Assembly (NCBI RefSeq): GCF_900108035.1
Contig: NZ_FNVS01000009.1
Coordinates: forward strand, 62,001-126,000
Reading direction: 5' to 3'
Length of the DNA stretch: 64,000 bases
Source: Parabacteroides chinchillae
GTDB taxonomy: Bacteria > Bacteroidota > Bacteroidia > Bacteroidales > Tannerellaceae
In this document: positions 1 through 64,000 of the stretch, one piece after another
Layout: every line of letters starts with the position of its first letter
Position numbering within the stretch: position 1 is the stretch's first letter
The notes under the pieces: generated by a model
What the model was told of the DNA's origin: nothing
The model's database searches: none
The model's input: the letters and a program-made list of their open reading frames with translations, nothing else
Made by a program: the position numbers and the translations under genes

Positions 1-14
1 TTTTGTTCCATTTA

Positions 15-410
15 TCATTTCTTTCCCATCTTCAACTCTATAACAAAGGCTACTATTAATCCTATACCGCCAAAAAGAAGAACAGAAGCACCATAAGCAG
101 TACCAGCCATTTCATTTCTGTACCAATCGTCTGTCCCATTTAACACGAATAAAGTATTCATTATAAATCCTACCAACATTCCCAGCCCAAGACCTGAGAG
201 TAGACATCCTATCTTTAAGCTGCTGAATGAAAAACAAGGAGAATAAGCCGACAAATGCAATTTATCCTCTAAAGAAGACATACCCTGTTTGTCGCTTAAT
301 TTTTCAATAATGGCCATTCGTTCCTTACGGCGTAAAAACAATTCGGACAAGCCATATATCCCGGCAAACACAATACCAACGATCAGCGGAGTTGTAATAA
401 AGTTCATCAT
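15..410 (-). CDS. Small inner-membrane protein, DUF6249-like
   Basis: This 131-residue protein has an N-terminal hydrophobic segment (about residues 5-25), then a basic and polar stretch with RRKER and the EKLSDKQG region. Two more hydrophobic segments lie at about 65-88 and 102-125, and it ends in a short basic tail. The pattern fits the small DUF6249-type membrane proteins of Bacteroidales, whose function is unknown. Two consecutive ATG codons at the start leave the exact start ambiguous by one residue. It lies downstream of, and in the same direction as, the two histidine kinases, after a gap of about 120 bases, so it may be a separate unit. The family name is tentative. Confidence 0.6.
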   Translation of the reverse strand: MMNFITTPLIVGIVFAGIYGLSELFLRRKERMAIIEKLSDKQGMSSLEDKLHLSAYSPCFSFSSLKIGCLLSGLGLGMLVGFIMNTLFVLNGTDDWYRNEMAGTAYGASVLLFGGIGLIVAFVIELKMGKK

Positions 411-530
411 ACCTTTCTCTATTTTAGTAAATAATTTGTTTATCTATTTGACGCAAACAAATTGATTCGGTTACAATTTCTTCTTAAAATTCACTCCGAA
501 ACCAGCAAAAAACTATGACAGACAAAAATG

Positions 531-2666
531 TTACAGTTCCGGGGAAGTTCCTCCACAGGGATGAATAAGAACAAACCGGGCGCCATCAGTATAAGACGAA
601 TCAATAAAAATAGAACCACCTAACCGCTCAGCTATAATACTGCAAATAGATAACCCTAAGCCTGTTCCTGGTTTATAGTCATCTAATTTTTCAAACCGCT
701 TAAATACGGCAGCTTGTTTATCTAAAGGAATACCACACCCCGTATCTGTTACAGTAATTCGGACATTCTGCCCGTCCGCCTCTTGTTTATATGAAAGGTT
801 TATTTCTCCTTCGGTTGTAAATTTTGCGGCATTAGTCAATAAATTGGTTAACAACTGTTGCAAACGTAGAACATCAGTATATACCACAACACTATTTTGA
901 TCAGGAGTAAAAGTAAGCCGGACACCTTCAGGTATACGGTAACGTATACTATCAAGTGCTTTCCTGCAACATTCCAACAAAGAATAACGTTTCATCTTAA
1001 AAGCCATATCTCCTGTTTCCATCTGGGATAAATCCAAAACATCATTAATCAATGTCAATAACAGGTCCGTATTATTCCTGATCACCTTAGAATATTCTTC
1101 CTTTTCTTCAAAACTCGATTCTCCATCTATCAACAAACCCGAAAATCCTACAATTGCATTTAACGGAGTACGTATTTCATGACTCATATTCGCCACAAAA
1201 GTACTTTTCATCTGACTGGCTTCTTCTGCACTATTTCTCTCCTGAATTAACCGGTTTTCCGACTTTAACAATGATTTTTTTTCATGCAGCAATTCATTTT
1301 TAAGACGTTGGGCACGACGAATATAGACATATAACACATAGAGTAGCACCAACAAAATAATAATAACAGACAGTGACAACAGCAGTTGATCTTGTTTATG
1401 GCTCATCCGCTTGTTCGCGTACTCCAATTCGCGACTCTGCGACTCCCGCTCATTTATTTTATGCAAAGTCCGTAGCTGATTTACCTGGCGCAAAAAAGTT
1501 TCTGTATTCTTTGCCTGGTCATAACTATAAATCTCATCATACAAAAACATGACTTCCTTTAGTTTTCCCTGTTCTTTTAAGATATCAGCCTTCAATTGAA
1601 GTTCATCAGGAAGACGTTCTACTTCCAATATTTTGTCTATATAATAAAGGGCTAATACATGATCTTTTGTCGCTTTATAATAAGATGCCTTCGAAAACAA
1701 ATAAACCAATTCTGCATAATCGCCGTCTGTAAATATATTTCCGGCATACACATTTGCGCTATCCAAAGCTTCTTTAGCCCGGTCAATTTTACCTTCACGC
1801 GTATATAAGTCCACACACAAACTATAATATAACCCATATTCCCGTTTAACCGGATATGTATCTCCGATCTCTTCATTCAACTTTTCCTGTTCTTTAATAA
1901 GGGCTAAATATTTATCCGCTATTTGTTCTGCCTGTTCAAACAGGCGAACCCGATAACAAGATTCTAATTGCAAACTAATCATACGTAATTGCATGTCTAA
2001 TTTGTCACTTAATGAAAAATGCAATTGTTCACATTGTTTTTCAGTCATATTATTCAGTAAATCAATACCTTCCTGATATGCAACAACAGCATCGCTATCA
2101 CGGGAAACAGCTCTGTAAATAAGTCCCAGACATTCGGAACTACAAATCAATCCATATTCTTTTTGCTTTTCACTAGCTATACGATATAGCTCCATAGCTT
2201 CTCCCATAGCTGTTTCGTAGTCTTTTTTCCAAATAAGATCTTTACAAGAAAAGCTTTTCGCAATAAACAAAGCCTTGGGATATTCATTATTTCTGTGTGC
2301 AACCGAATCAATCTTACGAATCCAAAACAAAAGGCTATCCCTCTGATCCATTCTATTATAATAATAATTCGATATATTCTCCAATGCATTATATATATCA
2401 GCTTTGGAATCTATTCGTACAGATAAATCATATTGCCGGAGCAGATATTGCAAACGTTCCGGTTTAAAATCATTCAGCTCGGCAAGCCTCTTCAATATAG
2501 GTATACGATTCTGCGGTTTTGATTCTCTTTCCAATATTCGATTCAAACTATCAATTTCCTGCTTAAATTTCTCATTAGCAAATACAGGCAATACAGAAAA
2601 AAAGCTGATACTTAAACACAGCCACAAATTTAACCAATTACGCCTATATATATTATTTGTTATCAT
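531..2666 (-). CDS. TPR-repeat sensor histidine kinase (downstream copy of a tandem pair)
   Basis: This 711-residue protein begins with a signal peptide or membrane anchor (about residues 10-30). A long helical sensor region of TPR-like repeats (about 35-420) follows, then a transmembrane helix at about 430-452, a coiled linker, a HisKA domain and a HATPase_c domain. The phospho-acceptor His is at about residue 496 in the SHEIRTPLNA H-box. The N-box (LLTNAAKF), G1 box (DTGCGI) and G2 box (GTGLGLSI) are intact, so it should be an active kinase. There is no receiver domain and no response regulator beside it. Its start lies two bases after the stop of the upstream kinase gene, which indicates co-transcription. 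The sensor side is expected outside the inner membrane; the signal is unknown. Confidence 0.85.
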   Translation of the reverse strand: MITNNIYRRNWLNLWLCLSISFFSVLPVFANEKFKQEIDSLNRILERESKPQNRIPILKRLAELNDFKPERLQYLLRQYDLSVRIDSKADIYNALENISNYYYNRMDQRDSLLFWIRKIDSVAHRNNEYPKALFIAKSFSCKDLIWKKDYETAMGEAMELYRIASEKQKEYGLICSSECLGLIYRAVSRDSDAVVAYQEGIDLLNNMTEKQCEQLHFSLSDKLDMQLRMISLQLESCYRVRLFEQAEQIADKYLALIKEQEKLNEEIGDTYPVKREYGLYYSLCVDLYTREGKIDRAKEALDSANVYAGNIFTDGDYAELVYLFSKASYYKATKDHVLALYYIDKILEVERLPDELQLKADILKEQGKLKEVMFLYDEIYSYDQAKNTETFLRQVNQLRTLHKINERESQSRELEYANKRMSHKQDQLLLSLSVIIILLVLLYVLYVYIRRAQRLKNELLHEKKSLLKSENRLIQERNSAEEASQMKSTFVANMSHEIRTPLNAIVGFSGLLIDGESSFEEKEEYSKVIRNNTDLLLTLINDVLDLSQMETGDMAFKMKRYSLLECCRKALDSIRYRIPEGVRLTFTPDQNSVVVYTDVLRLQQLLTNLLTNAAKFTTEGEINLSYKQEADGQNVRITVTDTGCGIPLDKQAAVFKRFEKLDDYKPGTGLGLSICSIIAERLGGSIFIDSSYTDGARFVLIHPCGGTSPEL

Positions 2667-2668
2667 AC

Positions 2669-4744
2669 TCAGGAATTCATTATAACAGGGTGGACAAAAA
2701 TAAAACGGGCACCTTCCGTGTAATCCGGATCAACATAAAGTTGTCCTCCTAATTTTGTGGCTATCAACCAACATATAGGCAACCCTAATCCGGTTCCCTG
2801 AGCAAAATCATTCAATTTTTCAAAACGCTCAAATACTAAACCTTGCTTCTCTATAGGTATTCCACATCCCGTATCAGTAACTATAAAACGAATTATTTGC
2901 TTTTCTTCTGATATTTCTATCGAAAGATTTATTTCTCCCTTAGTTGTAAACTTTGAAGCGTTAAGCAACAATTTATTCAATAGTTGACGAATGCGATTCA
3001 TGTCAGTTTTTAATTCAAAGGACTCCACGGAGGAAGTAAACGTTAATTGCACCCCATCTGAAACTTTATCCTTTATATATTCAAATACTTCCCTGCAACA
3101 AGAAACTATGTCGCAAAAGGTAAATGAAAAACGGAAATTTGCAGATTCTAAGCAGGACAAATCAAGAACATCATTCACTAAATTCATTAATATTTCCGAA
3201 TTCTTACCAATAATAGCTGCAAACTCCATCCGATCTCCTTCACTATAATTATTTTCAGCCATAAGCTCGGAAAAGCCAACTATCGCATTTAGCGGAGTAC
3301 GTACCTCATGACTAATATTGGCAATAAACGCGCTTTTTTGCCGATTGGCTTTTTCAGCTTCTTCTTTAGCCATCTGTAATAATTTTTCAGAAGCCACCAA
3401 AGAATCTTTTTCACACAACAATTCATCCTTTAAGCGGCAAGTCCGCCGGTAATACCGGATAAGAAAATAAAGCACTAATAATAAAATGATAACAAACAAA
3501 ACAGATATAAACAATAATCGTTGTTTTATCAAAATCTGTTCATTCTGATACAGCAAAGCACTCTCCTGTTCATTTTGATCGTTTAAATCATTTAAAATAC
3601 GGAGTTGTTTTATCTGGCGATTAAATGCATCATTACTAATTACGGAATTGTTCTTTAGCAATTCTTCATAAACAGCCATTGCTTTTTTTATCTGACCATC
3701 AGCCCTCAAAACATCCACCTTTCTTTTCTGCATTTCCAAATCCAAATTCAGTGCCAAAGCATTGTCTATTGCTTTCAAAGCCAGGGCCGCGTTGTTTATT
3801 TTCTGATAATACATAGCCTTGGCTCTATAGTAGACATATCTCACCCATTCATCTGTTTCCGATTCGATAGTTTTTGTTGCTTCGCCTAATGCTTTTTCAG
3901 CTTTATTTAATTGACCGGAGACTGTATACAATTCGACATAATACGAATTGATTAATCCCGAATGCCAGCGCATCGGATATGTAATACCTATAGCTTTATA
4001 TTTTTGTTGTTCATCTTTGTAGATGTTCTGATATTTTTTCAACAAATCCTCTGACTCTTCAATGTCATTCATACGCAAAGACGAGACGAGCATATCAGAC
4101 AAATACTGCATAAAAAAGCCACGCTGAATACTTCTATTTTCCCATTGCAAACCCTCCCTAAAGACATTCACAGCCTCTCTATCACGCTTAACTGCCTGAT
4201 ATATCAGTCCTAAATTCTGTTTTGAGCACATAAAGCCAAATGCATACTTCTCTTTTTCGGCACGTGCAAACTGCAATAGGGCTTCGTTCATTGCTAACTC
4301 ATAATTAGCCTCCGACAAATATTTCCTACATATAAGATTACCGACTTTGAAAAAGGCTTCAGGATATTTTTGTTTTGCCAAGCATAAAGAATCCAACTGC
4401 TTTTTCCAATATATCAAACTATCAGAAACAGATAAATTATAATAATAACGGCACATTCCGGCTATTGCATCATATACAATTCCTGTAGAATCTATCTTAT
4501 TGGCAACATCTATAATCTGCTTCAAATAGGCAATCTCTTCAGGTTGCTGCCAATACTGATTAACTAATATTTTTAAAACCGGGATTTTTTCGGCATCAGT
4601 AACACAATTCTTTAGTGCCACATCAAGGCTATCCTTTGTTGTTTGACCAGGAATAACTTGCGCCTTCATCTGCGTGCCACAAAACAAATGGACAAATACA
4701 AAAATAAAGATATATATATAAACAAACGAACGCGTAGTTTTCAT
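2669..4744 (-). CDS. TPR-repeat sensor histidine kinase (upstream copy of a tandem pair)
   Basis: This 691-residue kinase is a paralogue of the gene that follows and has the same architecture. It has an N-terminal signal or anchor, a TPR-like helical sensor region, a membrane helix at about 412-434, HisKA with His at about residue 479 (SHEVRTPLNA), and HATPase_c with NKLLLNASKF, DTGCGI and GTGLGLPI motifs. It ends at the catalytic core and has no receiver or DNA-binding domain, so its partner regulator must be encoded elsewhere. A Bacteroidetes-type promoter lies just upstream on the minus strand. The two copies look like an old tandem duplication, because the sensor regions have diverged more than the kinase cores. 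Confidence 0.85.
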   Translation of the reverse strand: MKTTRSFVYIYIFIFVFVHLFCGTQMKAQVIPGQTTKDSLDVALKNCVTDAEKIPVLKILVNQYWQQPEEIAYLKQIIDVANKIDSTGIVYDAIAGMCRYYYNLSVSDSLIYWKKQLDSLCLAKQKYPEAFFKVGNLICRKYLSEANYELAMNEALLQFARAEKEKYAFGFMCSKQNLGLIYQAVKRDREAVNVFREGLQWENRSIQRGFFMQYLSDMLVSSLRMNDIEESEDLLKKYQNIYKDEQQKYKAIGITYPMRWHSGLINSYYVELYTVSGQLNKAEKALGEATKTIESETDEWVRYVYYRAKAMYYQKINNAALALKAIDNALALNLDLEMQKRKVDVLRADGQIKKAMAVYEELLKNNSVISNDAFNRQIKQLRILNDLNDQNEQESALLYQNEQILIKQRLLFISVLFVIILLLVLYFLIRYYRRTCRLKDELLCEKDSLVASEKLLQMAKEEAEKANRQKSAFIANISHEVRTPLNAIVGFSELMAENNYSEGDRMEFAAIIGKNSEILMNLVNDVLDLSCLESANFRFSFTFCDIVSCCREVFEYIKDKVSDGVQLTFTSSVESFELKTDMNRIRQLLNKLLLNASKFTTKGEINLSIEISEEKQIIRFIVTDTGCGIPIEKQGLVFERFEKLNDFAQGTGLGLPICWLIATKLGGQLYVDPDYTEGARFIFVHPVIMNS

Positions 4745-4763
4745 GCTTTCCTCTTAAAGCAAA

Positions 4764-4796
4764 CAAACATACGAATTTATTCAGAATTGATTCAAA
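4764..4796 (-). promoter_or_regulatory. Promoter of the tandem histidine kinase genes
   Basis: On the minus strand a TAtgTTTG -7 box (4764-4771) is preceded, 21 bases upstream, by TTTG (4793-4796), matching the Bacteroidetes consensus. It lies about 20 bases before the ATG of the first kinase. Confidence 0.5.
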
Positions 4797-4966
4797 CAAA
4801 TGGTTATATTTTTTCACGAAACTTCGTAAAAATAAAGATGTTCCAGAATCACCTTCAAACTTGTCATTCTGGCCTGATACAACCCAACAGTACTCAATTT
4901 AATCTGCACACACTATAAAAATAGGACATTAGACATAAACTCATTCTTTTTTCATTCGAAAAACAC

Positions 4967-4995
4967 TTGGGTATCAGAAAAAAGCATTACCTTTG
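4967..4995 (+). promoter_or_regulatory. rpsA promoter
   Basis: A perfect -7 box, TACCTTTG (4988-4995), is preceded by TTG at 4967-4969 with an 18-base spacer. This leaves a 5' leader of about 70 bases before rpsA. The intergenic stretch 4745-5070 holds this promoter and the divergent kinase promoter; I see no gene in it. Confidence 0.75.
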
Positions 4996-5070
4996 CCCCG
5001 ATTTTTTGAGAAATGACAACATAATGTCTAACTTACTAATTAAAACAAACTTAGTATTAACAATTAAAGA

Positions 5071-6864
5071 ATGGAAAATTTAAAGAACATTCAGCCGGTT
5101 GACGATTTCAACTGGGATGCCTTTGAACAAGGTGAGTCTTACGGTGACGTAAGCAAGGACGATCTTGTAAAAACGTATGATGAGACCCTGAACACTGTAA
5201 AGGACAAAGAAGTGGTTATGGGTACTGTTACTGCAATGAACAAACGCGAAGTTGTAGTTAACATTGGCTTTAAATCTGACGGAGTTGTTCCAATGTCGGA
5301 ATTCCGTTACAATCCGGATTTGAAGATCGGCGACGAAGTAGAAGTTTACATCGAAAGCCAGGAAGACAAAAAAGGACAATTAATCCTTTCACACAAGAAA
5401 GCACGTGCTACACGTTCTTGGGATCGTGTTAACGAAGCTCTTGAAAAAGACGAAATCATTAAGGGTTACATTAAGTGTCGTACAAAAGGCGGTATGATCG
5501 TTGATGTATTCGGTATCGAAGCATTCTTGCCGGGTTCTCAGATCGATGTTAAGCCTATCCGCGACTACGATGTATTTGTTGGTAAGACAATGGAATTCAA
5601 GATTGTTAAAATCAATCAGGAATTCAAGAATGTTGTTGTATCTCACAAAGCTCTTATCGAAGCAGAACTTGAACAACAGAAGAAAGACATTATCTCTAAA
5701 CTGGAAAAAGGACAGGTATTGGAAGGTACCGTTAAAAACATCACTTCTTACGGTGTATTCATCGACTTGGGTGGCGTAGACGGTTTGATCCATATCACAG
5801 ACCTTTCTTGGGGTCGTGTTTCTCATCCGGAAGAAATCGTACAGTTGGATCAGAAGATCAATGTTGTTATCTTGGATTTCGACGACGAAAAGAAACGTAT
5901 TGCTTTAGGCTTGAAACAACTTACTCCACATCCTTGGGATGCTTTGGATGCTAACTTGAAGGTTGGCGACAAAGTAAAAGGTAAAGTTGTTGTTATGGCC
6001 GACTACGGTGCATTCATCGAAATTGCTCCGGGCGTAGAAGGTTTGATCCACGTATCTGAAATGTCTTGGACTCAGCACTTGCGTAGCGCTCAGGACTTCA
6101 TGAAAGTTGGTGACGAAATCGAGGCTGTTATCTTAACACTAGACCGCGACGAACGCAAGATGTCTTTGGGTATCAAACAGCTTAAAGCTGATCCATGGGA
6201 AGATATCGAATCTCGTTTCCCTGTTGGTTCACGCCACACAGCTAAGGTTCGCAACTTCACTAACTTCGGCGTATTTGTTGAAATCGAAGAAGGTGTTGAC
6301 GGCTTGATCCATATCTCCGACTTATCTTGGACTAAGAAAATCAAACATCCGTCTGAATTTACTCAGATCGGTTCAGAAATTGAAGTCCAGGTACTTGAAA
6401 TCGACAAAGAAAACCGTCGTTTGAGCTTAGGTCATAAGCAATTGGAAGAAAATCCTTGGGATGTATTCGAAACTATCTTCACAGTAGGTTCAATCCACGA
6501 AGGTACAATTATCGAAGTTCTTGATAAGGGTGCTGTAGTTTCTTTACCTTACGGCGTAGAAGGTTTCGCAACTCCGAAACATTTGGTAAAAGAAGACGGT
6601 TCGCAGGCTGTAGTAGACGAAAAGCTCCAGTTCAAGGTAATCGAATTCAACAAGGAAGCTAAGCGTATCATTCTTTCTCACAGCCGCATCTTCGAAGATG
6701 AACAAAAGGGTGCAAAGAAAGAAGGAGCTGCTGACAAAAAATCATCAGCAAAACGCAACAAAAAAGAAGAAGATTCAGCAATGGTAACCGGTTCTGTTGA
6801 AAAGACAACACTGGGGGACATTGAAGAACTTGCAGCTTTGAAAGAAAAATTGTCTGGTAAATAA
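5071..6864 (+). CDS. rpsA: 30S ribosomal protein S1
   Basis: This 597-residue protein contains six S1 RNA-binding (OB-fold) repeats. They are recognisable from GTVTAMNKREVVVNIG near residue 50, IKGYIKCRTKGG near 130, and four more with the typical G.V..dyGaFv.i..GveGLIHisdlSW pattern between about 215 and 540. The C-terminal tail (about 545-597) is charged and lysine-rich. S1 binds mRNA and helps initiate translation on the small ribosomal subunit, which may matter more in Bacteroidetes because they rarely use Shine-Dalgarno pairing. The gene has its own promoter and ends at a strong hairpin terminator. Codon use is that of a highly expressed gene. Confidence 0.97.
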   Translation: MENLKNIQPVDDFNWDAFEQGESYGDVSKDDLVKTYDETLNTVKDKEVVMGTVTAMNKREVVVNIGFKSDGVVPMSEFRYNPDLKIGDEVEVYIESQEDKKGQLILSHKKARATRSWDRVNEALEKDEIIKGYIKCRTKGGMIVDVFGIEAFLPGSQIDVKPIRDYDVFVGKTMEFKIVKINQEFKNVVVSHKALIEAELEQQKKDIISKLEKGQVLEGTVKNITSYGVFIDLGGVDGLIHITDLSWGRVSHPEEIVQLDQKINVVILDFDDEKKRIALGLKQLTPHPWDALDANLKVGDKVKGKVVVMADYGAFIEIAPGVEGLIHVSEMSWTQHLRSAQDFMKVGDEIEAVILTLDRDERKMSLGIKQLKADPWEDIESRFPVGSRHTAKVRNFTNFGVFVEIEEGVDGLIHISDLSWTKKIKHPSEFTQIGSEIEVQVLEIDKENRRLSLGHKQLEENPWDVFETIFTVGSIHEGTIIEVLDKGAVVSLPYGVEGFATPKHLVKEDGSQAVVDEKLQFKVIEFNKEAKRIILSHSRIFEDEQKGAKKEGAADKKSSAKRNKKEEDSAMVTGSVEKTTLGDIEELAALKEKLSGK

Positions 6865-6885
6865 TCGACAACTTTCAATATAAAC

Positions 6886-6927
6886 AAGAGCGGCAGGTTA
6901 ATTATAACCAGCCGCTCTTTCTTTATC
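6886..6927 (+). terminator. Terminator after rpsA (possibly bidirectional)
   Basis: A 9-bp arm AAGAGCGGC (6886-6894) pairs with GCCGCTCTT (6911-6919), and a second inner stem GGTTA/TAACC sits inside it. The hairpin is followed by TTTCTTTAT. The convergent small gene ending at 6923 could use the same hairpin. Confidence 0.85.
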
Positions 6928-7189
6928 TGGCATCTTTATCTTTCAATTCACGTCCTTGTTCCTTCTCTCCATAATAATCATAGCTTTCATCAATATGAAG
7001 CAAACGATTTATCTTATGCCGCTTATTTAAATCGACAAAATAAGATTCCACCACTTTATATAAATTAAAACCATCTGTAGAACCGGCAGCTAAACTCAGT
7101 TTCTCTATTAGCTCCTCTACGGCTTTATGAATTTCATTCTTGTTCACCAAATGAAACTCATTATTATGTACCAAAGGTTTGCTATTCAT
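6923..7189 (-). CDS. Small protein of unknown function
   Basis: This 88-residue, charged and soluble protein has no signal peptide or membrane segment. It is mostly helical, with VNKNEIHKAVEELIEKL near residue 15 and an acidic, tyrosine-rich stretch near 65-75. I do not recognise a family. It lies between rpsA and tRNA-Pro, convergent with rpsA, and before insertion of the element it would have followed aroB and the tRNA gene in the same direction. Its length and the absence of a competing frame suggest a real gene, but function cannot be assigned. Confidence 0.5.
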   Translation of the reverse strand: MNSKPLVHNNEFHLVNKNEIHKAVEELIEKLSLAAGSTDGFNLYKVVESYFVDLNKRHKINRLLHIDESYDYYGEKEQGRELKDKDAR

Positions 7190-7312
7190 AAGGCTTATTT
7201 TTAAGTTATTCTATCTTTATAACCACCCATTCATGTGATATGTTTTAAAGATATCGATAATACCAAAAGAACAGCAAGAACAACTTGTGTGCAAGAAATT
7301 AGAGAAAACAAA

Positions 7313-7346
7313 AAAAGGAATTAAGTTTACCAACTTAATTCCTTTT
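7313..7346 (-). terminator. Terminator of tRNA-Pro
   Basis: A 13-bp perfect stem (7313-7325 with 7334-7346) has an 8-base loop and, on the minus strand, is followed by a run of T. It lies just beyond the 3' end of the tRNA gene. Confidence 0.8.
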
Positions 7347-7356
7347 ACTCAGCAGG

Positions 7357-7431
7357 TCGGGATGACTGGATTCGAACCAGCGACCACACGCCCCCCAGAC
7401 GCGTACTCTAACCGGGCTGAGCTACATCCCG
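7357..7431 (-). tRNA. tRNA-Pro (anticodon GGG)
   Basis: Read on the minus strand, the 75-base gene has the acceptor pair CGGGATG/CATCCCG with discriminator A, a D-arm (GCTC...GAGT), an anticodon loop CTGGGGG giving anticodon GGG, and the T-arm GCTGG-TTCGAAT-CCAGT. No CCA is encoded. The 5' half, from the anticodon onward, is part of the 61-bp repeat that bounds the mobile element. The gene is intact on the left side of the element, but everything upstream of its -7 region is element DNA. Confidence 0.95.
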
Positions 7432-7452
7432 CTTTATTTTTACGGGTGCAAA
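7392..7452. repeat. attL: 61-bp direct repeat at the tRNA-Pro end of the integrated element
   Basis: Bases 7392-7452 are identical to 33566-33626. The repeat covers the anticodon loop and 5' half of tRNA-Pro, about 17 bases of leader, and the last bases of the tRNA -7 promoter box. Sequence diverges immediately outside on both sides (six C versus TTCCCCC on one side, AAATAG versus AAAGGT on the other). The distance between copies gives an element of 26,174 bp. Confidence 0.92.
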
Positions 7453-7479
7453 AATAGAGTATTATACGGGATTTTACAA
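7449..7479 (-). promoter_or_regulatory. Element-supplied replacement promoter for tRNA-Pro
   Basis: On the minus strand TATTTTTG (7449-7456) forms a -7 box whose TTTG end is inside the att repeat while its TA start is element DNA. A TTG (7477-7479) lies 20 bases upstream, wholly within the element. It fits the Bacteroidetes promoter pattern and is placed at the same distance from the tRNA as the original promoter now stranded at attR. Confidence 0.65.
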
Positions 7480-7603
7480 GTTTTCCCCTCCATTTTTACA
7501 GAAATTTGTTCCCCATCATCTAGAATAAAGAATAAAACACTGGTTAATAAATACTTAACACATATAAAGGTCTCTATTCTATTATCCTCGCTATCACTTA
7601 TTA

Positions 7604-7623
7604 TTTTAGGAATGTTTTAGGAA
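7604..7623. repeat. Direct repeat TTTTAGGAA x2, possible integrase or Xis site
   Basis: TTTTAGGAA occurs at 7604-7612 and 7615-7623, 11 bases apart, so both copies face the same side of the helix. They lie between attL and the integrase gene, where arm-type or excisionase sites are expected. The rest of 7457-7712 is AT-rich with no gene that I can see. Confidence 0.35.
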
Positions 7624-7712
7624 AGAATTCATACGATTTCAAATTGTTAATAATTGCTAATCAAGAGTAAGAACTATAACCTACTTTTGGTGATAAAGAC
7701 AAAGCATCCATC

Positions 7713-7720
7713 TATTTTTG
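7713..7720 (+). promoter_or_regulatory. Likely -7 box of the integrase gene
   Basis: TATTTTTG at 7713-7720 matches TAnnTTTG and lies 16 bases before the integrase ATG. The matching -33 element is poor (TTTTGG about 23 bases upstream), which would suit a weak or regulated promoter. Confidence 0.45.
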
Positions 7721-7736
7721 TAATAAAAAAAAGTTT

Positions 7737-9005
7737 ATGGCTTCATTTAAGTTAGTGCTTCATAAGCCAAATAAGAGAAAAGACGGTACTTATCCCATCT
7801 CTTTACGGATAATAAAAAATATGAGAACTAAATATTTTAATTTAGGTCTTTACACGACAATAGAAGAATGGGATGAACATGCTGAACGTTTCAAACAGGA
7901 CAAAAAGATATGTCCTATGTATAAGGAGTATAATGCAAGATTATTAGAATTGCAAGCACGGGCACAAGCTCTTGAAATTAATTTTGACAGAGAAGGTATC
8001 GATTGGACTTTGGAACAATTCAAAAATGCCTTCTTTCATAAAACTAAACAAGGAAAGTTTATAGAATATACAAATAAATGTATTAATGATATGAAGGGAA
8101 CAGGACATATTGGAAATGCGAAAGTATGGGAAAGCTCTATCTACAATTTAAGTTTATATGATAAACGATTAAAGTCAAGGTTACTATCCGAAATTGACAT
8201 TAAATATGTGAATAACTACAATATTTTTATGGAAAAAAAGGGATGGTGTGGAAATACAAGAAAACATAATATAAAAACATTGAGAGCCATTTTAAACAAA
8301 GCGATACAAGAAAAAGAATGCTCACCTAATAATTATCCTTTTGGGAAAGGTGGGTTTTGTGTTTCAGCTTTAGGAGAAGAAACACGTAAAAGATTTTTAT
8401 CCGAAGAATCTCTATCCAAATTAATGAATACACAATCAAAGTCAATATCCAAAGAAATAGCACGTAGGCTATTTATATTTTCTTATTTGTGTTATGGTAT
8501 GAGTTTTATTGACATGGCTAATATCAAAAAAGAAAATATAATATTTGAAGGAGGTAAAGAGTATATAATGTATAAGCGACAGAAAACCGAACATTGTAAA
8601 GGTTCTAAGTATATTAAAATATTGATGAGTGACGATATTAAAGTATTAATAAAGTGGTTTACTGAAAACACCAATCTAATCGGGAAGTATTTATTACCAG
8701 TCGTAACTATTAACTATACAGGAGAGAAACTGTATGAGCATCAAAGAAGACGATTAGCCAAATATAATAGCAATTTAAAAAAATTAGGAGAAGAATTGGA
8801 TATTCCGGAAAAGTTGACAAGTTATGTAAGCCGTCATTCTATGGCTATGAGTTTACAAAAGGATGGAACTCCTAGGGAAGTAATCAGTCAGATTATGGGA
8901 CATAAAGATCTGAGCACAACTAATACATATTTAGACAGTTTCAGTAATGATGTAATTGAAAAAGCAACAAATAAATCACTATATAAAAATAAAATAGTAT
9001 TATGA
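7737..9005 (+). CDS. Tyrosine-type site-specific recombinase (integrase of the outer element)
   Basis: This 422-residue protein has an N-terminal arm-binding region (about 1-90), a SAM-like core-binding domain (about 95-200) and a C-terminal catalytic domain (about 215-415). Visible catalytic features are RHS (in TSYVSRHSMA), MGHKDLSTT and the nucleophile Tyr at about residue 398 (TYLDSF). The usual first Arg is absent: the box reads CYGMSFIDM, as in the IntDOT-like recombinases of Bacteroidetes. It lies just inside attL and should catalyse integration into tRNA-Pro and, with the next gene, excision. The stop overlaps the next start as ATGA. Very AT-rich codon use. Confidence 0.92.
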   Translation: MASFKLVLHKPNKRKDGTYPISLRIIKNMRTKYFNLGLYTTIEEWDEHAERFKQDKKICPMYKEYNARLLELQARAQALEINFDREGIDWTLEQFKNAFFHKTKQGKFIEYTNKCINDMKGTGHIGNAKVWESSIYNLSLYDKRLKSRLLSEIDIKYVNNYNIFMEKKGWCGNTRKHNIKTLRAILNKAIQEKECSPNNYPFGKGGFCVSALGEETRKRFLSEESLSKLMNTQSKSISKEIARRLFIFSYLCYGMSFIDMANIKKENIIFEGGKEYIMYKRQKTEHCKGSKYIKILMSDDIKVLIKWFTENTNLIGKYLLPVVTINYTGEKLYEHQRRRLAKYNSNLKKLGEELDIPEKLTSYVSRHSMAMSLQKDGTPREVISQIMGHKDLSTTNTYLDSFSNDVIEKATNKSLYKNKIVL

Positions 9006-9739
9006 GAACAGCTGTTTATGAAAACTTCTTCACCAAACTAATTGCTACAACAAAATGTTTGGATATTAATGAAATAGAAAAGTATATTAGTAAAAGTACT
9101 GGTAATGATATTCTATTAGTTAACAAACAATTAGATAAAGCCAACAAACTATTAAATGAAAGGTACGGACGCTATGGGGTTATTTCGGAACAAGATAATG
9201 TGAAAGCGCTACAGAAAGGATACTATGATTTAAGTATGATTAAATTAAGTCTTAGTGACATTAGACGAAAAATAGATCAATATAACATTGAAGAAAGTTC
9301 ACCGTTGGGACAACAAATAAGTAAAGATTGGGATAATGCTGCTTATTTATTACAAGATCTTTTACAGTTGGAGAATATGAATTTAATAAATTATTTAAGA
9401 CTATTAGAAGATCGAAGTTCTGAATTATGTCAGAATAAGGAAACAGAGAAAAGAAAACGATGCAGCAATCAGAAACAACACAATTTAAAGCAAATCTCGA
9501 ACAATAAAATTGCTACGGAAATGCCTTGCGACATCATAACAATAGAGGAAGTATGTAAAATAACAAGACTATCAAAAAGTAAAATTTACCATATGGTATG
9601 TAATCACGAAATACCGCACTACAAGCTCAATCCTAATAAAAAAGGACGCTTATTCTTTTTTTATTCTGAAATAGAAGTATGGCTGAAAAGGAATAGGATA
9701 GGCACTATAGAGGAATATCTTAATCAATTTGAAAATTAA
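9002..9739 (+). CDS. Excisionase-like protein with C-terminal helix-turn-helix domain
   Basis: This 245-residue protein has an uncharacterised helical N-terminal region (about 1-165) and a C-terminal HTH_17/excisionase-type domain at about 178-240. The latter shows the pattern TIEEVCKITRLSKSKIYHMV followed by the wing with RLFFFYSEIEVWLKR. Its start overlaps the integrase stop by four bases, so the two are translationally coupled. The placement suggests a recombination directionality factor or a regulator of the element. The long N-terminal extension is unusual, since excisionases are normally 60-120 residues, and may bind another partner. Confidence 0.7.
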   Translation: MRTAVYENFFTKLIATTKCLDINEIEKYISKSTGNDILLVNKQLDKANKLLNERYGRYGVISEQDNVKALQKGYYDLSMIKLSLSDIRRKIDQYNIEESSPLGQQISKDWDNAAYLLQDLLQLENMNLINYLRLLEDRSSELCQNKETEKRKRCSNQKQHNLKQISNNKIATEMPCDIITIEEVCKITRLSKSKIYHMVCNHEIPHYKLNPNKKGRLFFFYSEIEVWLKRNRIGTIEEYLNQFEN

Positions 9740-9789
9740 TAATAAAGTAAAAATTATAAATGTTTTATTGATATTAATAATATATAATT

Positions 9790-10749
9790 ATGTATGATAC
9801 CATCCATTTAATATTAAAGGAAAATGATTTAGACATTCCTATTTCATTTAAAGAAGAAGTAGCTTGTAATATAGAGATAGACGAAAAGAAAAGTACTATA
9901 TCAAAGATTTATGGTCATATCGATAATATGAGTGTAATGATTACAGGGAAGACTTTATCTGTTATAGGGAGTTTAACTAGTTATACTAAGGGAAATAATA
10001 TAAAAGGGATGGTTTTTTCCGAAGTAAAAAAGGCAATTGAAAGTTTAAGTAAAACATTAAACGTGCCATTAGAAAAGGCGAAAGTAAAAAGGATTGACAT
10101 TGCACAGACTTTTACAATGCAATTTGAACCTAGACTTTATTTACCAAAATTATATTATTTAAGTGGATTTAGTAGGTCTAACATTAGTGGTACAAGTTTA
10201 TATTTTGGAAAAGAAAGTAAAAGGAAGAGCGGTGAAAATTTGCAATTACTTTTTTATGACAAAAATGCTGAATTAAGAAATTCAGATGGATATCCATTAG
10301 TACAGAAATCACGCAATTTATTAAGGTATGAATTAAGAATAAAGAATGTAAAATATACTTTTAAGCGCAAAATTCGATGTTTAGAATTGTTTTCAGAGGA
10401 TTTTTATCGTGAATTGATTAATTTATGGTATAGCATGTATAAAAGCATTGAAAAACGATTAGAATCACTTGAAGACTATTGTGAGATAAAATTAAACGGA
10501 AAAAAAGATTTATATGAGACTTGCCTGCGTTTATGTGTAATGGCTTTCAATATGGAAGAAGAAGTAGAAATTGCATCAAAAAAAGGAAAGGTCACAGCAC
10601 AAAACAAGAGTAATGTTCTGAAAAAGATAAAAGAGATAAAGGAGGAATTAAGGAAGAAGCATCCGATTTTGTCTATGATTGATGAATTGAATAAGAAAAT
10701 AAAGAAAGAATATGAAGAACAAATAAAAGGATTAGAAAAAGAAGCATAA
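9790..10749 (+). CDS. Probable rolling-circle replication initiator, phage/plasmid gene II/X-like
   Basis: This 319-residue protein opens with MYDTIHLIL, has RIDIAQTF near residue 107, LLFYDKNAELRN near 155 and RYELRIKN near 175, and ends in a long basic coiled tail (about 260-319). This order of motifs resembles the gpII/X-type replication proteins of filamentous phages and small plasmids, which nick the origin and start rolling-circle replication. It follows the integrase-excisionase pair and is itself followed by a hairpin-rich region, consistent with an origin. The assignment rests on motif spacing only, and the catalytic Tyr has not been identified with confidence. Confidence 0.6.
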   Translation: MYDTIHLILKENDLDIPISFKEEVACNIEIDEKKSTISKIYGHIDNMSVMITGKTLSVIGSLTSYTKGNNIKGMVFSEVKKAIESLSKTLNVPLEKAKVKRIDIAQTFTMQFEPRLYLPKLYYLSGFSRSNISGTSLYFGKESKRKSGENLQLLFYDKNAELRNSDGYPLVQKSRNLLRYELRIKNVKYTFKRKIRCLELFSEDFYRELINLWYSMYKSIEKRLESLEDYCEIKLNGKKDLYETCLRLCVMAFNMEEEVEIASKKGKVTAQNKSNVLKKIKEIKEELRKKHPILSMIDELNKKIKKEYEEQIKGLEKEA

Positions 10750-10784
10750 GCTTTGCCAAGAAAACGATTATTTATACATTTGTT

Positions 10785-10805
10785 CTGTCCGTAAGGAACG
10801 GACAG
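10785..10805. repeat. Perfect short hairpin downstream of the replication gene
   Basis: CTGTCCGT (10785-10792) and ACGGACAG (10798-10805) form an 8-bp stem with a 5-base loop. No T-run follows, so it is not a convincing intrinsic terminator. It could be part of a replication origin. Confidence 0.55.
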
Positions 10806-10818
10806 GGCGTTTAGAAAA

Positions 10819-10976
10819 TCCTTATTATTGAAATCTGGACAATTTCATACACACGAGGAGAACAATGTAACGTCCATGCTTTGTATGTACGTACTCTATA
10901 AAGAGTGTTGTAGATATAGGCGTGGACTGTTACGTTTATCCTGTGTGTAGAGCAGTCCAGAGCTTCAATAATAGGA
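10819..10976. repeat. 158-base imperfect palindrome (large hairpin), candidate replication or transfer origin
   Basis: The outer arms (10819-10840 and about 10955-10976) pair over about 20 bases with one bulge. Further in, the stretch ACACAC...AACGTCCATGC pairs imperfectly with GCGTGGAC...GTGTGT, and the tip contains ACTCT-ATAA-AGAGT. The region encodes no convincing protein. Such long hairpins are typical of single-strand origins in rolling-circle elements. The rest of 10977-11390 is AT-rich with smaller hairpins and no gene that I can support. Confidence 0.6.
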
Positions 10977-11232
10977 TAAACTAACAGTTTCACGCTTGAA
11001 CCGAAGTGTGATTTATATCAGTTTGATATACAGTTACTATATATCAGATTTTATTATATTTGATACCACTAAGTTCCCGTTTATTATTTATTTTCTTCCA
11101 AATCAACCACAAGATTCCACAATCTGTTTTATCACTATCTCACGTCACAATGAGAGAATTTATATCGGCATTGATAGTCTCTAAGATGGGTATGATTGAA
11201 CCCACCCCATAATAGTTTTGTAACTATTGTGC

Positions 11233-11261
11233 TGGGCTTATCAAAAAATAGATAAAACCCA
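11233..11261 (+). other. Hairpin in the intergenic region before the AbiF locus
   Basis: CTGGG..TTATC pairs with GATAA..CCCAG across an A-rich loop, close after another small stem (ATAGTT/AACTAT at 11211-11226). Either could end leftover transcription from the replication genes. No gene is seen here. Confidence 0.35.
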
Positions 11262-11391
11262 GTAACAGGATGAAACTCATTTAACCACCAAATTATACTA
11301 AGCATACTGCATATCTGAAGATTGTAGTAGTTTAGCAGTTGTTGGTTGAAAGTAGATTCTCACGGAGTCGAAAATATTTTTGCCACATCCA

Positions 11392-11421
11392 TTGCGGAAT
11401 CAAATAAAAGTATTACCTTTG
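11392..11421 (+). promoter_or_regulatory. Promoter of the structured RNA and abiF-type gene
   Basis: TTG (11392-11394), a 19-base spacer and TACCTTTG (11414-11421) give a near-perfect Bacteroidetes promoter. The predicted start is about 11428, immediately before the structured RNA and about 78 bases before the coding start. Confidence 0.75.
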
Positions 11422-11427
11422 CACTTG

Positions 11428-11484
11428 ATATGACCTCCCACGCTTCCCGTAGAACAGCGCACCCGGGGAGGTCTTCGAGTTTTT
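11428..11484 (+). ncRNA. Small structured RNA upstream of the abiF-type gene
   Basis: An 8-bp perfect stem (GACCTCCC at 11432-11439 with GGGAGGTC at 11466-11473) encloses a second stem CGCT/AGCG (11441-11444 with 11456-11459). The apical loop contains TCCCG, which could also pair with the CGGGG at the base to form a pseudoknot. A T-run follows at 11480-11484. With the promoter ending at 11421 this makes a free-standing transcript of about 55 bases. I recall published descriptions of a conserved RNA next to AbiF genes acting as the RNA partner; identity with that motif is not checked here. Confidence 0.6.
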
Positions 11485-11505
11485 ATATAGTAGCTTCTGA
11501 TAAAA

Positions 11506-12435
11506 TTGACTGACAAAACTGATTATACAAAGAAGCCGTTGACCCTCGCCGAGCAAGTTGCGAGACTAAAACAACGGGGACTTGTTTTCGATGATGAAAG
11601 CGAGGCATCCGCTTATTTGTTCAATATCAGCTACTACCGACTTCGTGCATACACTTATCCGTTCCAGGAGAACAGTGAAGATTCTGAACACAACTTTACT
11701 CGCAAAGATATTCACTTCAAAGACATAATAGACCTCTATTGTTTTGACCGCAGACTGCGTTCGCTTATTTTCAACGCCATTGAAAAGATAGAAGTGGCAG
11801 TACGCACAAAAATCGTACAGGTATATGCCGAAAGCACAGGTGATAGCCATTGGTACAATGATGAAAGTTTATATCGTTTCGGCTACGATGATTTAATGGA
11901 TCATATTGAAGCTGATGTAAACCGCAGCAACGAAGATTTTATCAAGCATTACAAATCAAAATACAACAATCCTCCGATGCCGCCAAGTTGGATGGCACTC
12001 GAAGTAGTATCGTTTGCCACATTGAGCCGCTTGTTCCAATCCTTAAAGTTGGATAGTCGCAAAGAGTACATTACCGAACAATTTGGGTTGAAGAAAGTGG
12101 CCATATTGGAGAACTGGCTGCACGCTATTTCCAATCTCCGCAATTGTTGCGCTCACCACAGCCGTACTTGGAATCGCCGTTTTATGGTTAGCGTAACATT
12201 GCCATACAATACTCTTTATCCGTTCATGGATAGAGCAACAATCGGACAAATACGCACAAACAAACTGTTTGCTGCACTCTCTTGTATCGCGTATATCCTT
12301 GATATTATCAGTCCCGGAAGTGATTTCAAAAAGAATATCAAGGAATTGCTCAAATCCGATTGCCGTCTGCTAGATCTTAAAGATATGGGATTCCCAAAGT
12401 ATTGGCAATCGCTTCCTGTTTGGAGAGAAAAATAG
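11506..12435 (+). CDS. abiF: Abi_2 family abortive-infection protein (AbiF/AbiD-type, HEPN RNase motif)
   Basis: This 309-residue protein has the Abi_2 pattern from its N-terminus (KKPLTLAEQVARLKQRGL, then YLFNISYYRLRAYTYPF) through FDRRLRSLIFNAIEKIEVAVR near residues 83-104. It ends with a HEPN active-site motif, Arg212-x4-His217 (RNCCAHH). HEPN proteins are metal-independent RNases, and the Abi_2 group causes abortive infection or growth arrest. The start is a TTG; no ATG exists near enough to keep the conserved N-terminus. It follows a promoter and a compact hairpin RNA, suggesting control by an RNA antitoxin. Its base composition is less AT-rich than that of the outer arm. The family call is confident; the gene symbol refers to type. 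Confidence 0.85.
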   Translation: MTDKTDYTKKPLTLAEQVARLKQRGLVFDDESEASAYLFNISYYRLRAYTYPFQENSEDSEHNFTRKDIHFKDIIDLYCFDRRLRSLIFNAIEKIEVAVRTKIVQVYAESTGDSHWYNDESLYRFGYDDLMDHIEADVNRSNEDFIKHYKSKYNNPPMPPSWMALEVVSFATLSRLFQSLKLDSRKEYITEQFGLKKVAILENWLHAISNLRNCCAHHSRTWNRRFMVSVTLPYNTLYPFMDRATIGQIRTNKLFAALSCIAYILDIISPGSDFKKNIKELLKSDCRLLDLKDMGFPKYWQSLPVWREK

Positions 12436-12482
12436 CAAACTCTACGTTTTTATTACGCTACTAATAGTTTATCAAGTGTCCC

Positions 12483-12520
12483 GGCAGCCCCTGATTCGTC
12501 AAGCTATCGGGTTTGTTGCC
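12483..12520 (+). terminator. Weak hairpin after the abiF-type gene
   Basis: GGCA...TGCC encloses CCCtGAT/ATCGGG with a bulge, followed by CTATATACCTTC rather than a clean T-run. It may end the Abi transcript before the methyltransferase promoter. Nothing else is seen in 12436-12640. Confidence 0.35.
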
Positions 12521-12644
12521 CTATATACCTTCATCCTTTGTTTTGAAGATTAAAATCAGCAAAACACAACTTTCCTTGCATGCATTGCTCGCACGCGCAT
12601 ACTAAATATTTCTGAAATACACAAGAATTTCCAATAAAAATCAC

Positions 12645-12652
12645 TACCTTTG
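12645..12652 (+). promoter_or_regulatory. -7 box of the methyltransferase/MORC/Z1/AIPR operon
   Basis: TACCTTTG matches the Bacteroidetes -7 consensus exactly. There is no TTTG at the expected -33 spacing, so basal strength may be low. The predicted transcription start falls in the palindrome that follows. Confidence 0.65.
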
Positions 12653-12656
12653 CACA

Positions 12657-12682
12657 GCGGTATACTATATATTGTATACCGC
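12657..12682. promoter_or_regulatory. Palindromic operator or leader hairpin in front of the defence operon
   Basis: GCGGTATAC (12657-12665), eight bases, then GTATACCGC (12674-12682) form a perfect 9-bp inverted repeat. It starts five bases after the -7 box, at the expected transcription start. This is where a repressor, possibly the methyltransferase itself, would block initiation. Confidence 0.6.
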
Positions 12683-12724
12683 ATTATTTATATGATTTTT
12701 AACCCTTAAAGATAAGATATTATT

Positions 12725-13786
12725 ATGCCTCATTATGGTGTAGACATATTTTCAGGAGCTGGCGGTCTTAGCTTAGGAGCAGAGATGGCTGGTATTACTA
12801 TGCGTTTTGCCATAGAGGTGAATGAAAGTGCAGCCAAGACATACAAAAGAAATCATAAACACACCGAAGTACTTTGTCAAAATATAAAAGAGGTCGATTT
12901 AAGAAGTCAATTCTCAAATGAACCGCCTTTTATAATTATGGGTGGACCGCCTTGCCAAGGCTTTTCCTTATCGAATACTCGGAATCGAAATATGGAAAAT
13001 GAGAAGAATTTCCTCTTTCGTGAATTTGTGCGTATGGTTAAAGAGTTACATCCCAAATGGTTTCTTTTTGAAAACGTTTCAGGAATTGTTCATATGAACC
13101 ATGGAGCAGTAGTTGAAATGATTGCCGATGAATTTAAATCATTGGGCTATAGCGTTAAATACACTGTCCTAAAAGCCTCTGATTATGGCGTTCCTCAAAA
13201 TAGGGAACGCTTTTTCCTTGTTGGAAATTCGCTTGGAATTGACTTTCATTTTCCCTCACCTAATGACACTAAAATTTCAGTTCAAGAAGCTATTGGAGAT
13301 TTACCTGCCTTAGAAAATGGAGACAATTACAATGAGTTAGATTATCTTATGCCAATCTGCGAAGCGTCTAAATACGCTCGCAGAATGAGAGAAAAGTCTA
13401 ATAAATCTCTCCAGAACTTTGTGTCTCGGAATAATGATTTGGCTATTAAAAGATATTCCTATATTCCGCAAGGTGGTAATTGGCGAGATATACCTGAAGA
13501 ATTAATGGATAATTATGCCGACAAATCAAGATGCCATAGCGGTATTTATAAACGATTGCGAGCAGACCAACCATCGGTAGTAATTTCCAATTACCGAAAA
13601 AGTATGTTGATACACCCCACGCAAAACAGAGGGTTATCTGTTAGAGAGGCTGCGCGTATTCAAAGTTTTCCTGACCATTTCGTTTTTGAAGGTCCTATAT
13701 CTCATATTCAACAACAAATCGGAAATGCAGTTCCACCACTCTTAGCAAAAGCAGTTGTAAAACAAATATTAGCACTAACAAAATGA
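12725..13786 (+). CDS. C5-cytosine-specific DNA methyltransferase
   Basis: This 353-residue enzyme contains the ordered C5-methyltransferase motifs. They are the AdoMet site DIFSGAGGLSLGAEMAG (motif I, from residue 5), GGPPCQGFS with catalytic Cys77 (motif IV), ENV (motif VI), QNRERFFLVG (motif VIII), a target-recognition region at about 190-300, and QIGNAVPPLLAKAV (motif X, near 330). It transfers a methyl group to C5 of cytosine in a sequence that cannot be read from the protein. It heads a five-gene operon and probably marks self DNA. Its stop overlaps the start of the next gene (ATGA). Confidence 0.93.
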   Translation: MPHYGVDIFSGAGGLSLGAEMAGITMRFAIEVNESAAKTYKRNHKHTEVLCQNIKEVDLRSQFSNEPPFIIMGGPPCQGFSLSNTRNRNMENEKNFLFREFVRMVKELHPKWFLFENVSGIVHMNHGAVVEMIADEFKSLGYSVKYTVLKASDYGVPQNRERFFLVGNSLGIDFHFPSPNDTKISVQEAIGDLPALENGDNYNELDYLMPICEASKYARRMREKSNKSLQNFVSRNNDLAIKRYSYIPQGGNWRDIPEELMDNYADKSRCHSGIYKRLRADQPSVVISNYRKSMLIHPTQNRGLSVREAARIQSFPDHFVFEGPISHIQQQIGNAVPPLLAKAVVKQILALTK

Positions 13787-15282
13787 GTAAGTTCAAAGAA
13801 AACATACCACAAGCAGATATGCTCATGGGGTCAATGCGTTCAATGGGCTATTCTTTTGAAGCAGCTATCGCTGATGTTATTGACAATAGCATCAGTGCGC
13901 AATGCTCATTTGTAAAATTGTTATTCCCGACAACTTACACTGACGCTAAAGCCGTTGGTGTTCTCGATGATGGTGTGGGTATGGATGCAGAAACGTTATT
14001 TGAAGCCATGCGCTATGGAAGTTCTGATTCTTCGGACGAAAGAGACGAAAATGACCTCGGTAGGTTCGGACTTGGAATGAAATCCGCTTCTATGTCCCAA
14101 TGTCGTATTCTTACAGTAGTCAGTAAACAAGGTAATGATTATTGTTGCTATACTTGGGACTATAACATAATCTGCGAGCAAAAGCGTTGGATTGTTATAG
14201 AGCATACTCACAAAGAAATAGAGGCATTGCCTTACATTGAAGAACTGGAGTCAATTGAAACCGGCACTTTAGTTATATGGCAAGATTTTGATGTTATCGA
14301 AAAATCCAATGATGGTAGAGTTTTTGATTTTCTCAATGACCAAAAAGATATACTGGATAAATATCTTGGGCTGATATACCACAGATTCCTTTCTGAAACC
14401 AAGAAAAGCAAATTGAAAATTTTCATAAATAACGGTCGAGTTAAGCCTCTTGATCCATTTCTTGAATCACACCCTAAAACGACAGCAAAAAAAGAAAGGA
14501 CAATAGAGATAAACGATAGCAATGGTTTTGAACGACTTATTACAATCAAGCCGTTCATATTACCGTATGCAACAGACCTTTCAGATAAAGATAAACAGTT
14601 AGTAGGTGGAATCGAAAATTTGCGTTCAAAACAAGGCTTCTATATTTACAGAAATAGACGCCTTATTATTTGGGGTACTTGGTTCGGCATGAAGCCAAGA
14701 GCTGAACTTACAAAGAATGCAAGAATACGTGTTGATATACCCAATACTCTTGATGATATTTGGGGTATTAACATCATGAAACAAAAAGCCATCATACCCA
14801 AAAGCATACAGCACCGAATGAAGAAAACTGTGCTTGAAGCTATGGAAATCTCTGTTGCAAAGCAAACACATCGAGGTCGGAGAGAAAATGTTGAAGACCT
14901 TGACTATATATGGGATAGAATGGAAGGACGTAATAAGACCTACTTCTATCAAATCAACCGTGATAATAAGGTCTTTAAGATGATTCGAGAGAAAATGTCT
15001 GACGAAGATTTTATTTATCTTGATATGCTTATCAGTGAGATTGAGAAGAATATTCCAATCAATCAAATGTATATAGACAAGTCTAATGAAGCGATTTTCG
15101 TTGAAGAGGACAATGATCGATTCGATGAGGTATTTCAACTTGGTATAACTATGGTTGACTTAATCAAAGAAACTCGACCTTTTGCTGAAATAATAGAAGA
15201 CCTTATGAAATCAGAGCCTTTTTGTAGATACCAAAAGGTTCAAACTGCATTACTAAAACATTATGAGAATGAGCCTAACTGA
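13783..15282 (+). CDS. MORC-like GHKL ATPase of a defence system
   Basis: This 499-residue protein has a GHKL (Hsp90/MutL/histidine kinase) ATPase fold in its first 200 residues. The N-box is ADVIDNSISAQ near residue 30, G1 is DDGVGMD near 63, and G2 is GRFGLGMKSAS near 93. The usual N-box Glu is Asp here. A transducer-like domain follows with KQGFYIYRNRRLIIWGTW near 290, similar to MORC/MutL proteins, and then an uncharacterised C-terminal helical region. Such proteins are expected to form ATP-dependent clamps or loops on DNA. Comparative-genomic work on prokaryotic MORC ATPases placed them in restriction-modification-like operons with Z1 proteins. It overlaps both neighbours (4 and 20 bases). 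Confidence 0.85.
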   Translation: MSKFKENIPQADMLMGSMRSMGYSFEAAIADVIDNSISAQCSFVKLLFPTTYTDAKAVGVLDDGVGMDAETLFEAMRYGSSDSSDERDENDLGRFGLGMKSASMSQCRILTVVSKQGNDYCCYTWDYNIICEQKRWIVIEHTHKEIEALPYIEELESIETGTLVIWQDFDVIEKSNDGRVFDFLNDQKDILDKYLGLIYHRFLSETKKSKLKIFINNGRVKPLDPFLESHPKTTAKKERTIEINDSNGFERLITIKPFILPYATDLSDKDKQLVGGIENLRSKQGFYIYRNRRLIIWGTWFGMKPRAELTKNARIRVDIPNTLDDIWGINIMKQKAIIPKSIQHRMKKTVLEAMEISVAKQTHRGRRENVEDLDYIWDRMEGRNKTYFYQINRDNKVFKMIREKMSDEDFIYLDMLISEIEKNIPINQMYIDKSNEAIFVEEDNDRFDEVFQLGITMVDLIKETRPFAEIIEDLMKSEPFCRYQKVQTALLKHYENEPN

Positions 15283-18163
15283 AGCACAATATGGAATGCT
15301 TTCCCAAATAGCGACTCAACTGATAAATGTTGAGAGAACGCAGGGAAAGTCAATTGACTTTGATAACTTGATGTCATATATCGACAGGGCTATTACCTTT
15401 TGTGGTTTTACTTGCGATGAAGATACCAAGAATAAACTTTTTGTGGAATTAGAATACCAATTTGCTATTAGACATACTTCATCAGAATGTATCTTTGATG
15501 ACTATGACCTTAAACAATGGTATGACAATAAAAATATAAAAGATGCTTTTTTCTGGAATAGATACCGCCGTTATCTTTCTGAAAAAACTTCTATTGACCC
15601 CGTCAGCATAAATAAGCTGGACGAAGAAACATTACCGAACATTATGAACTGTTTGGGTGACCCGAATGAAATATTTGAGGGAAAAAGGCTTCGCCGTGGG
15701 TTAATTATCGGAGACGTTCAATCTGGGAAAACAGCTACTTATTCAGGCTTGATATGTAAGGCAGCTGATGCTGGTTACAAGGTCGTTATTCTCCTTGCCG
15801 GTATTACCGAAAGTTTGCGAGGACAAACTCAAGAACGAATTGATGATGGCATTGTTGGGTTTACATATCGCAAAGTTGATAAAATTGTTAAAAGTGGTCT
15901 TGTCGGAGTTGGACTTGATAACAAGCCTCGCCGTGCTACTTCATTCACTACTTGTATAAAAGACTTTGTAGGAGATTGCGATAAGATTGCCACTACATTG
16001 AACGAGCATAATTCTTTAGTTATATTTGTCGTGAAGAAAAACGTTTCGGTTCTAAACAAGATGTATAAATGGCTTAGCGATAATAATATGGATCCAGTTC
16101 TCCAATGTGTTAATCAGCCTATGCTTCTTATTGATGATGAAGCCGATAACGCTTCAGTCAATACAAAAAGGGACGAAACAGACCCAACGAAGACTAATAA
16201 AATAATTAGGCAGATTTGTAACCTATTTAAGAACGCTAACTATGTAGGGTTTACGGCAACCCCTTTTGCCAACGTCTTTATTGACCCGGATTCTGTGGAT
16301 AGCATGAAGCATGCAGATTTGTTCCCTGAACATTTTATCTATGTGCTTCCAACTCCTTCTAACTATATTGGAGCAAAACAGTTATTCTTTGAAAACGAAA
16401 AATGTTTTTCACAATTAAGATATATTGTTGATATAGAAGAACCAGATTACGATTCTGACGAATATAAGGATTCTTCTAAAAATGATATTGACACACTTAA
16501 CTCAGGACCATTTTATTCTCGGCATAGAAAAGAATGGGACGGAATACTTCCTAAATCGTTAAGAGAGGCTGTAATATCATTTTTTATTGCCAATATAATT
16601 CGAGACTTGCGTGGACAACAATCGACACCAAGAAGTATGCTTGTTAATATGTCGCGTTTTATAAAGGTTCAGAACATTATACGTGAACATATTCAAGCCA
16701 TATATGATTCTGTGCGTAATGCAGTGGAACACGACTTTTCAGGAAAAATAAAGGAAGATTCTAACTTACCTCTATTCCAAGAAATCAAGTCCGTTTTCGA
16801 ACGTCATTATAGTAATGTTAGCGATATAGCTTTTAGCCGAATTTGTGATAAACAAAACATATTGAAAGCCATTGATAAAATCAAAGTGATTGTTGTCAAT
16901 GGCGGAAAGAGTAGTGCCAAATTAGACTATAAAACCAACAAATCGTTACGAGTAATTGCTGTCGGTGGTTTAGCTTTATCACGAGGACTTACGCTCGAAG
17001 GGCTTATCACGAGCTATTTTTATCGCAATACATCTACTTTTGACGTTTTAATGCAAATGGGACGTTGGTTCGGTTACCGAACTGGATATGAAGACATATT
17101 CCAAGTTTGGACGAGCCGATTAAGTGCTGATTGGTATGAAGAAATTGAATCAGCCACCATTGAATTGAAAGAAGATATTAAGCAAATGTTTGAGCAACAT
17201 CTCACGCCTAAAGATTTTGGTATAAGAGTCAGAGACTATTGTGATGAGCTTAGTATAACATCAGCTAATAAAATGAGGTCAGCATTTGAATTATATGAAA
17301 TGCAATCTTATTATGGTAACATTTGCGATACGCCATACCTTAGTACTAATGTAACACAAAATGCTCATAACAAAGAACAAGTTATTGCATTAACTAAGTA
17401 TCTTTTTGACAACAATTTCGATTTTAGATTTGCGGACAGACCCAAACACGAGGGTGAATCTGTTCTTTCAGATGACCCTTCTTCAAGGTATTTCGCCAAT
17501 GTTCCTAAAAATGTAATCATTGATTTTCTCTCTCGCATTAAATGCTCTATGGTTAATATGAGATTTAATACAGACAACATCCTTGATTTTATGCAAGATA
17601 GTAAAACAACTGGTATAGATAAATGGGATGTGGTTTTTGAGGGCGGTGATGGCACTATCTATTATGATGTTCCCGGATTAGAAAAAATAAGGTGCGCTAA
17701 CCGTGCAATAGAAGAACATGGCAATGTTATTCAAATTAGTTCTCGCCGTAGAATGTTAGGTCTTCGCGAAGGTAAATTTGCTTTACAGAAAGAACAAATA
17801 AAGCTTGCGGAAGATTTATGTAGAGCGGCATGGAAAGAAGAAGATCCAGATGCCACCGATGAGAGCCTTAAAAATAGAAATGTACCTCTTAAAGCATACT
17901 TCCAGTATCTACCTAAGAGAAACCCTGTGCTAATCATATTTCTATTACAACCAAATCCTCCCGTTCCGAACAAGGAAGAAAAGCCAAAACTGAAAGCTTT
18001 TAGAAAAGAACTCGGTGAGGAAAGAATTGTTGCTTTTGCCATCGGATTCCCCGGAGTTAAAGAGGCTGAAAGCGCGAAGAAATATAAAGCTAATAAAATA
18101 TACATGCAGTTACACATGCAAGACGAACCTGAAGAAGTTGACGATGAAGAACAAATTATTTGA
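15263..18163 (+). CDS. Z1-domain P-loop ATPase (helicase-like) of a defence system
   Basis: This 966-residue protein has a helicase-like P-loop core. Walker A is GDVQSGKT at residues 150-157, Walker B is DDEAD at 291-295, FTATPFANVF follows near 333, and the Z1-type segment LALSRGLTLEGLITSYF...QMGRWFGYR lies near 570-615. Z1 domains occur in ATP-dependent restriction systems such as those with N.CglI/N.NgoAVII-type subunits, where ATP hydrolysis drives nuclease action. The gene overlaps the ATPase gene before it by 20 bases (an ATG six bases later is an alternative start) and the nuclease gene after it by 20 bases. Its role is probably motor or switch for the complex. Confidence 0.88.
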   Translation: MRMSLTEAQYGMLSQIATQLINVERTQGKSIDFDNLMSYIDRAITFCGFTCDEDTKNKLFVELEYQFAIRHTSSECIFDDYDLKQWYDNKNIKDAFFWNRYRRYLSEKTSIDPVSINKLDEETLPNIMNCLGDPNEIFEGKRLRRGLIIGDVQSGKTATYSGLICKAADAGYKVVILLAGITESLRGQTQERIDDGIVGFTYRKVDKIVKSGLVGVGLDNKPRRATSFTTCIKDFVGDCDKIATTLNEHNSLVIFVVKKNVSVLNKMYKWLSDNNMDPVLQCVNQPMLLIDDEADNASVNTKRDETDPTKTNKIIRQICNLFKNANYVGFTATPFANVFIDPDSVDSMKHADLFPEHFIYVLPTPSNYIGAKQLFFENEKCFSQLRYIVDIEEPDYDSDEYKDSSKNDIDTLNSGPFYSRHRKEWDGILPKSLREAVISFFIANIIRDLRGQQSTPRSMLVNMSRFIKVQNIIREHIQAIYDSVRNAVEHDFSGKIKEDSNLPLFQEIKSVFERHYSNVSDIAFSRICDKQNILKAIDKIKVIVVNGGKSSAKLDYKTNKSLRVIAVGGLALSRGLTLEGLITSYFYRNTSTFDVLMQMGRWFGYRTGYEDIFQVWTSRLSADWYEEIESATIELKEDIKQMFEQHLTPKDFGIRVRDYCDELSITSANKMRSAFELYEMQSYYGNICDTPYLSTNVTQNAHNKEQVIALTKYLFDNNFDFRFADRPKHEGESVLSDDPSSRYFANVPKNVIIDFLSRIKCSMVNMRFNTDNILDFMQDSKTTGIDKWDVVFEGGDGTIYYDVPGLEKIRCANRAIEEHGNVIQISSRRRMLGLREGKFALQKEQIKLAEDLCRAAWKEEDPDATDESLKNRNVPLKAYFQYLPKRNPVLIIFLLQPNPPVPNKEEKPKLKAFRKELGEERIVAFAIGFPGVKEAESAKKYKANKIYMQLHMQDEPEEVDDEEQII

Positions 18164-19055
18164 AATATTCTCTCAGAATTTTCAGCCAAGTCACTTTATT
18201 AGATTTGGCGAGAATCGCGACCTAAATCTATATTTAGGTCGTGATGACAAGAATAATTTCGCTCTTGAATTTAGAGGGAAATATGTTCCTGTAAAGATAG
18301 TGGGTTCTGATGTTATATCCGTATATCAAGGTAAAAGTGCAGACCATTATGTACTCCGTTTTTCACTTGAAAATGCCGAACTTTTAGAGTATTTCTGCAC
18401 ATTTTGCCAAGACTTATTGGATTCTACCGTAAATTTAAAGATTGACGATATAGCATATAAAACACTTTGCTCTCGTTATTTTGCTTGGAAAAAGCTGTTT
18501 AAGCCGCACTCGGGTTCTTTATCCGATACTGAAATTATCGGACTTATTGGCGAGTTGCTGTTTATGAAAGAGTATATGATACCCCAATGGGGCATTACTA
18601 AATCTTTAGAAAGTTGGATGGGACCAGAACGCTCCCATAAAGATTTTTCTACAGAAAGCGAATGGTATGAAATAAAAGCAATAAACACCGGCAAAGAGAC
18701 TGTTAGAATTTCCTCAATCGAACAGTTGGATGGAAATGAAGACGGTTGTCTTGCTGTATATTGTCTTGAAAAAATGAGTCCCTCATTTAGTGGCATAAAA
18801 TTGAATACACTTGTCTCTGAACTCATGAACACTATGGGATCTCCTATAAACCGCGAAACCCTACTATCAAAACTATCGTTGTATAATTTTGACTTCTCTC
18901 CCGAATATGACAACTTTGTGTACTCAAAGGTAGGTTTCTCAATGTATAAAATCACAGAACATTTTCCTCGGCTTTGTCGGAGTAGCGTACCAATGTCTAT
19001 TAGTAAAGTCCAATATGACATCGTTCTTTCTGAGATTGAGGAGTTTAAAGTATAA
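18144..19055 (+). CDS. PD-(D/E)XK nuclease-like protein (DUF4420)
   Basis: This is a 303-residue protein with the start placed at the ATG inside the end of the Z1 gene, because the conserved region begins MKNKLFEIF; a longer frame upstream is only overlap. Near residues 130-180 it shows EIIGLIGELLFMKEY, then Asp167 in HKDF and Glu176-Ile-Lys178 (EIK), the PD-(D/E)XK nuclease signature of the DUF4420 family. It is likely the DNA-cleaving subunit of the system. It overlaps the Z1 gene by 20 bases and is followed after 11 bases by the AIPR gene. Confidence 0.82.
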   Translation: MKNKLFEIFSQNFQPSHFIRFGENRDLNLYLGRDDKNNFALEFRGKYVPVKIVGSDVISVYQGKSADHYVLRFSLENAELLEYFCTFCQDLLDSTVNLKIDDIAYKTLCSRYFAWKKLFKPHSGSLSDTEIIGLIGELLFMKEYMIPQWGITKSLESWMGPERSHKDFSTESEWYEIKAINTGKETVRISSIEQLDGNEDGCLAVYCLEKMSPSFSGIKLNTLVSELMNTMGSPINRETLLSKLSLYNFDFSPEYDNFVYSKVGFSMYKITEHFPRLCRSSVPMSISKVQYDIVLSEIEEFKV

Positions 19056-19066
19056 ATCCGAACACT

Positions 19067-21181
19067 ATGCAAATCGAAGAATTTAGAACCCAATTTATAG
19101 ACCAACTTAGGTTTAATGCTGAGCATGATGGGACAGACCCGGAAACACAGTTTATAACTCGATTACTTGACGAGCTTGAAAGTATTGGAGAGTTAAACGA
19201 CCCAATACCGATGTCAATAGAAATGCGAGGTAAAAACCGCCGCCTTATGGCATTTGACGCTTACGCTTACGATGAAGCAGACAGTGCTTTAATCTTAATC
19301 GCAAGCGATTTTGTCAATGAGCGAGACACCGTACCGACATTGACTAATACCCGAATAAATGATTTATACATTCATATGAGAAATTTTCTTGATGAATGTA
19401 TAAATGGGCACATTCATGACTATTGTGATGATTCAGACCCTGCAATAAATCTTGCAAAAGAATTCCGTCACAAAATTGGCAAAGGAATGATTGAAACCGA
19501 AATACTTCGCTTCAAGTTCTATATCCTTTCCAACTCTGTACTTAGTAAGCAGGTAAAAAGTATTAGTCAAGAAGATTTTGAGGGTCGTCCAGTAGAACTT
19601 AATATTTGGACTTTAGAACGTATCTTCCAAACATTTACTTCCAATGTTAGCGAAATAATTGAGTTCGACACTAAAGACTTCGGGTGTGATGGTGTACAAT
19701 GTCTCCAAGCTGATTTAGGTATTGATACTGATTATGATGCCTATTTAGGCATTGTCCCTGGAAATTTCTTGGCTAATCTTTATCTGAAATACGGAAGCAA
19801 GTTATTGCAGGGTAACGTACGCGCTTTTTTAAGTGTGAGAGGAAAAGTAAATAAAGGTATCAGAGATACGATTATTAACCACCCGGAAAATTTTTTCACA
19901 TACAATAATGGTATAGCGATAGTAGCAAGAGCAGTTCGCTTTTCTGCGGACAAAACAAAAATCATACATTTCAAAGACCCGCAAATCATAAACGGCGGTC
20001 AAACGACAGCGTCTTTGGCTAATGCCATAATTAAAAAGGAAGACAAAAAAGGGATGGACACTTTGTTCGTTCCTATGAAATTGACTGTTCTTAATGTTGA
20101 AGATGATATGTCCGAGGAACAAGTTGACCGTTACAATGAGATAACCAAAACCATATCTCAATGCGCAAACTGTCAGAACCCAGTTTCCGATGCGGACTTT
20201 TTCTCCAACCACCCTTTCCATGTCGCTATGGAAAAACTTTCTCGTCAGGTAATGGCACCGCCAGTAGATGGGAAACCATATCAGACAACGTGGTTCTACG
20301 AACGTTCACGAGGTAAATGGGAGCAAGAGCAGATGAAAATGACGGTTGCCGAGAGAAAGAAGTTTGGTGAAATGCACCCCAAAAATCAAGTCATAAAAAA
20401 AGAAAAACTTGCCAAATGCCTTAATACGATATATATGAATCCTCATCAAGTTTGCCAAAGTTCTGCAATCAACTTTAGCAAATTTGCTTCTATCGTAGAG
20501 AAGATGTACGATGAATCAAGAGATAGCATTAATGAGGAATTTTTCAAGAAAGCGGTATGCTCTGTAATTATATTCGACACTCTTGATTCTCGAATAGGTA
20601 GGTCCTCTTGGTATCCTAAAGGTGGTAATAAGGCACAGATTACACCTTATACTATCGCCAAACTTATGACCCTTATTCCTAAAAATAAGGATTTAGATTG
20701 GAAGACCATATGGCAAAGGCAAACTTTATATCCGGCATTAGAGTACGAACTTCTACGACTTGCCGAATGTACTCACCATTTCCTTATGGAACAAGCAAAC
20801 GGTGGTATTGTAAGAACTATTTCTCGTACCCAAGGTGTTTGGAATGCTTTTCAAGAATATAAGTTCCAGTTATCAGATGAGTTTATCCAAACACTTATCT
20901 CTATGGAAGAAACTAAGTCTATTGAAGCAGCTGCCAAACGAGCACATAAATTTAATTCTAACATTGATGCCTCCATTGAAATTTTCAATCTTGGAGCGAC
21001 TTATTGGTTACAAGTCTATAATGACCTTTTGAAAGAAAAGGTTTTGTCTTATGGCGACCTTGATTTTATAAAGGGAGTAGCTTCTTATATTCAACGTGGC
21101 AACCTACCTTCTACCGCTCAATGTAAAAGACTTGTTAAGATTGTCGCTAAAGCAGAAGATAAGGGCTATATTATGCCATAA
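19067..21181 (+). CDS. AIPR family protein (abortive infection phage resistance)
   Basis: This 704-residue protein has the AIPR domain in its central part, with FFTYNNGIAIVARAV near residue 265 and IINGGQTTASLANAI near 308. An N-terminal region of about 200 residues resembles nuclease-like folds (FDAYAYDEADSALILIAS near 58) but no active site can be fixed by eye. The C-terminal third is helical and uncharacterised. AIPR proteins occur in phage-resistance loci and in MORC/Z1 operons; their exact activity is not established. This is the last gene of the operon. Confidence 0.85.
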   Translation: MQIEEFRTQFIDQLRFNAEHDGTDPETQFITRLLDELESIGELNDPIPMSIEMRGKNRRLMAFDAYAYDEADSALILIASDFVNERDTVPTLTNTRINDLYIHMRNFLDECINGHIHDYCDDSDPAINLAKEFRHKIGKGMIETEILRFKFYILSNSVLSKQVKSISQEDFEGRPVELNIWTLERIFQTFTSNVSEIIEFDTKDFGCDGVQCLQADLGIDTDYDAYLGIVPGNFLANLYLKYGSKLLQGNVRAFLSVRGKVNKGIRDTIINHPENFFTYNNGIAIVARAVRFSADKTKIIHFKDPQIINGGQTTASLANAIIKKEDKKGMDTLFVPMKLTVLNVEDDMSEEQVDRYNEITKTISQCANCQNPVSDADFFSNHPFHVAMEKLSRQVMAPPVDGKPYQTTWFYERSRGKWEQEQMKMTVAERKKFGEMHPKNQVIKKEKLAKCLNTIYMNPHQVCQSSAINFSKFASIVEKMYDESRDSINEEFFKKAVCSVIIFDTLDSRIGRSSWYPKGGNKAQITPYTIAKLMTLIPKNKDLDWKTIWQRQTLYPALEYELLRLAECTHHFLMEQANGGIVRTISRTQGVWNAFQEYKFQLSDEFIQTLISMEETKSIEAAAKRAHKFNSNIDASIEIFNLGATYWLQVYNDLLKEKVLSYGDLDFIKGVASYIQRGNLPSTAQCKRLVKIVAKAEDKGYIMP

Positions 21182-21221
21182 GTTTACCAGAAGTCGTATG
21201 CTGATATATATTCATACAAAC

Positions 21222-21257
21222 CTGGCTACAAAGTCTGGCTTGTGTTTTCTTTTTTTA
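21222..21257 (+). terminator. Possible terminator after the defence operon
   Basis: CCTGGCTACAAAGTCTGGCT forms only a short imperfect stem (ACAA.CC with GG.TTGT), but it is followed by TTTTCTTTTTTT. It lies 40 bases after the AIPR stop. The stretch 21182-21356 has no gene that I can support. Confidence 0.4.
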
Positions 21258-21356
21258 GGGAATGGGATATTTGCTTCGTGAAGCTTACTACTCAACATAG
21301 AGGCTACTTCTTCCATCGGACTTATTTGTTTGAGCATTGTGGCTTACAGATTGACA

Positions 21357-22748
21357 TCATCGCCTTGTTGTTTGTTTCTTGGGGTATTTATCATTATCTC
21401 CCCACGGTAGTTCAGAAGACGAGCCATCGGAGCCAGTGCCGACATGCACTTGTGCCTGTCCACCTATGGCAAGTTCAAATGCAGCACCAAGCAGATTTGC
21501 TTGTACTTCGTTGACCTGCTCCCAAGGCTCGAATACAGCATTGGCAAGTTCATATATGGTAGCTTCACCTTTGGTAAAACTGCCCCAAATCGGATTGAGC
21601 CAGTCGACGGACTTTGAGTCGTCATACTCCTCATTACCGACCTTGGTCCAGATGTGCAGACTGGGATAGTTATAATTGGGAATGAAGTGATGGACGAGTT
21701 CTGCCCCGGATGACAGCCTATAGCGTTGGGGATTGGCTTTGCGGTCAAGTTGGTCAATGCATTGTTTCTGCCTGTCTATAACCGCATCTTTTTCTTTTGA
21801 CTGTCGCTCCGCCGTTTCCGCCCGGCTGATAGCCTTGTCTATCTCTTTCTGATAACCGTTCCGTAATTGCTCGATGTCTGTTTTGTATTGTGCCTGTAAT
21901 TGCGCTTTCTCTGCTTTGAGTGTCTGGATTCGAACTTTCAGTTTAGCTATCAGCTCGTCCTTTTCCGCAAGTTCCTTTTTGGCCTTGGCAAGATCGCCTT
22001 TGCCGAACCATGACAGAATGGTGCTCTTGCCTTCCTGTGCTTTCTCTATATCAGCTTGCAGTCTGGCAATGTCCTCCTCGTATCTGTTCACCTGTTGCTT
22101 ATAGTATTCCGAATTCACCTGATGTTTGACGGTAGAGCCAACAATGCCACGTTGCAGCCCGAACGGTTTCATTGCCGCTGCATAGCTGTTCTGGTATTCA
22201 TGCAACCTTGTGCGCCGCATCATGTCATCCGCTGACAAACGTGGACCGGATTTCGTTTCGTACTTCTTCTCTCCTTCCCGTTTCTTGCGAAGGCGTTCCG
22301 TGGTAACGATAGGCACAATGGTGGCGTGCAGATGCGGAGTTTTCTCGTCCATGTGCAGCACGCAGGAAACAAGGTTCTCGTTTCCGAAAGTCTCCCGAAG
22401 CCATTTCAGATTTGCATCTATCCAATTGTCCAGCTTGCCGTCTTCGACAATCTTCATCATCTGCTCGTGTGTCCCGGTTAGGATGATGCGAATGGCTTTC
22501 GTCTGGTTCTTGGCCACCTTGCGGTGCAGTCCTGCATTGTCGATACGGTACTGTATGGCATCCGTCCGGTTCTTCACTCCATCCGGTAATGTAATCAGCT
22601 CCCGGTTGAGCGGTGTCCGATTTGCATCGGCATTGTCAGGAACATAAACCTTTCCTTTGGCATCCTTTCTTTCTATATGGCATGACATTCCGCTGTCATT
22701 GCCACTGCCACGTTGCAGGTGGCAGACCGCATATTGTGTATTGCTCAT
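21357..22748 (-). CDS. MOBV-type relaxase (Pre/Mob family)
   Basis: This 463-residue protein starts at the ATG of MSNTQYAVCHLQRG, the usual relaxase start; a frame running 25 codons further upstream is rejected. The N-terminal relaxase domain contains HMDEKTPHLHATIVPI near residue 125, the metal-binding HxDExxPHxH motif of the Mob_Pre family. A long coiled coil at about 205-330 follows, then a C-terminal region of unknown role. It nicks the origin of transfer and leads the strand into a recipient, using a conjugative machine supplied by another element. The likely origin lies in the structured region just upstream. Confidence 0.9.
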   Translation of the reverse strand: MSNTQYAVCHLQRGSGNDSGMSCHIERKDAKGKVYVPDNADANRTPLNRELITLPDGVKNRTDAIQYRIDNAGLHRKVAKNQTKAIRIILTGTHEQMMKIVEDGKLDNWIDANLKWLRETFGNENLVSCVLHMDEKTPHLHATIVPIVTTERLRKKREGEKKYETKSGPRLSADDMMRRTRLHEYQNSYAAAMKPFGLQRGIVGSTVKHQVNSEYYKQQVNRYEEDIARLQADIEKAQEGKSTILSWFGKGDLAKAKKELAEKDELIAKLKVRIQTLKAEKAQLQAQYKTDIEQLRNGYQKEIDKAISRAETAERQSKEKDAVIDRQKQCIDQLDRKANPQRYRLSSGAELVHHFIPNYNYPSLHIWTKVGNEEYDDSKSVDWLNPIWGSFTKGEATIYELANAVFEPWEQVNEVQANLLGAAFELAIGGQAQVHVGTGSDGSSSELPWGDNDKYPKKQTTRR

Positions 22749-22788
22749 ATCTTTTGCGTTTTTGCGATTATTATTTCTCTGATATGGT

Positions 22789-22921
22789 TTGTAAAATCCC
22801 GTCCAAGTGCCACAGGCAGACATGGGTGTCGAGAGGGCGCCCCTCCGCTTATGGGCTTTTTGACTGCCGCTCGGGGAGTGAAGGCGGTGAAAATGCCCTA
22901 ATAAGCTACGGGATTTTACAA
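22789..22921. repeat. 14-bp perfect inverted repeat 105 bases apart, candidate oriT
   Basis: TTGTAAAATCCCGT (22789-22802) recurs inverted as ACGGGATTTTACAA (22908-22921). The segment between is GC-rich and holds GGGCGCCC and several short inverted pairs (CTCCGC, AAGGCGG, CCCCGAG). It sits directly upstream of the relaxase gene, the usual place for an origin of transfer. No protein-coding signal is seen in 22749-22965. Confidence 0.55.
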
Positions 22922-22965
22922 CCCCTTTTCACATAGACAGCAAGCTGTCCAATTCATATATGACA

Positions 22966-24027
22966 TCATATTTTCTCTGCACTTACCAGTTCCAAATCCA
23001 ATGTATCAATCAAGGTTTGCAAAGCTGGATTGCGCTGTATCATCTTCTGAAGAATCATCTGCGGTGTATCTTCCATCAGAAGGAAGTCGGCAATGTCCAG
23101 TCCTGCCTCACGCTGTCCATCAGTCGCCATTTCTTCCAACAGGTCGGAACAGGTGGCAGATTTACAAATGGATTGAAGCATTCCGGCTTTGCGTTGCCAT
23201 TCATAAGTTGCCTTGAGGTCGGGAAAGAGAACGACATTACGCCCTCGCAGCACCTGTATGGCCTCGCTGTTGAAACTGCCGTGCATCCCTCCGGTGGCGA
23301 GCCATACCAAATCTGGAATGAACAATGCTGCAACCAGTGCCGTCTTCTCGCTTTCGACGATGGCGACTGTTCTTTCCGAGGATGAAATATCAGCCAACAG
23401 ATGCTCACCGAACAGGCATTGCTTCATATGAAAATCCTGCATCTTTCTCACCGAATGTACCCAACTGACCTGATTGAAAGGCTGCTTGATACGATGCCCG
23501 GTCTTGGCATCATAGCCCATAATCTTGCCAGCCCGAACATTTCCGTCCCGGTCTATCTGCCAGAACACGGTCGCACCGTTCCACATCTTGGAAGTACCGA
23601 CCTTGTAGAGATTGAACAGCCGATCCGTTTTCTCTTTGCCTGCCACGGTGGTAAGGTATTGATATAATGGGTTGATGTCAAACCTCTTTATGGACTGTTC
23701 CACCCAATCATAGGGAAGATAAGAAATCTGTGGCTGCGGCTTAGGTGATGGCTTTACTGTCGGTTTTATAACTGTTGATATGCCATTGCCATTTCCATCT
23801 TGCCCGGTCAAAGTCTCCTTGACAGTAGGGTTATCATTAAAATATTCTTTGGGAGTATAGTGGTAGCCGCAACTGTTGATGTGATCGCACTTGCCCACAT
23901 TGTCGGGAAAAGAAATCTGTCCCTCCCCGTCAATGTATCGGGTAAAACAGGCTTTCCTGCCGCATTTAGGACAAGCGGTCTTGCTGCCCGTCCGATATTT
24001 CTGAAGGTGGAATCTGTATTCACTCAT
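22966..24027 (-). CDS. DUF6371-type protein with zinc ribbon and TOPRIM-like primase region
   Basis: This is a 353-residue protein beginning at MSEYRFHLQKYRTGSK; the frame extends further upstream, but that part crosses a repeat array and looks non-coding. The N-terminus has a zinc-binding region (CPKCGRKACFTRY near residue 18, CDHINSCGYHY near 45). The C-terminal half shows a TOPRIM-like order of VAIVESEKTA (about 220), ATGGMHGSF (about 238) and NVVLFPD (about 260). This resembles DnaG-type primases, so it may prime the transferred or replicating strand. It belongs to the mobilization module and faces the same way as the relaxase and the DUF3987 ATPase. Confidence 0.65.
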   Translation of the reverse strand: MSEYRFHLQKYRTGSKTACPKCGRKACFTRYIDGEGQISFPDNVGKCDHINSCGYHYTPKEYFNDNPTVKETLTGQDGNGNGISTVIKPTVKPSPKPQPQISYLPYDWVEQSIKRFDINPLYQYLTTVAGKEKTDRLFNLYKVGTSKMWNGATVFWQIDRDGNVRAGKIMGYDAKTGHRIKQPFNQVSWVHSVRKMQDFHMKQCLFGEHLLADISSSERTVAIVESEKTALVAALFIPDLVWLATGGMHGSFNSEAIQVLRGRNVVLFPDLKATYEWQRKAGMLQSICKSATCSDLLEEMATDGQREAGLDIADFLLMEDTPQMILQKMIQRNPALQTLIDTLDLELVSAEKI

Positions 24028-24064
24028 AACTGTCTCTTTATAATTCCTGCAAAGTGAAACACCA

Positions 24065-24173
24065 TTTGCAGTCTGCAGTCCTTGCAGTTTTGCAGAAAAA
24101 CATCGCTTCCAATGTCCCGAAACTGCAAGACTGAAGAAACTGCAAGCTGCAACAGAGGTCATTCTTTGCAGTC
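24065..24173. repeat. TGCAG iteron-like array
   Basis: At least seven copies of TGCAG, or its complement CTGCA, fall in about 110 bases. Many sit in a longer core TTTGCAGTC or CTTGCAGTTT and its inverse AAACTGCAAG (24065, 24072, 24081, 24089, 24120, 24137, 24146, 24165). The array lies between the DUF3987 gene and the start of the primase-like gene, so it may be a replication origin or an operator for the latter. Confidence 0.6.
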
Positions 24174-24182
24174 TTTGGTTGA

Positions 24183-25571
24183 TTATTCTTTTTCGCTCAT
24201 GGAAGATTTTCCGGTTTCATACACGATTTTCTCGTAATGCCCAGCCTTTGCTTTCCGCAGAAGCCGGCTGTGGCATAACTCTTTCAGGTAGTTCATTACT
24301 GTCCGCTCACTGATACCCTGCAGATCTTTGCCTATGGCAATGGCCGTCTTTGTATCGAATGTGTCGGGTAGCAATGACAACAACACCTTTGGAGGTTCTT
24401 CACAAGTGTCGTTCGCTACAAAGGAACGGATACGGATATAGGAATCCTCGAAATAGTCATTCAGGCGAATGGCTCCTTTCACCGACGTCATATCCACAAA
24501 CTGCAGGTGGCTTTCATCGGAAGCATACCGTAGAACCTGAATTATCAAAGCCAACCGTGCCACATGAGCCGGATGTTTCATCTCCCGGCTGTCCACCTCA
24601 GCATCGTCCTCTATTTGGTTGATACGTTCTACCTTTCTGTTCCACCATGCGAAGAAGTATTCCTTGGCCTCCTTGTCCATGGACAATATATGGGGTATCC
24701 GCTCTTCCGCATCGGTATCATAGTCCAAGGCAAGCACCTTATTCAATATACGCTCCCACCGTGTTGCAGCCAAGGAAGTCATCTCCCCGTCATCGTCCCG
24801 ATTTATCCACTTTGACATTTCGGGGGACTTGGGCATGACGAACAAGATGCGGTCAAGCAATCCGTTTTCCTCGAATCCTTTCCTGAGAAGCTCATGCACA
24901 CGTTTGGTCTGTGTACTCCCGATGATGTTGATGCACGGATGCTCTATATGTACAGGAACGGCATTGCTTACCCTTGTCACGTCCAGAGCCCCACCGCTCC
25001 ATGCGGTAAGCAACTGTTCTATAAGCTGTCCGTTCGTGTAGCGGTTGGCGGAATTGAACATGCCCATAATTTCATCAACTAAAATGACCACGCTTCTCGG
25101 ATTGTTGTTATGCGTCAGCAGAAGGGATTCCGGAGTGAAGTCGGACACGATTGTACGTTTCAGAACAGGTCTCTTTCCATTTTCTCCTGCCGCTTTCCAT
25201 GTTTCCATCTCTGCCGCATACGCCTTGAACAGGGCATAGTCATGTTTTCGGATCGGGCGGAATGCCGCCTCTAACGGTGGAGTCTTGCCCAGTCCGGGTC
25301 TGCCTACCAGAATGATGTATAAAGCACTGTTGCTCTGCCAGTCGCCCTTTATGCGGATGCGGTATGTGCCGCCCAAGGCAGCGGACACGGCCGACAGCAT
25401 GGACGTTGCGATAAACTCAATTTTGTAGTTCTCGTATGTGGCCATGTCAAGTATGATTGACTGCACGGTCTGGGGAAACACATCCAAGGGGAATCCCGTG
25501 TCTCCGGTATGCTCCGCCTCCATGCGTATCCGGTTGCACAGTTCAAGCCGGGTGTTCTTCATTTCATCCAT
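24183..25571 (-). CDS. DUF3987 domain P-loop ATPase
   Basis: This 462-residue protein has a Walker A motif GRPGLGKT near residue 90 and a Walker B-like VVILVDEIMGMF near 160. NIIGSTQTKRVHELL near 215 and the overall length match the DUF3987 family. These helicase- or RepA-like ATPases sit beside primase proteins in mobilizable elements of Bacteroidetes. A C-terminal winged-helix-like region (ISERTVMNYLKELCHSRLLRKA) may bind DNA. It is upstream of the primase-like gene and is overlapped slightly by the end of the HTH gene, so the three genes are likely one operon for element replication. Confidence 0.8.
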   Translation of the reverse strand: MDEMKNTRLELCNRIRMEAEHTGDTGFPLDVFPQTVQSIILDMATYENYKIEFIATSMLSAVSAALGGTYRIRIKGDWQSNSALYIILVGRPGLGKTPPLEAAFRPIRKHDYALFKAYAAEMETWKAAGENGKRPVLKRTIVSDFTPESLLLTHNNNPRSVVILVDEIMGMFNSANRYTNGQLIEQLLTAWSGGALDVTRVSNAVPVHIEHPCINIIGSTQTKRVHELLRKGFEENGLLDRILFVMPKSPEMSKWINRDDDGEMTSLAATRWERILNKVLALDYDTDAEERIPHILSMDKEAKEYFFAWWNRKVERINQIEDDAEVDSREMKHPAHVARLALIIQVLRYASDESHLQFVDMTSVKGAIRLNDYFEDSYIRIRSFVANDTCEEPPKVLLSLLPDTFDTKTAIAIGKDLQGISERTVMNYLKELCHSRLLRKAKAGHYEKIVYETGKSSMSEKE

Positions 25572-25917
25572 TTCTCTTCTTGCAATAGGATGTTACACTT
25601 TCTGACTTGCCTCCCGTCTGTACACGGCGCACATCGGACTTGGCATACATGTTCTTGTTACCCACCTTGACGGGAACGAGGTAGCCCCGCTTCGCCCACT
25701 GGTTGAGCGTACCCTCGCATACATTCAGCAGTTCACGGACTTGCTTCGTATTGAGATAGGATTCTTCCGCTTCACGTTGTATGGCAGCTTTCTGTTCTTC
25801 CTGCTGTGCCATGATGGTGCGCTGCACGATGGATTCCGCAAACATTTTAAGGTCTGTGGGAGTGACTTCCAGTTTCACATTCGCTCCCTGCTCGACCAGA
25901 CTTTCTATGGTTATCAT
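25564..25917 (-). CDS. Helix-turn-helix (excisionase/MerR-like) DNA-binding protein
   Basis: This is a 117-residue protein starting at MITIESLVEQGANVKLEV. A much longer frame upstream overlaps another gene and is not credible. The C-terminal half carries an HTH_17-type domain: SYLNTKQVRELLNVCEGTLNQWAKRGYLVPVKVGN near residues 60-95, with a basic tail. Such proteins act as excisionases or regulators in Bacteroides mobilizable elements. Its end overlaps the DUF3987 gene start by eight bases. Confidence 0.75.
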   Translation of the reverse strand: MITIESLVEQGANVKLEVTPTDLKMFAESIVQRTIMAQQEEQKAAIQREAEESYLNTKQVRELLNVCEGTLNQWAKRGYLVPVKVGNKNMYAKSDVRRVQTGGKSESVTSYCKKRNG

Positions 25918-26128
25918 AAATATCAATTTTTGAAGTTTGTGACGACCATCTTCATAGAATTCCCTGATGCTCCGCTTCCGATGGCTTATAAAAGAGAAGC
26001 ACCGCCGACCCTCGGGAAAGGATTGACGGTGCAAAGGTATATCGGAATTGAAAGTGATTGAAAGAAAATGAGTTGGCATATTTGTCATGACAGAAAAGAC
26101 AATTATGACAACTCCAGACAACCTTATT

Positions 26129-27280
26129 TTACCCTGTTTCTCCTGATTCGTCCGGGTCGGGAAGAATTTCCATAAGGTCGGTTTTGAGTTCGTCCAGCAG
26201 GGTCTGGCAAATGTCGCCATTAATCATCACGCACATTCTGTTCACTCCGTCTTTTGCGACGTGCTGTGTTGTCGTCAGCGTGTGGATGGTCTGCCGGTAG
26301 GAACTTTCGCTTTTTATACCGCCCATGCCTTCAAACTGACAGGTAAGGGCTGCGGCAAATTCTTTTGCGCTACTCATACCGGTTAACAGCCCAAGCTCAT
26401 TCAGGGCATAATAGGTCAGTGCCTGCTCTGTTGCCGTATCATATTTGGATATGAATTTCCGGATAACCCCGATGACAGCGCCTTTGTCGTTACAATCAAG
26501 ATAATCTATAAGTGGCTGTACTTTCGCTTTCCTGCGTCCGCGTGTTTTTTGCGCATCATCAACAGTCCGGGTATTGTCAGATGTTTGCCCTGTTCCTGTA
26601 TCATGTCCTTCCTCTGTTCCGCTGTCCATTTCCTCTGTCACGGACTGTAACGCCCACTCTCCGACATCGCCCTTTTCAATGGCTTCGTTCATGGAAAAGT
26701 ACCTGTCCCAGTCGGTCTGGGTACGGAAACCGCTCTTGATGGACACATCTATAATCTGTCTGATGACAAAAGAACAGCTCATTTTGTCCGCCTTGTCTGC
26801 TTTCGGGTTCTTCATCTGCCTGTCTACCATGCCGACCATTGCCTCGAAGCTCTTGCCGTAATACAGCCAGCTCAACACAAGCGGTGCCGACAGGGTTATA
26901 CCCGGATCTTTGGACTTACCGCTAAAAAAGGATTTCATTCTGCCCCAAAGTGTGGTAGGAGGTGTATCAGGCAGAGGGGAACTCTCTTCCCTCTGTTTCC
27001 TGTACAGCTCAACTATCTGTCCGGGCACTGCATTCTCCTTGAACTGCAGGTCTATATTGTCAAAACCTTCCGTGCTGTCATCGTTCCATGACAATTCCCA
27101 TTCCCGCTTGATTCCGGGCAACTGCCTGAATATGGCCCGGCAGATGGCAAGGTACTGCTTTTCGTCACCGTTTGTCATCAGACGTGCGAAACGGCTGTAT
27201 TCCTCCCTGTGCGTGTTCTTCCACCGGAGAATGTCCGCCTTGAACTGTTCGTAGGTCAGTTGTTGTTCATCCATATTCAT
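26129..27280 (-). CDS. Conserved-looking mobilizable-element protein of unknown function
   Basis: This 383-residue soluble protein is rich in charged residues and has no signal peptide. The N-terminal part (1-95) is helical. The middle has APLVLSWLYYGKSFEAMVGMVDRQMKNPKADKADKM near 130-165, and an acidic low-complexity linker (about 218-245, with repeated Glu, Asp, Thr and Gly) leads into a helical C-terminal domain. I do not recognise a named family. It sits between the recombinases and the HTH protein, a position where similar proteins occur in Bacteroides mobilizable elements (general recollection, not checked). It may assist recombination or regulation. Confidence 0.6.
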   Translation of the reverse strand: MNMDEQQLTYEQFKADILRWKNTHREEYSRFARLMTNGDEKQYLAICRAIFRQLPGIKREWELSWNDDSTEGFDNIDLQFKENAVPGQIVELYRKQREESSPLPDTPPTTLWGRMKSFFSGKSKDPGITLSAPLVLSWLYYGKSFEAMVGMVDRQMKNPKADKADKMSCSFVIRQIIDVSIKSGFRTQTDWDRYFSMNEAIEKGDVGEWALQSVTEEMDSGTEEGHDTGTGQTSDNTRTVDDAQKTRGRRKAKVQPLIDYLDCNDKGAVIGVIRKFISKYDTATEQALTYYALNELGLLTGMSSAKEFAAALTCQFEGMGGIKSESSYRQTIHTLTTTQHVAKDGVNRMCVMINGDICQTLLDELKTDLMEILPDPDESGETG

Positions 27281-27331
27281 GCTGTATTATCGGGTTATAA
27301 ATATAAAAGGGGATAGAAATGAGGGAAACCG

Positions 27332-28663
27332 TCAATCCAACAGGTTGACCAGCTCTTTCTTCATCTCGTCGTCAATCTTGCGGTATCGGGCGAAAGCCCT
27401 GCTGCCTTCCGAGTGTCCCGACATGGAGGCAATCAGGTTCGGGTCCTTGACCTGTTTGTAGAGGTTGCCTATAAAGGTCTTCCGTGCCGTGTGAGTGGTC
27501 GCTACCTCGTATAGAGGCCGTGCCACATCCTCGCGCGTCTTCGGGTCAAGCACCCTGACCATGCGGTCGATGCCCACATACTTGAGAATCTCCTTTATCT
27601 TCTTGTTGTAGCCGAAGTGCGAGAACCTTGGAAGCAGTGCGTCTTCAAGATCCTTGTAACGCTCTAATATATCCAGCGCCTTCTGGTTAAGTGGTACACG
27701 TACAGTATTGGCGTGTTCCAGCTTGGTCTTCTGTGGGATGTACTCCACACAACCGTCAACGATATTCGCCTTGGTCAGTCTGTTCAAATCACTCACACGA
27801 CAACCGATAAGGCACTGGAACATGAATATGTCACGATAGACCGGATAGGTGGCACCCATTCCGCTCAAATCGGCATAGTACACCTTGTCCCTCTCTTCAA
27901 GGGTGAGGTAGAACGGGTCGCCGTACATGGGCTGGGCAATCTGGTACTGGTCAAACGGATTGTTTTTTGTCAGTCCGCGCTTGATGCACCACTTTATGAC
28001 GGTACGGATGCGGTAGAGGCTTCCCGACATGCTGTTCTCGGAGCGTTTCTGCTTGACATTGCGGCGTAGCTCGTTCCGATAGAATACCGGATACATGTCC
28101 ACATACCTGTATTCCTCCTGCATCCAGAACTTGAAGTCCCTTATGTCGTCTGCCGTGATGGAGTCGATGCAGAGGCGGAATCCACGCTGGTGCATGACCT
28201 CGTGCTTGAACCGTTCGTAACGCAGTACCTTGTTGAGATTGTCCTGATGGTGCTTCATGCTGTCATGAGCAAGCGGAGTCTCGTAGATATATTTCTGAAT
28301 CTGGTAGGACAGCAGGTATTCATCCGCCTTGTTACCGCCCCTTGCGTTGATGTTGGGGTGGTGGTATTCCTCTATCAGCCCTTTGAGCCAGTTGCCGTCC
28401 ACGCCACGATGGTACTCTTTAGTTATAAGGTGGGTTATCTGCTGGATGTCCCTGTCGAAGTTCATCCGCTTCTCTTCCGATACCAAAGCCACACGGGGCT
28501 TGTACCCCTGTTTCTCCGCACTCCAGTGATTGGGATTGATGGACAACTCGCTTGCCGCTTTGATGTCCACTCCACCAACATCCCGGACACGAAAATAGAC
28601 ACGTGCCAGATCAGTCACGTTGTTCTTGGCCGATGTCTTTCTGATGAATGCCGTTACTTTCAT
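27332..28663 (-). CDS. Tyrosine recombinase, second of a tandem pair
   Basis: This 443-residue recombinase has an N-terminal arm-binding region (VYFRVRD.GVDIKAASELSINPNHW), a core-binding domain, and a catalytic domain with Arg in IGCRVSDLNRL, Lys in PQKTK, HTARKTF (HxxR box), SGHSEGSRAFARYRKI, and the nucleophile Tyr at about residue 427. All catalytic residues are present. It follows its paralogue after 22 bases and is clearly related to it (same motifs and similar length). Tandem recombinases of this kind are found in several Bacteroides mobilizable elements, where both can be needed for integration. Confidence 0.9.
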   Translation of the reverse strand: MKVTAFIRKTSAKNNVTDLARVYFRVRDVGGVDIKAASELSINPNHWSAEKQGYKPRVALVSEEKRMNFDRDIQQITHLITKEYHRGVDGNWLKGLIEEYHHPNINARGGNKADEYLLSYQIQKYIYETPLAHDSMKHHQDNLNKVLRYERFKHEVMHQRGFRLCIDSITADDIRDFKFWMQEEYRYVDMYPVFYRNELRRNVKQKRSENSMSGSLYRIRTVIKWCIKRGLTKNNPFDQYQIAQPMYGDPFYLTLEERDKVYYADLSGMGATYPVYRDIFMFQCLIGCRVSDLNRLTKANIVDGCVEYIPQKTKLEHANTVRVPLNQKALDILERYKDLEDALLPRFSHFGYNKKIKEILKYVGIDRMVRVLDPKTREDVARPLYEVATTHTARKTFIGNLYKQVKDPNLIASMSGHSEGSRAFARYRKIDDEMKKELVNLLD

Positions 28664-28685
28664 ATATGTATCCTTTTTGAGTTTC

Positions 28686-29990
28686 CTAATTTATCATTTC
28701 CACTAGCTTGCGCTTCATGTCGTCATCGATGGTGCGGTAGCGGTTGAATGCCCTGCTACCCTCCACATGTCCCGACATGGAGGCTATCAGATTCGGGTCG
28801 GGCACTTGCCTGTACAGGTTGCCTACAAAGGTCTTTCTTGCAGTATGGCTGCTGGCCACCTCATACAAGGGTCTTTGCACGGTGTTGTAGCCGTGCGTAT
28901 CAAGAATGGTGACCATACGGTCTATGCCACAATGCTTCAGCAATTCCCTTATGCCGAGATTATAAGTATTTATAGGCTTGAACGGAAGTAATTTATCCGC
29001 ATTTGCATCGTAGCGTTCCAGTATCTTCAATGCTTTTTCGTGCAAGGGTACTCTGACGGTCTTTGCCTGACACTTCTTTGTCTTCTGCGGCATATATTCT
29101 ATAAAACCGTCCCTGATATTGTCCCTTGTTAGCCGGTAGAGGTCACTGACACGGCAACCGATATAGCAGTGGAACACGAAAATGTCCCGGATGACTGCCA
29201 GTTTAGGGGTGTCTCCCAAATCCGCATCGTACAAAATGTTCCGTTCCTCTGATGTAAGGTAGAAGGGATCGCCGTAGGTCGGTTCCTTGCATCCGTAGAG
29301 GATATAGACCTCGTTGTCGGAATACTTCATCCTCTTGCACCAGTGCAGGAACGTGCAGAAAAGGTTCATCGTATTAATGATTGTCGTATTGGAAAGCGGC
29401 TTGGGTTTGTGGTTGATGAGCATACGGGGAGCGTAGAAGTCGGGATGTTCCTGACGAAGTAAATGTTCATTGATAACATAATCCCGAAAATCATTCATCT
29501 GTTCCAGCGTGACGGTCTCCACAAAGAGGATGAAATCAGTGTTGCCCAGTATTTCCCGCTGGTAGTCGTGGTAGCGTGACATCTTGCGCTCAAAGTGTAT
29601 GATATGTTCCTTGGTTCTCTCAGCACCGTCAAACTTCTCCAGATACTCACGGATGCGGCAGAGCAGGTTCGGGTGGTTGCGTTCGAAAGCGCGGGCAGGA
29701 TACAGTACATCCTCAATGACCTGTTTCAGCCATTTGCTGTCCGCCTTGTCCGAAAAGGTCTTTTCCACTCTCTCGATGATGGCGGCTATCTGTTCGGGCA
29801 GGCGTTTCTGTTCTGTGGCAGGTACTATTGTCGTGCGTTTGTAACAGAGGGTGTCGGCATCCCAATACTTGTCATAAACTACAAGGGGCGAAACGACCTT
29901 TATGTCCACGTTCTTCTCCCTGACCCGGAAACAGATGTTCGAAGTCAAGGAACCGTTCTTTTTCAGATATACGGAAACTTTCATCGGCAA
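28686..29990 (-). CDS. Tyrosine recombinase, first of a tandem pair
   Basis: This 434-residue recombinase is related to the following gene. Its catalytic residues lie in IGCRVSDLYRL, PQKTKKCQ, HTARKTF and MSGHVEGSRAFNRYRTI, with nucleophile Tyr at about residue 418. The N-terminus (MPMKVSVYLKKNGSLTSNICFRVRE) is the usual arm-binding fold. It is the promoter-proximal gene at the right end of the GC-richer module, so the module's own attachment site should lie between here and about 30.46 kb. Together with its partner it probably integrated the inner element. Confidence 0.9.
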   Translation of the reverse strand: MPMKVSVYLKKNGSLTSNICFRVREKNVDIKVVSPLVVYDKYWDADTLCYKRTTIVPATEQKRLPEQIAAIIERVEKTFSDKADSKWLKQVIEDVLYPARAFERNHPNLLCRIREYLEKFDGAERTKEHIIHFERKMSRYHDYQREILGNTDFILFVETVTLEQMNDFRDYVINEHLLRQEHPDFYAPRMLINHKPKPLSNTTIINTMNLFCTFLHWCKRMKYSDNEVYILYGCKEPTYGDPFYLTSEERNILYDADLGDTPKLAVIRDIFVFHCYIGCRVSDLYRLTRDNIRDGFIEYMPQKTKKCQAKTVRVPLHEKALKILERYDANADKLLPFKPINTYNLGIRELLKHCGIDRMVTILDTHGYNTVQRPLYEVASSHTARKTFVGNLYRQVPDPNLIASMSGHVEGSRAFNRYRTIDDDMKRKLVEMIN

Positions 29991-30010
29991 TGCGTTTTTG
30001 ATTCACTCTG

Positions 30011-30018
30011 CAAAGGTA
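30011..30018 (-). promoter_or_regulatory. Likely -7 box of the tandem recombinase genes
   Basis: TACCTTTG on the minus strand, about 20 bases before the first recombinase ATG; no clear -33 TTTG. Composition changes from mixed to strongly AT-rich just to the right. The remainder of 30019-30466 contains no gene that I can support. Confidence 0.5.
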
Positions 30019-30316
30019 CAATAATTCCCGTATATGTTCCCATATATCCCGAAGAAACTTGAAACGGATTAAAACAAATTAAGATGACTATCCCGAATCT
30101 GATACCACATAAAGTATTGTATATTAGTGGTTATATTTGCAGTTGTTATGCTTTTGTTTTCATTTTCGACTTTCCCGGACACATATCAAAACACATATTG
30201 CAGTTCCACGCTTTTTTGTTAACCTTCCTCTTCGAAACTGGGTGGAATTTCTTTGTATTGATTGTAAATATCCAGTTTAGTAATCTTATAAAATCAAGTT
30301 TGTAGTATAGTAGTAT

Positions 30317-30330
30317 AAAGGTCTGTCTTT
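30317..30330. repeat. AAAGGT-type palindrome, copy 1 (degenerate)
   Basis: AAAGGTCTGTCTTT resembles the two better copies at 31111 and 33367. It lies 137 bases before the GIY-YIG gene. Confidence 0.4.
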
Positions 30331-30466
30331 TATGTGTAATTACCTACATTTAAAAGAGAAAAAATTATGTATGGTCAATACGCAGAAAAGTGATTATATT
30401 GATTTTATAAATTATCCAAACAATGATTTTACATATTAATACACTGATTAATAGTATAATAAAAAT

Positions 30467-31099
30467 ATGGAAAATCAAAAAGAAGAAAATGTAGGTATTG
30501 TTTACGCTCTCACCAACCCAGCCATGCCAGGTCTTGTAAAAATAGGTACGACTTCACGAATGGAAATAGCTCAAAGAATGAAAGAGTTATATAGTAGTAC
30601 TGGAGTTCCATTACCTTTTGAATGTGTCTATGCTTGTGAAATAACAAATTTTGCTAGGACAGAGAAGGCTTTACATGTTGCTTTTGCTCCTGACCGTATT
30701 AATCCTAATAGAGAATTTTTTAAAATGGATATAGAACGAGTTATAGCGATTTTAGAATTATTAGGTCCAAACAACATAAAAAAAGAAATAAATAATGATT
30801 TGGATGCTGACATCAGTACAGAAGAAAAGGTTGCAAGAGAAACAATGAAGAAAAAGAGACCTGCTTTTAATTTTGAGAGAATGGGCATCCCTATTGGAGC
30901 AAAATTGACGTATAAAAACAATAATAATATAGAAATAGAAGTCATTGAAGGAAATAAGGTAAAATATAACAATGAGATTATGTCATTAAGTGCCGTAACA
31001 CAACGGTTATCACCTAATATAACTCATCCGACTCCTTATTGGATTTATGAAGGAGAGACACTTTCCAATTTATGGGAAAAGTCTTTAGTAGAATGTTGA
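30467..31099 (+). CDS. GIY-YIG (T5orf172-type) nuclease-like protein with C-terminal RAMA/DUF4357-like domain
   Basis: This 210-residue protein opens with GIVYALTNPAMPGLVKIGTTS (residues 9-29), the start of a T5orf172-type GIY-YIG domain. The domain continues with ARTEKALHVAF and NREFFKM, where Glu and the basic residues of the fold lie. After a linker, residues about 135-205 (GIPIGAKLTY....KVKYNNEIMSLSAVTQRL....YWIYEGETLSNLWE) resemble the RAMA or DUF4357 domains that accompany restriction and modification enzymes. It may cut or bind foreign or modified DNA. It is the first gene of the AT-rich right arm. Confidence 0.7.
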   Translation: MENQKEENVGIVYALTNPAMPGLVKIGTTSRMEIAQRMKELYSSTGVPLPFECVYACEITNFARTEKALHVAFAPDRINPNREFFKMDIERVIAILELLGPNNIKKEINNDLDADISTEEKVARETMKKKRPAFNFERMGIPIGAKLTYKNNNNIEIEVIEGNKVKYNNEIMSLSAVTQRLSPNITHPTPYWIYEGETLSNLWEKSLVEC

Positions 31100-31110
31100 T
31101 TAAATAAATA

Positions 31111-31125
31111 AAAGGTTAGACCTTT
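31111..31125. repeat. AAAGGT-type palindrome, copy 2
   Basis: AAAGGT-TAG-ACCTTT is a perfect 6-bp inverted repeat, 22 bases before the start of the zinc-ribbon gene. It is either a short hairpin ending the GIY-YIG transcript or an operator. Confidence 0.55.
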
Positions 31126-31147
31126 AGAATATTTAAATTAAAAGGAT

Positions 31148-31945
31148 ATGGAAACGACAGAAGAAAAAAATAGTAAAGAATTACAAAACCAAAAAATTTG
31201 TCCTAACTGTAAAATAATATATCATAAGGAGAGATCCGAGAATTGTTCCAATTGTGGATCAAAACTGATCCACTTATACAAAAATTGTCCACATTGTAAA
31301 AAAAGAATAGAAGAAAACGCTAAATTTTGTCCTAATTGCGGATATAAATTAATAAAAGAAACCGGAAAGAAACAAAATGTCAATTTACTATCTTTTATAT
31401 GCATACTCATTTTAGGTATTCTCTTTTGGGGAATTATTCTATCGGATAATAAGGACACTAATAACACTACAACAAAGCAACAACCTGATAGTATTCAATT
31501 ATCAATAATTAGTGATGCAAATATTTCATTTGAAGACTTAAATGCTCTTGAAGAAACTTTTCAATTAACAATTACAGAAATAAAAACAGGTATTATTCCT
31601 GTTAATCCCTTTCAAGAGGCACCAATGTTTGTCATATCATTCCAAAATAATAAGGACAAAGATGTCATTTGGAATAGTGATAAAGATTTTTGTAAATGGA
31701 GAGTAGTAATTGGAAACGAAGCATCTCCTTCATACCATATGTATCATGGGCCAAGTTTGGATGATCCTATTTCTCCAAACCGATCTACTTTTATTGATAA
31801 TGCAGGATTACAGGTACGTATAGGATCTGAAAAAATAAAAAGGGAAGATGTTCTCATTGAAATTTTAAATCGCGACAGCAAGAAGGTTGCCTCTTTTCCC
31901 GCAAAAAAAGAGTTTATAAAGAATATGAAGTCTTTAGGATTATAA
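31148..31945 (+). CDS. Double zinc-ribbon membrane protein of unknown function
   Basis: This 265-residue protein has an N-terminal zinc-ribbon pair: CPNCKIIYHKERSENCSNCG at residues 18-37 and CPHCKKRIEENAKFCPNCG near 47-65. One transmembrane helix follows at about 80-100 (LLSFICILILGILFWGIIL), then an outside or periplasmic domain of about 150 residues with no family that I recognise. The shape (metal-binding head inside, one helix, outer domain) suggests a sensor or anchor. Its stop overlaps the start of the next gene by one base (TAATG), so the two are co-expressed. Confidence 0.65.
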   Translation: METTEEKNSKELQNQKICPNCKIIYHKERSENCSNCGSKLIHLYKNCPHCKKRIEENAKFCPNCGYKLIKETGKKQNVNLLSFICILILGILFWGIILSDNKDTNNTTTKQQPDSIQLSIISDANISFEDLNALEETFQLTITEIKTGIIPVNPFQEAPMFVISFQNNKDKDVIWNSDKDFCKWRVVIGNEASPSYHMYHGPSLDDPISPNRSTFIDNAGLQVRIGSEKIKREDVLIEILNRDSKKVASFPAKKEFIKNMKSLGL

Positions 31946-32298
31946 TGATGGAAGAAAAGATAAAAGCAATAATAGACCACTTGAAAAAGGTTGGATTTGA
32001 TGATGAACGAATAGAGAAGATTTTAAGTATAATCTCTATTGAAGAAGCATATGAGAATTTGCAAAGAAATAAAGTATTAAAGAATGTCATCAATATCATA
32101 GGTATTGATAGAGTTGACAAAGGTGCAAAGAATATGGGAGTAACAACCGATGTTTTTGCGAAAGAATTTGACCGTTGGAATGATAGTGGGAATGTCCAGA
32201 TAATAGAAAGGGCTTCTAAACAAGAGCAGGAAAATCTCACAAACAAAATGTTTGACACGATGATTAAAAATGCGAATGAACTTAAAAGAAAAAATTAA
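31945..32298 (+). CDS. Small helical protein of unknown function
   Basis: This 117-residue charged protein has no membrane segment and is predicted helical throughout (IKAIIDHLKKVGFDDERIEKIL near residue 6, then VLKNVINIIGIDRVDKGAKNMGVTTDVFAKEFDRW near 44-78). It starts in the stop codon of the zinc-ribbon gene, and two adjacent ATG codons are possible starts. I do not recognise a family. Tight coupling suggests that it works with the membrane protein. Confidence 0.55.
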   Translation: MMEEKIKAIIDHLKKVGFDDERIEKILSIISIEEAYENLQRNKVLKNVINIIGIDRVDKGAKNMGVTTDVFAKEFDRWNDSGNVQIIERASKQEQENLTNKMFDTMIKNANELKRKN

Positions 32299-32374
32299 AA
32301 ATAGTATCAAAACATATATTGTATGAGATACATTAACGACTTTTTCACTTGCGACATTCTATTTATTAGTGTAA

Positions 32375-33367
32375 AGAAAGGGTTCTGAAAAATACAGAAA
32401 GGATTCATTCCAAAAAACAATACCTTTCAAAACAAAGGAAAACATCATAAATTCTACAGATATTCAAAAATCTGTAGAATATTTTGAAAAATATTTGCTC
32501 AGAAAGTCTCTAGAACAAGATTTGATGAAAGTTGAAGGAGGATTTTTTGAAAAAGGGAGAAAAGCAGAGATTGGTGAAATTAGAAGATTTGGAGATTCTG
32601 ATTGGAAGAAGACTGCTGAAGGATGGGAATATCTTAGAAAGAACAAATTATATCAAATAAACGAAAGGTTTAATGAAGATCTTGAGAAACAAATAAAAGG
32701 AGAACTTCCAAAAGGGTATAAGTACAATATTGGTTATCCAGAAGATAAATTATTAAGTGCTGGATTTCCGAAGAGAGAAATTCATATGATGGCTACATCT
32801 TTATCTTTAAAATCGAGCGATAAATATAAGAATAAACATCCTTTCAATTTGAAAGACATAAAGAATTTACCTCTTGCTCTGAATAATCCTATATTTGTAT
32901 TAAATAGCAAAACACAATCAACATCAAAAGTTGTTATTACTGATTTAACAAGTAATGGTATAAATATTTTGGTTGCATTACAAATAGATTTTAAAGAGAA
33001 AGATGCTATCGTTATTTCAATTAGGAGTATTTATCCTAAAGAAAGTCTTAATGCAATTAAAGATTGGGTTATGAATGGATTGCTTATATGGAGAGATAAA
33101 GAAAAGTCATTGAAATTTTCATCCAAACTGCAGTCCAATTCCGCAGAAGTTGGAGAAAACAACAATGACTTTCAACAGAAATTGAAGAGATTTATTAATC
33201 CTTCCTTTTCTGAGCATAAAGATATACTAAAAAAGTCGATGGAGCAACAGTTTGGTCCTGAATATTTTGAAAAGGCCAAGAAAGGAGCTGAAATTGGTAC
33301 AATAAAGGAATTTGGAGGAAAGAAGTACATCAATGATTCTTTGATATTTTGTTGTCCCTATCAATAA
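32375..33367 (+). pseudogene. Truncated or decayed gene with an internal repeat, phage-structural-like motif
   Basis: The reading frame is open from 32375 to 33367, but the first 40 or so codons contain no ATG; a TTG at 32495 would give 290 residues. The upstream codons read like protein (GSEKYRKDSFQKTIPF, then NSTDIQKSVEYFEKY). Two segments repeat: KSLEQDL...EKGRKAEIGEIRRFGDSDWKK near the start, and KKSMEQQFGPEYFEKAKKGAEIGTIKEFGGKKY at the end. The GxIxxFGxxxY/W motif resembles tails of phage minor structural or ADP-ribosyltransferase-type proteins. The lack of a normal start and the abrupt C-terminus suggest a broken gene, although a TTG start is possible. Confidence 0.45.
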
Positions 33368-33381
33368 AAGGTCTGACCTTT
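33367..33381. repeat. AAAGGT-type palindrome, copy 3
   Basis: AAAGGT-CTG-ACCTTT is a perfect 6-bp inverted repeat that differs from copy 2 only in the 3-base centre. It lies 26 bases before a small reading frame, the same arrangement as copy 2. Confidence 0.55.
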
Positions 33382-33407
33382 ATACTAAAATAAAACAAAA
33401 TATAAAT

Positions 33408-33641
33408 ATGGAAAAAGAAAAAATGAATTTGCATTCATTTGCAACAAAATATAGCAAATGTTTTATGAAAGTGGTAGGGAGAAATAAAAAAAGAGCTAAA
33501 CAATCAAGTCTAACTCCTTATATATCAAAGCATAATAAGTTTTTTAAATTTATTTTTGCTCCCTTCCCCCAGACGCGTACTCTAACCGGGCTGAGCTACA
33601 TCCCGCTTTATTTTTACGGGTGCAAAGGTAAACTATTTTAG
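33408..33641 (+). CDS. Small basic protein whose C-terminus is read through attR
   Basis: This 77-residue frame is very rich in Lys and Arg in its first 50 residues. The last 24 or so codons come from the att repeat and the chromosomal flank, so its C-terminus is set by the integration event and would differ in the excised circle. A palindrome just upstream, shared with the zinc-ribbon gene, is the only sign of expression. I do not recognise it, and it may not be a gene. Confidence 0.3.
   Translation: MEKEKMNLHSFATKYSKCFMKVVGRNKKRAKQSSLTPYISKHNKFFKFIFAPFPQTRTLTGLSYIPLYFYGCKGKLF
33566..33626. repeat. attR: 61-bp direct repeat with truncated tRNA-Pro remnant
   Basis: Identical to 7392-7452. 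On the minus strand it contains the tRNA-Pro 5' end through the anticodon loop, then switches to element DNA. No intact T-arm follows, so this is a tRNA fragment driven by the original promoter. Confidence 0.92.
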
Positions 33642-33653
33642 TTACACTCCAAA
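33623..33653 (-). promoter_or_regulatory. Original tRNA-Pro promoter, now facing the tRNA fragment
   Basis: On the minus strand TTTG (33650-33653), a 19-base spacer and TACCTTTG (33623-33630) match the Bacteroidetes consensus exactly. It is placed before the truncated tRNA in attR. Its upstream half overlaps the end of aroB. Confidence 0.8.
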
Positions 33654-34706
33654 ACTTTCACGGTAGAAATCCAACGACTCGAGAATCTTTTCCTTCTCTA
33701 CATCCTGGTTTATGCGGACATCACCAATATTTGCAAGCAAAGTAAAGTTGATAACACCGCCTTCATTCTTCTTATCATGCGTCATTAATTCGTATAAGCT
33801 TTCATAATCCTTACAATCAAACATAAAAGGCGGATAATACTCTTTGATATAATAAACGACCTGGCTTAATTTGTCCATAGGGAAGTTGCAAAATTTATGA
33901 GACAAATACAATTCGCTAACAATACCTGCAGCCACAGCATGGCCATGCAATAACGGCTTGTTCTTTTTAAACGACAAACTTTCGTAAGCATGGCCTATTG
34001 TATGCCCGAAGTTTAAGGCCTTCCGAATACCTTTTTCTTTCGGATCTTCCTCCACTATTTGTTCTTTAACAGCCACCGACTGAGCAACCATACGATTAAG
34101 GAATGTATAATCTAATTTCTGATCCAAATCAAAAAGCATAACAGATGCATACGTGTCCATGGAACTGATTAATCCATGTTTTATCATCTCTGCATATCCG
34201 GACAAAAGATTATTCCTGTCCAACGTACTCAAAAATCCGCAATCAATAAATACACATAACGGAGGATAAAAAGAACCTATCTCATTCTTCAATCCATTGA
34301 AATTAATCCCGGTCTTTCCTCCTACAGCCGCATCAACCGAAGCCATCAATGTAGTTGGAATATTAATAGTATGTATTCCACGTTTAAATGTCGCTCCGGC
34401 AAAGCCTCCCATATCCGTTATCATGCCTCCGCCTAAATTTATAAGTAATGAATTACGTGAGGCCCCTTCATTAGACAGCCGTGTCCAGATATAAGAAATT
34501 TGTTCCAAATTTTTATGCATATCTCCCGCCTCAACAGTTATAACCGGAGCATCTTGTATTGCCGGAACACTTTGTATTAAAGGGAAACATTTTTCCTGCG
34601 TATTTGTATCCGTCAGGATAAAAAGTTTATCATAATTCAGAGAAGACAGAAATTCCTGTAATTCAACTTTCAGATTTTCGCAAATTAAAACTTTTTGATC
34701 TGACAT
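33642..34706 (-). CDS. aroB: 3-dehydroquinate synthase
   Basis: This 354-residue enzyme converts DAHP to 3-dehydroquinate, the second step of the shikimate pathway, using NAD and a divalent metal. Characteristic stretches are INLGGGMITDMGGFAGATFKRGI near residue 89, PTTLMASVDAAVGGKTGIN near 116, and the metal-ligand His residues in NFGHTIGHAYES near 230 and LLHGHAVAAG near 247. It was originally followed by tRNA-Pro; the element now starts within a few bases of its stop codon. The coding sequence itself is intact. It has its own promoter upstream. Confidence 0.95.
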   Translation of the reverse strand: MSDQKVLICENLKVELQEFLSSLNYDKLFILTDTNTQEKCFPLIQSVPAIQDAPVITVEAGDMHKNLEQISYIWTRLSNEGASRNSLLINLGGGMITDMGGFAGATFKRGIHTINIPTTLMASVDAAVGGKTGINFNGLKNEIGSFYPPLCVFIDCGFLSTLDRNNLLSGYAEMIKHGLISSMDTYASVMLFDLDQKLDYTFLNRMVAQSVAVKEQIVEEDPKEKGIRKALNFGHTIGHAYESLSFKKNKPLLHGHAVAAGIVSELYLSHKFCNFPMDKLSQVVYYIKEYYPPFMFDCKDYESLYELMTHDKKNEGGVINFTLLANIGDVRINQDVEKEKILESLDFYRESFGV

Positions 34707-34737
34707 ACTTATTCTTATTTAATTGTAGCTTTTACGA

Positions 34738-34769
34738 CAAAGGTATTATTTGTATTCTTATTATCCAAA
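34738..34769 (-). promoter_or_regulatory. aroB promoter
   Basis: TTTG (34766-34769), 20 bases, TACCTTTG (34738-34745) on the minus strand, about 32 bases before the aroB ATG. Confidence 0.7.
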
Positions 34770-34775
34770 GAGGCA

Positions 34776-34827
34776 TAAAAAAATCCTCCGGACGCAAACT
34801 GTAAATCAGAGGTGCATCCGAAGGATT
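34776..34827 (-). terminator. Terminator after alaS
   Basis: On the minus strand a 14-bp stem (34814-34827 with 34782-34795, two G-U pairs) is followed by a run of T. It separates alaS from aroB. Confidence 0.85.
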
Positions 34828-34877
34828 TTTTATTTTCTTCCGAGAGAAATCTAAATTTCTTCCGAATAAAACTTCTT

Positions 34878-37499
34878 TTACATTAATCCAGCAGCTTCGA
34901 TGACAGTATTTACTGCAATAGACAGGCCATTCAGATTCTTACCTCCTGCTGTTGCAAAGTGAGGTTGACCGCCACCGCCACCCTGGATATGTTTAGCTGC
35001 GTCTTTTACCATCTTTCCGGCATTCAAACCGTCAACAACCAAATCATCGCTAAGCATAACCATCAGTGTGCATTTGGCATCGTCTACGATTCCAGCAACA
35101 AAAAGGAAACTACCTTCTGTCTCACTTTTAATCTGAAACGCTACATCTTTCATCGCATCCGGGTTACCTTTGCCTATAAAAGTCATTAACTTCACACCAT
35201 TACGTTCGATCGCTTTAGCTACAATATCCTTTTTCAATCCGGCAGCTTTTTCCTTGATATAATTGTCCAGCTGCTTCTTCATATCTAAATTTTCTTCGAT
35301 AGATTTCCTGATAGCCAGTGAAATGTTTGGCATATTATTAAATAAGGCACGAACTTCATTAAGCAAATCCTGCTGTGCATATACATAATCTTCTGCACCT
35401 TCCGCCGTTACAGCTTCAATACGACGAACGCCTGCTGCAATAGAACTTTCGCCTATAATACGCAACGAACCTATCATACCTGTAGCAGGAATATGTGTAC
35501 CACCACATAGTTCCACCGAGCTTCCATATTTTACAACACGAACCTCATCACCATATTTTTCTCCAAACAAAGCCATGGCGCCCATTGCTTTTGCATCGGC
35601 AATCGGCACATTCCGATGTTCTTCCAGCGGATAGTTTGCACGAATCTTTTCACTAACCAAACGTTCCACTTTACGAAGTTCTTCATCTGTTACTTTCTGG
35701 AAATGTGAAAAGTCGAAACGTAAAGACTGGGGAGACACATAGGAACCTTTCTGTTCGACATGCGTACCCAACACTTCACGCAATGCTTCATGCAACAAGT
35801 GAGTAGCCGAGTGGTTACATTCACACTGCACACGTTTCTTTTCATTGATCTTTGCCGTAAATGTTGCTGTTACATCGTTTGGCAATTTAGCGATCAAATG
35901 AACCGGTAGATTGTTCTCACGCTTCGTGTCAATTATTTCAATCTTCTCGTCATCCGAAATCAACCAACCGGTATCACCTACCTGACCACCCATTTCGGCA
36001 TAAAAAGGCGTCTGATCCAAAACAATCTGATATAACGTCTTATTCTTTTGTTTGATCTGACGATAACGAAGAATTTCGGCTTCACACTCAAACAGATCAT
36101 AACCAACAAATTTACTTTCTCCTTCTTTTATAGTGATCCAGTCGCCAGTCTCAATAGCAGCCGCGTTACGTGCACGTTCTTTCTGCTTCTGCATTTCAGC
36201 ATTGAACTCATCTATATTGACTTCCATTCCGTTTTCACGCAAAATCAGTTCAGTCAAGTCCAACGGAAATCCGTAAGTATCATATAAAGTAAATGCGTCC
36301 ACTCCGTTCAGGACATTTGTTCCGGCAGCTTTAGTATCTTCCATCTTCTTATCCAGCAAACGAATACCTGTTTCCAATGTACGTAAGAAAGATTCTTCTT
36401 CTTCCTTGACAACCTTTTCTATCAATGTCTTCTGTGCAATCAATTCAGGATAAGCATCACCCATTGTCTCAATCAAAACAGGCAACAATTTATACATAAA
36501 TGCTTCGCGCCGTCCCAGGAAAGTATATCCGTAACGAACAGCACGGCGCAAAATACGACGAATTACATAACCGGCCTTGGCATTAGAAGGTAACTGTCCG
36601 TCAGTAATAGCAAAAGCAATCGTACGGATATGGTCGGCAATTACACGCATTGCCACATCTTGTTCCTTATCATTGCCATATACAGTTCCAGCCATTCCGG
36701 CAATTACCTTGATAATAGGCTGGAATACATCTGTATCATAATTAGACGTCTTGCCTTGAAGAGCCATGCACAGGCGTTCAAATCCCATTCCTGTATCAAT
36801 CACCTTTGCCGGTAGTGGCTCCAGAGAAGCATCTGCCTTGCGGTTAAACTGCATAAAAACCAGATTCCATATCTCAATAACCTGAGGATGGTCTTTATTT
36901 ACCATATCCTGGCCGGGAAGTACCTTGCGTTCTTCTTCCGGACGGAGGTCTATATGTATCTCAGAGCATGGACCGCAAGGACCCGTATCTCCCATTTCCC
37001 AGAAATTATCATGCTTGTTACCATTGATAATATGATCTTTCGGCAGATATTGTTCCCAATAGCCGGCTGCTTCATTATCACGTTCAAGCCCTTCGGCAGG
37101 GCTACCTTCAAATACAGTAGCATATAAACGTTCTGGATTCAGTTTCAACACATCCACCAAATACTCCCATGCCCAGTTGATGGCTTCTTTCTTGAAATAA
37201 TCGCCAAAAGACCAGTTTCCCAACATCTCAAACATGGTATGGTGATAAGTATCATGGCCTACTTCTTCCAAATCGTTGTGCTTGCCACTTACACGAAGAC
37301 ATTTCTGTGAATCCGCGACACGAGGAGATTTACGAGGAACATTCCCCAGGATTATATCTTTAAACTGATTCATTCCTGCATTGGTAAACATCAATGTAGG
37401 GTCACCTTTTACCACCATCGGTGCAGACGGCACAATCTGGTGATCCTTTGAGGCAAAGAATGCTTTAAAGGACTCACGGGTTTCTTTTGCTGTCAACAT
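34878..37499 (-). CDS. alaS: Alanyl-tRNA synthetase
   Basis: This is an 873-residue class II synthetase. The start is placed at [11 protein letters not shown], the family's usual N-terminus; 15 extra codons upstream are rejected. It shows the catalytic core ([15 protein letters not shown] near residue 33 and [13 protein letters not shown] near 186), the editing domain with [13 protein letters not shown] (HxxxH) near 560, the metal-binding [12 protein letters not shown] near 657, and a C-terminal DHHA1 domain ending [14 protein letters not shown] near 850. It charges tRNA-Ala and clears mischarged Ser and Gly. It is divergent from the M23 peptidase gene with overlapping promoters. Confidence 0.97.
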
Positions 37500-37537
37500 A
37501 TCTATTATATAGTTCTCGTTAATATTCTGAAAAACAA

Positions 37538-37568
37538 TTTGCAAAAGTACTGCAAATTATTATTTTTG
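37538..37568 (+). promoter_or_regulatory. Promoter of the M23 peptidase gene, interlocked with the alaS promoter
   Basis: On the plus strand TTTG (37538-37541), 19 bases, TATTTTTG (37561-37568). On the minus strand the alaS -7 box TAcTTTTG occupies 37542-37549, inside the plus-strand spacer. The two promoters should exclude each other. Confidence 0.7.
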
Positions 37569-37594
37569 CACACATCCAAGTAATAAAAAAATCA

Positions 37595-38578
37595 ATGGGA
37601 CTATTTAAATCTCGTAAAACATACTATTTTTATAACCCAAACACCCTCAATTATGAGCGCGTTTATCCCTCTGGCAGAGACCGCTTTTTTACAGTAATCC
37701 GGCATTTAAGCACCGGCATTGTTTTTGGTGTGGCAACATTCTTTGCCATGATGTACTTAGTAGATTCACCCATGGAATCGCAACTAAGGAAAGAAAACAA
37801 GTTGATGCAAACGCAATATGAAGTACTTTCATTACGGCTAAGCAATGCATTGGAGACACTTGATGACATACAACAACGAGATGAAAATTTATACCGTGCT
37901 ATCTTCCAGGCAGAATCAATTCCGGAATCGGTACGTAAATCCGGTTTTGGCGGCAGTAATCGATACGAGCATTTAATGAATTTATCCAATCCGGAGCTTA
38001 TTGTTTCAACCACTCAAAAGATGGATATGTTGCGAAAACAACTATATATTGAATCCAACTCTTTGGAAGAACTCATCTCTATGGGCAAGAATCTGGAAGA
38101 ACGGAGCAAATGCATCCCCGCTATCCAGCCTATATCAAACAAAGACCTTAGGCGTACAGCTTCGGGTTATGGCGTACGAATCGATCCGATTTATCGTACT
38201 CCGCGTTTCCATGCAGGTATGGACTTTTCCGCTAAAATCGGGACAGAAATTTATGCTACCGGCAATGGAGTTGTGACTTCTGCAGGATGGAAGCAAGGTT
38301 ATGGTAACTGTTTGACTATAAATCATGGTTATGGATTTGAAACATTATATGGCCACATGAGCAAATTCAAAGCCCGTGTAGGACAAAAGGTTACTCGTGG
38401 AGAAGTTATAGGGGAAGTAGGCAATACAGGGAAATCCACCGGGCCTCACCTGCATTATGAGGTAATTGTACACGGTAAACACGACAATCCTTCCAAATAT
38501 TACTATATGGATCTTACACCTGAAGAGTATGACCGTATGATTCAGATTGCAGAAAACCATGGTCAGGTTATGGATTAA
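37595..38578 (+). CDS. M23 family metallopeptidase (murein endopeptidase)
   Basis: This 327-residue protein has one membrane helix near residues 34-56 and a coiled-coil region (about 65-165). A C-terminal LytM/M23 domain carries HAGMDFSA (HxxxD, near 206) and GPHLHYEV (HxH, near 287), the zinc ligands. It probably cuts peptide cross-links in peptidoglycan at the cell surface. It starts a plus-strand run with a MerR regulator, a DUF3127 protein and an antiporter. The gap to the MerR gene is 14 bases. Confidence 0.92.
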   Translation: MGLFKSRKTYYFYNPNTLNYERVYPSGRDRFFTVIRHLSTGIVFGVATFFAMMYLVDSPMESQLRKENKLMQTQYEVLSLRLSNALETLDDIQQRDENLYRAIFQAESIPESVRKSGFGGSNRYEHLMNLSNPELIVSTTQKMDMLRKQLYIESNSLEELISMGKNLEERSKCIPAIQPISNKDLRRTASGYGVRIDPIYRTPRFHAGMDFSAKIGTEIYATGNGVVTSAGWKQGYGNCLTINHGYGFETLYGHMSKFKARVGQKVTRGEVIGEVGNTGKSTGPHLHYEVIVHGKHDNPSKYYYMDLTPEEYDRMIQIAENHGQVMD

Positions 38579-38592
38579 TTACTTGAAAGGCT

Positions 38593-38985
38593 ATGGGACT
38601 AAAAAAAAATAAAAACCAAAAGCTATACTTTTCCATAAGCGAAGTGGCACAGATATTCGACGTCAATGAGTCTACGCTACGCTTCTGGGAAAAAGAGTTT
38701 GATATCATACGTCCGAGGAAAACCAGTAAAGGAACCCGTTTCTATAAGCAGGAAGATATCGATGCAATACGCCTTATTTATCACTTGGTAAAAGAACGGG
38801 GCATGACGCTTGCTGGTGCACGGCAGAAACTTAAAGATAACAAAGAAACAACCATAAACCAAGAAGAGATCGTAAACCGGCTCAAGCAAATAAAAGAAGA
38901 ACTACTTACCCTAAAAGCCGCTTTTGATCTCCTTGACCCTATAGATATAGACCAGGTTGTTGATAAAAACGAACCAAACATCTAG
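38593..38985 (+). CDS. MerR family transcriptional regulator
   Basis: This 130-residue protein has a MerR-type winged HTH at residues 11-80 (YFSISEVAQIFDVNESTLRFWEKEF then RFYKQEDIDAIRLIYHLVKERGMTLAGARQKL). It has no metal- or drug-binding C-terminal domain, only a short coiled-coil dimerization helix. This short form is widespread in Bacteroidetes next to the M23 gene. Its targets cannot be told from the sequence. Confidence 0.88.
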   Translation: MGLKKNKNQKLYFSISEVAQIFDVNESTLRFWEKEFDIIRPRKTSKGTRFYKQEDIDAIRLIYHLVKERGMTLAGARQKLKDNKETTINQEEIVNRLKQIKEELLTLKAAFDLLDPIDIDQVVDKNEPNI

Positions 38986-39037
38986 CATGTTACAGGTAAA
39001 AAGGGTAACTTCGCAGTCAATTAATAAAACGATAAAC

Positions 39038-39433
39038 ATGGAAATTACTGGAAAGATTATTGCCGTACTGCCAGAGCAAGGCGGTATAAGCAAAACTGGA
39101 AACGAATGGAAAAAACAAGAGTATGTACTAGAGACACACGACCAATACCCTAAAAAGGTATGCTTCCAACTTTTTGGGGCCGACCGGATTGCACAGGCAG
39201 CCATACAGCCAGGAGAAGAACTGACTGTTTCTTTCGACATCGACAGCCGTGAGTACCAGGGACGTTGGTTCACCAACATCAGTGCATGGAAAATCGAACG
39301 TGCAGGAGCAGCTGTAACCCAAAACCCGGCGGAGACTATCACTCCGGATAATTTCGCTCCGGCAGCAGCACCGATCGCATCACCTGAACCTGATTTCGGA
39401 CCAGCCAACCCGATAGACGATTTACCATTTTAA
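39038..39433 (+). CDS. DUF3127 domain protein (OB-fold, single-strand DNA-binding-like)
   Basis: This 131-residue protein starts at MEITGKIIAVLPEQGG; a longer frame upstream is rejected because the family begins here. Residues 1-90 form the DUF3127 OB-like fold, and the tail (about 95-131) is rich in Pro and Ala and ends in DDLPF. That acidic tip resembles the C-terminal tails of single-strand DNA-binding proteins (DDxxPF), which recruit repair enzymes. The role is therefore likely nucleic-acid binding, but this is inference. Confidence 0.8.
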   Translation: MEITGKIIAVLPEQGGISKTGNEWKKQEYVLETHDQYPKKVCFQLFGADRIAQAAIQPGEELTVSFDIDSREYQGRWFTNISAWKIERAGAAVTQNPAETITPDNFAPAAAPIASPEPDFGPANPIDDLPF

Positions 39434-39442
39434 ACTAATTGT

Positions 39443-40390
39443 ATGAATATCGTCCTGCTTCTTGGCGGCTTAGTACTTATTCTCGTAGGAGCAAATGCTC
39501 TTACGGATGGTTCGGCTTCAATTGCTAAACGCTTCCGCATATCCAATTTGTTTATCGGGCTTACGATCGTTGCTTTCGGAACATCTGCGCCTGAGTTAAC
39601 CGTAAGTGTCGTATCGTCTTTGAAGGGAAGCGCTGATATAGCAATAGGTAACGTAATAGGCAGTAACATTTTTAATACTTTAATGATCGTTGGCTGCACG
39701 GCAGCCATCGTCCCGATCAATATAACAAAAGGGACATTAAGCAAAGAAATCCCGTTGTGCATCCTTGCCTCCATAATTTTATTTATTTGCTCAAACGACA
39801 TGCTCATAAATAAAGCCCCGGCAAATATCATAAGCAGTAGTGACGGGTTAATTTTACTTTGCTTCTTCCTTATTTTCTTAAGTTATACATTTGCCATTGC
39901 ACATAATAGAAATGCAGAGACCGAGACATCTATTAAAGAATTGCCCGTCTGGAAATCTTCTTTATTCATTCTGGGAGGATTAGTCGGGCTTATCTATGGA
40001 GGACAATTTTTCGTAAACGGAGCGTCAGGCATTGCGCGCAGTTTGGGGGTAAGCGAATCTGTTATCGGACTTACATTAGTAGCCGGCGGAACTTCTCTGC
40101 CCGAACTGGCAACATCTATAGTAGCTGCCCTGAAAAAGAATCCGGAAATGGCGATTGGAAACGTTATTGGTTCCAACTTATTCAACATATTCTTTGTACT
40201 GGGATGCAGTGCAGCTATCAGCCCGATGAGCATACAAGGTATTACCAATATGGATTTAGGAATCTTGATTGGCTCCTGCATTTTACTTTACATCTTTGGG
40301 CTACTTTTCAAAAAACGGACAATAACACGGTGGGAAGGTATCTTCATGGCTATATGTTATGTGGCCTACACTGTCTACCTGATATACTAA
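39443..40390 (+). CDS. Calcium/sodium antiporter (YrbG-like, CaCA family)
   Basis: This 315-residue membrane protein has about ten transmembrane helices and two inverted alpha-repeats. The first is GTSAPELTVSVVSSLKG..DIAIGNVIGSNIFNTL (near 48-83), and the second is GGTSLPELATSIVAALKKNPEMAIGNVIGSNLFNIF (near 215-250). The Glu in each PEL and the Asn in GNVIGSN are ion-binding residues of the family. It exchanges Na+ for Ca2+ across the inner membrane. It lies nine bases after the DUF3127 gene. Confidence 0.93.
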   Translation: MNIVLLLGGLVLILVGANALTDGSASIAKRFRISNLFIGLTIVAFGTSAPELTVSVVSSLKGSADIAIGNVIGSNIFNTLMIVGCTAAIVPINITKGTLSKEIPLCILASIILFICSNDMLINKAPANIISSSDGLILLCFFLIFLSYTFAIAHNRNAETETSIKELPVWKSSLFILGGLVGLIYGGQFFVNGASGIARSLGVSESVIGLTLVAGGTSLPELATSIVAALKKNPEMAIGNVIGSNLFNIFFVLGCSAAISPMSIQGITNMDLGILIGSCILLYIFGLLFKKRTITRWEGIFMAICYVAYTVYLIY

Positions 40391-40399
40391 ATAAAAAAA

Positions 40400-40437
40400 G
40401 TAAGCATCCAGACCGATCCGAATGCTTACCTTTTTTT
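40400..40437. terminator. Bidirectional terminator between the antiporter gene and rel
   Basis: GTAAGCAT (40400-40407) pairs with ATGCTTAC (40422-40429), flanked by A7 on the left and T7 on the right, so it can end transcription from both convergent genes. Confidence 0.88.
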
Positions 40438-40463
40438 ATTTGAATGCCTACCCTTTCTCATGT

Positions 40464-42749
40464 TCAATCGGCCACGCGTCCTACCGACTTGACATTATTG
40501 ATTTTAGAAAGCGTAACACACATTTTCTGTATATCTTCCACATCGTGTACTTTCATTTTGATCTTACCTTCAAACACTCCGTCTTTTGCCTCTATCAGCA
40601 AACGCTGGATATTAACATTAAAATCATCGGAAATTATTTTAGTTATCGTATTAAGCACTCCCATCGAATCGATACCTTTTATTTCTAATGTGGCCTCAAA
40701 AGAAGCATTCTTATGACTACTCCACTCTGTATTCAGAATACGTTCACCAAAACTGCTCTTCAAACGCATTGCTATCGGACACGAACGCTTGTGTACAACA
40801 ACGTTTCCGTCATCATTAATAAAACCCAGTGCTTCGTCACCCGGAATAGGTTTGCAACATTCTGCTATAACATAGTTACGTTCAAAAGCTTCTTCCCGAA
40901 GAATGTATGGCTTCGATTTATCAAATCGAGGTTTTTCTTTCGGTGTTTGTTCTATCTCGGCCTCTTTAGGTTTAGTGCCTACCCGCAAAGCCTGCTTTAC
41001 ATATTTAAACAGAACATTATCAGTCTTCTCCTTCAATAACTTCTTTATATTTTCAGGAAGAACCACATCACCTTTTTCCACAGCACAGAAAAATTCTTCA
41101 CGCTTGGAAAAACCAAAATACATACAAAGTTTGTCCAGATTAGAAGTGTTCGGCTCCATATCTGCACGCTTAAATGCTGCAATAACCTTTATTTCTCCAG
41201 CCTTTGCTGCTTCTTTACGTACACGTTTCAGTACAGCGTCAATCTTAGCTCTTGCCTTCGCTGTTGTAACAAAATTCAACCATTCTGCCTGCGGTTCCTG
41301 AGATCGAGAAGTAAGTATTTCCACCTGATCTCCACTAGCCAATGGATGACTTAAAGGAACCAAACGATGGTTTACCTTTGCCCCTATACAATGATTGCCA
41401 ACATCAGTATGAAGAGCATAAGCAAAATCCAAAGATGTAGCGCCTTGCGGCAAAGTTTTTATGTCGCCTTTCGGAGTAAATACAAATATTTCGGAAGTAA
41501 ACAAGTTCAGCTTAATCGTATCAAGAAAATCCAAAGCATTCGGATCCGGACTTTCCAGTATTTCCGTAATTGTTTGAAGCCATTTATCCAATTCGGTATC
41601 TTCTTCAACATGATGCTCTTTATACTTCCAATGAGCAGCAAAACCTTTCTCTGCTATTTCATCCATACGACGGCTTCGTATCTGGATTTCCACCCATTCT
41701 CCATCCGGCCCCATCACTGTAAGATGCAGAGCCTGATATCCATTTGCTTTCGGACGGCTCACCCAATCACGGATACGATCCGGACGAATACGGTATATAT
41801 CCGTAATAGCCGAATAAATATCCCAACACTGATTCTTTTCATCTACGCCGGGAAGCGGATCAAAAATGATACGAACAGCATAGATATCATAGATATCTTC
41901 AAAAGTCACCCCTTTACTTTCCATCTTATTCCATATAGAATAGATAGATTTAACCCGGGCACGCATCTCATAGCTAAGCCCCATAGCTTTTAGTTTCTTA
42001 TCTACAGGCTCTGCAAAATGTTGAAACAAAGCATTACGGGCTGCTTCGGTAGATTTCAGCTTCTCTTTGATGAATTCGTACTCTTGGGGATGTTCATATT
42101 TAAAGCTCAGGTCTTCAAGTTCGGTCTTAATAGAAAAAAGTCCTAAACGATGAGCCATAGGTGCATAAAGGTAAAGTGTTTCGCCGGCAATCTTGAATTG
42201 CTTTGCCGGTAGCATGGAACCCAGTGTACGCATATTATGCAAACGGTCTGCTATTTTAATCAGAATCACCCTGATATCATCACTCATGGTAAGAAGCAAC
42301 TTTCGGAAATTTTCGGCCTGCGCAGAAGCCTGTTCCCCAAATATACCGCCCGATATCTTTGTCAGGCCGTCTACAATCTGGGCGATTTTATCGCCAAACA
42401 TATCGCGAATGTCATCTACAGTATATTCCGTATCTTCTACAACATCATGCAAGAGGGCGGAGCAAATAGAAGTAGATCCCAGCCCCATTTCCTTACATAC
42501 AATATGGGCTACAGCTATCGGATGCATTATATAAGGTTCACCCGAACGACGTTTTACACCGGCATGTGCTTGATTAGCAAAATTGAATGCTTTTGTGATA
42601 CGTTCCACCTTACGGCGGTGATTAGAAGCTAGATAATCTTTCAGAAGAGCATCGAATCCTTCTTGAATCATTTGCTCATCAGCCGATAAAGCAGGTTTCG
42701 CCTCGCCTGCACTCTGTATATCTTTTGTGTCCTTTGTATTATCCTCCAT
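40464..42749 (-). CDS. rel: Bifunctional (p)ppGpp synthetase/hydrolase
   Basis: This is a 761-residue enzyme; the ATG at 42749 is preferred over a GTG two codons earlier. It has an HD hydrolase domain (SGEPYIMHPIAVA, then LLHDVVEDT near residue 100), a synthetase domain (YDIYAVRIIFD near 292 and VSRPKANGYQALHLTV near 335), a TGS domain (EIFVFTPKGDIKTLPQGATSLDFAYALH near 422), a linker with a ECCKPIPGDEALGF segment, and a C-terminal ACT domain. Both active sites look intact. It makes and removes the stringent-response alarmones. It is the last gene of the parA-parB cluster, 92 bases after the transglycosylase gene. Confidence 0.95.
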   Translation of the reverse strand: MEDNTKDTKDIQSAGEAKPALSADEQMIQEGFDALLKDYLASNHRRKVERITKAFNFANQAHAGVKRRSGEPYIMHPIAVAHIVCKEMGLGSTSICSALLHDVVEDTEYTVDDIRDMFGDKIAQIVDGLTKISGGIFGEQASAQAENFRKLLLTMSDDIRVILIKIADRLHNMRTLGSMLPAKQFKIAGETLYLYAPMAHRLGLFSIKTELEDLSFKYEHPQEYEFIKEKLKSTEAARNALFQHFAEPVDKKLKAMGLSYEMRARVKSIYSIWNKMESKGVTFEDIYDIYAVRIIFDPLPGVDEKNQCWDIYSAITDIYRIRPDRIRDWVSRPKANGYQALHLTVMGPDGEWVEIQIRSRRMDEIAEKGFAAHWKYKEHHVEEDTELDKWLQTITEILESPDPNALDFLDTIKLNLFTSEIFVFTPKGDIKTLPQGATSLDFAYALHTDVGNHCIGAKVNHRLVPLSHPLASGDQVEILTSRSQEPQAEWLNFVTTAKARAKIDAVLKRVRKEAAKAGEIKVIAAFKRADMEPNTSNLDKLCMYFGFSKREEFFCAVEKGDVVLPENIKKLLKEKTDNVLFKYVKQALRVGTKPKEAEIEQTPKEKPRFDKSKPYILREEAFERNYVIAECCKPIPGDEALGFINDDGNVVVHKRSCPIAMRLKSSFGERILNTEWSSHKNASFEATLEIKGIDSMGVLNTITKIISDDFNVNIQRLLIEAKDGVFEGKIKMKVHDVEDIQKMCVTLSKINNVKSVGRVAD

Positions 42750-42841
42750 GATCACCTTTCCTCCTGTTTATAAAAACATCTCTAGCCACAAATATACAAA
42801 TATTCAGAAGAAGGGCATCACAAAGCAAGGAAAATAGCAGG

Positions 42842-44416
42842 TCAGCCCACAGGAATTTTCAACACTTGTCCGGGGCGAATATCAGAACCAGACAACCCGT
42901 TAACCTTTTGCAACGACGATGCTGTAACACCTGGATACTTCTGTGAAATTGAATAAAGCGAATCTCCGGACTTCACCTTATAGGAAACGAAGTTTTTCCC
43001 CACAAGCGGCAAACTTGCCTGCTTTGAGTTAGAAGCATCTTTATCAACCATGGTCTTCCGTGCAGCAGTTGTTGCTGTATTTTTATTGTCTCTCTTTGAA
43101 TTTTGGCTGGAAGCAATTGCTACGCCGCCATTATCTACAAACAATTTCAAACGCCTTCCTTTTGCAACTCTATTCGATTTCAGACCGTTCCATTTACGAA
43201 TATCCCGAGCGGTCACTCCATAACGATTAGCAATCGTATACAAATTTTCTCCTGCACCTACAATATGAGTAATCTTTTCCTGAGTTACCGAACGTGATAA
43301 ATTCTTGCTTGCACCGGTTACAGGAATACAATTTGCCAGTAAATCTTCTGCACGATGAGTATATACAGTGTCCTCTTTGTCTACAAAAGCATACGTTTCA
43401 GCAGCAGGAAGCTTCAATACTGAAGCTTTTGCATTCCCTGGAATAATATCTCTTTTATATTGCGGATTCAAGGCACGCAGTTCTTCTATACTCAGATGAA
43501 GCAAATCTGCAACCTGCTGTAAATGCAACATTTTATTAACCATTATCGTATCGGTAGCCAAAGGAAGACTTGTCTGCATCGGGCAGATATTATGATCACA
43601 ATAATAATTCATTATATAGTTGGCTGCAATAAATAACGGCACATACGAACGGGTTTCTTTTGGCAAATATGGAAAAATATCCCAGAAATCCGTTTTTCCA
43701 CCCGAACGTCGAATTGCTTTGTTCACATTACCCGGACCGCAATTGTAGGAAGCAAGCACCAGATTCCAGTCTCCGTAAATTGCGTACATATCCTTAAAGT
43801 ATTGACAGGCTGCTTCGGTTGCTTTTAAAGGATCACGTCTTTCATCAACCAAACTATTAATCTCCAAGCCATAACTTTTGCCGGTTGGCAACATAAACTG
43901 CCATAGTCCGCAAGCTCCAACTCTCGACAAAGCCACCGGATTCAAGGCACTTTCTACAACAGCAAGATATTTTAATTCGATAGGCAAGCCATGTTTATCT
44001 AGCACTTGTTCTATAATAGGGAAATAAAAATCGGCCATACCCAACATATAGCGTACCAAATCTCGTTTACGATCTGCATATAAATCAATACAATCGCGCA
44101 CGATCTTATTATATGGTAAAGAAATCACGCGGGGTAATCTATCCAAACGCTGAATATAGATAGAGTCTGGGAAATAAACATTTTCAACATCATCATGGCA
44201 ATATTCATCTACCTTAGAAAAATATTGCACATGCCAGGTACGGAACAGACTGTCTACATTTGCATCCAGACTCTCCGGTATCAAGCCCACCTCCTCAGCA
44301 ATAGAATCTGCTGACAAGGCCGAATATTTTTGTTCGCCGTCTGTCTGTGTTTGGGCATTCACAGGTCCAAAAGCACAAACTAAACATAACAGGGCAGTAA
44401 GCAGGTACGTTTTCAT
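42842..44416 (-). CDS. Membrane-bound lytic transglycosylase (MltD-like) with LysM repeats
   Basis: This 524-residue protein has a signal peptide (MKTYLLTALLCLVCAFGPVNA). An SLT domain follows with catalytic Glu in AVVESALNP near residue 151, GLWQFMLPTGKSYGL near 165, and ASYNCGPGNVNKAI near 222. Two clear LysM modules lie near 375-420 and 475-520, with a weaker LysM-like one near 295. It cleaves the glycan strand to 1,6-anhydro-muropeptides in the periplasm, with LysM repeats gripping peptidoglycan. It follows the DUF5683 gene after 10 bases. Confidence 0.92.
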   Translation of the reverse strand: MKTYLLTALLCLVCAFGPVNAQTQTDGEQKYSALSADSIAEEVGLIPESLDANVDSLFRTWHVQYFSKVDEYCHDDVENVYFPDSIYIQRLDRLPRVISLPYNKIVRDCIDLYADRKRDLVRYMLGMADFYFPIIEQVLDKHGLPIELKYLAVVESALNPVALSRVGACGLWQFMLPTGKSYGLEINSLVDERRDPLKATEAACQYFKDMYAIYGDWNLVLASYNCGPGNVNKAIRRSGGKTDFWDIFPYLPKETRSYVPLFIAANYIMNYYCDHNICPMQTSLPLATDTIMVNKMLHLQQVADLLHLSIEELRALNPQYKRDIIPGNAKASVLKLPAAETYAFVDKEDTVYTHRAEDLLANCIPVTGASKNLSRSVTQEKITHIVGAGENLYTIANRYGVTARDIRKWNGLKSNRVAKGRRLKLFVDNGGVAIASSQNSKRDNKNTATTAARKTMVDKDASNSKQASLPLVGKNFVSYKVKSGDSLYSISQKYPGVTASSLQKVNGLSGSDIRPGQVLKIPVG

Positions 44417-44426
44417 TTATAATTAA

Positions 44427-45110
44427 TCAGAATGTTAAACTGCAATTCAAGCCATACGTCCGGGGACTATAATGTGTCTTCGGAGTAACAGTAGGTTCAA
44501 GATGCATTGACAAATCCGGGGATATGTCAAAATCAAACAATTGGGCATCAATATAAGCATCTATAATACTCAGGAAATAAATACCGACCGTAATAATAAT
44601 GCTCAAATCACGATAACGCCGGTAAAAGTCCTTCCTGCTCTTCAACTGACTATGAAACTGTGTATTTTTCACATATTCAGCCGCATCACGCCCGTTAGGT
44701 AAAAGCAAAGTCCAACTATCATGCCAATCTTTCTCCGGCAACGGATTCCCATTATTATAGTCAATCAAAATATCTTTATAAGCCGCAGAATAATCCTGAT
44801 AGTTCTTATTATTCCATGTTATAGCATAAAGACATCCCATGAAACCTCCATATACGATAGGCAGTTTCCAGTATTTACGATTATATATCTGTCCCAATCC
44901 GGGAACTAATGCTAAAAGTGTTGCTTTGGTAGGGCTCGGTTTAAATTCCATCTTCATTTTCGTAGCAGCCGGAACAACAATCGAGTCGGCACTTTTTAAT
45001 ACAGCCATGACAGACGAATCGGGAGCAGCTTCAGGCAGATTTTCCTGCGCACGCATCACACACGGGCAGCCTAACATGAATATTAAAAAGTATATGATTA
45101 TATCTTTCAT
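44427..45110 (-). CDS. DUF5683 domain protein
   Basis: This 227-residue protein has an N-terminal signal or anchor, then the DUF5683 core KPSPTKATLLALVPGLGQIYNRKYWKLPIVYGGFMG near residues 53-88, and a hydrophobic segment near 168-185. It ends in a short beta-rich region (GLNCSLTF), which could suggest an envelope location. Its function is unknown. Its start overlaps the end of parB by four bases, and the position between parB and the transglycosylase is a familiar arrangement in Bacteroidetes. Confidence 0.85.
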   Translation of the reverse strand: MKDIIIYFLIFMLGCPCVMRAQENLPEAAPDSSVMAVLKSADSIVVPAATKMKMEFKPSPTKATLLALVPGLGQIYNRKYWKLPIVYGGFMGCLYAITWNNKNYQDYSAAYKDILIDYNNGNPLPEKDWHDSWTLLLPNGRDAAEYVKNTQFHSQLKSRKDFYRRYRDLSIIITVGIYFLSIIDAYIDAQLFDFDISPDLSMHLEPTVTPKTHYSPRTYGLNCSLTF

Positions 45111-45991
45111 TTTAACTTATCCAATAAGCTTATCAACTTTTCCAGTTCTTCCTCCGAAGCAAAAGGAATAGTAATGCGCCCTTTACCTTTTTCATTACAT
45201 GCTAACTGTACTTTTGTATTAAAGAAACGGGAAAGATGATCTTTCAGCAGATTAAATTCTTCCGGCAACATAGATTTCCGGGAGGGAGCAATCTCATTCT
45301 TCTCCCGTTTACCTCCTTCTGTTGCGTTACGAACCAAATCTTCTACATTACGAACAGAAAGCCCTTCGGCCAATATTTGTTCATATAACGCCAACTGAAT
45401 CTCCGGATCTTCTACCGAAATCAGAGCCCGTGCATGTCCCATATCAATCTTTTTATCCTTCAGTCCCATTTGTATTTCTGCAGGAAGTTTCAAAAGACGC
45501 AGATAGTTAGCAATCGTCGCACGCTTCTTACCTACCCGTTCACTTAATTTTTCCTGAGTAAGCCCGTAATTATCTATCAATTTCTGATAAGCCAAAGCAA
45601 TTTCAATGGAGTTCAGGTCTTCGCGTTGTATATTTTCTATCAACGCCATCTCGACAACATTCTCGTCGGCCGCCGTTTTAATATAAGCTGGTATTCTATC
45701 CAAACCAGCCTTCAAAGAAGCACGGTAACGACGTTCTCCGGAGATAATCATATACTTATCTGTCCCGGTTTCTTTTAAAGTAATCGGTTGAATAACGCCA
45801 AGGGCACGGATAGAAGTTGCTAATTCTTCTAAAGCTTCTTCTTCAAAAACAGAGCGAGGCTGGTTTGGATTAGGCTGTATTTTACTTAATTCTATTTCAC
45901 TAATAGAAGAAGAACCACCTGTTTTCAGATCGTCCATCGTAATCAAAGCATCCAATCCGCGGCCTAAAGCCGATCGTTTCATTACTGCCAT
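45107..45991 (-). CDS. parB: Chromosome partition protein ParB (Spo0J-like)
   Basis: This 294-residue protein has the ParB CTPase/nuclease-like domain (IQPNPNQPRSVFEEEALEELATSIRALGVIQPI near 36-70 and GERRYRASLKAG near 87). Next is the KorB-like HTH (NREDLNSIE..., LTQEKLSERVGKKRATIANYLRLLKLP near 145-170), and then a C-terminal dimerization domain. It binds parS sites, spreads as a CTP-dependent clamp and works with ParA in chromosome segregation. I did not find a canonical parS in this window. The gap to parA is 11 bases. Confidence 0.95.
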   Translation of the reverse strand: MAVMKRSALGRGLDALITMDDLKTGGSSSISEIELSKIQPNPNQPRSVFEEEALEELATSIRALGVIQPITLKETGTDKYMIISGERRYRASLKAGLDRIPAYIKTAADENVVEMALIENIQREDLNSIEIALAYQKLIDNYGLTQEKLSERVGKKRATIANYLRLLKLPAEIQMGLKDKKIDMGHARALISVEDPEIQLALYEQILAEGLSVRNVEDLVRNATEGGKREKNEIAPSRKSMLPEEFNLLKDHLSRFFNTKVQLACNEKGKGRITIPFASEEELEKLISLLDKLK

Positions 45992-46002
45992 AAATCAAAA
46001 TA

Positions 46003-46767
46003 CTATTTGTTCTTATCTATCAATTCCTGGGCTAATTGCATATGGTTAACCGCTCCTTTGGATTCGGCATCATACAACAAAACGGGTTTACCATAACTAG
46101 ACGCTTCGCTCAACTTTACATTCCTTTGTATTACCGTAGTAAACACCAAATCGCGGAACGGACGCTTTACCTCTTCATATATCTGGTTTGCCAGACGAAG
46201 GCGGGCATCATACATTGTAAGTAAGAAGCCTTCTATTTCCAACGCAGGATTCAGTTTAGATTTAATAATTTTAATCGTATTCAACAGTTTGCTGATTCCT
46301 TCCAGGGCAAAATACTCACATTGTACAGGAATCATTACGGAATCGGCAGCTGTAAGCGCATTCACTGTAATTAGTCCCAATGACGGCGAACAATCTATCA
46401 GAATAAAATCATACGAATCTTTCAGCGGAACTAATATCTGTTTCAATATCTGTTCCCTGTTTTCCATATTCAACATTTCAATCTCCGCACCTACCAGGTC
46501 TATATGAGAAGGAATAATATCCAGTCCTTCTACTTCCGTAGAAATTATTGCTCTTTTTGAACCCTCTCCATTCACCAAGCATTCATAGATAGAAAGTTGC
46601 ACATTGCGTATATCCACGCCCAGTCCGGACGAAGCATTCGCCTGCGGATCGGCATCTACAACCAGCACTTTTTTCTCAAGAGCAGCCAGAGATGCAGCCA
46701 GATTAATCGTAGTAGTAGTCTTTCCAACACCACCTTTCTGATTTGCCAAAGCGATAATCTTTCCCAT
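46003..46767 (-). CDS. parA: Chromosome partition ATPase ParA (Soj-like)
   Basis: This 254-residue ATPase has a deviant Walker A (KGGVGKTTTTINLAA at residues 10-24), a Walker A' (VVDADPQANASSGLG near 36) and Walker B (FILIDCSPSLGLIT near 121). It is the first gene of a minus-strand run of five (parA, parB, DUF5683, transglycosylase, rel). ParA moves ParB-parS complexes along the nucleoid. A promoter lies close upstream. Confidence 0.95.
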   Translation of the reverse strand: MGKIIALANQKGGVGKTTTTINLAASLAALEKKVLVVDADPQANASSGLGVDIRNVQLSIYECLVNGEGSKRAIISTEVEGLDIIPSHIDLVGAEIEMLNMENREQILKQILVPLKDSYDFILIDCSPSLGLITVNALTAADSVMIPVQCEYFALEGISKLLNTIKIIKSKLNPALEIEGFLLTMYDARLRLANQIYEEVKRPFRDLVFTTVIQRNVKLSEASSYGKPVLLYDAESKGAVNHMQLAQELIDKNK

Positions 46768-46789
46768 ATTATATACAATTAATTCGGGG

Positions 46790-46818
46790 CAAAACTAAAC
46801 ATTAAAAACCGAACCAAA
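46790..46818 (-). promoter_or_regulatory. parA promoter
   Basis: On the minus strand TAGTTTTG (46790-46797) with TTTG (46815-46818) 17 bases upstream. Spacing is shorter than usual, so this is provisional. Confidence 0.5.
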
Positions 46819-46846
46819 TCATGTTCAATCAAAACAATGCCTGTTT

Positions 46847-46875
46847 TGTTGATAAGTCACCCTAACTGTTGATAA
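46847..46875. other. Two DnaA-box-like 9-mers near parA
   Basis: TGTTGATAA (complement TTATCAACA) occurs at 46847-46855 and 46867-46875, and a related TTATTAACA at 47122-47130. Each is one or two bases off the DnaA box TTATCCACA. The surrounding 46768-47218 is AT-rich and holds no gene that I can support. Confidence 0.35.
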
Positions 46876-47218
46876 CTTACAAAGATAACCAGAATTATTT
46901 GAATAAACAGTTACAAATTAAGCAACTGGGCGTTTTTTTGGAAATGATAACGAAGTTTTAGGAATAAGAAACGGGCAATAATGCGGATATTAAACTGAAA
47001 TAATGAATATTGTTTATAATACAATCCAAAAAACAAACGATAAAAGAACGACTCTTACACACGATTTAAACCATTCATTATTAGCAATATTAACACACAA
47101 AACGCACTTAACCACCAACCATTATTAACATATCAAGACCTCTATTTTTACCTTTTTTGTGTAAATATTAAACTAAAACACGCGTTATTTGTTACATTAT
47201 TAAGAGATATGATTTGAT

Positions 47219-48778
47219 ATGAGGAAGTCGACAATTTGGTTGCTTGCATTAGTAATGGCATTCGCCTTCACCGGCTTGCTTTATTTACAAATAAACTATG
47301 TAAGCATACTATTAAAGGCGCGTAGCGAGCAATTTAATGAAACTGTAAAAAGAAGCTTGCACCAAGTATCTAAAAATCTGGAATTGGATGAAACAAGAAA
47401 ATATCTGGAAGAAGACGTAAGTAGGGACCAAAGCAGTTTTATGTATCAGAACGCACCCGATGTACAAAGTCTCGGACAGGTTATTAATCAGGAAAAATAT
47501 CAATTACAGATTACGGAGTCCAACGGTGCAGTGCAACATATAGAATTACACAGCTTCAGTAGTCAGAAAATAAAACCGTTATCATCTTTATCCGGAAGGG
47601 AATCATCCAACAGTATTGTAAACACTTCGAAAGACTTACAACGGACACTAAAAAGACGTTATCAATACCAAGGCGGATTGATTGAAGAGGTGATTCTGAA
47701 TATCTTATCTACTGCCAGTCTGAAACCAATAGAGGAACGTATAGATTTTAAAAAGCTGAATAATTACTTAAAAACAGAATTTATTAACAACGGATTGAAC
47801 CTGCCGTTCGTTTTTTCTGTTATTAACAAAGACGGAAATACAGTATACCAAAGTGGTGAGATTCCGAAGGATCCAATTGCATCCGACATTTTTACAAGAG
47901 CTTTGTTTCCTAACGACCCACCATCCAAGCTAAATTATTTGAAAGTGTATTTCCCGACAAAGGGAGACTATATATCCAGTTCGGTCACATTCATTGTGCC
48001 ATCGGTTATCTTCTCGCTGCTATTGCTGGTAACATTTATCTTTACCATATATATAGTATTCCGTCAGAAGAAACTATCGGAAATGAAAAACGACTTTATC
48101 AACAATATGACGCACGAACTGAAAACACCTGTTTCTACTATTTCACTCGCCGCTCAGATGTTGAAAGACACGGATATAACGAAAAGTCCGGATGTATTTA
48201 AACATATTTCCGGTGTCATTAACGATGAGACGAAACGATTAGGCTTCCTGGTTGAAAAGGTTCTGCAAATGTCATTGTTCGAAAGACAAAAAGCAGCCTT
48301 GAAACTAAAAGAAATAGATGCTAACGATCTGGTAGCAAACATAGCAAACACGTTTATTCTGAAAGTCGAAAAGTATGGTGGTACAATGGATATAGACTTG
48401 CAAGCTACCGAATCGGACATTTATGTGGATGAAATGCACATCACCAATGTACTGTTTAACCTAATGGACAACGCCGTTAAATACCGTCGTCCGGAAGTAC
48501 CGCTTACATTGATGGCGCGCACATGGAACGAAGGCGGGAAACTGCTCATTTCCGTGGAAGACAATGGTATCGGAATAAAGAAAGAATACCTCAAAAAAGT
48601 ATTCGACCGTTTCTTCCGTGTACCGACAGGAAACGTACACGACGTAAAAGGTTTCGGCCTGGGGCTCGCTTACGTACGTAAAATTATAGAGGACCATAAA
48701 GGCACGATACGCGCCGAAAGTGGACCCGGGAATATTGGTACAAAATTTATTATTACTTTACCTCTTATAAAAAGTTAG
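47219..48778 (+). CDS. rprX: Sensor histidine kinase RprX
   Basis: This 519-residue kinase has two membrane helices (about 5-25 and 260-285) bounding a periplasmic sensor domain. It then has HisKA (FINNMTHELKTPVSTISLAAQML near residue 295, His in MTHELKTP) and HATPase_c (LFNLMDNAVKY near 412, VEDNGIGI near 440, GFGLGLAYVRKI near 480). It pairs with the response regulator gene two bases downstream and matches the RprX/RprY system of Bacteroides. The 440 bases upstream contain no clear consensus promoter. Confidence 0.88.
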   Translation: MRKSTIWLLALVMAFAFTGLLYLQINYVSILLKARSEQFNETVKRSLHQVSKNLELDETRKYLEEDVSRDQSSFMYQNAPDVQSLGQVINQEKYQLQITESNGAVQHIELHSFSSQKIKPLSSLSGRESSNSIVNTSKDLQRTLKRRYQYQGGLIEEVILNILSTASLKPIEERIDFKKLNNYLKTEFINNGLNLPFVFSVINKDGNTVYQSGEIPKDPIASDIFTRALFPNDPPSKLNYLKVYFPTKGDYISSSVTFIVPSVIFSLLLLVTFIFTIYIVFRQKKLSEMKNDFINNMTHELKTPVSTISLAAQMLKDTDITKSPDVFKHISGVINDETKRLGFLVEKVLQMSLFERQKAALKLKEIDANDLVANIANTFILKVEKYGGTMDIDLQATESDIYVDEMHITNVLFNLMDNAVKYRRPEVPLTLMARTWNEGGKLLISVEDNGIGIKKEYLKKVFDRFFRVPTGNVHDVKGFGLGLAYVRKIIEDHKGTIRAESGPGNIGTKFIITLPLIKS

Positions 48779-48780
48779 TT

Positions 48781-49512
48781 ATGGAAGAAAAACTGAAGAT
48801 CTTCTTTTGCGAAGACGACGAAAATTTAGGAATGCTGTTAAGAGAGTACTTACAAGCTAAAGGTTATGTTACGGATCTTTTCTCTGATGGAGAGGCCGGT
48901 TACAAAGGTTTCACAAAAGGCAAATACGACTTATGTGTACTGGATGTGATGATGCCTAAGAAAGACGGTTTTACGTTAGCTCAGGAAATTCGTTCCATTA
49001 ATCCGGATATTCCTGTTATCTTCCTTACTGCCAAAACAATGAAGGAAGATATTCTGGAAGGATTTAAGATTGGTGCAGACGATTATCTGACAAAACCATT
49101 CAGTATGGAAGAGTTATTACTTCGTATTGAAGCAATCCTTCGCCGTGTGAAAGGCAAAAAAATGAAAGATATTCCTTTCTACAAGTTAGGGAACTTCTTA
49201 TTCGATACTCAAAAACAAACATTGTCTATCGGAGATAAAGTGACCAAACTAACAACCAAGGAATGCGAATTGCTGAGCCTTCTTTGTGCCCATGCAAATG
49301 AAATACTGGAACGTAATTATGCACTGAAAACAATCTGGGTAGACGATAACTACTTCAACGCCCGTAGTATGGATGTGTACATCACTAAACTTCGTAAATT
49401 GCTGAAAGATGATCCGGGTATCGAAATCATCAACATCCACGGTAAAGGCTATAAGCTGATTACCCCTTCAGGAGAAGAACAAGCGCGCGAAGAAGGCATA
49501 CAAGTATTGTAA
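48781..49512 (+). CDS. rprY: OmpR-family response regulator RprY
   Basis: This 243-residue regulator has a receiver domain (acidic FFCEDDEN near residue 9, phospho-acceptor Asp in LCVLDVMMPKKDGF near 58, Thr in FLTAKT near 86, Lys in DDYLTKPF near 108) and a winged-helix DNA-binding domain (about 140-235, with LTTKECELLSLLCAHANE and RSMDVYITKLRKLL). Its sequence closely recalls RprY of Bacteroides fragilis. Strong terminator follows. Confidence 0.92.
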   Translation: MEEKLKIFFCEDDENLGMLLREYLQAKGYVTDLFSDGEAGYKGFTKGKYDLCVLDVMMPKKDGFTLAQEIRSINPDIPVIFLTAKTMKEDILEGFKIGADDYLTKPFSMEELLLRIEAILRRVKGKKMKDIPFYKLGNFLFDTQKQTLSIGDKVTKLTTKECELLSLLCAHANEILERNYALKTIWVDDNYFNARSMDVYITKLRKLLKDDPGIEIINIHGKGYKLITPSGEEQAREEGIQVL

Positions 49513-49540
49513 GAACGTTTTCTACGCAATAGTATTACCT

Positions 49541-49583
49541 AACGCAGGTGCAACGGTTGATTTCTTTGCACCTGCGTTTTTTT
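49541..49583 (+). terminator. Terminator after rprY
   Basis: A 13-bp perfect stem (49541-49553 with 49566-49578) with a 12-base loop is followed by T7. The stretch to the end of cstA at 49695 has no further gene. Confidence 0.92.
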
Positions 49584-49694
49584 AGTTGCCTACCCAAATA
49601 CAGCCAATATCAGAATTTTACAATTGAGGGACAGCCCTCTGGTGACAAAGTGGAAAACATACCCCATCCGTATTTACGGAACATGGACGTCTCT

Positions 49695-51107
49695 TTATCT
49701 GGATACCCTGCGTTTCCAGACAAAGAACACAACAGTTACTATCAATGTAATACATATACCTATCAATTGAGATATATGAGGGGACATTCCCAATCCTTCT
49801 GGGGCTACGAAAATATATGTGGAACATACGGCCGTCATAAACAGGGCAGGAATAAGAGTAACCCAATATATTTTCTTGGCATTAACCAAGTAGACTGTCA
49901 GTGCCCAAAGCGTAAATACGGCCAATGTCTGGTTGCTCCATGCAAAATAACGCCATATCATATCAAACCCGTCTTTATCTTTCAGGCTATACAAAAGCAG
50001 ACCGATGGCGATTAAGAACAATGGCAAGCAAATCAGCAAACGCTTTACCACAGTTTTCTGCTCCATATGTAAAAAATCAGCAACAATCAGGCGAGCAGAA
50101 CGAAAAGCAGTATCGCCGGATGTTATTGGAGCCGCAATTACTCCTAATATAGCCAGAATTCCTCCAACCGTACCAAGCCATTCCTTTGTGATACTATCAA
50201 CTATAACAGCCGCATTATTTTCAGACATACCGTTATTCTGATAAAAATAAGTGGCAGCAGCAGCCCAGATAAGAGCAACTATACCTTCTGTAATCATAGC
50301 TCCGTAAAAGACCGGTTTAGCATGCTTCTCATTCGTCAGGCAACGTGCCATCAGCGGGCTTTGTGTAGCATGAAAACCAGAAATAGCACCACAAGCAATA
50401 CTCACAAACATGATCGGGAAGATAGGCAAACCCTGAGGATCCGTGTTATGCATTCCATCCGTTATTTCCGGCAGTGGAGGATAATGAACAAACAGCATTA
50501 ACAGGATTCCCACGGCCATGAATAAAAGAGCAATGGCAAAAAGAGGATATATCTTACCTATAATCTTATCAATTGGCAATAAAGTAGCCAATACGTAATA
50601 AATAAAAACAACAATAATCCAGAAAGTAGTATCCAGGTGTTCCGGAGTAAGTTTTGCCAACAAGCCTGCGGGACCTGCAACAAACACGGATCCCACAAGT
50701 ATCATCAATATTACCGTAAAAGCGCGCATAAACTGACCGAAATTATTTCCCAGATACCGGCCGATCATTTCAGGAAGGCTTTCTCCTTTATTCCGCAAAG
50801 ACAACATACCTGCCATAAAATCGTGCGTTGCACCTGCGAAGATACTACCAAAAACGATCCATAGGAATGAGGCTGTACCGAACTTTGCCCCCATAATAGC
50901 TCCGAAAATCGGACCTAAACCGGCAATGTTCAAAAACTGAATCATAAAAACTTTCCACGTTGGCAACGGGATATAGTCTACTCCATCCTGTTGTGTGTAA
51001 GCGGGTGTTTTACGAGACGGATCAATTCCGATAATACGCTCAATGAAAGAGCCATAAACAAAATAGCCAACGATTAGGGCTACAAGGCAACAAATAAATG
51101 TAATCAT
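49695..51107 (-). CDS. cstA: Carbon starvation protein A family transporter
   Basis: This 470-residue protein has about 13 membrane helices and the CstA signatures GPIFGAIMGAKFGTASFLWIVFG (near residues 66-88), a CGAISGFHATQSPLMAR segment near 225 and a ITSGDTAFRSARLI segment near 315. It is the short form common in Bacteroidetes (E. coli CstA is about 700 residues). The family imports peptides or pyruvate during carbon limitation. It has its own upstream region. Confidence 0.92.
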   Translation of the reverse strand: MITFICCLVALIVGYFVYGSFIERIIGIDPSRKTPAYTQQDGVDYIPLPTWKVFMIQFLNIAGLGPIFGAIMGAKFGTASFLWIVFGSIFAGATHDFMAGMLSLRNKGESLPEMIGRYLGNNFGQFMRAFTVILMILVGSVFVAGPAGLLAKLTPEHLDTTFWIIVVFIYYVLATLLPIDKIIGKIYPLFAIALLFMAVGILLMLFVHYPPLPEITDGMHNTDPQGLPIFPIMFVSIACGAISGFHATQSPLMARCLTNEKHAKPVFYGAMITEGIVALIWAAAATYFYQNNGMSENNAAVIVDSITKEWLGTVGGILAILGVIAAPITSGDTAFRSARLIVADFLHMEQKTVVKRLLICLPLFLIAIGLLLYSLKDKDGFDMIWRYFAWSNQTLAVFTLWALTVYLVNAKKIYWVTLIPALFMTAVCSTYIFVAPEGLGMSPHISQLIGICITLIVTVVFFVWKRRVSR

Positions 51108-51201
51108 GGTTTTTTTAATTGAAGATTGAGAAACAATAAAGCCAGATCAGATAAAGCTGGGTAAAAAAGAAAAAAGAAATATACCAAAAGCTATTACCGA
51201 A

Positions 51202-51295
51202 CGCAAATGACACAAACAAAGCAAAGATAAACGCAGGCCTTATTGATTATTAATAGAAAAGTCTACGATACTCTACATATTCTGCGTCATTTGCG
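51202..51295. repeat. 10-bp inverted repeat and -7 box upstream of cstA
   Basis: CGCAAATGAC (51202-51211) and GTCATTTGCG (51286-51295) form a perfect inverted pair. A minus-strand TATCTTTG -7 box (51222-51229) lies between them. They may bracket the cstA promoter. Confidence 0.4.
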
Positions 51296-51335
51296 CCCCT
51301 TAATCCTGACTTTTGACACACCGGCTTTTATAATA

Positions 51336-51785
51336 CTAATTTAATAAACGTTTTACTATATCGGAAATTAAGCGTCCTTCTGCTTTTCCTGCAAGAGCTT
51401 TTGAAGCAGTGCCCATAACTTTACCCATATCCTTTGCACTGGTAGCGCCAACCTGGGCAATTATAGTTTTAAGCTCAACCTCTAATTCTTCGGCAGACAT
51501 TTGCTTAGGCAAATAAGCCTCGATCACATTTACCTGAGCTAATTCAGCATCAGCCAAATCCTGACGTCCCTGTTGTACATAAATAGTAGCAGAATCCTTG
51601 CCTTGTTTAACCAATTTCTGCATAATCTTTAATGCATCAGCATCTGTCAATGTATCATTGGCACCCGGAGCAGTTTTTGCTTCCAGAAAAAATTTCTTTA
51701 CGTTCCGAAGCGTATCTAAAGCTACTTTGTCTTTCGCTTTCATTGCGTTTTTAATGTCTTCGCTGACTCTTTCAAACAAATCCAT
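51336..51785 (-). CDS. yqeY: GatB/YqeY domain protein
   Basis: This 149-residue protein shows the YqeY family pattern: MDLFERVSEDIKNAMKAKDKVALDTLRNVKKFFLEAKT, EAYLPKQMSAEELEVELKTIIAQVGATSAKDMGKVMGTASKAL, and a C-terminal DIVKRLL. It resembles the tail domain of the GatB amidotransferase subunit, which binds tRNA; its role alone is not settled. It follows ftsZ after 29 bases and is probably the end of the division cluster operon. Confidence 0.9.
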   Translation of the reverse strand: MDLFERVSEDIKNAMKAKDKVALDTLRNVKKFFLEAKTAPGANDTLTDADALKIMQKLVKQGKDSATIYVQQGRQDLADAELAQVNVIEAYLPKQMSAEELEVELKTIIAQVGATSAKDMGKVMGTASKALAGKAEGRLISDIVKRLLN

Positions 51786-51814
51786 AATGACGATGTAAAT
51801 ATCTTATTAATTAA

Positions 51815-53176
51815 TTATCTGAAACTAATTTTCGGCTTCCCGTTAGCAGATGTATTAGGACGTGCCGAAGAAGATGCCGGTTTTGAAGATGCACCGGATA
51901 CCGTAATATCTTCTCCCGAAACTTTTGCCCGTACGCGGGCAACCACCTTCGGATCGCGATTATATGTCGGATTCTCCTCCATAAAGGCAATCAGCACATC
52001 ATCATCCAATTCTTCCTGAGTAAGGACAATTGCAGACGCTCTGGAAATAAAACGCCCTACTTGTTTGGCCGAACTGCCATAATACTTACCGATAAGCTCC
52101 TGCTCTTTCTGCTCTTTCTGGATTCGTTCCTCTTCCTGACGAATCTGTTCTTCCGTCATCTGCTGATCTTCAAGACGACGTTTTTCAGCAATCTGAGGGA
52201 TATCATCCATTGCAAATCCTGTAGCCAGAATTGTTATCTTGACTTTATCGCCTAGTGTATCATCAATTGCCGTACCCCAAATAACTTCTATATCCCGGTT
52301 AAATTCGGCCATAAAGTTATTTACGTAATTCATTTCCTCCATGCGAAGTTCACATTCTTTGCTGAAATAAACATTGAATAATATCTTCTTCGCATTCTTT
52401 ACGTTATTATTGCTCAACAACGGAGAGTTTAATGCATCTTCGACCGCCTGATGAACACGATCTTCGCCTTCACCATAACCATTACTCATCAAAGCAACTC
52501 CACCATCTTTCATTGTTGTATTAACATCTGCAAAGTCCAGGTTTATTATACCGGGCAGAGTGATAATTTCGGCAATACTTTTCGCTGCAACCGTTAATGT
52601 GTCATCGGCTTTCCCGAACGCATTCATAACAGTAAGATCGGCATATATTTCACGCAAACGCTCATTGTTAATAACCAATAGAGCATCTACATTCTTAGCA
52701 ATTTCTTCTACGCCATTCAGAGCCTGGATAATCTTACGTTCACCTTCAAACAAGAATGGAATAGTAACAATACCCACCGTAAGTATTCCCATATCTTTGG
52801 CAATACGCGCAAGAACCGGAGCAGCACCAGTCCCTGTACCTCCACCCATTCCAGCCGTGATGAAGACCATTTTCGTTCCATCACTTAACATCTTACGGAT
52901 ATCTTCCATACTTTCTTCGGCAGCCATCATGGCACGCTCAGGCTTGTTGCCCGCACCCAACCCTTGTGTGATTTCGCGCCCCAGCAATAATTTATCAGGC
53001 ACATCCAAACGATTTAAAGCCTGCATATCCGTGTTACATAATACAAAGGCTACATCATGTATACCCTCTTTATACATATGATCAACGGCATTTCCACCAC
53101 CACCGCCTACACCTATTACTTTAATGATTTTCGGTGTATTCGTAGGATAACCGAAGTTTAATATTTTATCGTCCAT
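51815..53176 (-). CDS. ftsZ: Cell division protein FtsZ
   Basis: This 453-residue tubulin-like GTPase has GVGGGGGNAVDHM near residue 22, the signature GGGTGTGAAPV near 110, and the T7 loop with NLDFADVNTTM near 208. A long charged C-terminal linker (about 325-375, with many Glu, Gln and Arg) follows. The tail ends in KPKISFR. It polymerises at mid-cell into the Z ring and is anchored by FtsA, whose gene lies 26 bases upstream. Confidence 0.97.
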   Translation of the reverse strand: MDDKILNFGYPTNTPKIIKVIGVGGGGGNAVDHMYKEGIHDVAFVLCNTDMQALNRLDVPDKLLLGREITQGLGAGNKPERAMMAAEESMEDIRKMLSDGTKMVFITAGMGGGTGTGAAPVLARIAKDMGILTVGIVTIPFLFEGERKIIQALNGVEEIAKNVDALLVINNERLREIYADLTVMNAFGKADDTLTVAAKSIAEIITLPGIINLDFADVNTTMKDGGVALMSNGYGEGEDRVHQAVEDALNSPLLSNNNVKNAKKILFNVYFSKECELRMEEMNYVNNFMAEFNRDIEVIWGTAIDDTLGDKVKITILATGFAMDDIPQIAEKRRLEDQQMTEEQIRQEEERIQKEQKEQELIGKYYGSSAKQVGRFISRASAIVLTQEELDDDVLIAFMEENPTYNRDPKVVARVRAKVSGEDITVSGASSKPASSSARPNTSANGKPKISFR

Positions 53177-53202
53177 ATCGTCCGGTTTTATTACGTTGCT
53201 GA

Positions 53203-54540
53203 TTATCTTTCTTCATCGTCAAACAAATCACCCGTCATATTATCTATGTTCTTCTTCAAACGGTCGAAGATTGAGGGCTTCTTTATCTTTTTCACTTTTT
53301 TCTCTTCCGGTTTGACTTTAACCTCTTCTACAAAAGATTCCGGTTCAGGTTTAACTTCCGGTACAGGTTCCGGTTTCGGAGGAATATATGCAGCACAATT
53401 CTTGGTACCCTGCATCAGTAATCCTACAGCTGTAGCATACCCTGGATTGGAAGCTATCATTCCGCCACCTTCAACCAAGCCTTTCCTAACAGATGTATAT
53501 CTGACATCCATTTGTAACCGGCTACTTATCACTTCCTGCAAATTCTTTAAAGCTGCCGCTCCGCCTGTAACGATAACACCTGCTGCTAAAGATCCCAATA
53601 AACCGGTATCTTCAATACGTGCATAAATATTTTCCAATATTTCTTTTATACGGGCTTCAACTACATTATTCAATTCGGACAACTTAATCTCACGAAGTCC
53701 CATACCATCAGCAGAGTTAATACTGATCATTTGGTCATTATCTTTATCCGTCATGGCACTACCATAGGTTAGTTTCACCCTCTCAGCCTCAGCTTCTACC
53801 AAATGTAGGCTCATTATATCTTTTGTAATCAGATTGCCCCCGAAAGGTACTACCGAAAGATTCACCAAGTTACCATTTTTATATACAGAGAGAGATGTCA
53901 CACCTGCTCCAAAGTTAATCAAAGCGCAACCCAACATCTTCTCGTCTTCCGTCAAGATAACATCAGCAAGAGCTAACGGAGATACAACTATATCAGCAAT
54001 CTCTACTTTAGCCCGTTCGGAAATACTGTTCATGATATGGCGCTTTAACGAAGGACGTCCCACTATCAATTGGTAATGGGCATCAATACGTTTGCAGGGT
54101 ATGCCTTTCGGATTCGCTTCCGGTTTATCATCTAAAAAATAGGTAGGCGAAGTAATTGCCAGTACATCCAACATCTCCGGGTGATAGTTCTTACACTCTT
54201 GATAAAGAGCGTCCAGCATTTCCTCCGTAACTTCTCCATCCTCTGGTAGTACCTTCGGAACAGTATGTTCCAATGAACGAATAGATTGTCCTCCTATGCC
54301 AACATACACCTTCCCGATCTTAGCATCTCCCAATTTATTTTCTAACTTAAGAATGAGACGTTTTATCTTGTTAGCTGTTTCTTCCACATTATATACGCAT
54401 CCTCTCCGTATACAATTAGCGGAATTTTCAACTTCGTAGGCAATGATCGAAAGAGTGCCGGCAGCATTCTTGGTCCCCACCATACCAACCATTTGGGAAG
54501 TCCCCAGGTCGATGGTTGCTATAAAGTCAGTGTACGCCAT
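53203..54540 (-). CDS. ftsA: Cell division protein FtsA
   Basis: This 445-residue actin-like ATPase has the phosphate-1 motif ATIDLGTSQMVGMVG near residue 8, the SHS2 domain in the middle, and GVIVTGGAAALKNL near 315. The C-terminal region (about 378-445) is a charged, Pro/Glu/Lys-rich linker ending in an amphipathic helix that would hold FtsZ on the membrane. It overlaps none of its neighbours; ftsQ is five bases upstream. Confidence 0.95.
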   Translation of the reverse strand: MAYTDFIATIDLGTSQMVGMVGTKNAAGTLSIIAYEVENSANCIRRGCVYNVEETANKIKRLILKLENKLGDAKIGKVYVGIGGQSIRSLEHTVPKVLPEDGEVTEEMLDALYQECKNYHPEMLDVLAITSPTYFLDDKPEANPKGIPCKRIDAHYQLIVGRPSLKRHIMNSISERAKVEIADIVVSPLALADVILTEDEKMLGCALINFGAGVTSLSVYKNGNLVNLSVVPFGGNLITKDIMSLHLVEAEAERVKLTYGSAMTDKDNDQMISINSADGMGLREIKLSELNNVVEARIKEILENIYARIEDTGLLGSLAAGVIVTGGAAALKNLQEVISSRLQMDVRYTSVRKGLVEGGGMIASNPGYATAVGLLMQGTKNCAAYIPPKPEPVPEVKPEPESFVEEVKVKPEEKKVKKIKKPSIFDRLKKNIDNMTGDLFDDEER

Positions 54541-54545
54541 ATTAT

Positions 54546-55274
54546 CTATTTTTTAGTACAAACTATCTGGTTGTTATATTTTAAATTTATCACATTATAC
54601 TTCTTCCAACCTACTTTAGGAATGGCTTGTTCATAGAAAAGTTGCAAATTATTAAGCTTCTCTTCAAAATTATCGAACGTACCCAGTATAATACGATGGT
54701 CTCCCACCCTCGGAATAAGCTCTATTTCATTATCCGGTTCCACATAGATTTGTTCTATCTGGTTATTCCAGAACTCATTCTTCTGCAAAAATAGTGCAAA
54801 TTTATATAAGTCGGTTACCGCCAACTCTTTTTCCACATATCCACTTACAATTGGTACATGAGCTACATAACGGGAACTGACAGGCATAACGCTTCCCAAA
54901 TTATCCACATAGTAATTCCCGGAAGTACCGATAATGCGCAAGATAGGAACTTTCTGCTTTACTTCCAACTTTATAATACCCGAAGGTGTTTTATAAGCCT
55001 CTACGGAAGCGATCATCTGATTTTTCAGCAATTCATTTTCTATCTGGTCGGTATTTACCGTGTTCATCTGCTTATCTATAGGGTTAAGATGGGCTTTTTT
55101 TAATAAGCCAATCAAATCACCTTCGCTCACAAAATGCTTATCCAGACTATCTTTTACTACAACCTGAAGATCATGGCAAACATAATCCCGTCTCATTTCC
55201 CGAAAGAAAAAAGTGATAAACACGATGTAACAAAACAACAGCGTAGCTACTACTATGGAGATAATCCGTATCAC
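54546..55274 (-). CDS. ftsQ: Cell division protein FtsQ
   Basis: This 242-residue bitopic protein has a membrane helix at residues 4-27, a POTRA-like domain (about 40-110) and a beta domain to the C-terminus. Sequence similarity is low, as usual for FtsQ, but size, single helix and position between murC and ftsA support the call. It links early and late division proteins in the periplasm. Confidence 0.88.
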   Translation of the reverse strand: MIRIISIVVATLLFCYIVFITFFFREMRRDYVCHDLQVVVKDSLDKHFVSEGDLIGLLKKAHLNPIDKQMNTVNTDQIENELLKNQMIASVEAYKTPSGIIKLEVKQKVPILRIIGTSGNYYVDNLGSVMPVSSRYVAHVPIVSGYVEKELAVTDLYKFALFLQKNEFWNNQIEQIYVEPDNEIELIPRVGDHRIILGTFDNFEEKLNNLQLFYEQAIPKVGWKKYNVINLKYNNQIVCTKK

Positions 55275-55277
55275 AAT

Positions 55278-56660
55278 CTATTTCTTATCTAATATTTCTT
55301 TTACCGGTTCCACCAAACGATCAATATTGCCTGCACCAACCATTAACACAACCTCCAAAGATTCCTTTTCCGATTTTATCAAATCCAGTAATTCATCCTT
55401 GCAGATCAGCCTTTTTGCAGAAATAGTTACCTTATCTAAAATCACTTGAGAAGTAATACCAGAAATCGGTTTTTCGCGTGCCGGATATATATCCAGCAAA
55501 ATCAATTCATCCAACAATGACAGGCTTGCCGCAAAATCAGCTGCAAAATCTCTTGTACGCGTATAAAGATGGGGTTGAAATATCCCGGTTACCTTTTTAT
55601 CCGCATACAATTCCTTTACAGATAATATACTTGCTTTCAGCTCTTCAGGATGATGAGCATAATCATCTATTAATACAATATTATCTTTCTTCAAATGGTA
55701 ATCAAAACGACGGACAGGGCCGGCAAAAGAGGCCATCCCTTTTTTTATTTCGTCTGCAGTAACTCCATTCAACCATGCAAGAGCAATAGCTGCTATACCA
55801 TTTTCAATATTAACTTTAACAGGAACACCTAATTGGATATCGGCTATACGAACATCCGGTGCCACAAAATCAAAAAAGATTTCGCCATTTCCTATACGTA
55901 TATTTTCCGCATGAAAATCTCCTCCGTCCGTAGCAGAATAAGTATACAGACGTACACCTTTTTGTAATCGGGGCGTTATACTTATTCCTTTTTTCATTAT
56001 CAAAATACCATCCGGGCGGATCAGTGACGTGAATTTTTCAAAACTTTCATGATAAGCTTCCGGTGTTCCGTAAATATCCAAATGATCAGGATCGGCAGCC
56101 GTAATAACAGCCATATAAGGAGTAAGCCAATGAAACGAACGGTCAAATTCGTCAGCCTCGATTACAGTCAAATCACTTTTGTCCGACAACATCAGGTTGC
56201 TATTATAATTTTTCAGGATTCCTCCTAAAAAAGCATTACAATCCACTTGGGATTGTTTCAGCAAATGAGCCGTCATAGATGAGGTAGTCGTTTTACCATG
56301 TGTTCCGGCTACACAAAGTCCACGGGAACAATTCGTAACCTCTCCCAACACACGGGCTCGTTTCACCACTTCAAATCCATTTGTATGGAAGTAAACAAGC
56401 TCTGTATGCGACTCAGGCACAGCTGGTGTATATACAACCAATGTATCGGATAACGATTTACATACCTCCGGAATCAAATCAACATTATCTTCATAATGAA
56501 TAGCAGCACCTTCTTTATTTAACTGTTCCGTTAAAGCAGAAGGAGTTTTGTCATAACCGGCTACAAACTTCCCCTTAGAAAGAAAATACCTGATCAGGGC
56601 GCTCATTCCTATACCGCCGGCACCCACAAAATAAACTGCTTTTACAGTGTTTATATTCAT
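55278..56660 (-). CDS. murC: UDP-N-acetylmuramate--L-alanine ligase
   Basis: This 460-residue Mur ligase has VGAGGIGMSALIRYF near residue 12, the ATP-binding CVAGTHGKTTTSSMTAHLL near 117, AVITAADPDHLDIYG near 180, and DDYAHHPEELKASI near 332. It adds L-Ala to UDP-MurNAc, the first peptide step in peptidoglycan synthesis. There is no ddl gene after it. The gap to ftsQ is three bases. Confidence 0.96.
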   Translation of the reverse strand: MNINTVKAVYFVGAGGIGMSALIRYFLSKGKFVAGYDKTPSALTEQLNKEGAAIHYEDNVDLIPEVCKSLSDTLVVYTPAVPESHTELVYFHTNGFEVVKRARVLGEVTNCSRGLCVAGTHGKTTTSSMTAHLLKQSQVDCNAFLGGILKNYNSNLMLSDKSDLTVIEADEFDRSFHWLTPYMAVITAADPDHLDIYGTPEAYHESFEKFTSLIRPDGILIMKKGISITPRLQKGVRLYTYSATDGGDFHAENIRIGNGEIFFDFVAPDVRIADIQLGVPVKVNIENGIAAIALAWLNGVTADEIKKGMASFAGPVRRFDYHLKKDNIVLIDDYAHHPEELKASILSVKELYADKKVTGIFQPHLYTRTRDFAADFAASLSLLDELILLDIYPAREKPISGITSQVILDKVTISAKRLICKDELLDLIKSEKESLEVVLMVGAGNIDRLVEPVKEILDKK

Positions 56661-56676
56661 ATTAAATCGTCTTCTG

Positions 56677-57789
56677 TTACGCTTTTTCTTTCTCTATAAT
56701 CTTTACAATTTCATCTACAATCAACTCCGCACTTTGATGATGAGCCATACAAGTGATATTAGAACTTAACGCATGAAGTAAATCATCATTATGTATAGTT
56801 GCCAGTGCCGTCGTTACCAATGAATTTTCGGCCTCTTTATCTGTCACCATAATTGCAGCATTTTGATTTACCAGAGCTTGAGCATTTTTAGTCTGATGAT
56901 CTTCCGCCACATTAGGAGAAGGCACCAGAATCACCGGTTTCTGCAACAAGCAGAGCTCCGATATGGAACTGGCTCCTGCACGGGAAATCACCAAATCTGC
57001 TGCCGCATAGGCATAATCCATACGGGTAATAAAATCAGAACACCATACCGGCATACCGCGATACGCCTTCAAATGTTTTAAAGCTTCATCCTGATAATAA
57101 CGTCCCGTCTGCCAGATCACCTGCACATCCGATGCAAATAATTTATCAAGATCACCCATGATACTACGATTTATAGTTCGCGCACCAAGGCTTCCGCCCA
57201 CAACCAATATTGTTTTTTTATCAGAAGAAAGACCGAAAAAATCCAACGCTTCTTTCTTCTTGTCCAAAGCCTCTTCCAAATCCTGACGCACCGGATTACC
57301 GGTTATAACAATCTTTTCTGCAGGGAAAAACTTATCCATACTTTGGTATGCTACACAGATACGGTCTGCACGCTTTGCCAGTAATTTATTTGTCACTCCC
57401 GCATACGAATTTTGCTCCTGAATCAATGTAGGTACACCCAAAGAAGAAGCCATCCATAGTGTCGGACCACTAGCATAACCGCCTACACCAACAGCAATAT
57501 CCGGTTTGAATTCGCGGATAGTCCGTTTTGCCAGGCGAAGACTTCTAATCAGCCGTCCCATCACTTTTATATTATTTGCCAAATGAACACGATCGAAACC
57601 ACTCACCGGCAAACCTATAATATTATACCCCGCAGACGGAACCTTCTCCATCTCCATACGGTCTTCAGCTCCAACAAACAATATCTCCGCCTCAGGGAAA
57701 CGTTTCTTGAAAGTATTGGCTATAGAAATAGCCGGAAAGATATGCCCCCCCGTACCTCCGCCACTTATAATTATCCGATATTGTTTCAT
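56677..57789 (-). CDS. murG: UDP-GlcNAc transferase MurG (lipid II synthesis)
   Basis: This 370-residue GT28 glycosyltransferase has the N-terminal ISGGGTGGHIFPAISIA loop near residue 9. The C-terminal donor site has RAGASSISELCLLQKPVILVPSP near 278. It makes lipid II from lipid I on the inner membrane face. Its start overlaps the end of ftsW by four bases. Confidence 0.96.
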   Translation of the reverse strand: MKQYRIIISGGGTGGHIFPAISIANTFKKRFPEAEILFVGAEDRMEMEKVPSAGYNIIGLPVSGFDRVHLANNIKVMGRLIRSLRLAKRTIREFKPDIAVGVGGYASGPTLWMASSLGVPTLIQEQNSYAGVTNKLLAKRADRICVAYQSMDKFFPAEKIVITGNPVRQDLEEALDKKKEALDFFGLSSDKKTILVVGGSLGARTINRSIMGDLDKLFASDVQVIWQTGRYYQDEALKHLKAYRGMPVWCSDFITRMDYAYAAADLVISRAGASSISELCLLQKPVILVPSPNVAEDHQTKNAQALVNQNAAIMVTDKEAENSLVTTALATIHNDDLLHALSSNITCMAHHQSAELIVDEIVKIIEKEKA

Positions 57790-59069
57790 ACTTTCGTTTC
57801 TGTTATAATTTCTACATTTTCTTGCACGGTAGCCATTGGAGACTCTTGTATTGCAATTTCCCCTTCTGGAAGTTCGGAAGAATTATTGTTTTCTTCATTT
57901 TCCAAAACTTCATCGTCTTCTTCCTCGCCCATATGTGCACCAAACCTGCTTACACTCAGGATTATTCCGAAATAGATGCAAGATATCACCGTAGAAGTAC
58001 CACCACGGCTAACCAATGGCAAAGGCTGACCGGTAACAGGTATTAAATTAACAGCCACCGCCATATTGGCAAGAGCCTGAATACCAACCAGAAGCCCACA
58101 CCCTATCACCAGGTATTTAGCATATACTTTATCACACTTCCGGGCTATAATACCAACCCGAACCAGCAACATTATATACAACATCAACACAAATACACCT
58201 CCGGCATATCCCATCTCCTCTATAATAATAGCATAAATAAAGTCGGAATATGCTTGCGGAAGAAAATCTCTTTGCTGCCCATGTCCCGGCATATTGCCTA
58301 TAACGCCACCACGTGCTATAGCTATTTTCGCATGCGAAACCTGATAGTTTTTATCATTAATTTCATACGTTTCCGGATCTATTTTATCTTCTCCGTGCAA
58401 ATGCTCCTGAATACGGTACTTCCATGTCAAACCGCGATCCAGATATTTATGCATCGTATCTTCAGGAGTAATAAATAATACAGCAAGAATAGTAGCACCG
58501 AACAGAACAACAATCCCCGCCAGTATCAATAACTTCTTTATTGCAACTTGCCCGATAAACATCATCAGGTAACAGAATCCAAAAAGCATTGCAGCAGTAG
58601 AAAAGTTTTCCGGAAAAATCAACACACAAGCCAACCCCACGCCACCTAATATCCACCAGAATATCTTATCAGGAGGAACCGTATCTTTCTTGCTCAACCA
58701 ATAAGCCATATAGCCGATAGAGGCAAGCTTAGCAAGCTCCGAGGGTTGTATACCCCATAGCCATCGTCCGGCTCCGTTAATTTCTTGTCCCAGAATAGGA
58801 GTCAATATCAACAGGATAATAGAGATGGGAAAAAGCAACACTAAGAAACCGGCAATCTTCTTATACGGTACATGGTGCAGAAAGACAATCAAACAAACAC
58901 CAAAAGCCAAAATCATAGCATGCCTGCGGATAGGTACCCACGGACTTGCCTGTTTATAGGCTAAAGTGCTGGTTGCACTAAACACCTCCACCAACGATAT
59001 AACACAAAGGAACATAAAGATGATCCATATCACCATATCTCCTTTTAATAATTTATTTACCAGTTTCAT
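57786..59069 (-). CDS. ftsW: SEDS-family glycosyltransferase FtsW
   Basis: This 427-residue membrane protein has about ten helices. Conserved SEDS segments are GAGRWLWGIQPSELAKLASI near residue 103, GGVIGNMPGHGQQRDFLPQAYSDFIYAIIIEEMGYAG near 255-290, and PVTGQPLPLVSRGGTSTV near 345. The C-terminal tail (about 375-427) is acidic and unusual in length. It polymerises septal glycan strands together with FtsI. Confidence 0.95.
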   Translation of the reverse strand: MKLVNKLLKGDMVIWIIFMFLCVISLVEVFSATSTLAYKQASPWVPIRRHAMILAFGVCLIVFLHHVPYKKIAGFLVLLFPISIILLILTPILGQEINGAGRWLWGIQPSELAKLASIGYMAYWLSKKDTVPPDKIFWWILGGVGLACVLIFPENFSTAAMLFGFCYLMMFIGQVAIKKLLILAGIVVLFGATILAVLFITPEDTMHKYLDRGLTWKYRIQEHLHGEDKIDPETYEINDKNYQVSHAKIAIARGGVIGNMPGHGQQRDFLPQAYSDFIYAIIIEEMGYAGGVFVLMLYIMLLVRVGIIARKCDKVYAKYLVIGCGLLVGIQALANMAVAVNLIPVTGQPLPLVSRGGTSTVISCIYFGIILSVSRFGAHMGEEEDDEVLENEENNNSSELPEGEIAIQESPMATVQENVEIITETKV

Positions 59070-59088
59070 CCTCTAGCAGACCTCGTTA

Positions 59089-60432
59089 TTAAAGGTTACG
59101 TACACAAGCTTTAAACTGGTCGCCACGATCTTCATAACTTTTAAACAGATCGAAGCTGGCACAACAAGGGGATAATAATACAGTATCTCCTTTTTCCGCC
59201 AATTTATAGGCTTTTGTTACTGCTTCTTCCATAGAGCGGGCATCCTCGATCTTCTCTACTTTGCCATCAAAAAAAGCATGCAGTTTATTATTATCAACTC
59301 CCAAAAACAGTAAAGCACGGGCTTTTTGTTTTACCAACTCTTCTATTTCCGAATAATCATTGCCCTTGTCCGTACCACCTAATATGAGTACAACTTTAGT
59401 TGTCATACTCTGTAAAGCATACCAGCACGAGTTTACATTCGTAGCTTTAGAATCATTAATATAATCCACGCCTCGTATACGGGCAACTTTTTCCAGACGA
59501 TGTTCAACTCCGGCAAAATCACTCAACGAAGCACGAATCTTCTCATCATGAATATCTACGACTTTAGCCGCAATACCCGATGCCAATGAATTGTACAAAT
59601 TATGTGTACCTGTTAATGCCAATAAGTCTTGTTCCATTGTAAATGTTCCATTTGACGTTTCAATTTTCACTTGCTTATTATCAGTATATCCCTTCACACC
59701 TTTTTCATTTGTTTCGGCGAACGGGTAAAGAGTAGCTTTCGGATTACGCTTGGCAATCTCACGAGCTATGATAGGATCATCATTCCAGAAAATAAAGACA
59801 TCTTCTTCGGTCTGATTCTGCAAAATACGTAATTTTGCATCCACGTAATTCTGCATTTCATAATTATAGCGGTCCAAGTGATCCGGTGTTATATTCAAAA
59901 GAATCGCAATATCCGCCTTAAAATCATACATATTATCCAATTGAAAACTGCTCAGCTCTATAACATATACTGCATGTGGACTTTCTGCCACCTGCAAAGC
60001 CAGGCTATTTCCTACATTTCCGGCTAATCCTACGTCTATACCTGCCTGTTTTAATATATGATAGGTAAGCATCGTTGTCGTAGTTTTGCCATTACTACCA
60101 GTAATACAAATCATTTTAGACTCGGTATATCTCCCCGCAAACTCTATTTCGGAGATGATATGCGTCCCCTGTTCTTTCAATTTCCTAATGACAGGAGCCT
60201 TATCAGGAATACCCGGACTCTTTATCACTTCGTCGGCATTCAGAATGTCGGCTTCGGTATGCTGTCCTTCTTCCCAACGAATACTATGGGCATCCAGCAT
60301 CTCCTTATACTTAGGTTTGATAGACGAAAGATCGGAAACAAACACATCAAATCCTTTCGCCTTGGCTAGTACGGCAGCACCTGCTCCACTCTCACCAGCC
60401 CCTAATATAACCATTCTTTTCTTTTTATCCAT
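59089..60432 (-). CDS. murD: UDP-N-acetylmuramoyl-L-alanine--D-glutamate ligase
   Basis: This 447-residue Mur ligase has VILGAGESGAGAAVLAKAKG at residues 8-27, the ATP site ICITGSNGKTTTTMLTYHIL near 110, LNITPDHLDRY near 182, and INDSKATNVNSCWYAL near 320. It adds D-Glu to UDP-MurNAc-L-Ala. It lies 19 bases upstream of ftsW. Confidence 0.96.
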   Translation of the reverse strand: MDKKKRMVILGAGESGAGAAVLAKAKGFDVFVSDLSSIKPKYKEMLDAHSIRWEEGQHTEADILNADEVIKSPGIPDKAPVIRKLKEQGTHIISEIEFAGRYTESKMICITGSNGKTTTTMLTYHILKQAGIDVGLAGNVGNSLALQVAESPHAVYVIELSSFQLDNMYDFKADIAILLNITPDHLDRYNYEMQNYVDAKLRILQNQTEEDVFIFWNDDPIIAREIAKRNPKATLYPFAETNEKGVKGYTDNKQVKIETSNGTFTMEQDLLALTGTHNLYNSLASGIAAKVVDIHDEKIRASLSDFAGVEHRLEKVARIRGVDYINDSKATNVNSCWYALQSMTTKVVLILGGTDKGNDYSEIEELVKQKARALLFLGVDNNKLHAFFDGKVEKIEDARSMEEAVTKAYKLAEKGDTVLLSPCCASFDLFKSYEDRGDQFKACVRNL

Positions 60433-60463
60433 TTTTATCTTTTAAATGTCAATTGTCCGTCAT

Positions 60464-61723
60464 TTACCTCATCTTTAACGTTACAATTGTAATAACAGCC
60501 AGAATAATACCAATTAACCAGAAACGAACTACAATCTTTGATTCGGGAACCACATTATAAGGCTTCTGTATCAAAGCCTCGATTCCGGCATTACCCTGTT
60601 TCTGGAAATGATGATGAAGAGGTGCCATCTTAAAGACACGGCGTCCTTCGCCATATTTCTTTTTCGTATATTTAAAATAAAAACGCTGTATAAGTACAGA
60701 TAAATTTTCCACCAGAAAGATACCGCAAAGGATCGGGATAAGCAATTCTTTTCTTATGATAATGGCAAAAACGGCTATCACACCACCTAACATAAGGCTT
60801 CCGGTATCCCCCATAAACACTTGCGCCGGATATGAATTATACCATAGAAAACCAACTGTCGCTCCAATAAAAGCCGCCGCAAATACGACTAGTTCTTCCG
60901 CTCCCGGAATGAACATAATATTAAGGAAAGACGCAAATTCAAAATGCGCCGACATATAAGCCAAGATACCTAACGCCACTCCTATTATTGCCGAGCTGCC
61001 TGCTGCCAATCCATCCAGCCCATCCGTCAGGTTAGCACCATTAGAAACGGCCGTTACCACAAAAATCACCATAATTACAAATATAAGCCAGGCCGCTTCT
61101 TCTTTATAATCGCCTGCCCAACTAACCAACTGTGCATAATCAAAATTATTATTCTTCACAAATGGAATTGTAGTTTTGGTTGACTTTTTCTCCACCGTAT
61201 GATAACGCACTTCTTCAATCACATTATCATGCCGTACTTCCATATTTTCTTTAATCACCACATCCGGGCTTATAAAAAGAACCAAGCCTACAATCAGGCC
61301 AAGACCAACCTGTCCGATAATCTTGAATTTACCATGCATACCTTCTTTGTTCTTTTTGAACACCTTAATATAGTCGTCTGCAAAACCAAGGGCTCCCAGC
61401 CACAGAGTCGTAACCAGCATCAAAATTACATATATATTATTAAGGCGGGCAAATAGCAAAGTTGGTACCACTATTGCAATAATAATAATCAGTCCTCCCA
61501 TTGTAGGCGTACCTTTCTTACTCATTTGTCCTTCCAGACCGAGATTACGTACAGTTTCCCCTATCTGAAGCAATTGCAGTTTGTCAATAATACGCCTGCC
61601 AATAGCGGTCGAAATAAACAATGATAAGATCAATGCCAGTGCCGAACGGAATGATACATATTTAAACATTCCCGCCCCCGGAAAGTCAAACTGATCCAAA
61701 TAATTAAACAAATAATACAGCAT
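60464..61723 (-). CDS. mraY: Phospho-N-acetylmuramoyl-pentapeptide transferase MraY
   Basis: This 419-residue membrane enzyme has about ten helices, [10 protein letters not shown] near residue 69, [11 protein letters not shown] near 110, the [10 protein letters not shown] motif near 238, and [11 protein letters not shown] near 305. The insertion at about 155-200 (charged, with [12 protein letters not shown]) is typical of Bacteroidetes MraY. It makes lipid I from UDP-MurNAc-pentapeptide and undecaprenyl phosphate. Confidence 0.96.
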
Positions 61724-61732
61724 GTCGTTTTC

Positions 61733-63220
61733 CTATGATTGTTGTGTTGCAAATATATCCTTTAATTTCTCGCGGTCATCAAAATGATGCTTTACACCTT
61801 GTACATCTTGATAATCTTCATGTCCTTTGCCTGCTACCAATATTACATCGCCTTTCTTAGCCAGCATAGTCGCCGTTTTAATTGCCTGGGCACGGTCGGT
61901 AATACAAAGCGTATCATGCATGTCATCCTTGGATAGTCCGGCTACCATATCCTTAATAATTTCGTCAGGATCTTCCAGCCGGGGATTATCCGAAGTAAGT
62001 ATAAGCTGGTCGCTCAGCCTGGCAGCTTCTTTAGCCATAATAGGGCGTTTACCTTTATCACGGTTTCCTCCACAGCCAACAACGGTAATGACGCGTCCTT
62101 TTCCTTCCAATACTTCATGGATTGTATTTAATACATTCACTAAAGCATCCGGTGTATGCGCATAATCAACAATCGCAGTATAACCTAATGGAGACTGTAT
62201 GGTCTGAAAACGTCCGGACACCGAATGTAACGTACTTAACACCACTAAAACCTCTTCCGGATTTTTACCCAACGAAACTGCAGCCCCGTAAACAGCCAAC
62301 AAGTTATATGCATTGAAACGTCCGACAAAATGAACAAACACTTCTTTGTTATTTATCAGCATATCTGTCCCGTCAAAAAAGGACTCCAGTATTTTTCCCT
62401 TAAAATCGGCTAATGTACGTAACGAATAAGTCAATTTCTTCGCAGCCGTATTTTGCAACATAACTAAACCTGATTTGTCATCAACATTCGTAATCGCAAA
62501 TGTGCCGGCAGGCAGATCATCAAAAAACTTTTTCTTAGCTTTCAGATAATTTTCTACCGTTTTATGATAATCCAGATGATCACGCGTCAAATTGGTAAAA
62601 ATACCACCATTAAATGACAGGCCGCTAATGCGTCGCTGATCTATTGAATGTGAACTCACTTCCATAAATGCATATTCGCAACCAGCTTCCACCATGCGTG
62701 CCATCAAAGCATGGAGCGTAATCGGATCAGGAGTTGTATGCTCTGTGGGTATCGGTTCACCGTCTATATAATTACATACAGTAGAGAGCAAACCAACCTT
62801 ATGTCCCATTTTACGGAACATTTCATATAATAAAGTTGCTATAGTAGTCTTACCATTTGTACCGGTAACACCCACTAACACCAATTTATCCGAAGGATTA
62901 TCATACCATTGGGAAACCAGTTTGCCTAAAGCTTCGGCAGAATCTTTCACCCGGATGAAAATAGGATTCCTTCCGAGAGAAATTATAAATTCTTCCGGAA
63001 GAAAAGGAATTTCTTCACAAACTACGGCTACCGCACCTTTTTTCAAAGCGCCTTCAATATACGCATGGCCGTCTACTGCCGTACCCCGGACAGCAACAAA
63101 CAAAAAGCCTGGTTCCACTTTACGTGAATCAGACTGGACACCTGCTATGTTTACAGCCACATCACCCATCACTTCCGGCGAATCCAACGAATAAAGCAGT
63201 TTCTTTAATTCCATATTCAA
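61733..63220 (-). CDS. murE: UDP-MurNAc-tripeptide synthetase MurE (meso-diaminopimelate-adding)
   Basis: This 495-residue ligase has the ATP site [20 protein letters not shown] near residue 113, SSHSIDQRR near 185, [10 protein letters not shown] near 208, [14 protein letters not shown] near 350, and the substrate-choosing DNPR motif ([10 protein letters not shown] near 407). DNPR is the hallmark of enzymes that add meso-DAP rather than Lys. It is placed between ftsI and mraY, nine bases before the latter. Confidence 0.96.
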
Positions 63221-63236
63221 TCGTACAATTTATTCC

Positions 63237-64000
63237 TTATCTCAATGTCAATAATATAGTCTGCCCTTTTACAATACGTTGACCAGGCAGAATACTTTGC
63301 GAGACAACACGCCCTGCTCCCGCTAAAGAAACTCTCAATCCAACTTTTTCGAGCAGATAAACAGCATCACGGGCACCCATTCCGGTTACACGTGGCACCA
63401 GGCCTTCCCGTATTGTTACATCTTTCAGATCAACTTTCTTTTCATCCTGGTTATCCGAAGCAAATACCCATTTGGTCTCCAGACTATCCGTATCCGTGTC
63501 TATATCCAATTCGTCTAAAACATCTTCTACAGCTTTCAAATTACCACCTTTCACCGAAGGGACTTTCACGGCCAAAGAATCAACCTCCATATCACGCACA
63601 TCAAAAGACATGTGGCTCGCATATACCTTCTCTGCAATCGCTTTTACCACAGCGCCCGACATTGTACCTCCGGAAGGATAACCAATCCGGGGACGACGAA
63701 TTACCACAATTGCCGAATATTTCGGATGATCGGCAGGAAAATAGCCACAGAAAGATACCTGATGCCCACTGGTACGATACACCCCGCCACTGGCAATCTG
63801 AGCCGTACCTGTCTTTCCTGCTATCGGAATAATATCCGAATGGACTGCTTTACCTGTGCCTTGCTCCACCACATTAACCAACATTTCTTTTATAAGAGAT
63901 AACGTACGGCTAGAACAAATAGAAGATTTTATCACTTCCGTAGAAAAACTTTCGACAGTCTTTCCGTTATGCATAATTTCTTTTGTAAACATCGGACGTA
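63237..64000 (-). CDS. ftsI: Penicillin-binding protein FtsI (C-terminal part, runs off the window)
   Basis: The visible 254 or so residues are the C-terminal end of a class B penicillin-binding protein. They show the KTG box (IAGKTGTAQIA), CGYFPADHPKYSAIVVIRRP, GTMSGAVVKAIAEKVYAS, and a final PASTA domain (VPRVTGMGARDAVYLLEKVGLRVSLAGAGRV, QSILPGQRIVKGQTILLTL). The frame stays open past the window edge, so the SxxK and SxN motifs lie outside. It crosslinks septal peptidoglycan. Confidence 0.93.
   Translation of the reverse strand, partial: RPMFTKEIMHNGKTVESFSTEVIKSSICSSRTLSLIKEMLVNVVEQGTGKAVHSDIIPIAGKTGTAQIASGGVYRTSGHQVSFCGYFPADHPKYSAIVVIRRPRIGYPSGGTMSGAVVKAIAEKVYASHMSFDVRDMEVDSLAVKVPSVKGGNLKAVEDVLDELDIDTDTDSLETKWVFASDNQDEKKVDLKDVTIREGLVPRVTGMGARDAVYLLEKVGLRVSLAGAGRVVSQSILPGQRIVKGQTILLTLR

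Follow-up and report, generated by a model that had tools for sequence, protein, structure and literature searches.

AbiF proteins, the conserved abiF RNA encoded upstream of them and their link to Cas13, of which AbiF is the proposed ancestor, have already been published (PMC12373285, PMC12165695, PMC12737573), which bears out what the original prediction says of a conserved RNA beside AbiF genes and of a link between AbiF and the origin of Cas13; the antitoxin role of the abiF RNA was published in 2025 (PMC12373285). According to the available text of that study, the AbiF_Cd/RCd22 pair of the C. difficile prophage phi027 consists of an Abi_2 HEPN toxin encoded behind a non-coding RNA on a mobile element, with a terminator-like U-run between RNA and gene, and residues R202 and H207 of its R-x4-H pair are required for toxicity in C. 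difficile. The second described system is PbAbiF, represented together with its AbiFr non-coding RNA by PDB entry 8VZ6 (PMC12737573), and the R210A+H215A variant is reported to be inactive (PMC12373285).

The locus considered here lies in a stretch of 64,000 nucleotides of Parabacteroides chinchillae DNA (hereafter the window), and very probably represents an AbiF toxin paired with its RNA antitoxin in a type III-like arrangement. On the + strand, a Bacteroidota-type promoter (11392–11421) is followed by a two-helix RNA (about 11428–11484, ends inferred from the sequence) and by abiF (11506–12435), and the whole unit sits between the Rep gene and the MZA-like defence genes of an integrative element of about 26 kb in tRNA-Pro. 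The element is bounded by two identical 61-bp direct repeats made of tRNA-Pro(ggg) sequence, the left one (7392–7452) overlapping tRNA-Pro(ggg) (7355–7431, − strand) as the likely attachment site, and the right one (33566–33626) marking the likely other end of the element. Its cargo includes integrases, among them a tyrosine integrase (7737–9005, +; Pfam PF00589/PF13102/PF17293), a Rep-like replication-associated protein of the Phage_CRI type (9790–10749, +; PF05144), a Mob_Pre gene and defence genes. The latter lie directly downstream of abiF (12725–21181, +; PADLOC and Pfam), with a C5-methyltransferase starting at 12725 and MzaB-, MzaC-, MzaD- and MzaE-like genes starting at 13783, 15263, 18015 and 19067; this setting differs from that of AbiF_Cd, which is placed within the prophage lysis module (PMC12373285).

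The product of the window gene (309 aa, +) matches Abi_2 (PF07751) over residues 37–223 with 192.1 bits against a cut-off of 25.6 (E 1.4e-56), and is labelled AbiD by PADLOC. In the PDB, 8vz6 (E 4.3e-58) is its sole sequence relative up to E 1, and it aligns to this entry nearly full length, over residues 10–307, with the catalytic residues in register: R212 and H217 fall on R210 and H215 of PbAbiF, placing the HEPN R-x4-H pair at the same positions, and correspond to R202/H207 of AbiF_Cd. A TTG start is found at the same place in all 11 close loci displayed, and the Abi_2 protein with an Rx4H motif and a TTG start that had been read from the DNA is thus upheld. A second Abi_2 gene, above the Pfam cut-off, occurs in the same genome (L002, G000:C9:77540-78106); it was considered as a further RNA-linked copy and rejected, as no upstream RNA is visible by eye and R1, a model derived from nine homologous RNAs, detects only one RNA genome-wide (E up to 10).

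The near-perfect promoter noted ahead of the RNA was also recovered: the box TACCTTTG (11414–11421) exactly matches the Bacteroidota −7 consensus, a TTG (11392–11394) stands 19 nt before it, and the TAnnTTTG box is conserved in 15 of the 17 homologous loci checked. A sigma-70 promoter was rejected in favour of the Bacteroidota box, the nearest upstream sites on the + strand reaching only 9/12.

Between promoter and gene, the nested stems and the T-run announced by the original prediction are present, as an outer helix 1 of 8 bp (11432–11439/11466–11473), an inner helix 2 of 4 bp (11441–11444/11456–11459) separated from it by one bulged A, a 6-nt linker (11460–11465) and a U5 tract (11480–11484). 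The possible pseudoknot is not sustained, since, by eye, the loop is constant but the linker reads CACCCG or CGCTCA depending on the subtype. The fold of the single sequence is better than that of most shuffled versions (z = −2.46; 3/200 shuffles equally good); in its lowest-energy form helix 1 is present and the inner pairing differs from the family helix 2, which rests on comparison, being near-invariant, with changes on both sides in few sequences, and sharing its topology with RF03085, where AGC/GCU occupies the same position. RF03085 (abiF) is the best Rfam match of the window RNA, covering all 37 model positions, and the resemblance to the published motif suggested from the outset therefore stands for topology and position, but not for the Rfam threshold. 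Both RNAs have two nested helices, a 1-nt 5′ joint and a 6-nt 3′ linker, directly upstream of an AbiF gene, with helix 2 assigned mainly from the shared topology; they differ in loop and linker sequence. As the score obtained (24.2 bits) lies below the gathering score of the family (37 bits), the window RNA is classed, by sequence, as a separate abiF RNA subtype outside the threshold of the Rfam model. RCd22, about 88–132 nt long, contains two abiF motifs that belong to RF03085, whereas the window RNA is about 55 nt long and carries one motif below the cut-off (PMC12373285). The window locus adds an AbiF toxin clade whose RNA Rfam does not recognise: a search of the whole genome with RF03085 at E 0.001 gave no matches, and among 197 related genomes RF03085 matches 22, the window genome not included, and model R1 matches 28.

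Conservation is concentrated in the RNA. Across 13 loci of the window subtype compared without gaps, a procedure that can inflate differences in the flanks, mismatches amount to 6 of 624 sites (about 1%) in the RNA core, 46 of 260 in the adjoining 20 nt upstream and 147 of 520 (about 28%) in the next 40 nt; the DNA identity of the five intact abiF reading frames compared is 86–90%. In an alignment of 36 host-side RNAs (34 sources), of which 32 adjoin AbiF or its remains, 96.4% of the cells pair, and the covariation that had been proposed as a check supports helix 1, the score for the structure (0.418) exceeding every slid control and all 500 shuffles (0.147 ± 0.016), while one of the five measures, the number of further pair types, was not above the shuffles (256/500). 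One homologous locus (L014) carries a tandem pair of the RNAs (1338–1395 and 1434–1490) ahead of a single abiF gene.

The subtypes of the RNA also follow the protein. Forty AbiF proteins placed on a maximum-likelihood tree were given leader-RNA labels by eye: A for the window subtype with its bulged A, C for RNAs without the bulged A and mostly with a CGCT linker, T for two rows with a TACC linker, R for the Rfam type, and X for other or divergent leaders and for the frameshifted locus L039. These five labels (four RNA subtypes and "other") require 5 changes on the tree against a shuffled mean of 21.5, a value as low being reached in 0 of 200 shuffles. Subtypes C, R and T are each confined to one side of a well-supported branch, and subtype A costs two changes because L039, which has an A-type RNA, carried the label X. 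RNA subtype therefore tracks the AbiF tree almost perfectly, pointing to common descent of RNA and protein, and the specificity of the pair may consequently be readable from sequence. The RNA is thus both directly upstream of the toxin gene and co-inherited with it, as in type III systems.

RNAs of both subtypes were also found free-standing in viral contigs, and those of the Rfam subtype in named phages as well, which is the new element here; the kind of system to which AbiF belongs, the antitoxin role of its RNA and the occurrence of an abiF RNA in cyanophage S-CREM1 were already known, the last from the available text of PMC9964418. For the window subtype, IMG/VR was scanned with the loop pattern alone, giving 69 loci against 6 for the reversed pattern used as a control. 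In 48 of the 69, the flanks, which lie outside the pattern, can pair into a helix of 6 bp or more with the family geometry, compared with about 2% at random places and none of the 6 controls. Since the loop of these RNAs is fixed by the search pattern, its constancy is no evidence, and it is helix, bulge and linker that count. All 8 pairs of helix 1 change on both sides, with a covariation of 0.610 against 0.145 (33 RNAs from 32 loci, near-copies avoided), and the association between bulge and linker matches that of the host side, a GCT linker occurring with the bulged A in 0/17 phage and 0/17 host-side RNAs, and with C in 13/15 and 12/16, respectively (1 and 3 rows not parsed).

Fifty viral records, drawn from the 51 best R1 matches and comprising 46 that have the helix and 4 that do not, were searched whole; Abi_2 is encoded in 3 and absent from 47, many viral records being fragments and some near-copies. 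The 45 helix-bearing viral loci without an adjoining AbiF contain 17 different helix 1 sequences, and TAnnTTTG stands upstream in 15 of them (10/31 after removal of repeats) against a background of 4%; judged by this promoter box, the carriers are probably phages of Bacteroidota. Within the largest viral lineage, which counts 20 loci (15 of them distinct), conservation is 97% in the RNA, 69% in the upstream flank and 95% in the downstream flank. A protein-pattern search of the viral contigs for close AbiF relatives found none, and one AbiF contig (L102) surfaced through its RNA. A different toxin behind the free-standing RNAs was looked for and rejected, ten neighbouring reading frames corresponding to thymidylate synthase, lysozyme, a head completion protein, ATP-grasp or no convincing family. 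A search of named phages and plasmids for the window-type RNA yielded matches to five phage records and a single plasmid (E 1–5), which were discarded as chance-like, and two viral copies used as queries gave no phage matches at E up to 1; the window subtype is therefore known here only from bacterial genomes and IMG/VR contigs. One viral contig (L142) has two sites, at 2469–2514 and 3033–3083, one being a good copy of the RNA and the other matching weakly at 20 bits.

With the loop pattern of the Rfam subtype, counted without a reversed-pattern control, at least 120 viral loci were obtained, and 55 of the 80 examined have a helix of at least 5 bp; of 50 records from these 55 helix loci searched whole, Abi_2 is encoded in 3 and absent from 47. 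Used as BLAST queries, two viral RNAs of this subtype gave 72 and 80 matching records of named phages (E up to 10). Ten phages were taken (LittleE, Acj61, T7-Ah, CGphi29, S-SZBM1, Lolly9, Mimi, Pomar16, VH-5 and MrMagoo): seven pass the RF03085 cut-off, VH-5 (35.1 bits) and Mimi (33.0 bits) fall just under it, Pomar16 shows no RF03085 match at E 0.5, and none of the ten has a match to the Abi_2 profile. In the seven passing phages the RNA lies between annotated genes, and it adjoins tRNA genes in S-SZBM1, Lolly9 and MrMagoo. In MrMagoo (L306, 1504–1539) it is found inside a tRNA array with an RtcB RNA ligase gene, an arrangement that suggests a region of RNA repair and counter-RNase function.

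Given the published antitoxin role of the abiF RNA, its occurrence in phages that lack the toxin is suggestive of decoys, and the phage RNAs, as distinct from the window locus, do present an antitoxin-like RNA where no toxin is encoded, many viral records being fragments. They may be decoy antitoxins that keep the host AbiF RNase off during infection, a device that would be widespread, spanning unrelated phages, probably of Bacteroidota (judged by the promoter box) and of mycobacteria, Acinetobacter, Aeromonas, Salicola and cyanobacteria. It would constitute a standing RNA-based counter-defence parallel to two known cases in which phage RNAs copy the RNA of a defence system, the pseudo-ToxI of phage PhiTE (PMC5449768) and the RNA anti-CRISPRs, which act on CRISPR-Cas (PMC10651486); pseudo-ToxI differs in acting on ToxN and in being expanded in escape mutants, according to the available part of PMC5449768. 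Regarding abiF itself, the lytic cyanophage S-CREM1 carries an abiF sRNA (RF03085, 51.6 bits), and the available text of its report deals with this one phage, mentions three phages in Rfam and considers host regulation, not an AbiF decoy (PMC9964418). The literature located on phage abiF RNA comprises this report and a review citing it (PMC12197685), in the accessible parts of which no AbiF decoy was proposed, and the words "orphan" and "decoy" are absent from PMC12373285. If the phage RNAs are decoys, isolated phages would conceal a broad RNA counter-defence between their genes and within their tRNA arrays, and experiments could then address what triggers AbiF and what determines its specificity.

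Alternatively, and with a probability somewhat short of even, the phage RNAs may do an unrelated phage job, such as RNA processing in tRNA arrays, packaging or gene control, and have only ancestry or shape in common with the abiF RNA. The location of some of them inside tRNA arrays would fit such a role, as would the plasmid AbiF loci, seven of which were fetched (three from Acinetobacter, three actinobacterial and one from Bacteroides fragilis). Of these seven, the Bacteroides fragilis locus exceeds the RF03085 cut-off (40.1 bits) and one from A. johnsonii comes close to it (33.1 bits). When host-matched loops were sought by eye, none of the six Acinetobacter and actinobacterial leaders carried the loop seen in RNAs from phages that share the host or have a related one. 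Between the leader of one A. johnsonii plasmid (L307) and the phage RNAs of Aeromonas and Salicola, common features are limited to a TGC/GCA-like inner helix and a CACAAAT-like linker. A region of phage sk1 reportedly protects phage 712 from AbiF, and sk1 was therefore considered as a historical case of a decoy and rejected, as RF03085 finds nothing in it up to E 10; its tRNA region matches that of phage 712, with the same two tRNA calls. Against an unrelated job stand the combinations of loop, bulge and linker in the phage RNAs, the same as those that separate the AbiF clades, as well as the diversity of helix 1 sequences and the varied neighbourhoods (lysozyme, thymidylate synthase, head completion, tRNA, portal, terminase). 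With six plasmid leaders lacking the phage loop, sk1 lacking an abiF RNA and a basis in sequence alone, the case for decoys is evenly balanced. As to the plasmid loci themselves, in two from A. johnsonii (L307 and L308) AbiF directly adjoins restriction genes, in one case for a subunit S and a helicase and in the other for a type I subunit R, and both leaders have a T-run and a divergent hairpin of their own; the actinobacterial leaders (L310, L311 and L312) form a CAGCC/GGCTG-like hairpin unlike RF03085, possibly representing further unlisted RNA subtypes.

Regarding the window locus, an RNA antitoxin inhibiting an RNase toxin is likely by analogy with AbiF_Cd/RCd22 and PbAbiF/AbiFr; the missed RF03085 gathering score and the Abi_2 gene without a visible RNA in the same genome count against it. 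A single promoter would give rise to the short two-helix RNA, and, extrapolating from the C. difficile system, most transcripts would end at the U-run and some would read through into abiF. The conserved loop and linker of the RNA would mediate its binding to an AbiF dimer, thereby blocking the HEPN RNase with its catalytic pair R212/H217, and phage infection may disturb the supply or the binding of the RNA, upon which free AbiF would cut RNA and growth would stop. It is improbable that the RNA is mainly a cis-acting attenuator that controls readthrough into abiF and does not bind the protein: its place in the 5′ leader, with the U-run just ahead of the start codon, would suit such a function, and in C. 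difficile RCd22 does act on abiF transcriptionally, reducing its expression, but the same RNA acts also in trans by binding AbiF (available text of PMC12373285), a plain attenuator would not need to follow the AbiF clade, and RNAs of the same build are free-standing in viral records.

The antitoxin role agrees with the pattern of gene loss. Among 23 non-viral loci of the window subtype (R1 above 60 bits), abiF is intact in 13, at a contig end in 1, broken in 6 (a frameshift in L039, internal deletions in L044, L046, L047 and L068, and a truncation in L045) and missing from 3 (L069, L070 and L073), where tblastn finds no abiF within 1.0–1.5 kb downstream of the RNA; close relatives and draft genomes weigh heavily in this tally, and four of the loci, including the three without the gene, were fetched through the RNA, so that it is no fair sample. 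The toxin is thus lost or broken beside a kept RNA in 9 of the 23 loci and the reverse occurs in none, the RNA being present at all 13 intact genes and at the contig-end gene, in loci recruited by protein searches; such an asymmetric loss would be expected of a toxin–antitoxin pair, the unfair sampling notwithstanding. That the window abiF is itself a drifting relic in a decayed or non-functional locus is highly improbable, since broken copies are common among the relatives but the window reading frame is intact, with its catalytic pair, promoter box and RNA. In the four loci with internal deletions, the breakpoints within abiF differ from one another, and the promoter side and the RNA are intact.
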